This document shows, in pieces, positions 1 to 21,239 of a stretch of DNA of 21,239 nt; position 1 is the first letter of the stretch, and each line of letters starts with the position of its first letter. The stretch covers positions 1-21,239 of the IMG/VR virus record IMGVR_UViG_3300035670_001412; one strand, written 5' to 3'. This stretch comes from a virus. The translations under genes and the position numbers were made by a program. The notes beneath the pieces are model-generated. The model was given only the letters and a program-made list of their open reading frames with translations. It did not search any database and was not told the DNA's origin.

Positions 1-223
1 CCTCGCCACTGTAGGTCGCTGCCATCGAGCGCAGAGTCTTTTCTGTCCAAATCGTCAAATCCTGGCGCAGCATATTTGTTGATGCCAGGATTGGAACGGA
101 CAGCATTTCTTTCTCGCCATATTCTGGCTGACCATAGGGTCGCCACTTATTCATCGCAACAAGCTGTTCGGTGGTGGGATGATCGCACCGCAATCTACGT
201 TCTAAATTCTTCAGCGTATCCAT
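1..223 (-). CDS. phage head-region protein, N-terminal 74 codons, cut by window edge
   Basis: An open frame starts at the ATG at 223-221 and runs off the left edge without a stop, so only about 74 residues are visible. It begins MDTLKNLERRLRCDHPTTEQ. The start lies inside the last 29 bases of the upstream head gene (stop at 195-197), the tight overlap expected in a phage head operon. Residues about 42-74 include VPILAST, then a Trp and SMAATYSGE. This pattern of a hydrophobic strand, a Trp, then an Ala-Thr-Tyr-x-Gly stretch is reminiscent of the N-terminus of prohead-protease-type proteins, but too little is visible to say so firmly. The position after a MuF-like protein would also suit a scaffold or capsid gene. 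Reality of the gene is likely; function is open. Confidence 0.6.
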   Translation of the reverse strand, partial: MDTLKNLERRLRCDHPTTEQLVAMNKWRPYGQPEYGEKEMLSVPILASTNMLRQDLTIWTEKTLRSMAATYSGE

Positions 224-875
224 GGTTTATCCAGCCGAAGCTGTTGGTTAAAATTGATTGTCTACCGGGAGGACTGTACCCATAAGCGTAGCGGAAAGTA
301 CACTTGCAATTTGACCGACAATCGCAATCCTGTCCGATATTCGGCAAATAACCTATAGGAACCCAACCTATGCTGGCATAGCCGGGGCACTGGGCGCAGG
401 GAACTTTGCTATTTAGATCACGTCGCTCCCATCGCGCTCCGGCATTTCGATTAGCTTCTCTTCTCCCCCTCTCAAATGTAAGCCATGTGGCATTAAAATA
501 AAGCGCTACCCGTTGCCTAATCTGAGCTTCAGATAACCGACCCGAGCCAATCTCCATGGCGAACTGTCTTAGGTATTGATATTCCCGACGCAGACGAGCG
601 CCTACGATTCCATAATCTCGCTGGGACATCGCGCCGACACTCAGCTTGTACTGCTGAAGATGGAGATGTTTTATTTCTCTCGCCATCTCTCTTTCCCACT
701 GTCCAAGGGTGTACTCTCCCGAAACAAGACGATTGGTAATATTTGTTCCCACCCTAGTTTTATTGGCGATCGCCGTCTTCGCCAACTCTCTTATTTTTGC
801 CAGCCCAACTATTTTCCCGGTGCGCCTGTTGCGATAACGCAGTAATCTGGGATCAAAGCTAAAAGAATCTGTCAT
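195..875 (-). CDS. phage head morphogenesis (MuF/SPP1 gp7-like) protein
   Basis: About 226 residues from the ATG at 875-873. A TTG at 899 would add eight residues, but the ATG product (MTDSFSFDPRLL) is the more natural start. The middle (about 20-150) is mostly charged helix with RRxxRE-type repeats. The C-terminus (about 160-205) is Cys-rich: CAQCPGY, then Gly/Pro turns, then CDCRSNCKCTFRY. A helical body followed by a Cys-rich C-terminal module ending near a C-x-C motif is what MuF/gp7-type minor head proteins show. These sit inside or at the portal of the procapsid. The gene lies on the same strand as the portal gene, about 6.7 kb away, with lysis and tail blocks in between. A HIP1 octamer lies inside it (766-773). 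The family call rests on pattern and context; a metal-binding role for the Cys cluster is inferred. Confidence 0.6.
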   Translation of the reverse strand: MTDSFSFDPRLLRYRNRRTGKIVGLAKIRELAKTAIANKTRVGTNITNRLVSGEYTLGQWEREMAREIKHLHLQQYKLSVGAMSQRDYGIVGARLRREYQYLRQFAMEIGSGRLSEAQIRQRVALYFNATWLTFERGRREANRNAGARWERRDLNSKVPCAQCPGYASIGWVPIGYLPNIGQDCDCRSNCKCTFRYAYGYSPPGRQSILTNSFGWINHGYAEEFRT

Positions 876-970
876 ACAATTAAAACAGTATTTATACAAT
901 TTTAACCGTGGTTGACCTGACCCCGCTCAACGACAAATCAGTTTAGGATGCCAGACAAAGAGCCATTGCC

Positions 971-1378
971 ATGCCACAGCACCACCTTACGTCTTACGAG
1001 AACACAGCAGACTACCGGATAAGGCAAGGCAGTCGATACACCCTGACGATTAAAACCCCTGGGGACAAATCCACGGGATATGCGATCAAAGCGGAGATTA
1101 GAAAAAAGCCTGGGGAACCAACCACGTTTGCTGTTTTTAATGTTTTGTCTCCGTCCTATGACACCACAGAAGATAAAACCACTTGGCAGATGTTTCTTAC
1201 TGCATCGCAAACCTCTAACATTCCCGCAACCAAAAGAAGAGAAAAGGCAGACGTAACAATAGGGTGCACAGTCTGGTGCTGGGACGTTTTGTTGCAAGAT
1301 TTGGCAAACGGCGACAACAATCTCAGAATAATCTCAATATCCTACGTTGAAGTAATACCAGAGGTCACGTTGGCATGA
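971..1378 (+). CDS. phage tail-associated beta-sandwich-like protein
   Basis: 135 residues, first gene of a five-gene plus-strand tail block. The N-terminal half has YRIRQGSRYTLTIKTPGD, then GYAIKAEIRKKPGEP. Further on come FLTASQTSNIPA and VWCWDVLLQD. The order (a 'QG-x-x-Y' strand, a 'GY-x-x-x-x-x-I-R' strand, a 'L-T-x-x-Q-T' loop, then 'W-D-V-x-L') matches a common small phage protein of Ig-like fold encoded beside tail fibre or baseplate genes. No catalytic motif is visible. The ATG at 971 has no obvious Shine-Dalgarno sequence. Its stop overlaps the next start in an ATGA arrangement (1375-1378), so the two are probably translationally coupled. A structural role in the virion is inferred from fold-like pattern and position. 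Confidence 0.55.
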   Translation: MPQHHLTSYENTADYRIRQGSRYTLTIKTPGDKSTGYAIKAEIRKKPGEPTTFAVFNVLSPSYDTTEDKTTWQMFLTASQTSNIPATKRREKADVTIGCTVWCWDVLLQDLANGDNNLRIISISYVEVIPEVTLA

Positions 1379-1728
1379 GCGAAGTCCCCGTAATAATTAT
1401 CGAAAATGATCCGCTAGTAGTCTCACCGCTACCAGCGATAGAAGTAGTAATCGAACCAGTCGCGCTTTCTATAGAAATAAATCCGGTTTCAGGGCTTCTT
1501 TCAAAGTACGAAATTGACGAGTATTTTCAAGTATTAACCATAGACTCAGAAGGGCAAACGGAGTTTGCGTTAGAGCACATCCCCAGTACCCCAGCAGGGT
1601 CAAAGCTATTCTTGAATGGACAAAAGGTAGCATACGAAGAAGACTATAATATAAGCGTAGACAGCCTAACTTGGATTGGAAGCATTTTGCTCGATGTTTC
1701 CGATGAGCTACAAATTTATTATTACTAA
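1375..1728 (+). CDS. phage tail fibre-associated structural protein
   Basis: 117 residues, starting in a 4-base ATGA overlap with the previous gene. The N-terminus is rich in Val, Ile and Pro (VPVIIIENDPLVVSPLPAIE). The C-terminus has LFLNGQKVAYEEDYNIS followed by SLTWIG and ending DELQIYYY. This 'L-x-x-N-G-x-x-x-x-x-x-D-Y-x-(hydrophobic)-D-x-L-x-x-Y-Y' pattern is a recurring strand-rich module at the ends of phage tail fibre and adhesin proteins. The next gene ends in a similar module (LSINGQIF near its end, then DSVIAYYF), suggesting the two share a trimerisation or attachment fold. No enzyme motif is seen. A virion structural protein is likely; its exact place in the tail is unknown. Confidence 0.55.
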   Translation: MSEVPVIIIENDPLVVSPLPAIEVVIEPVALSIEINPVSGLLSKYEIDEYFQVLTIDSEGQTEFALEHIPSTPAGSKLFLNGQKVAYEEDYNISVDSLTWIGSILLDVSDELQIYYY

Positions 1729-1737
1729 AGAGGGACT

Positions 1738-2463
1738 ATGGCTCTTTTACAGCGTAAGCAGATTGAATGGGTTAATGCCGGATGGGTTGCTGTATCAACA
1801 TTCAGCGCAACAGGCGGCAGTGGCGTTGTTACTAGCGCACTGACAACGGCATTAGCTACAGCGGGACGAGGTGCTACGGGTGTTCCACTTCAGCCCAGTG
1901 TCAGTGAAGGATTAGGGGTTATTACCGTCGTCCCCAATAACCGAGTAGAAATTTACGACGCTACCTTAAAGACCAAGCTGGTTGACGGTAACGACAATGA
2001 GGTTTACGGAAGAATCACGGAATCTGGTGGAGCGTACACCCTAACCTACTATGTCCTTGATGGGGGCACAGAGGTGGGGCATAGTATTGCCTCTGCCATT
2101 GACATCGACTTCTTCTTTCCGTACCGCTTTACGGCTGACAAGTACCCTGTTGATGCCAGCATTTCGCTGGGACTTAAAACCGTTTATCAGGATGCTATTC
2201 CTGCCGCTGGTGCTTCTTCTGTTTTACCAGAAGTCAATGAAGTTATTGCGGTAACAGCACAAGACACGCTGGCGTCTTTAGCTTCTTTGCCGGTCACAAA
2301 CAGTGCAATGAGATTGTCCATCAATGGACAGATCTTTTCGTCTGTTGAGTCCAGCCCCGCCTTTACCCGAAGTGGACAGGCTTTGACTTGGAGCGCAGCC
2401 AATGCCGGTTTTTCCCTTGACACCACAGACAGTGTAATTGCCTATTACTTTGCTAACGCATAA
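1738..2463 (+). CDS. phage tail or fibre structural protein
   Basis: 241 residues. The ATG at 1738 has a purine-rich GAGGG sequence a few bases upstream. The protein starts MALLQRKQIEWVNAGWVAVS, then is rich in Ala, Thr, Gly and Val in short strands. A Tyr/Phe-rich stretch near residue 120 (IDIDFFFPYRF) precedes the C-terminal module with LSINGQIF and DSVIAYYF, which resembles the end of the preceding gene product. Such composition is typical of beta-rich virion proteins. The stop codon shares one base with the next start (TAATG at 2461-2465), indicating coupled translation with the large fibre gene. The sequence alone does not say whether it is a fibre trunk, connector or decoration protein. 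Confidence 0.55.
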   Translation: MALLQRKQIEWVNAGWVAVSTFSATGGSGVVTSALTTALATAGRGATGVPLQPSVSEGLGVITVVPNNRVEIYDATLKTKLVDGNDNEVYGRITESGGAYTLTYYVLDGGTEVGHSIASAIDIDFFFPYRFTADKYPVDASISLGLKTVYQDAIPAAGASSVLPEVNEVIAVTAQDTLASLASLPVTNSAMRLSINGQIFSSVESSPAFTRSGQALTWSAANAGFSLDTTDSVIAYYFANA

Positions 2464-4499
2464 TGGCTATTCTGATTAAACAGATAAGCGGGTTGCAGTC
2501 CGAGTTAAATGGAAAGCAACCCTTTGACGCAAATATAGTCATCGATGCCGACTATAACCAATTTTCTATGCTAGAAAAAACCAAGCTGGCAAACTTAAGA
2601 GAAAAGACAGCTAACGCTGAAAGCACAGACTTCAAGCAACTCCAAAAAGACGACGATTATGTTCAAATAATTACGCCAACAGTCGCAGAGTGTGTCATCA
2701 GGCTTCCCTCTTTACTTCCCGAAGATATTTGCGAATTTGAAATAATTAACACCAGCGACGGAACGAATGCGATCGCCTTGCAAGAATATGACGAATCCCT
2801 TGTTGTGCGCCTAAGCAAAACAGAGGGAGCGAGAACTGTTTATTGCTATTGGAAGGATAACACTTGGCACGTTTGGAAAAGAGGATACTATGGTGGGGTT
2901 TCCGACAGCGACACATTTATATTCACTTGTCCTGTTATTACAGTAGCCGCCTTAGACATAGATTGTAGCTTAGGAAATTACTTTATTAAGACCATATCTT
3001 CTGACTCCACTTTTACATTCTCGAACCCACCTCCCAGCGAAATTGCTTACGCTTTTACTTTAAGATTAACCCATACCTCAGGGAACATTACTTGGCCTGC
3101 ATCTGTTAAGTGGAAGTCGAACCTTGCCCCTACGCTGACAACTGGAAAAATCCATTTATTTATCTTTGTCACAGATGATGGCGGAGCAAACTGGTGGGGT
3201 AACGCCTTGGTTGATTACGGGAATGGAGAAGAGCCGCTGACCGGATCCTATTGGATTGCCACTTTGGAGAGCGCTGGCGACGAACGGGGATATAATACAA
3301 CTACAGACAATAGTGGCAATACCTATGTTTGTGGTTATACTGACAGTCAGACGGCCGGAAGTGGCTCTGAAGCTTTAATAACCAAATACGACAGTAGTGG
3401 AAATATTTTGTGGCAAAAAATATTAGGTGGAACAGGTATCGAAGAGGGGCATGGTATAGCTACGGATAACAGTAACAACGTTTACTTTTGTGGAAGAACT
3501 AGCAGTGCACTTTCTTTCTCCGGGACTTTCGTGGTTAAATACAGCACAGATGGTCTTATTCTATGGCAAAAACTATTATTCAGAGATAACGGAGTTGTGA
3601 TTGGAGAAGATATAGCTATAGATAATAATGACAATGTTTACATCTGCGGGCACACCCAGCTTCAGGGGGTGCTTCCAGCAGCTTTTGTAGTTAAATATAA
3701 TGCAAGTGGAAATATTTTGTGGCAAAGAGTATTGGGTGAAGGCGACGGTGGTACTTACATTTGGGATAGCATAGCCTCAGACAATAATAGTGTTTACTTG
3801 TGTGGATATGGTACTATTTCTAATGTCTACAATATTATGTTGGCTAAATATGATGCAAATGGACATATTTTGTGGCAAAGAACATTGGGTGGAGAGGGTA
3901 TTGACTCTGGAAGTGGTGTGGCTATAGATAATGATGGCAATGTTTATGTAACTGGAACCAATGCCGATGATGATCTTGTGATAGCCAAATATGACACCAA
4001 TGGAACTATTCTGTGGCAAAGAAAGTTAAGCGGAGCCGGTGCTGTAAATGATGGCGGAAGAGATATAGCCGTAGATAGCAGTGGCAATGCTTATGTCTGT
4101 GGCTACACGGCCATTCAAGATACTGGCTACATTTTGATAGCTAAATATGATGCTAATGGAAATATTCTATGGCAAAGAACATTAGGTGGCAATATTGATG
4201 ACGAATCTGGTGAGGGAATAACCCTAGACAACAACAACAATCTTTGTATTAGTGGATATATTTATGGCTTGACAGGAGCTAGCAGTGTTTTGATCGCTAA
4301 ACTTCCCAATAACGGCAGTCTTACCGGAGTTTATGGCAATTTCACCTACGCACAAGCAACATTAACTCCTGCAAGCTCCACACTGCCGGACAGTGCGTTG
4401 ACATTAACTCTTACAACTAATGCCTTTCAGTCGGAGTCCTACAATTTCACTCACACTACCTCTACGCTTACGTCAACCACTACCCAGTTAAACTCTTAG
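2463..4499 (+). CDS. tail fibre protein with seven-blade SBBP beta-propeller
   Basis: 678 residues. The N-terminus (about 1-60) looks like a tail-fibre attachment segment, with LQSELNGKQPFD and then EKTKLANL, a phrase common in phage fibres. Residues about 60-260 are strand-rich. From about 262 to 620 the protein is a run of seven similar segments of about 50 residues: NSGNTYVCGYTD-type strand, AKYDxxGNILWQ, then a Gly-rich turn. Six segments start at an LWQ and the first at IATLESAGDERG. These are SBBP (beta-propeller) repeats; seven copies suit a closed seven-bladed ring. The C-terminus (about 620-678) is Thr/Ser-rich. It is probably a host-recognition fibre or spike whose propeller binds a surface glycan or protein; that binding role is inferred. 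The following gene resembles a fibre-assembly protein. Confidence 0.75.
   Translation: MAILIKQISGLQSELNGKQPFDANIVIDADYNQFSMLEKTKLANLREKTANAESTDFKQLQKDDDYVQIITPTVAECVIRLPSLLPEDICEFEIINTSDGTNAIALQEYDESLVVRLSKTEGARTVYCYWKDNTWHVWKRGYYGGVSDSDTFIFTCPVITVAALDIDCSLGNYFIKTISSDSTFTFSNPPPSEIAYAFTLRLTHTSGNITWPASVKWKSNLAPTLTTGKIHLFIFVTDDGGANWWGNALVDYGNGEEPLTGSYWIATLESAGDERGYNTTTDNSGNTYVCGYTDSQTAGSGSEALITKYDSSGNILWQKILGGTGIEEGHGIATDNSNNVYFCGRTSSALSFSGTFVVKYSTDGLILWQKLLFRDNGVVIGEDIAIDNNDNVYICGHTQLQGVLPAAFVVKYNASGNILWQRVLGEGDGGTYIWDSIASDNNSVYLCGYGTISNVYNIMLAKYDANGHILWQRTLGGEGIDSGSGVAIDNDGNVYVTGTNADDDLVIAKYDTNGTILWQRKLSGAGAVNDGGRDIAVDSSGNAYVCGYTAIQDTGYILIAKYDANGNILWQRTLGGNIDDESGEGITLDNNNNLCISGYIYGLTGASSVLIAKLPNNGSLTGVYGNFTYAQATLTPASSTLPDSALTLTLTTNAFQSESYNFTHTTSTLTSTTTQLNS
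3248..4335 (+). repeat. seven tandem SBBP repeat units inside the fibre gene
   Basis: Seven coding repeats of roughly 140-160 bases each. The most conserved DNA is the stretch encoding NGNILWQRTLGG, seen as AATATTTTGTGGCAAAGA or close variants near 3400, 3715, 3865, 4010 and 4165. Similarity at the nucleotide level suggests recent expansion or recombination between blades. Confidence 0.75.
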
Positions 4500-4503
4500 T
4501 TTC

Positions 4504-5292
4504 ATGTATATCGACACTTATACGCTTAGTTATCCTTTGACAGAAACAGAGATCAAGACCCTAAACCCCAATATTAGTTTTACCAAACCCTTTGTAGCAC
4601 CGGCTCAATATGTTGTAGTTAAACCTACGCCGCAACCTTCCTATGATGCTGAAACTGAATGCATCAGGGAATCTGCCCCGGTAATGGTAGATGGCGAATG
4701 GTATCAAGTTTGGGAAGTTGCAAGTAAGTATATTGAATATACGGATCGTGATGGAGTTTTACATACAATCGAAGAGCGAGTGGCTAAAGCTCAAGCACAA
4801 AAAGAGGCAAGACAGTGGGAGACGATTAGAACCCAAAGAAATAAATTATTGCTGGAATCTGATTATACGCAAGTCTCGGATTCTCCATTGCCGCCAGAGA
4901 TCAAAGAGGTTTGGAGGGGTTATCGCCAAGCCTTGCGGGATATTACTGAACAAACAGACCCATTTGATATAACATGGCCAGATGTTCCAGACGAAGACTC
5001 TATCGCTGTATTAAATACAAACTGGAAAAGTTTTAACTTTGCTCTGTTTACCGACCCTGATTTTGTGCAGTGTGGGATCTCCGCACAAGCGGTCAACCCT
5101 TACTTAATCCCCAGTATTATCGAGAGATACGGACAGATAACCAAGTTGGGATTAACAGAGAGTGGTTTTGCGGATTACTGGAACGTTTTCTGCGCCTCTC
5201 TTTCGATAACCGTAGAACACCGAGAACAGTGGGCACAACTGGCAGAAGCGCATCACTTACCAGCCGAGTTTGTGGCAGTTATCCGGGGCTAG
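4504..5292 (+). CDS. phage tail fibre assembly/chaperone-like protein
   Basis: 262 residues, four bases after the fibre gene stop. Residues about 90-160 contain a segment running RNKLLLESDYTQVSDSPLPP, then VWRGYRQALRDITEQTDPFD and WPDVP. 'R-x-x-L-L-x-x-S-D-(W/Y)-T-Q', then 'Y-R-Q-A-L-R-D-I' and 'W-P-x-x-P', is the hallmark of the tail fibre assembly/tail assembly chaperone family found directly after fibre genes in many phages. A Tyr-rich N-terminal part (YQVWEVASKYIEY) and a C-terminal extension of about 90 residues make it longer than the minimal family member. The extension could contact the propeller or be part of the virion. It is the last gene of the plus-strand tail block, and its stop overlaps that of the convergent lysis-cluster gene. 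Confidence 0.75.
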   Translation: MYIDTYTLSYPLTETEIKTLNPNISFTKPFVAPAQYVVVKPTPQPSYDAETECIRESAPVMVDGEWYQVWEVASKYIEYTDRDGVLHTIEERVAKAQAQKEARQWETIRTQRNKLLLESDYTQVSDSPLPPEIKEVWRGYRQALRDITEQTDPFDITWPDVPDEDSIAVLNTNWKSFNFALFTDPDFVQCGISAQAVNPYLIPSIIERYGQITKLGLTESGFADYWNVFCASLSITVEHREQWAQLAEAHHLPAEFVAVIRG

Positions 5293-5453
5293 TCTTTTTT
5301 AGTCCCAAATCCCCTTAAAGCAGCACCAGCGGAAAGATTAGCGAAGTCGTAAACTGGGCCGGTTTGGACATCGCGCAACTGGACAAATACGATTAAGCTG
5401 GCTGCCACCAAAAAACAAATCAAATCTAAGTAGTCGCGGTCAAGATCCTTCAC
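5289..5453 (-). CDS. 54-residue membrane protein in the lysis cluster, holin candidate
   Basis: A short frame starts with GTG at 5453-5451 and ends with TAG at 5291-5289. A strong Shine-Dalgarno sequence, GGGAG, sits about six bases before the GTG, which decides this start. The product begins MKDLDRDYLDLICFLVAASL, continues IVFVQLRDV and ends LRGFGTKKD. It has one hydrophobic segment (about residues 9-25), an acidic N-terminus and a basic C-terminus. The start overlaps the stop of the upstream membrane-protein gene (TGA at 5442-5440). Size, single membrane span and place at the end of a lysis cluster fit a small holin, antiholin or spanin part. No family motif proves this. Its last bases overlap the stop of the convergent tail gene. 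Confidence 0.6.
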   Translation of the reverse strand: MKDLDRDYLDLICFLVAASLIVFVQLRDVQTGPVYDFANLSAGAALRGFGTKKD

Positions 5454-5808
5454 CTTTTACTCCCAACTTTGTAAGTAATAACGGAAGCTGGTAGCGATCT
5501 GCGATAAGCTTTCGATACAGTTGCTGATCCGAAGGCGATAAATCTTTGCGGTTCACGATGTCATTTAATTCTTCAGTAACACCAGCGAGAGAGTTGACCA
5601 ATAGGTCATCAATTTTAGTGCAAGTAGATCCAGCCTCTTCCTTAAGTTGTTGGATTCGTGAGTTAAACAAAAACAAAAACCGGCTGCCATAATAGGCTTG
5701 AATTTTTTCAAATATACCTTTGGTCACAAAGCCAACCACCCAATAAGCCAAAATCCCGAAAGTAAATCGAGTAAGAAACAGTGAGTCGATAGCAGAAAAA
5801 TCAAACAT
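5440..5808 (-). CDS. 122-residue membrane protein with helical tail, lysis-associated
   Basis: Starts at the ATG at 5808-5806. Residues about 14-33 (FTFGILAYWVVGFVTKGIFE) form one predicted membrane span after a short N-terminus. The rest is charged and probably alpha-helical, with INDLLVNS-like heptad spacing and a C-terminus ending KLGVKGEGS. It lies between the endolysin gene and the small 54-residue membrane protein on the same strand, so a role in lysis (holin or inner-membrane spanin) is a reasonable inference. No Lys-rich holin signature or lipobox is visible. No clear ribosome binding site precedes the ATG. A perfect hairpin lies between this start and the endolysin stop. Confidence 0.6.
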   Translation of the reverse strand: MFDFSAIDSLFLTRFTFGILAYWVVGFVTKGIFEKIQAYYGSRFLFLFNSRIQQLKEEAGSTCTKIDDLLVNSLAGVTEELNDIVNRKDLSPSDQQLYRKLIADRYQLPLLLTKLGVKGEGS

Positions 5809-5832
5809 AGCTGTTAACCAAATAGGGTTTCA

Positions 5833-5858
5833 TTAGCAGCAAGCTGGCTTGCTGCTAA
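5833..5858. repeat. perfect 12-bp inverted repeat between endolysin and membrane-protein genes
   Basis: TTAGCAGCAAGC at 5833-5844 is followed by TG and then its exact reverse complement at 5847-5858. In RNA the stem would be 11-12 pairs. Downstream in the minus direction there is no T tract, so this is not a standard terminator. It could be a processing or stability hairpin that sets the ratio of endolysin to membrane protein, or a protein-binding palindrome. Confidence 0.65.
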
Positions 5859-5868
5859 AAAGTGATCC

Positions 5869-7158
5869 TTAGACCTCTTTTAACCAGTCGCGCCAGATCA
5901 AGATAAAGTCGTAATCTTTTTTCTTGCCAGACTGATCAATTAACACCATCGCCTTGTCAAACGCATTTTGCCGTAGGGTCACGCAGCATCCCGCAGACCA
6001 GCGACCAATCGACAGCCCAGCAGCGCGACCGTAGACCGTATGCCAGTTGACCCCCCGCCAGCTTTCTTGGGTAACCTTGTCGTCCCGTTGATGGTTGCGG
6101 TTGTAATCGCGCACTAGACGAGCGGAACCCGTTTGCACCATAGCGGAATGCCCTTTGTGCAACCCTCGACTCCACAGCTTAGAGTGAAAACCCGTATCCA
6201 GACGAGCTACCCCACTTTGATGCAGGGGACGGTCTGTGTAATAGTTCCCCGGCTCGGTGGTGCTCTGGGAAGACCAAACAATAATCGGCTTCCCCCCAGC
6301 AAATTTTAATAACACCATCAGGTCGTTCCACTGATCAGGCTGTTCACTATTGAGAGTTCCATCAGGATTTACCCCTTCTAATCCAATAACATTTAACCCA
6401 CCCCGGCGATCTAGGGGAAATCGCCGCTTGTCGCAAACAGCAACAATTTTTTCCGCTAGTGTAGCAGGAGCATCTTTTTCCTGTTTAGCAATCGTGGTAG
6501 TTCCGTGACCCAACAACCGCAACGATCCCTGCCCGACTAAATCGGGGTACTCTTGATAGTTTTTGTTTTTAAACTCCTTCCAGGCGGCACGTGTCTTCTC
6601 ACCAACGATGCCATCCACAACCAAATCGTCACCCATCACGTTGTTTAAATCATTTTGGATAATAGAAACATGATGACGATTATTTAGGTTAACAATATTG
6701 ACTGGATTGTAATAACAAAAAGCAAAATCTTCTGCGTTTTTGGCAGTTTTGCTTTCATAAAAGCGGTGATTGCGTAAATTAGCAACTAAGCGAAAAATCT
6801 CGTCAAACTTTTTAACCACATACTGGTCTGCGGTTCTGGGGTTTAAATAATGATCAGCCCCCGGTACTGGATTGGGAGACTTGCCCGTCAAAAACGCTTC
6901 TATTAAACACAGTTGCGGGAACAAATAGGATTTGGGATCTGCCAACCACTGTTGGATTTTGGGGTAAGTTGGATCATTTTCGTGTAAGCAACTAAACTGG
7001 TTTGGCTGCTTGACAACTTTTTCCAGGTCATCAGGCCAGCCGTAAAAAGGGGAGCGCCTCATGCGAGTCCAGATAACACTAAAAACCGCAATCTGTCCGA
7101 TCTCTGACTCCCCACCAGCTTCGGCTTTGACTACCGCAGCGAGCAAATTCTTGTCCAT
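5869..7158 (-). CDS. two-domain endolysin: SleB/CwlJ-type hydrolase plus C-terminal HxnSxGC domain
   Basis: 429 residues from the ATG at 7158-7156, which has GGGTGG a few bases upstream. A GTG at 7167 could add three residues. Residues about 5-130 match the cell-wall hydrolase family of SleB/CwlJ (Hydrolase_2): LLAAVVKAEAGGESEIGQIA, then IWTRM and later VVKQPNQFSC; the Glu in AEAGGE is the expected catalytic residue. The middle (about 165-240) has VDGIVGEKTRAAWKEF, a peptidoglycan-binding-like turn. The C-terminal domain (about 240-429) has GVNWHTVYGRAAG and then IGRWSAGCCVTL, which resembles the His...Ser-x-Gly-Cys arrangement of L,D-transpeptidase-like and related phage domains. It probably degrades host peptidoglycan at lysis. 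No signal peptide is visible, so export would need the neighbouring membrane proteins. Two potential catalytic domains in one lysin is unusual. Confidence 0.75.
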   Translation of the reverse strand: MDKNLLAAVVKAEAGGESEIGQIAVFSVIWTRMRRSPFYGWPDDLEKVVKQPNQFSCLHENDPTYPKIQQWLADPKSYLFPQLCLIEAFLTGKSPNPVPGADHYLNPRTADQYVVKKFDEIFRLVANLRNHRFYESKTAKNAEDFAFCYYNPVNIVNLNNRHHVSIIQNDLNNVMGDDLVVDGIVGEKTRAAWKEFKNKNYQEYPDLVGQGSLRLLGHGTTTIAKQEKDAPATLAEKIVAVCDKRRFPLDRRGGLNVIGLEGVNPDGTLNSEQPDQWNDLMVLLKFAGGKPIIVWSSQSTTEPGNYYTDRPLHQSGVARLDTGFHSKLWSRGLHKGHSAMVQTGSARLVRDYNRNHQRDDKVTQESWRGVNWHTVYGRAAGLSIGRWSAGCCVTLRQNAFDKAMVLIDQSGKKKDYDFILIWRDWLKEV

Positions 7159-7300
7159 TATGTCCACCCAGGCATCTACGTCTGTATTCTAACCAAACAT
7201 AAATAGCAGCCCACTAAGATGCGGTAAAGAATTGTTAATCACAGGCAAGCTTGTCTGCTACGATCTCCAAAGACTTATTGAACTTAGGTTTTTCTTCCAG

Positions 7301-7327
7301 CCCCTGCCTTCCTGGTGGGGATTTTTT
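7301..7327 (+). terminator. candidate plus-strand intrinsic terminator
   Basis: CCCC at 7301-7304 can pair with GGGG at 7317-7320, with an inner CC/GG, and is followed by ATTTTTT. The orientation is opposite to both flanking genes, so it would stop plus-strand transcription entering the lysis or portal region. Confidence 0.45.
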
Positions 7328-7380
7328 GCTAAAATAAGAACGTACTTTATCAGGAGACTGAGGGTACTTGTCAGTTAACG

Positions 7381-7402
7381 GACGCTCTTGAGGGCGTCTT
7401 TT
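7381..7402 (+). terminator. plus-strand intrinsic terminator
   Basis: GACGCTC (7381-7387) pairs with GGGCGTC (7392-7398) around a TTGA loop, with one T-G wobble, and is followed by TTTT. It is the second plus-oriented terminator in the 262-base gap between the portal-side genes and the endolysin. Apart from these two signals I see no gene in 7159-7429. Confidence 0.6.
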
Positions 7403-7429
7403 CTGCTATTTAATCTCATACCCATTGCG

Positions 7430-7606
7430 TTAAGGTTCTTCTTCAATCTCGGCATTGAGCAAATAGGTGTAGTCGGGTTCTGGGGGATCGGACTGCCAAT
7501 CGGCAATCGCTGCCTCAAGATCAAATTCGTCCACATCAGCCATAGCGAGTAACGCGGTCAAGGGCAATAAGTCGCCGCTGTTGGCTGGCTGAAACTTGTC
7601 CATCAT
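7430..7606 (-). CDS. 58-residue acidic phage protein overlapping the portal gene
   Basis: Starts at the first of two adjacent ATGs (7606-7604). A perfect GGAGG lies six bases upstream, which fixes this start; longer readings of the frame run inside the portal gene and are not needed. The product, MMDKFQPANSGDLLPLTALL followed by AMADVDEFDLEAAIADW and ending AEIEEEP, is strongly acidic and probably helical. Its first 71 bases overlap the end of the portal gene in another frame. Small acidic proteins next to portal genes are sometimes scaffold or head-completion factors, but no family is recognised. Confidence 0.6.
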   Translation of the reverse strand: MMDKFQPANSGDLLPLTALLAMADVDEFDLEAAIADWQSDPPEPDYTYLLNAEIEEEP

Positions 7607-8855
7607 TGTCGTCCTCCATGTCAGTAATACCAGCGGAAGTAGATTCGTCATTGTTTGCGCCATTGAGCATGGCTTGTGCCGACCAGATAGGCCAGACAAT
7701 CCTAAAAAAGCGTCCCTTTTCGCGCCAAAACTGCTCCCCTTTTTTGAGCCTAATTTCGGTATTGATCGCCTGGGTGACAATCTTCGTCAACATTCCGCAC
7801 CACTCAGACCGTAGACGACAATGCTGTAACGCCGGTTGCGCCGATAGCTCCCTGGCAGAGCCGTTCATGACACCGGCAAAGAAATAAAACGGCATCCCAG
7901 GGAGCATCATTTTGTATCGCCACTCAAGCATACCGTCTATTAACGTAGATAGATTGGGGTTTTGGCTGGACAGCTTGCTGATCTCCATGCCGGGGAGGGG
8001 GTAGAGATCCCGTGGAGCAAGTCCGTTCAGTTTAGCGGATTCGTGGGCTTTGATATAAACCTCACGGTGGGCTTGGTTCATGTTTTCAGAAAACTGGTGG
8101 ACATTAGGGTTGATGCCTAGGTCGCGCAATGCGGTGGCTAAGTTGTTGGTAGATTCTTTTAGTTTTGCCCAAGTCCCAGTGGCGATCGACGACTTCCAGG
8201 CGGATTGTCCATATAGGCGATCTTGGTCGTAGCGTAGGTGAGCGACTTTCCACTGAGGAAACCGAATGGCGTCTTCGTCGTTTAAATGCGCTCGTTGCTC
8301 AAAACCCACCAGATAACCGTGGTCGTCCTCCAAGCGGAACATCTCAAACGGCGGCAAAAACATAGCCCTAGTAATTGCCCAGTCGTTACGCCCGATGCCT
8401 TCTTTTTCAACACCAAATTCAATAAAACTGTCACCTAATCCAAGGGCTTGTTTTAGAGCAAGCCCCAGCTTGTCGCCGCCGATTACGTATTCTCCCGGCC
8501 AGGATTCCCGGTGCTTGAGATCCATGGCAATCCGGTAAACTTCCTCATCAATGTCTTGATAATCAGGAACACCAGCGGTGCCGAAGTTATAGTCACGGGC
8601 AACTGTCCAACCCTGGTCATCGCCATCTGTGGACACAAACGCTGAATTAGCCGCGAGATTTAGCGTGTGCCTAACCTCGTAGCAGTAGTAATACGCCTCT
8701 AAGGTTTCCCTAGTAGCCCCCATGTTGTCGTGGCGGACGATATTGTCGAGGATTTCTAGGTCGTATCGACGGCTGGCGTCAAGCGGCTCGTACCCAAGCA
8801 CCGACAACGGACGCTGGGTTCCACTAATTTTTTTCTGGGATTGTCGTCGAGGCAT
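7536..8855 (-). CDS. phage portal protein
   Basis: 439 residues from the ATG at 8855-8853; a GTG at 8864 would add three. The order of elements suits a portal: an N-terminal helical part with YYYCYEVRHTLNLAANSAF, a strand region with AMFLPPFEMFRLEDDHGYLV, and then RFPQWKVAHLRYDQDRLYGQ followed by SAWKSS. The phrase 'V-x-H-x-R-x-x-x-x-x-x-Y-G-x-S' followed by a long helix is characteristic of portal proteins, which form the dodecameric DNA channel at one head vertex and dock terminase. The C-terminus (about 395-439) is acidic and Asp/Asn-rich, as is usual for the flexible internal crown. The length is in the normal range. The gene is on the same strand as terminase, with the plus-strand thyX block inserted between them. 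A small acidic gene overlaps its 3' end. Confidence 0.8.
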   Translation of the reverse strand: MPRRQSQKKISGTQRPLSVLGYEPLDASRRYDLEILDNIVRHDNMGATRETLEAYYYCYEVRHTLNLAANSAFVSTDGDDQGWTVARDYNFGTAGVPDYQDIDEEVYRIAMDLKHRESWPGEYVIGGDKLGLALKQALGLGDSFIEFGVEKEGIGRNDWAITRAMFLPPFEMFRLEDDHGYLVGFEQRAHLNDEDAIRFPQWKVAHLRYDQDRLYGQSAWKSSIATGTWAKLKESTNNLATALRDLGINPNVHQFSENMNQAHREVYIKAHESAKLNGLAPRDLYPLPGMEISKLSSQNPNLSTLIDGMLEWRYKMMLPGMPFYFFAGVMNGSARELSAQPALQHCRLRSEWCGMLTKIVTQAINTEIRLKKGEQFWREKGRFFRIVWPIWSAQAMLNGANNDESTSAGITDMEDDNDGQVSASQQRRLIALDRVTRYG

Positions 8856-8911
8856 GGTTAACACAGCGCAAACAATTCTGTATAATCAATTTTAGCCGAG
8901 CGTTGACTTCG

Positions 8912-8940
8912 CTGACTCCTTTTAGTTCCATTGTTACGAT
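8912..8940 (+). promoter_or_regulatory. possible promoter for thyX
   Basis: CTGACT (8912-8917) and TACGAT (8935-8940) are 17 bases apart. The -10 is a moderate match and the -35 a weak one. Transcription would begin at or just before the hairpin at 8945-8967. Confidence 0.35.
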
Positions 8941-8944
8941 ATTC

Positions 8945-8967
8945 CCCATCCTTCGATGGGATTTTTT
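8945..8967 (+). terminator. intrinsic terminator or attenuator abutting the thyX start
   Basis: CCCATC (8945-8950), loop CTTC, GATGGG (8955-8960), then ATTTTTT. The T tract ends directly at the ATG of thyX (8968). In this position the hairpin can both stop transcription into thyX and block ribosome binding, so it is a likely control element. Confidence 0.65.
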
Positions 8968-9633
8968 ATGTCCGTCAAGCTGATCAGTGTTACCCGTCCC
9001 GCTGGGACTACTCCGATGACCGCTGAAGGTATAATGGCTTACTGCGCTAGGGTGTCAAGTCCGAACCAATCCAATCCCGACTATGAAAAGCTGTTGCGCT
9101 ATTGCATCCGTGAGAAGCATTGGAGCGTTTTCGAGATGGCGGATATGACCGTAGAAATTACCACCAGTCGGGCAATCGCCGCACAGATATTGCGCCACCG
9201 GTCGTTCAATTTTCAAGAATTTAGTATGAGATATGCAGAAGCCTTAAACTATGAACCCTGTAGTGCCCGTCGCCAAGATACCAAAAACCGTCAAAACTCT
9301 ATTGATGATCTACCGGTTGATGTAAAGGAAAGCTTCTTGTTTTTCCAAGAACAGGTTTGGGATTTTGCCTATGCCCGATACCAAGAGGCGATCGCCAATG
9401 GGGTAGCCAAGGAATGCGCGAGAATGTTGCTACCCCTCAGCACCCAAACCCGGCTTTATATGAAAGGCTCGGCGCGAAGTTGGATTCACTATTTAGAAGT
9501 GCGTTGTGCCCCAGAGACACAGCTTGAACACAGAAAAATCGCAAGCCAAATTAAGTCAATATTTTGTGAAGAGTTTCCTTCAATCGCCATCGCCTTGGGC
9601 TGGAATGTTCAGGGTAAACTGTTAGATAAATAA
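8968..9633 (+). CDS. thyX: flavin-dependent thymidylate synthase ThyX
   Basis: 221 residues, normal ThyX length. The enzyme makes dTMP from dUMP using FAD, NADPH and methylene-tetrahydrofolate, and so supplies thymidine for phage DNA synthesis. Residues 76-88 are [13 protein letters not shown], the ThyX signature motif (RHR, seven residues, then S-x-R). Residues about 23-60 carry MAYCARVSS and then EKHWSVFEM, also typical of the family, and [13 protein letters not shown] with [11 protein letters not shown] forms the substrate-binding C-terminal half. An upstream in-frame ATG at 8956 falls inside a terminator hairpin, so the start at 8968 ([13 protein letters not shown]) is preferred. No Shine-Dalgarno sequence is seen. 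The gene is transcribed against the flanking portal and terminase genes. It may be phage-borne or host-derived; cyanobacteria also use ThyX. Confidence 0.93.
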
Positions 9634-9673
9634 ATCTGTGTAACCATTGGGCAAATTTATTTAGGAGTCCGGC

Positions 9674-9916
9674 ATGGAAACTCAAATTTGCCCCACTTGC
9701 GAAACTCGGTTTATTGATGGTGTCCATTATTGGTCTGGGACGGGGAAGCGCGGCAATCCCCTCGACCTCGCTGGTTTAGTCTGCAATCAAGTAGGCGATC
9801 GCCCCTGCGTTAATCCCTGCAAAGGACTGAAAGGAGGCGACACCTGGGCGGCACGACGCAAGGCAATCGACTTGGCGCTGGACGGGCTGGAAGACAAAAC
9901 CCCAGTGATCTACTGA
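9674..9916 (+). CDS. 80-residue Cys-rich protein, possible zinc ribbon
   Basis: Starts at the ATG at 9674, with AGGAG five bases upstream. The N-terminus METQICPTCETRF has a C-x-x-C knuckle (residues 6 and 9). Three more Cys follow in LVCNQVGDRPCVNPCKGLKG, a plausible second metal-ligand set. The C-terminal third is helical and charged (AARRKAIDLALDGLE). It lies 40 bases after thyX and is probably co-transcribed with it. The function is not recognised; a small zinc-ribbon nucleic-acid-binding role is a guess. Its stop overlaps the stop of the convergent membrane-protein gene by a few bases. A HIP1 octamer lies inside (9795-9802). Confidence 0.65.
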   Translation: METQICPTCETRFIDGVHYWSGTGKRGNPLDLAGLVCNQVGDRPCVNPCKGLKGGDTWAARRKAIDLALDGLEDKTPVIY

Positions 9917-10452
9917 TTGTTTTCAGTTGGCAAAAACAACCCCCTAACCAAAGTGGGGTGATCGGCAGACAGTATTGAACTGATATTAGCCTCCGCTCGT
10001 TGCAACCACTCCGCCTGAGTACCTTGAATCAACTGCGCCAATCGCAACGCCTCGTCACTTTGATCATCTAGCTTCTTTACCCACTCTGCCAACTCGCTAA
10101 TATCCTTGTCCGTTGAAAGAAACCTGTCTTCAAAGCGTTTTACTACCGACTCCATGCCTTCTTGAACAGCTTGCTTAGTTGATTCAACAAGCTCAAGCTT
10201 AAACTTTAGTCGTCCGTTTTCGGCTTCCTGTTCCCTCCGTTTCGATTCCTTTTCTTTCAGGTGGTTTATCGTGTACCCAGCAACACCAGCGAGGATGACC
10301 GCAATTGCCTCGCCAGAAAAAAGTCCACTTAAAAAACGATTTAGGATACTATTTTCGTTGTTCGGGGCAGCGGCAGCAACCACAAGCGGCCCTAACAAAA
10401 AAATAGACACCAGAACAAAATAATTACAGATAGCCAGTAGTTTGAGTCGCAT
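9910..10452 (-). CDS. two-span membrane protein with long coiled-coil tail
   Basis: 180 residues from the ATG at 10452-10450; a TTG at 10485 would add 11 residues but lies deeper in the terminase gene. Residues about 4-29 (LKLLAICNYFVLVSIFLLGP, then LVVAAAAP) look like a signal peptide or first membrane span. A second span lies at about 46-63 (GEAIAVILAGVAGYTI). The rest is charged helix with heptad-like spacing (HLKEKESKRREQEAENGRLK onward), so a hairpin in the membrane with a cytoplasmic coiled coil is likely. The start overlaps the end of terminase by 29 bases, so the two are coupled. No family is recognised. A holin, a membrane anchor or a superinfection-exclusion protein are possible. 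Confidence 0.6.
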   Translation of the reverse strand: MRLKLLAICNYFVLVSIFLLGPLVVAAAAPNNENSILNRFLSGLFSGEAIAVILAGVAGYTINHLKEKESKRREQEAENGRLKFKLELVESTKQAVQEGMESVVKRFEDRFLSTDKDISELAEWVKKLDDQSDEALRLAQLIQGTQAEWLQRAEANISSILSADHPTLVRGLFLPTENNQ

Positions 10453-11989
10453 TTTCGTAGCCAGCCAGTGTTGTTTCTGTGTCAACTATAATTGTATTTG
10501 CTGGATTTGTAGCTTGCTCAAATGCGCCAGTAACAGCGTCAATAATATCGTTCACCCTTGGACGACGCAATCCATCGAACGCCTCACACGCTGACAAGAA
10601 ATCACCATTCCACTCACTCCGTAATAGATAGACGTACCCTAGTCTTGCTTGGGTCGCTAGAGGCAACGCCCGTTGCAGCTTCGACTTGTCCGGCTTAATG
10701 GCTTTAACATCATAGCGACGATCAAGCTTTTGGATTTCGTTGGTAAAGCCTTCCTCTACGATTTTGCCCGACGCACCACCCTCTAGCTCAAAACGAATTT
10801 TAGTGCCAATGCCGTCCCCAATCGCGCAACCACGAATGGGATGAATAACGTCCCCACCTTTTACTTGCAAAACCTGTAAATCCATGATGTAAATATTGCT
10901 GCCTAGCATTCCAATTAAACACCCAGCGGTACTGCAACTAGAAGAACCCGCATCTTCCCTAGCGGTGGCGGCCAAATCCCAGAACCGGATTTTGATTAAT
11001 GGCTCCCTCGGCATCTCATCAATAATCTCAAACCAGTTACTGTCAAACACCAAACCGCTGTCGTGGCGGATTTTCCAGTTACCAAATAACAGCCGCTGCT
11101 TCTCCACCTCATCCAAGCTGTTCAAGTTGGAAAGGTACTGGGGGTTGACTTTTAAAAGAGCAGGATTGTCGTAAATGGTGGCAGCGATAAAGGAAAACGA
11201 CTTGATCATGTCGTTGAACGTCACCAACCCATTACTCGCTTCTACCACCGGCGCAAGCTGATCGTAGTGCTGCTCAATCAATTCCTCCCTGGTGTCACCC
11301 CAGTGGGTGGTGTTGTTGAGCCTCAAAAAATACCGCATCACCCCCGACCGCTCCATGATTGGATAGCCGGTTTCTGGATTCCAATACCACTGGATGAAAC
11401 TTGACACCCAACTGTCTGCGTCAGGGTTCATCGTCGCCCGAACCTGTGGTTTCACCCCACAGGCAGAACGATTACGGGAGAGCATATAGTAAAATTGTGT
11501 TGCACTGAAATGCGTCAACTCATCAAACCCAATCCTCGCAAACTGCGCCCCCATGTAGTCGTAAATGGAATCGTCGTATTGAAGGGGTCTAAAGGCGACT
11601 TGGGAGTTGAAAGCGTCCCACCGCCACGTCGGGGGTTTACTCGTATAACGTCCACCAATTTTTCCATACAGCACCTTGCTTTCATCAACAATCCCCCCTG
11701 GGTTGGTCAACTGCGGGTAAGAGCGCCGAAATATAACGCAGTTATACCCAGGTGTCCTGACAAATTCTTGTTTAGCACTGTCAATTAACAGAAAAAAGGT
11801 CTTGGATGATCCAGCAGCCCCGCCGACAAACAACACATCTGCGGGGTGGTTAAACATCTCTGTTTGTTTCCCCGGCTGGGGAGGTGGTAACCACTCGTCC
11901 CCAGTAGTGGAGCCAAACTTAGCTTGATTTGCCCTTTCGAGCTTTAACTGGTTCTTCAAACTCAGTCTGCTCACTAACAGGTTGTTCAT
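10424..11989 (-). CDS. terminase large subunit
   Basis: 521 residues from the ATG at 11989-11987. It is the packaging motor: the N-terminal ATPase drives DNA into the procapsid through the portal and the C-terminal RNase H-like nuclease cuts concatemers. Visible elements are Walker A GGAAGSSKT (residues 56-64), Walker B ARIGFDE (151-157, with Asp-Glu), coupling motif RATMNPD (184-190), the linker LLFGNWK (about 300-306), and the nuclease start IRFWDLAAT (334-342) with its metal-binding Asp. The C-terminal NDIIDAVTGAFEQ carries a further Asp pair expected in the nuclease. The usual Gly before the Walker A Lys is Ser here, which is tolerated in terminases. No good ribosome binding site is visible; the start lies inside the preceding gene, so translation may be coupled to it. 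Confidence 0.9.
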   Translation of the reverse strand: MNNLLVSRLSLKNQLKLERANQAKFGSTTGDEWLPPPQPGKQTEMFNHPADVLFVGGAAGSSKTFFLLIDSAKQEFVRTPGYNCVIFRRSYPQLTNPGGIVDESKVLYGKIGGRYTSKPPTWRWDAFNSQVAFRPLQYDDSIYDYMGAQFARIGFDELTHFSATQFYYMLSRNRSACGVKPQVRATMNPDADSWVSSFIQWYWNPETGYPIMERSGVMRYFLRLNNTTHWGDTREELIEQHYDQLAPVVEASNGLVTFNDMIKSFSFIAATIYDNPALLKVNPQYLSNLNSLDEVEKQRLLFGNWKIRHDSGLVFDSNWFEIIDEMPREPLIKIRFWDLAATAREDAGSSSCSTAGCLIGMLGSNIYIMDLQVLQVKGGDVIHPIRGCAIGDGIGTKIRFELEGGASGKIVEEGFTNEIQKLDRRYDVKAIKPDKSKLQRALPLATQARLGYVYLLRSEWNGDFLSACEAFDGLRRPRVNDIIDAVTGAFEQATNPANTIIVDTETTLAGYENATQTTGYL

Positions 11990-12236
11990 CTTTAGTAATC
12001 TCAGTCGGTATCGGACAGCCAATCACATCAAAAATTGCTTCGCTCAAAATTGAATTAATTGCGACCAGCACCCCGGTAAATCCTTCAACGGATTTTGTGA
12101 CGTCATCACTAGCTACCTTGCGGTCTAAGTTCTCTAAAGCCGTTTTGGTTGCAGAAACAGCTTTAATCAACCGGCTTTTTCCCGGTTCCGGGCAGTTGCC
12201 CAGCTTGCCAATCATTTCGGTGTATAGTTCTTGCAT
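11919..12236 (-). CDS. 105-residue protein upstream of terminase, possible small-subunit partner
   Basis: Starts at the ATG at 12236-12234, just after GGGAG (only two bases away, so spacing is tight). It is helical and charged: MQELYTEMIGKLGNCPEPGK, then a middle helix with ALENLDRKVASDD, and an acidic-then-basic tail ending VKARKGKSS. The 3' end overlaps the start of the terminase gene by 71 bases in another frame. Position directly before TerL suits a terminase small subunit or packaging cofactor, but no helix-turn-helix is evident and another gene (17194-17892) is also a small-subunit candidate. The product is real by coding arrangement; its function is unassigned. Confidence 0.55.
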   Translation of the reverse strand: MQELYTEMIGKLGNCPEPGKSRLIKAVSATKTALENLDRKVASDDVTKSVEGFTGVLVAINSILSEAIFDVIGCPIPTEITKDEQPVSEQTEFEEPVKARKGKSS

Positions 12237-12318
12237 AACTCCCTTTGTTTTGCTCCCTATAGGATAACATTTTACTCAAATCTGATTAAAATGTAATTAC
12301 TCCTAATTGTCAACCGCA

Positions 12319-13020
12319 ATGAGCCGTAAGGAAAAATTACACCAAGGGTGGCACCCTCCGCAGCACTTCAAAGCCTTAACCAGTAACCACTTGAGGGTTT
12401 TAAACGCAATAAAAACCAGCAGGGTAGTAATCGTCAACGGGCCGCCAGGGGCACTGAAAACTTTTTTATCACTACAGTCCGGGCTGAACAGGATGCGGGA
12501 CGGCTACGTTGAACGCATCTTGTACATCAGGCAAAATATCCAACGACCAAACGAAAAGGGACTGGGCTATCGTCAAGGCGACGAAACCGAAAAACTGTCC
12601 CCACTACTTAAGCCAATAGAAGATAACTTAAATGCACTCGTACCCCCTGGTGAGCTTGATTATTTATTGAGGACGAGAAAGATAGAGGGGTCGGACATTG
12701 AGATGATCCGGGGGAGATCGCCGTTGGACACGTTTGTGATTGCGGACGAATGCCAGAACATGGATTTTGACGCAATCAAAACGATTATGACCAGAATATC
12801 AGAAACCAGTCAACTGGTGATGTTGGGTGATTTTAAAGGACAGCGCGACTTGCATGGTAGTGACTTTGACGCTTTTGAGTTGGTGTGCAAGCATTTTGCC
12901 AACGTTGATGGCTTCAGGGTGATTAACCTGAACCACGAAGACATCCTGCGATCGCCATTGATTATCGAGATCCTTCGGACATTTGACCGGATTGATGCCG
13001 ACAGGAAAAAATGTAGGTAA
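12319..13020 (+). CDS. phoH: PhoH-like P-loop ATPase
   Basis: 233 residues from the ATG at 12319; an in-frame TTG lies four codons upstream. PhoH proteins are P-loop ATPases very common in phages, linked to RNA metabolism, with unsettled function. Visible motifs: LTSNHLRVLNAIKTSRVVIV, then Walker A GPPGALKT (41-48), RQNIQRPNEKGLGYRQGD (about 71-88, the family's LGFLPGD-like region), and Walker B VIADECQN (140-147, replacing the common DEAQN). LVMLGDFKGQRD (about 166-177) matches the family's 'GD-x-x-Q-x-D' motif. The Gly before the Walker A Lys is replaced by Leu, which may lower ATP hydrolysis. The gene reads divergently from the terminase group and has its own strong terminator. A HIP1 octamer lies near the 3' end (12948-12955). 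Confidence 0.88.
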   Translation: MSRKEKLHQGWHPPQHFKALTSNHLRVLNAIKTSRVVIVNGPPGALKTFLSLQSGLNRMRDGYVERILYIRQNIQRPNEKGLGYRQGDETEKLSPLLKPIEDNLNALVPPGELDYLLRTRKIEGSDIEMIRGRSPLDTFVIADECQNMDFDAIKTIMTRISETSQLVMLGDFKGQRDLHGSDFDAFELVCKHFANVDGFRVINLNHEDILRSPLIIEILRTFDRIDADRKKCR

Positions 13021-13077
13021 ACTGAGTGCGTACACTTTACACGAGGAAAAGTGTTTTAGGGTAATGCGAGGTTTGTG

Positions 13078-13110
13078 GCGCAGGGGATTGACCCCATGCG
13101 CTTTATTTTT
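13078..13110 (+). terminator. intrinsic terminator of phoH
   Basis: GCGCAGGGG (13078-13086) pairs with CCCC (13092-13095) and TGCGC (13097-13101) with one bulged A, followed by TTTATTTTT. A weaker AT-rich hairpin (ACACTTT 13032-13038 with AAAGTGT 13048-13054, then TTTT) lies just upstream and may be a first terminator. Confidence 0.7.
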
Positions 13111-13148
13111 GAATAGCACCAGCGGCGGAATAGATGGGGTGGGGTGGG

Positions 13149-14873
13149 TTAAAACGGCAACTCTTTAGGTCGGCATTTGAGATTTTCCTTAAAGTAAACC
13201 GCTGTACCAGATTTTCGAGCTTGCAATAAAATACTTTCAACCCACTCCCATGGCGGCGTAAATTTAACGCGTTTTGGGTCAACCTGCCCGCACGAGTTGC
13301 AGTAAGGGTTTCCGTCTGTTTCGCCACCGATCGCCACCATGTCAAACATTTCTAAATCGGTAAACTCAAGATTGGTTAACAGGGGTTCCAGGGATAGCCA
13401 TTTGACGGGGGCTTTGATTTTAGCGAAAGCATCTTGGGCAATCTTTACCCGCTTTTGCTCATCAACAGTGGTTCCTACCCAGCAGTTATCAGGAAAGCTG
13501 CCGCCTAACTGTTCTCCGATCGCCTGTAATCGTTGCGGGTACTTGGTCAGGAATAAATAGTTCCATTGGGGGTACTTGATGACGGAATCAAAGACTTGCA
13601 TGATCCAATCGTCGGGAACCCACTTGCCAAATAGGTCAGCCATCGAACAGACAAAAACGTTTTTTGCCCAGAGTTTTGCTTGGTCTAAATCAAGGCGACG
13701 TTCTTGGGCTTTTTTGATGATTTCCTGTTCGGTGAATTGGCGGGCGTGTTTAGGCGCATCCAATCGGTAAGGATGAAAAACAGGTTCAAATCCTTTGGGA
13801 TAAACCGCCGCCATACGTTCGTTAGTGGCGATTCGCTCGGCATAACAATAGTTGCAACCGTGAAGGCATCCAGTGACAGGATTCCAAGTTGACCATGCCC
13901 AGTCAATAGATTCATTGGACGTATTAAACGATGGCGAATTTTTTGGCTTGTTGTGCCAAACGTGGATGGTGTAACCGTTTTGATTGATGGTTTCAATGGG
14001 GTTGGGTTCAGGTTTAGGAGGCAAGGGCAATTCTCCTGATGGGACGACCATTGGCTCTGAGGCGGGACTTGGGGTAATCGCTACCTTCCCATCAACTTTT
14101 TCAGTAGTAATTTTGCCAGGATCTAGCTTGATGGTTGATGGGGGAATCGTGCCCGTCATTGCTTCAGTTGCCACCTGATTGGCTGCTGCGTCAATCTCAG
14201 CATTGGCGACAGAACCACCAATCTCCTGAAATTGTCCTTGTGCTTCCTTCTTACGTTGACGGGCTTCCTTTGCCGCTTCTTTTAACGGTTTAGCCCCCAT
14301 GTGAACGTCGTCAAGCAATTCGGGGGCGTGTTTCTGAACGGCAATCGCTGCACTGACATATTCCCGATTAGTGTCAAAGTCTTTAGCTAACTTGTCACGG
14401 GTTTTACCTTTTTCTGATTCATTGCTTGTGCAATTTTTTTGCACAACCTTTTCTTGTCCCCGTCCAAAGTTTTCGCCAGCCTCCCGTTGCCGCTGTTTAG
14501 CCTCTTCTGAGTATTTGGCATATTCAGCGGCTTTAATGGCCACCACTGCAAGCTGTTCCTTGGTTAGGTGGCGGCGTTTTTCGTTTTCAGACCGCACATA
14601 TTGAAGCGGATCGGACGGGGTAAATTCTTCAATACGAACATCTTTTTCGAGAACAATAGAAGCGCAAATCCGGTTGCGTCCGTCAATTAAAAGCCGATCC
14701 TTTGTGACTTTAATGGCGTTCTGAAAACCGTTTTCGTCAACATCTTCCACAAAGCTTGAAAACTCGTCCTCTCCCATAAAAGGCATGACTTCGGCTGCGC
14801 GGTGAACACCGTTTAAGTTGTAGGCTTCAATAGCTTCATTCAGCAAGTCCCTCATTCGTTTACTATGCGACAT
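13149..14873 (-). CDS. ParB-like domain fused to radical-SAM-like Gp37/Gp68 (DUF5131) protein
   Basis: 574 residues from the ATG at 14873-14871, with AAGGAGG five bases upstream. Residues about 25-110 are ParB/Srx-like: NGFQNAIKVTKDRLLIDGRN, then IVLEKDVRI and LTKEQLAVVAIKAAEYAK. A helix-turn-helix-like part follows (about 157-182: KTRDKLAKDFDTNREYVSAA), then a low-complexity linker (about 215-295). Residues about 300-570 are a Gp37/Gp68-family domain: STWNPVTGCLHGCNYCYAER with C336, C340 and C343 in the CxxxCxxC spacing that binds the 4Fe-4S cluster of radical-SAM enzymes. Next come FVCSMADLFG and FLTKYPQRL, then AIGGETDG. A second pair, C525 and C528, could hold another metal. It is probably an rSAM-type enzyme targeted to DNA or RNA by its N-terminal module; the reaction is unknown. 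The methyltransferase-like partner lies two genes upstream. Confidence 0.8.
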   Translation of the reverse strand: MSHSKRMRDLLNEAIEAYNLNGVHRAAEVMPFMGEDEFSSFVEDVDENGFQNAIKVTKDRLLIDGRNRICASIVLEKDVRIEEFTPSDPLQYVRSENEKRRHLTKEQLAVVAIKAAEYAKYSEEAKQRQREAGENFGRGQEKVVQKNCTSNESEKGKTRDKLAKDFDTNREYVSAAIAVQKHAPELLDDVHMGAKPLKEAAKEARQRKKEAQGQFQEIGGSVANAEIDAAANQVATEAMTGTIPPSTIKLDPGKITTEKVDGKVAITPSPASEPMVVPSGELPLPPKPEPNPIETINQNGYTIHVWHNKPKNSPSFNTSNESIDWAWSTWNPVTGCLHGCNYCYAERIATNERMAAVYPKGFEPVFHPYRLDAPKHARQFTEQEIIKKAQERRLDLDQAKLWAKNVFVCSMADLFGKWVPDDWIMQVFDSVIKYPQWNYLFLTKYPQRLQAIGEQLGGSFPDNCWVGTTVDEQKRVKIAQDAFAKIKAPVKWLSLEPLLTNLEFTDLEMFDMVAIGGETDGNPYCNSCGQVDPKRVKFTPPWEWVESILLQARKSGTAVYFKENLKCRPKELPF

Positions 14874-15249
14874 TTTTGCCTCCTTTAAGTTTTTTTAGCT
14901 TGTCGGTTTCGGACAAAATTATTGCAACTTGTTGTGATGTCAATCGACGACGCATCAAATTGCAAGATTGAACATACGCCAACGGATCTGCCGGATCGAC
15001 GATTTCAATATCGACATCTTTTTCAAGGTAAACAGATGCTATTAGTCGGTTGCGTCCGTCAATCAAAAAATTGTCCTTAGTTACCTTGATGGATTGCACG
15101 AATCCATTGTCATAAACATCTGCTATCAACACTTCAAGCTGATTTGCTGACATTAGCGGAAATAGGTTCGCTGCCGGATGAATCCCCTTAAATCCATAGA
15201 CGTTGACGGACTTAATCAAGATTTCTTGCAAATGCTCACTATGCCACAT
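14863..15249 (-). CDS. stand-alone ParB-like protein, truncated paralogue of the next gene
   Basis: 128 residues from the ATG at 15249-15247, with a GGAGG eight bases upstream; upstream in-frame starts lie inside the preceding gene. The whole protein aligns with the N-terminus of the downstream fusion protein: HSEHLQEILIKSVNVYGFKG versus HSKRMRDLLNEAIEAYNLNG, then NGFVQSIKVTKDNFLIDGRN versus NGFQNAIKVTKDRLLIDGRN, and DPADPLAYVQS versus TPSDPLQYVRS. It lacks the helix-turn-helix and radical-SAM parts. Its stop overlaps the next start by 11 bases in the same way as its own start overlaps the preceding stop. It may bind the same nucleic acid target or pair with the fusion protein; whether it has ParB-type CTPase or nuclease activity is unknown. 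Confidence 0.75.
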   Translation of the reverse strand: MWHSEHLQEILIKSVNVYGFKGIHPAANLFPLMSANQLEVLIADVYDNGFVQSIKVTKDNFLIDGRNRLIASVYLEKDVDIEIVDPADPLAYVQSCNLMRRRLTSQQVAIILSETDKLKKLKGGKNVA

Positions 15250-16120
15250 TAAAAATGCCTCCATTATCCGCAAACTCTTTTTTGGTCAAAAACAGTTCAT
15301 TTACTAAATTAAGAAACTCGCTTTCGTTAGTCATCCATTGACTGTAGATGCCCTTGTCCCAATACTTCATTGCGGCGATAATGTCTTTTTGTGTCCGATT
15401 CCTCCAAACAGAAGGAGTGCTGACCGCATAAGCCCAACGACTCTGATCTTTAACTAGGGCTGTAAGATTTAAGTCCAGCCGCCCACCTGTGGAGATAACC
15501 TGTTTTTTGAGTAAATCAAAATTCTCATACCAAGCAAGGCGCTCTTCCAGTTTTAATCTTTTAACCCCCTTAGCGTTGCACCCCATGGTGACCATTGCGG
15601 TCAACAAACTAGACAGAGACAGATATTCGCTCGTTAAACACCATTGGGTTACTGAGTTGGGGTCATGATGGATAAAAACGGGAGATAGTGGACTGATTTT
15701 AGGGAAAAGATACTCTTTAACCCGATCGCAAACAGATTGCTCAGCAGAATCACCATTGATGATTAGCCAATCGTTTTTTTCATAACCAGCAACCAGTTTG
15801 TCGTAAGACGCCCTATCTTTTTCGATTAAAATAACAAAGATGGAATTTTTGCCCATTCTGTCTTTGAACCAATCCGAATGCCGCTGGATTATCTTTGGGC
15901 TTGATGTCCCACTCTCAAAAGAATCAAGCCCGTCGCCAGCGCACAAATCAATAATCACTACCGGCAATCTTGCTTGCCTTTTCAAAACCATGCTATAGGA
16001 AGCTCCAACGTGCGTTCCGAGCAACTTATACAAAAGGCTATGCTTTGCAGGAGTCCTGTCTTCGCTTTGTCCGACATCCATTTTTGTGTGTAAAATAACG
16101 ACATCTGTGATTGTACACAT
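15239..16120 (-). CDS. three-Cys-motif-partner (TcmP)-like methyltransferase-fold protein
   Basis: 293 residues from the ATG at 16120-16118; an ATG at 16081 (MDVGQSEDRTPAKHS) is an equally plausible start. Residues about 54-64 (VVIIDLCAGDG) form the SAM-binding motif I of class I methyltransferases, followed by an acidic strand end (FVILIEKD, about 95-102), GDSAEQS (about 123-129) and FIHHDPNSVTQW (about 149-160). The start 'TPAKHSLLYKLLG' before motif I and the catalytic-looking D-P resemble TcmP proteins. TcmP is known as a conserved neighbour of Gp37/Gp68 three-Cys proteins, which is exactly the partner encoded two genes downstream. The last 11 bases overlap the next start, so the three genes form one operon. 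No substrate can be named. Only 10 bases separate this start from the divergent ribbon-helix-helix gene. Confidence 0.65.
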   Translation of the reverse strand: MCTITDVVILHTKMDVGQSEDRTPAKHSLLYKLLGTHVGASYSMVLKRQARLPVVIIDLCAGDGLDSFESGTSSPKIIQRHSDWFKDRMGKNSIFVILIEKDRASYDKLVAGYEKNDWLIINGDSAEQSVCDRVKEYLFPKISPLSPVFIHHDPNSVTQWCLTSEYLSLSSLLTAMVTMGCNAKGVKRLKLEERLAWYENFDLLKKQVISTGGRLDLNLTALVKDQSRWAYAVSTPSVWRNRTQKDIIAAMKYWDKGIYSQWMTNESEFLNLVNELFLTKKEFADNGGIFNVA

Positions 16121-16130
16121 AATTATCTGC

Positions 16131-16280
16131 CATGACAAGAGCAAATCCACCCACCAGAACCCGGCTATTCCAGCTTCGCCTGTCGGACGGAGAGCGCGAA
16201 AAACTAAGGACAGCCGCCGCCAAAGCCGACCTCTCGGCATCCGAATTCCTAAGAGACTACATCAAGTCACTAGACAACTA
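16131..16280 (+). CDS. 49-residue ribbon-helix-helix DNA-binding protein
   Basis: A short frame from ATG at 16131 to TAA at 16278-16280. The product has a basic start (TRANPPTRTR), a strand LFQLRLSDGE, helix one EREKLRTAAAKA and helix two SASEFLRDYIKSLDN. The pattern 'x-R-L-S-D-x-E-R-x-K-L-(A-rich)-A-x-x-x-x-S-x-S-E-F-L-R-x-Y-I' is that of ribbon-helix-helix (Arc/CopG/MobC-like) proteins, which bind DNA as dimers through the strand. A perfect intrinsic terminator 10 bases after the stop supports a real transcription unit. It is divergent from the methyltransferase-like gene, so it may repress it, and it lies about 320 bases from the TGTTAGT iteron array, a plausible target. The binding partner and site are inferred. 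Confidence 0.75.
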
Positions 16281-16289
16281 ACAAAACCG

Positions 16290-16328
16290 CCCCTTTAAGC
16301 CACGCAACCACCGCTTAAAGGGGTTTTT
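16290..16328 (+). terminator. strong intrinsic terminator of the ribbon-helix-helix gene
   Basis: CCCCTTTAAGC (16290-16300) and GCTTAAAGGGG (16313-16323) form a perfect 11-bp stem with a 12-base loop, followed directly by TTTTT. Confidence 0.9.
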
Positions 16329-16395
16329 ATCTGCAAGCCATTTAGCAGGGCTGGAAGGGCTATTTACGGCTCGCTAATAGCTTATTAACACCAGC

Positions 16396-16418
16396 GGGGG
16401 GAAATGGGATGGGCTGGG
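16396..16418 (+). other. canonical G-quadruplex motif
   Basis: Four runs of three or more G on the plus strand (16396-16401, 16406-16408, 16411-16413, 16416-16418) with loops of 4, 2 and 2 bases. It directly follows an ACCAGCGG copy (16390-16397). A three-run relative (GGGGTGGGGTGGG, 13136-13148) sits just after another ACCAGCGG copy near the end of phoH. Confidence 0.5.
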
Positions 16419-16601
16419 ATGGACAACGCACTGCAAAACGTATCAAGCTGGGCTTCCTATTTGGACACAATACCAATAAGCGATAATACTCTCTAACTAC
16501 TACAAGCATTACAATCTTAAAAAGATTGGTTATAAAATTATATTATTTAATACACTCATATGTCTTACTTTTTTTTGTTCTCTTTTTCTACCCCTCCCCA
16601 T

Positions 16602-17096
16602 AGTGTACTGTTAGTTGTATGTTAGTTATTAGTAAATCCTGTATCCCTTACTCTGTCTACGTTTTGAGTGTACTGTTAGTGTTCTGTTAGTGATAAATTT
16701 ACAGTACATCTCTTTTTGTATCCCTTGCTCTGTATACGTTCTGGCTATGTTTGTCATTTTGGGTGCATTTTTTTAAAAAAATCGCAATTTATTTTCCCTT
16801 GCCCCCCCTTCTCGATTTTTTTGATAGTACATTAGTTTTAAATAATACATTTAATCTGTATTTTTTCGTCCTCTTTTTCGTACTATCAGGCACTTCCCGA
16901 AAAAAAACTGAGGGGGTAAGCGCAAAAGTGGTGTACCATGCCCAAAACCCGCTCTCCGTAAGCGTCCTGGGATTTCATTTTGCACTAACATACTACTAAC
17001 AGAACGCTTTTCAGTACACCCCTGTATCCCTTGCTGTGAGCGGGTTTGAGGGGTGTCATTTTGCAAAAAAAATCACTAACAGAACACTAACAGTAC
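16602..17096. repeat. iteron array: eight TGTTAGT copies in four 11-bp-spaced pairs, candidate origin or partition site
   Basis: TGTTAGT occurs at 16609, 16620, 16674 and 16685, and its complement ACTAACA at 16984, 16995, 17075 and 17086. Each pair is spaced by exactly 11 bp, one helical turn. The left pairs are direct, the right pairs inverted, so the array is a large inverted repeat around about 290 AT-rich bases. The unit at 16670-16694 is an exact 25-bp inverted copy of 17072-17096. A further direct repeat starts GTATCCCTT (16641-16663 and 16718-16740, two mismatches in 23 bases, with a partial third copy at 17024-17035). Helically phased iterons beside an AT-rich core are what plasmid and phage origins or parC-type partition sites look like. 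The neighbouring ribbon-helix-helix and terminase-small-subunit-like genes are candidate binders. No DnaA box consensus was seen. Confidence 0.7.
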
Positions 17097-17128
17097 GATT
17101 TTGCAGGTTTGTAGAGGTCGAAAATCTC

Positions 17129-17160
17129 AAAAAAAAATCCCAAAGCCTTGCGCCTTGGGA
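17129..17160 (-). terminator. intrinsic terminator of the terminase-small-subunit-like gene
   Basis: In the minus direction TCCCAAGGC (17160-17152) pairs with GCTTTGGGA (17146-17138) around a five-base loop, with one wobble, followed by nine T (17137-17129). It ends transcription of the gene at 17194-17892 before the iteron array. Confidence 0.85.
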
Positions 17161-17193
17161 GTTACAGCTACTTTACCTATTATAAAACAAACA

Positions 17194-17892
17194 CTAGTCC
17201 TTACTCCGTTTGCTCTTTTTGTCGTCCCCAACAGCCTCTTCTGCTGGTTTTAATAACGAATTTACGCGACGTTGGATTAGTTCGGCAGACATAGTAACTT
17301 CGAACCCATGAGCGTGTAAAAAGGACATATAACGGTCGGCGCGGCTGTAGGGTGTGGCGTCTTCAGCCAAAGCGTTTGCCGTCTTCAGCATTTCCATGGC
17401 GTCACGATACTCTTTACTTGACCGTGGGTTGATCGTGATAATCAGCGGTGTGCCATCTTCTGATGTCTGCGTAATTTGTTTTTCCGACGAGGGCATCATC
17501 ATGATTTCCTTCGCTCGTTCGATAGCCAAGTCCACGATTTCCATCGTCTGTGCCGTTTGAATGGCGCGACGTTTTTCCCATAGCGTTACGTCACGGCTAT
17601 CTTCGTAGCGTTGAAATATCTGGAACCGTTTTTTCCACATCAGCAACGTTTCTGCTTCAAGCCACAAACGCTCGTCGTCTAAAAAGTCGAAATAAGGCTC
17701 TTCCCCCAGTGCTTGCGCTTCTTTCCACCGCTGGTGCGCGTTATACCCCGACGGACGGTTGCTGGCACAGTAATATAGGCAAAACCTCTCGTACCACTTG
17801 TCGGTTTCTCCCGGCTGTTGCTCCCACGCTGGATCTCTCAGCGTCTTAAGCTCCGTTAGACCAATCCCAGTTGGTGCTTTATATCGTCCCAT
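17194..17892 (-). CDS. phage DNA-binding protein, terminase small subunit candidate
   Basis: 232 residues from the ATG at 17892-17890. The N-terminus has DPAWEQQPGETDKWYERFCL, then YYCASNRPSGYNAHQRW. 'W-E-x-Q-P-G-E-(S/T)-D-x-x-(Y/F)-x-x-F-x-x-Y' followed by a helix-turn-helix-like stretch is a recurring N-terminal pattern in phage proteins annotated as terminase small subunits or DNA-binding proteins. The middle is helical with many Trp and Arg residues (WLEAETLLMWKKRFQIFQRY), then helices with TAQTMEIVDLAIERAKEIMM suited to oligomerisation. The tail (KKSKRSKD) is basic. Small subunits recognise the packaging site, often near their own gene; here the iteron array starts about 100 bases past the 3' end. 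The alternative is a replication or regulatory protein. Its own terminator follows the stop. Confidence 0.55.
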   Translation of the reverse strand: MGRYKAPTGIGLTELKTLRDPAWEQQPGETDKWYERFCLYYCASNRPSGYNAHQRWKEAQALGEEPYFDFLDDERLWLEAETLLMWKKRFQIFQRYEDSRDVTLWEKRRAIQTAQTMEIVDLAIERAKEIMMMPSSEKQITQTSEDGTPLIITINPRSSKEYRDAMEMLKTANALAEDATPYSRADRYMSFLHAHGFEVTMSAELIQRRVNSLLKPAEEAVGDDKKSKRSKD

Positions 17893-17997
17893 TTGTTTTT
17901 TTTTGAACTCAACCTCTATACCTTATCCCTAATCACACCTGTCTGTTGACAGCTATCCCTATACAGAATTTTTTTAAAAAAAATTTTTCTGACTACA

Positions 17998-18072
17998 CAC
18001 CCCGGTTTCCGGGTGGTTGTATAACCCCACCCGCCTGGTGCCATCTTGTTGGGATGGCCGCGGGGGGTTTAT
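17998..18072. other. highly structured GC-rich gap
   Basis: Contains CACCCCGG/CCGGGTG (17998-18015, three-base loop) and GCCATC/GATGGC (18040-18058) enclosed by CCCGC/GCGGG (18029-18064). It directly follows the stop of the 83-residue gene in the minus direction, but no T tract adjoins the stems; a run of A and T (17969-17988) lies just beyond. It may act as a weak terminator or mRNA-stabilising element. The rest of 17893-18072 shows no gene. Confidence 0.4.
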
Positions 18073-18324
18073 TTAGTCGCAATTCAGAATAAAGCTCTCG
18101 ATTGCATTAGCTAACTGCTTGCTGCCTTCTTCTATGTTTTGAGAATACTCACAATCACTGATGTTAAACGTTAAGTTAAGTAGTCCTTTGTTGTAGGACT
18201 CTTTGCGACCAATGAAAGCCCGCAGTTCTAGACATAAGTAGGTCTGATATGATTTGTCGCCACAAGCGCTTAAGGCCTTGCTATAGGCGCCTAAAATATC
18301 CTTGTCAAGTTGAAGTAATAACAT
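18073..18324 (-). CDS. 83-residue protein of unknown function
   Basis: Starts at the ATG at 18324-18322 with AAGGA about six bases upstream and a strong promoter at 18363-18392. The product, MLLLQLDKDILGAYSKALSA followed by CGDKSYQTYLCLELRAFIGR, is soluble and probably helical, with four Cys residues but no recognised motif. The promoter and leader closely resemble those of the gene just upstream, so the two small genes were likely duplicated as expression units and are probably made at the same time, perhaps early in infection. Confidence 0.6.
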   Translation of the reverse strand: MLLLQLDKDILGAYSKALSACGDKSYQTYLCLELRAFIGRKESYNKGLLNLTFNISDCEYSQNIEEGSKQLANAIESFILNCD

Positions 18325-18362
18325 TGTTCTGTCCTTGGCGATTTGTGTTTTGTGTTTTGATG

Positions 18363-18392
18363 ATTATACTTAAATCACTGTCTAAAAGTCAA
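18363..18392 (-). promoter_or_regulatory. sigma-70-type promoter of the 83-residue gene
   Basis: TTGACT (18392-18387) and a perfect TATAAT (18368-18363) with an 18-base spacer, about 38 bases before the ATG. Confidence 0.8.
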
Positions 18393-18400
18393 TCCTTGCC

Positions 18401-18676
18401 CTAGTTTTTAGTCGCAAACTTTAAGCGATCAAGCAAGTCGCCAGCTAATGCCTTTAATACGGACTCTGACGCCATGTATATCAAGCTATCCGTTAGCTGA
18501 TCAGCGTAAAGCATTACATCACTGTAAACATCCTCATCGTCGTCGTGTAGGCTATCAATGGCACCAATGGCACCAAATAATAGCTCCTCGTGATCGTCGA
18601 TTTTATAATTGTCGCTATCGACATCAATCTCAATAGCTTGCGTCAAACAGTCAATGGCATTAAGTAAGTTAGTCAT
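18401..18676 (-). CDS. 91-residue acidic helical protein of unknown function
   Basis: Starts at the ATG at 18676-18674. An in-frame reading could begin further upstream (18760), but a strong promoter lies inside that extension (18716-18745), so MTNLLNAIDCLTQAIEIDVD is the credible start. The protein is very acidic (DDHEELLFGAIGAIDSLHDD, then DEDVYSDVMLYADQLTDSL) with a more basic C-terminus (AGDLLDRLKFATKN). Small acidic proteins under early promoters in phages are often host-takeover or DNA-mimic-like inhibitors, but no family is recognised. Its stop lies nine bases before the next promoter. Confidence 0.6.
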   Translation of the reverse strand: MTNLLNAIDCLTQAIEIDVDSDNYKIDDHEELLFGAIGAIDSLHDDDEDVYSDVMLYADQLTDSLIYMASESVLKALAGDLLDRLKFATKN

Positions 18677-18715
18677 AGTGATCCGTGTTTGTGATTTATG
18701 TTTGTGTCGTTGACA

Positions 18716-18745
18716 ATCATACATAAATAACTGCTCAAAAGTCAA
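18716..18745 (-). promoter_or_regulatory. sigma-70-type promoter of the 91-residue gene
   Basis: TTGACT (18745-18740) and TATGAT (18721-18716) with an 18-base spacer. The spacer and the leader match those of the promoter at 18363-18392 at most positions. Confidence 0.75.
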
Positions 18746-18824
18746 GCATTTTATCAGCACCTGAATTTTGCCTCAAACACGCACGTTAACTATTACTGGC
18801 TAGATTAGCTTATCCGTTACCCAA

Positions 18825-18852
18825 ACCGCGCTTAGACCGCGCTTAGACCGCG
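18825..18852. repeat. 11-bp tandem repeat, 2.5 copies
   Basis: ACCGCGCTTAG at 18825-18835 and 18836-18846, then ACCGCG to 18852. It lies in the 514-base gene-free stretch 18677-19190, between divergent transcription units; the 11-bp period would put two copies on one face of the helix, so it may be an operator. Confidence 0.6.
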
Positions 18853-18961
18853 TGGGACGTGTGTTGTGTGTTAAACCTCCCACACCGCCAAACCCTTAAG
18901 TCAGGCTATCCAAAATTATGTCTAAACAGTCAAAAATAAAACAGGACCAGAAGCCTGTAAT

Positions 18962-18976
18962 CCTTACGCAGTAAGG
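18962..18976. repeat. short palindrome upstream of a plus-strand promoter
   Basis: CCTTAC, a three-base spacer, then GTAAGG. It ends 25 bases before the TTGACA of the promoter at 19002, so it could be an operator. A second hairpin, ACAGG/CCTGT (18941-18958), lies just upstream. Confidence 0.4.
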
Positions 18977-19001
18977 CGTTCAAAAAAGTTTGTCAAAATG
19001 C

Positions 19002-19030
19002 TTGACAAACACATCTGGTTAACGTAGATT
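19002..19030 (+). promoter_or_regulatory. sigma-70-type promoter of the 304-residue gene
   Basis: Perfect TTGACA (19002-19007), 17-base spacer, TAGATT (19025-19030). The implied leader to the ATG at 19191 is about 150 bases, unusually long. Confidence 0.75.
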
Positions 19031-19095
19031 AGTAATTGTCGAGGCAAGCGATACGCAAACCGAGACACGAACCTTGATAACTTAATAATTTTTTA

Positions 19096-19125
19096 GCTAG
19101 TATTGCGGCCTGTATTGTGGGGGCT
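19096..19125. repeat. left arm of a 30-bp imperfect inverted repeat flanking the 304-residue gene
   Basis: Begins GCTAGTATTGCGGCCTGTA. The reverse complement recurs at 20141-20170 with 26 of 30 positions identical. The two arms bracket the gene at 19191-20105. Confidence 0.75.
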
Positions 19126-19178
19126 TTCCTGGCAGTAGCTCGACGGTTACTGCTAGGAACTAACCCTTACAATACAGG
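19109..19178 (+). other. long leader hairpin just before the ATG of the 304-residue gene
   Basis: CCTGTATTGT (19109-19118) pairs exactly with ACAATACAGG (19169-19178). Inside, GGG pairs with CCC, and TTCCTGGCAGTA pairs over 12 positions (one wobble) with TACTGCTAGGAA. The result is a nearly continuous stem of about 25 pairs ending 12 bases before the start codon, with the only Shine-Dalgarno-like AGGA at its 3' foot. This suggests translational control or RNA protection. Confidence 0.75.
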
Positions 19179-19190
19179 AACAAGTACACT

Positions 19191-20105
19191 ATGTTTACTT
19201 TTGATAACGCAAACAATTCCGATATGGCTAATGTTTTGAACGTCGCCAATTACTGTTTGACTGATTCAGCATCATACGCCGATCGAGTAAACTTCGTGAC
19301 AGTAATGGTCAAAGCATCTAAGGACGGACAATTGCTTAAAAAAGTTGGAACGTCTAACGATCTTTGCATTGAGGTCATCAAAGCATTCATTGCAGAATAC
19401 GGTAATGATCAGCCTAGCAATGATCCTAAACCTACCGGCAAAGCCGGCGGCAGCGGAGAATTCTACTTTTGGCCGGAGCATAACATATATGCCCCTATGG
19501 TGAATGGTTGCCCGTGTCCTTCTGTCCGTTTTGACGAAGCCACGTGGCAAGCTGTTTCCTTGGCGCTGCCTAGCGTAACGGCGATCAAGAAAGATGTTCT
19601 GGCCAAAGCTGCCAAGGTAGCAGAACCGACTAAGTATTCATACTCTATTACCGTCAATATCGACGGTGCCCAGAGTTTTGAATCATTAGACAGCGATCTG
19701 TCTGCCAGTGAACTTACCCTAGAAACCCTTAATCGGCTTCTTGCCGATAACGGCGTTGATCCTGTTGATGTCACTTTTGGCATCACTAAGGGCAAGACTA
19801 AAAAGTCGCGTTCAAGCGGCACCGGGCAAGGGTCGGGTTTCTATACTGCAAGCGATCGTGGTGAGCTAAAACCGCTGAACGTTGTTCAAAAACAAGTCTT
19901 GGAAGCGGCGTCTTCCATTGACGGACTACCGTTATCGGAGCACGACCGCTATGGTCGAGCCGACGCTACGAAACTGGGTAACATACGGATTGAATTCCAG
20001 AAAAAAGGGTATAACGGTGCCCTGCGTATCGCGGACAAGAGACTATATTTTGACGTGAACGCAATGTATGACGGATATGATTTAGCCCACAGTCTGGCCG
20101 CCTAG
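19191..20105 (+). CDS. 304-residue phage protein of unknown function
   Basis: Starts at the ATG at 19191 behind a strong promoter and a long leader hairpin. Residues about 1-70 are helical (NANNSDMANVLNVANYCLTD onward). A Gly/Pro-rich linker (about 75-90) precedes a segment with EFYFWPEHNIYAPMVNGCPC. A strand region (about 150-200) has SYSITVNIDGAQSFESLDSD followed by ELTLETLNRLL. A basic Ser/Gly linker (TKGKTKKSRSSGTGQGSG) leads to a C-terminal domain ending RIADKRLYFDVNAMYDGYDL. The order helical domain, strands, basic linker, second domain could suit a nucleic-acid-binding protein, but no family is recognised. The promoter, structured leader and flanking inverted repeats suggest a heavily expressed and tightly controlled early gene. 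Confidence 0.7.
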   Translation: MFTFDNANNSDMANVLNVANYCLTDSASYADRVNFVTVMVKASKDGQLLKKVGTSNDLCIEVIKAFIAEYGNDQPSNDPKPTGKAGGSGEFYFWPEHNIYAPMVNGCPCPSVRFDEATWQAVSLALPSVTAIKKDVLAKAAKVAEPTKYSYSITVNIDGAQSFESLDSDLSASELTLETLNRLLADNGVDPVDVTFGITKGKTKKSRSSGTGQGSGFYTASDRGELKPLNVVQKQVLEAASSIDGLPLSEHDRYGRADATKLGNIRIEFQKKGYNGALRIADKRLYFDVNAMYDGYDLAHSLAA

Positions 20106-20112
20106 TTCACAA

Positions 20113-20144
20113 TTAAGCTTAGCTGCCTTCAGTTAAGCTTAGCT
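20113..20144. repeat. two 12-bp direct repeats, 20-bp period
   Basis: TTAAGCTTAGCT at 20113-20124 and 20133-20144. The second copy runs into the right arm of the gene-flanking inverted repeat. A palindrome AAGTTAACTT follows at 20171-20180. Together they suggest a regulatory site between the two genes. Confidence 0.6.
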
Positions 20145-20170
20145 CCCACGGTACAGGCCGCGATACTAGC
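20141..20170. repeat. right arm of the 30-bp inverted repeat
   Basis: Ends CAGGCCGCGATACTAGC; inverted match to 19096-19125 with four differences. It lies 36 bases after the 304-residue gene and 33 bases before the next start. Confidence 0.75.
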
Positions 20171-20202
20171 AAGTTAACTTAACCTACAGCAAGGCACCAA
20201 TC

Positions 20203-20421
20203 ATGATTGAACAGTTAGCCCAAAAAATTGACAGCAAGCATCAGAACGCGATGTCGCGTTCCGTTAAAAAACGAAACTTGTATCGCCACGCACGTTGGCG
20301 CTGCAATGCCCTGCGCGACAAAGAATGGATCGCAAGGCTAGGCATGGATCGCTTGGAGCATTCTGAGCGAATCGCGTCTGAAATCAAGCTCTGTAATCAG
20401 CGCGGACTTGATTGGTTCTAA
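20203..20421 (+). CDS. 72-residue basic protein of unknown function
   Basis: Starts at the ATG at 20203 with AAGG eight bases upstream. The product (MIEQLAQKIDSKHQNAMSRS, then VKKRNLYRHARWRCNALRDK) is rich in Arg and Lys and probably helical, suiting a small nucleic-acid-binding protein, but nothing specific is recognised. It is likely co-transcribed with the 304-residue gene, since no terminator lies between them. Confidence 0.55.
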   Translation: MIEQLAQKIDSKHQNAMSRSVKKRNLYRHARWRCNALRDKEWIARLGMDRLEHSERIASEIKLCNQRGLDWF

Positions 20422-20431
20422 CAATCTTCCC

Positions 20432-20465
20432 CCGCTGGTATTAATTTGACGATTAGCACCAGCGG
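20432..20465. repeat. 14-bp inverted repeat built from two ACCAGCGG copies
   Basis: CCGCTGGTATTAAT (20432-20445), six-base loop TTGACG, ATTAGCACCAGCGG (20452-20465), with two mismatches that remain pairable as wobbles or near so. No T tract follows, so it is more likely an operator or processing hairpin than a terminator. Confidence 0.65.
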
Positions 20466-20498
20466 AAACATCAAACACAATTCACAAAATTACACACT

Positions 20499-20714
20499 AT
20501 GCCCTATACAGCAAAACGCCGCTCTAACGGCGACAAAGTTAACCTATACTGCCCGCTAACCAAGCCAACCAAGGCTATGGAAAGACGGCAACAAGCATTG
20601 CTTGAACAGGCCGAACGTCGCGCACAAAAGCGACAATGGTCTGAGCAGAAACCAAGCAAGCCAGACTTCTGGCCTTATGTCCTCTGGGCGGTGATTATGA
20701 TCATAATCCTGTAA
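20499..20714 (+). CDS. 71-residue tail-anchored membrane protein
   Basis: Starts at the ATG at 20499. The N-terminal 50 residues are basic and helical (MPYTAKRRSNGDKVNLYCPL, then ALLEQAERRAQKRQWSEQK). The last 17 (PDFWPYVLWAVIMIIIL) form one membrane span that ends at the C-terminus, so the protein is probably tail-anchored with a cytoplasmic basic head. No family is recognised. Small membrane proteins in phage early regions often block superinfection or redirect host membranes; that is only a possibility here. Confidence 0.6.
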   Translation: MPYTAKRRSNGDKVNLYCPLTKPTKAMERRQQALLEQAERRAQKRQWSEQKPSKPDFWPYVLWAVIMIIIL

Positions 20715-20721
20715 CCAGAAC

Positions 20722-20751
20722 TGCCCTAGGGAAAGCCATCGTCCTAGGGCA
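20722..20751. repeat. 9-bp perfect inverted repeat between two small genes
   Basis: TGCCCTAGG (20722-20730) and CCTAGGGCA (20743-20751) with a 12-base loop. No T tract follows. It lies 14 bases before the next ATG (20766) and could control that gene or be a processing site. Confidence 0.6.
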
Positions 20752-20765
20752 TAATCTAAGATGGC

Positions 20766-21146
20766 ATGAACACACTACGTTACCTAAAAATCATGAAAAC
20801 ATTCAAAGAGTTTGCAGCCTTAGTTGAAGCGGGCTACTTGGTGCCCGTTGAACCACCCGATGCCAAATGGCAGCGGTTTTTAATTGAAGACCTGGGGATA
20901 GAAGTATCCTTGGACACCCGCGATATTGGGTGCCACCGGGGACAAGGGTTTCAGCCCTACTGCGGCATTCGGAAGCGAGTTTTAATCCCCGGACAGGGGA
21001 TCAAGGAAATCCACATTATTACGAGTGATTGGGAAAACAATCCTGAAGCCAGGCAGAATGTTGGTATTTTTATCACCAACGAAATCCCGACAAAGGGGAT
21101 GAACAGTGTAGCCGCTTGTCGAGCAAGCGGAATTATTGGTTACTAA
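20766..21146 (+). CDS. 126-residue protein of unknown function
   Basis: Starts at the ATG at 20766, or possibly at 20793 (MKTFKEFAALVEAGYLVPVE). It is a mixed alpha/beta protein: an N-terminal helix, then WQRFLIEDLGIEVSLDTRDI, a Gly/Cys stretch GCHRGQGFQPYCGIRKRVLI, and strands with IKEIHIITSDW. The C-terminus has VGIFITNEIP and AACRASGIIGY. No motif is recognised. It ends the plus-strand group; a strong intrinsic terminator follows. Confidence 0.6.
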   Translation: MNTLRYLKIMKTFKEFAALVEAGYLVPVEPPDAKWQRFLIEDLGIEVSLDTRDIGCHRGQGFQPYCGIRKRVLIPGQGIKEIHIITSDWENNPEARQNVGIFITNEIPTKGMNSVAACRASGIIGY

Positions 21147-21154
21147 GAAACCCC

Positions 21155-21179
21155 AACCGGCCATCGGGCCGGTTTTTTT
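21155..21179 (+). terminator. strong intrinsic terminator ending the right-hand operon
   Basis: AACCGGCC (21155-21162), loop ATCG, GGCCGGTT (21167-21174), with a seven-T run at 21173-21179. It ends transcription of the group at 19191-21146. Confidence 0.92.
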
Positions 21180-21180
21180 G

Positions 21181-21217
21181 TGCCCATGGCTTGAAGACTT
21201 CAAGCCATTTAAGGGCA
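21181..21217. repeat. large palindrome at the right edge
   Basis: ATGGCTTGAAG (21186-21196), one A, then CTTCAAGCCAT (21198-21208), an 11-bp perfect inverted repeat, enclosed by TGCCC (21181-21185) and GGGCA (21213-21217). It sits directly after the terminator and has no T tract, so it is more likely a protein-binding site or a barrier hairpin. Bases 21218-21239 show nothing further. Confidence 0.7.
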
Positions 21218-21239
21218 TCGGGTAGGCTGGACTAGCTAA

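Follow-up and report, generated by a model that had tools for sequence, protein, structure and literature searches.

An iteron-type replication origin is defined by an unwinding-prone tract beside phased, oriented binding sites. In phage P4, two separate iteron regions (ori and crr) are served by one primase-helicase with an origin-binding winged helix, and only one of the two is an origin. In SPP1, two origins about 13 kb apart each consist of direct repeats and an AT-rich unwinding element, and one initiator binds both; oriR sits among morons in the late region (PMC6316719). The origins of PICIs and SaPIs are a near precedent alongside oriL and oriR of SPP1; PICI origins are found next to rep, in one copy. 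A mapped origin of a temperate cyanophage was not found in literature searches.

The DNA analysed here (the window) is a 21,239-bp IMG/VR virus record that is classed as linear and is thus probably a fragment. It contains five HIP1 sites (GCGATCGC), and the named-phage matches of its head protein are Cylindrospermopsis and Synechococcus phages only; the window is therefore assigned to a cyanophage. Judged from its sequence, the region 16516-17096 is probably a theta-type replication origin of a temperate cyanophage, read by a phage initiator. The repeat array in this region and its counterparts in related phages appear to be a variant of the known iteron-type phage origins, set apart by inverted paired heptamers, a TATCCC box and the likely initiator. 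As in SPP1 (oriL/oriR, initiator gp38), two similarly organised putative origins combine repeats with an AT-rich element. In contrast to SPP1, the cyanophage arrays are built from paired heptamers in two inverted arms around a core and carry the additional TATCCC box, a Prim-Pol/DUF3987 protein is the candidate initiator, and the phages themselves are temperate. Compared with PICI origins, the arrays are present in two copies away from the Prim-Pol gene, and their strongest AT tract is found on one side only, beyond the iterons. In contrast to ori and crr of P4, the two arrays of a relative are each accompanied by an unwinding tract.

The array of the window forms a non-coding island between two convergent genes, which encode a ribbon-helix-helix and a terminase small subunit-like (terS-like) protein, and between two facing terminator-like hairpins (Table 1). 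The left hairpin was spotted directly in the sequence; its loop exceeds the limit of the hairpin scan. No integrase or replication gene was recognised within the window. GATC is absent for 1.7 kb (15724-17431), a gap that spans the array, compared with one site per ~260 bp window-wide. Elsewhere in the window, one gene product (13149-15273) combines an N-terminal ParB-like part with a C-terminal DUF5131 part and is preceded by a second, short ParB-like protein of 136 aa. The genes for a PhoH-like protein (12307-13020) and a ThyX-type thymidylate synthase (8956-9633) are oriented opposite to the terminase and head genes next to them.

Table 1 Features of the array region and its flanking genes (window coordinates)
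Feature	Position	Strand	Remarks
Ribbon-helix-helix protein (NikA-like), 49 aa	16132..16281	+	Adjacent gene; Pfam PF21983
Terminator-like hairpin (CCCCTTTAAG / CTTAAAGGGG, then T5)	16290..16328	+	3' of the ribbon-helix-helix gene; seen in sequence
AT-rich tract, presumed DNA unwinding element	16516..16575	+	Adjoins the array on the left; lowest 60-mer stability in the window
Pyrimidine-rich tract ending TGTAC	16576..16608	+	Between AT tract and first iteron; 79% pyrimidine
Iteron pair 1, TGTTAGT-N4-TGTTAGT	16609..16626	+	Heptamer starts 16609, 16620
TATCCC box 1 (TGTATCCCTTACTCTGTCTACGTTTTG)	16640..16666	+	Conserved in G001, G010 and G011
Iteron pair 2	16674..16691	+	Heptamer starts 16674, 16685
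TATCCC box 2	16717..16743	+	
AT-rich core between the arms	16744..16983	.	Holds the second least stable 60-mer of the window (16807-16866)
Degenerate inverted box of iteron pair 3	16938..16970	-	By eye, from the inward-oriented arm
Iteron pair 3, inverted	16984..17001	-	Heptamer starts 16984, 16995
TATCCC box 3	17023..17049	+	Lies between pairs 3 and 4; 67% identity to box 1
Iteron pair 4, inverted	17075..17092	-	Heptamer starts 17075, 17086; lies, with pair 2, in an exact 25-bp inverted repeat
Terminator-like hairpin	17138..17160	-	3' of the terS-like gene, facing the hairpin at 16290..16328; hairpin scan
Probable terminase small subunit, 232 aa	17194..17892	-	Adjacent gene; synteny marker

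The array comprises eight exact TGTTAGT heptamers in four pairs, two rightward and two leftward, with a spacing of exactly 11 bp within each pair, so that helically phased copies of a putative binding site are present. This arrangement had been described in a first-pass annotation of the window, and the eight heptamers were confirmed at the places given there. It exceeds chance expectation: none of 2000 dinucleotide shuffles of the 801-bp non-coding region (16335-17135) gave four phased pairs of any heptamer, the maximum being two. The inverted pairs lie on both sides of the AT-rich core, and the 25-bp exact inversion noted between the two sides is present (16670-16694 / 17072-17096). The direct repeat, previously given as 23 bp, turned out to be longer, with 27 nt in three copies starting at 16640, 16717 and 17023 (100, 89 and 67% identity). 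An inner inverted repeat, GATAGTAC/GTACTATC, is found in the window as annotated (at 16823 and 16880) and was not seen in the three relatives G001, G010 and G011.

Three features had escaped the first-pass annotation: a longer iteron unit, a box inward of each pair and a probable start of the functional region ahead of the first iteron. The iteron unit is nearer to GTWCTGTTAGT than to plain TGTTAGT, and gtac or tgtac just ahead of the iterons is found in most arms. A LexA-type GTTC-N7-GTTC box was considered and dropped, as the heptamer is conserved and the GTWC is not. Inward of each iteron pair, a TATCCCTTRCT box is located, in a degenerate inverted form on at least one right arm. Read inward, an arm consists of gtac-TGTTAGT-N4-TGTTAGT followed after 13-25 bp by TGTATCCCTTRCTCTGTMTACGTTYTG on the left arms; on the right, reading by eye showed this box at pair 3 in degenerate, inverted form.

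Three relatives were found, with TerL proteins 58-75% identical to that of the window. G001 (74.7 kb) has a TerL identity of 65-67%. G010 (79.6 kb, TerL 75%) has a 127-bp terminal direct repeat and is therefore probably a closed circle. G011 (46.4 kb) shows 58% identity in TerL and 45% in Prim-Pol. The comparison is carried by four phages only, and G001 and G011 share close early genes. The open frame of TerL in G010 (25479-28313), and likewise in G002 and G003, is 911-944 aa long because of an insertion of ~400 residues that looks like an intein and lies close to the ATPase motif in the N-terminal part.

The window and all three relatives have an array of the same design beside the terS-like gene. 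Each relative has a second array of this design in a region of divergent early genes. Degenerate-pair searches of the whole records placed it at 70.45-70.75 kb in G001 and at 43.50-43.79 kb in G010, in both cases between leftward genes and rightward early genes; in G011 it is found at 18.72-19.04 kb (pair TGTTAGTATTACTCAGCA and inverted TGTTAGCATTACTCAGTA). The distance between first and second array is about 10.1, 11.5 or 13.6 kb, and both arrays of a genome have the same orientation. The elements follow each other as AT-only tract, pyrimidine tract, iterons, TATCCC box, core and inverted iterons in each of the six arrays found in the relatives. The window is too short for a second array to be seen; one is predicted in the remainder of its genome, outside the fragment.

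A lack of conservation of the 11-bp pairing in relatives had been named beforehand among the grounds for giving up the functional reading; the pairing persists. The spacing is 11 bp in G010, where the terS-side pair reads TGTTGGT-N4-CGTTAGC and keeps it on both sides, and in the second array of G011; in G001, where the heptamer is mostly TGTTAGC, it varies between 9 and 12 bp and is mostly 10. The 11-bp pair pattern has five matches in the 79.6 kb of G010, all within the two arrays. The 9-12 bp pattern has nine in G001, one of which (43.08 kb) lies outside the arrays and a cluster upstream of the terS-like gene. The two arrays of one genome share homology in their left arms but for the most part not in their cores, as expected of functional sites under constraint. 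Two sites per genome with a common motif, homologous left arms and diverged cores argue for a maintained function and against a recent mobile copy.

An IMG/VR scan for TGTTAGT-N4-TGTTAGT returned at least 120 stretches, and among the dense-heptamer ones inspected none had a similar array. Similar DNA was not found in annotated phages or plasmids, nor were prophage relatives among the genome contigs searched. Exact-repeat searches for the array in more distant cyanophages (Cr-LKS4, S-CBS4, a G002 segment and others) were negative. Phage contig L189 contains a near-perfect 25-bp TATCCC box (TGTATCCCTTGCTGTGTCTACGTTT; reverse strand, 354-378) without iterons; its surroundings are not cyanophage-like, and the match is probably due to chance or unrelated. 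In contig L095 (12764-13242), TGTTAGT pairs at 11 bp followed by AACTTTTG are repeated upstream of short genes, in a different context.

Computed duplex stability gave the strongest result and links the arrays to unwinding-prone DNA. Across the whole record of each relative, stability is lowest in two 60-mers, and these are the AT-only tracts that directly adjoin its arrays on the left (starting at 58843 and 70377 in G001, 33228 and 43355 in G010, 4980 and 18613 in G011). These tracts reach z values of 5.7-7.0, compared with at most 3.65 elsewhere in the same records and a highest value of 3.93 among 18 control phage loci. The least stable 60-mer of the window also lies directly left of its array (dG -61.9, z 4.0), and the second least stable one inside the core. 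An AT-rich element of computed low stability is thus adjacent to the iterons in window and relatives, and the functional region probably starts earlier than the first iteron, with this tract. The tract of the window is weaker than those of the relatives, which counts against an origin. The pyrimidine-rich stretch between AT tract and first listed iteron is 16-48 bp long, or 88-119 bp in G010, where it is partly occupied by an extra box; its pyrimidine fraction in the six arrays of the relatives is 68-85%.

On this anatomy, a phage initiator would bind the phased TGTTAGT pairs of the two arms and might also contact the TATCCC boxes. The bound initiator would bring the inverted arms together, and the resulting strain would open the adjacent AT-rich tract for helicase loading. 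From sequence patterns we infer initiation at the array, the identity of its binder and looping between the arms. In the three relatives, one origin copy would lie in the late region beside terS and the other in the divergent early-gene region. The array initiator is likely the phage Prim-Pol/DUF3987 primase-helicase, with its gene outside the window; the protein is encoded in all three relatives. Its C-terminal domain is predicted to be a winged helix (pLDDT ~80 over model residues 70-138), and winged-helix PDB entries matched the model with probabilities of 0.9-1.0 and no E-value below 0.001.

The position of the array between two facing terminators was counted in favour of an origin. Several observations count against it or are neutral. 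Two origin copies per phage are unusual, and the arrays do not adjoin the Prim-Pol gene, in contrast to PICI origins beside rep or pri-rep; the nearer one is ~8 kb away in G001 and G010. The GC skew at four-fold sites was uninformative, with no switch at the arrays, and the inflection of the raw skew near the second array tracks gene direction. Searches for DnaA boxes gave scattered one-mismatch hits only, with no evident box.

The first-pass annotation had left origin, partition and packaging side by side; the evidence favours the origin. In a packaging (pac or cos) site, the terS-like protein would bind the heptamer pairs on both sides and cleavage would occur in the core, as in pacL-pacC-pacR of SPP1. 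The site resembles SPP1 pac in that repeats lie on both sides of a central segment near terS, and in the window as in all three relatives the terS-like gene has an array next to it. A packaging site was preferred after the first relative and demoted once the second arrays appeared. A site tied to terS should be single, whereas a second complete array is present 10-14 kb away in the early region of all three relatives, far from terS. The extreme unwinding tracts, absent from the pac design, are not expected beside a packaging site either. The terS-like protein, which had been proposed as a binder, shares only 22% identity between window and G001, in contrast to the nearly unchanged heptamers. 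Its assignment is based on phrog_6299 (terS), which two of three family members match weakly; the predicted model (helices, a long hairpin and a beta hairpin) is of low confidence, and its fold search gave no significant match, with weak SPP1-like and G20c TerS hits only. In addition, SF6 TerS was reported to bind pac repeats without sequence specificity (PMC4737164), which was counted against packaging. Overall, a packaging function is unlikely.

Equally improbable is an array that serves solely as operator or enhancer for a phage regulator of the early divergent promoters and, via the second copy, of the late region. The second array is located upstream of rightward early genes, with TTGACA-like sequences just right of it in all three relatives. 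Upstream of its terS-like gene, G001 has two additional inverted iteron pairs (60300-60357; L180 5300-5357) that lie 31 bp apart and lack an AT tract. These pairs, which count against an origin, suggest that the binder may also have a regulatory role, and they are possibly a control site for the same binder. The terS-side array, on the other hand, lies between convergent genes in the window and G010, and behind terminators in the window, where it serves no gene start. No pairs were found near the phage XRE repressor gene in G001 or G010, and the AT tracts would be left unexplained. An operator function of the second array and of the extra G001 pairs is possible and may accompany an origin function, a combination often seen in iterons.

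A partition centromere (parC/parS-like), bound by the ribbon-helix-helix or a ParB-like protein, would agree with heptamers phased at ~11 bp, with the ribbon-helix-helix gene next to the array in the window and G010, and with the ParB-like proteins encoded nearby in the window. A binder would be expected to accompany its site, but G001 and G011 keep both arrays and searches of them gave no ribbon-helix-helix gene (as G011 is a fragment and the completeness of G001 is not proven, gene absences there are uncertain). The ribbon-helix-helix protein, the other binder suggested at first, is therefore unlikely to be a general one, and its gene is probably not part of the array system. A partition NTPase or a ParM/ParR or TubZ/TubR pair was not recognised in the partially annotated genes, the integrase encoded in G001 and G010 means that a plasmid-like lysogen is not implied, and the unwinding tracts are again unaccounted for. 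A centromere is thus very improbable. Hardly credible is an attP used by the phage integrase: a core flanked by paired arm sites is characteristic of lambda-type attP, and a tyrosine integrase is encoded in G001 and G010, but each of these genomes has two arrays with neither beside int (the terS-side one ~15 kb away), and the cores are not conserved between copies. Tn7-like or MITE-like transposon ends, suggested by the inverted ends, were rejected because the arrays occupy matching positions in the relatives and the two copies of a genome have arms, but largely not cores, in common.

With a replication origin as the probable function, the origin is predictable to within ~600 bp, and the second copy in each relative provides an internal control. 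More tentatively, and with somewhat less than even confidence, these phages may form a temperate cyanophage family with two like-designed origins per genome, each with inverted phased-pair arms and a second box by an unwinding tract; a fused Prim-Pol/helicase would be the initiator at both. If true, such a family would join the two-origin layout of SPP1 to the flanking-iteron design that has until now been attributed to phage satellites. Cyanobacterial vectors could also profit from a compact autonomous origin. Should both copies fire, these phages would offer a comparative system for why a phage keeps an early-gene and a late-gene origin, a question raised by SPP1, and for whether the late origin triggers the switch to concatemers.
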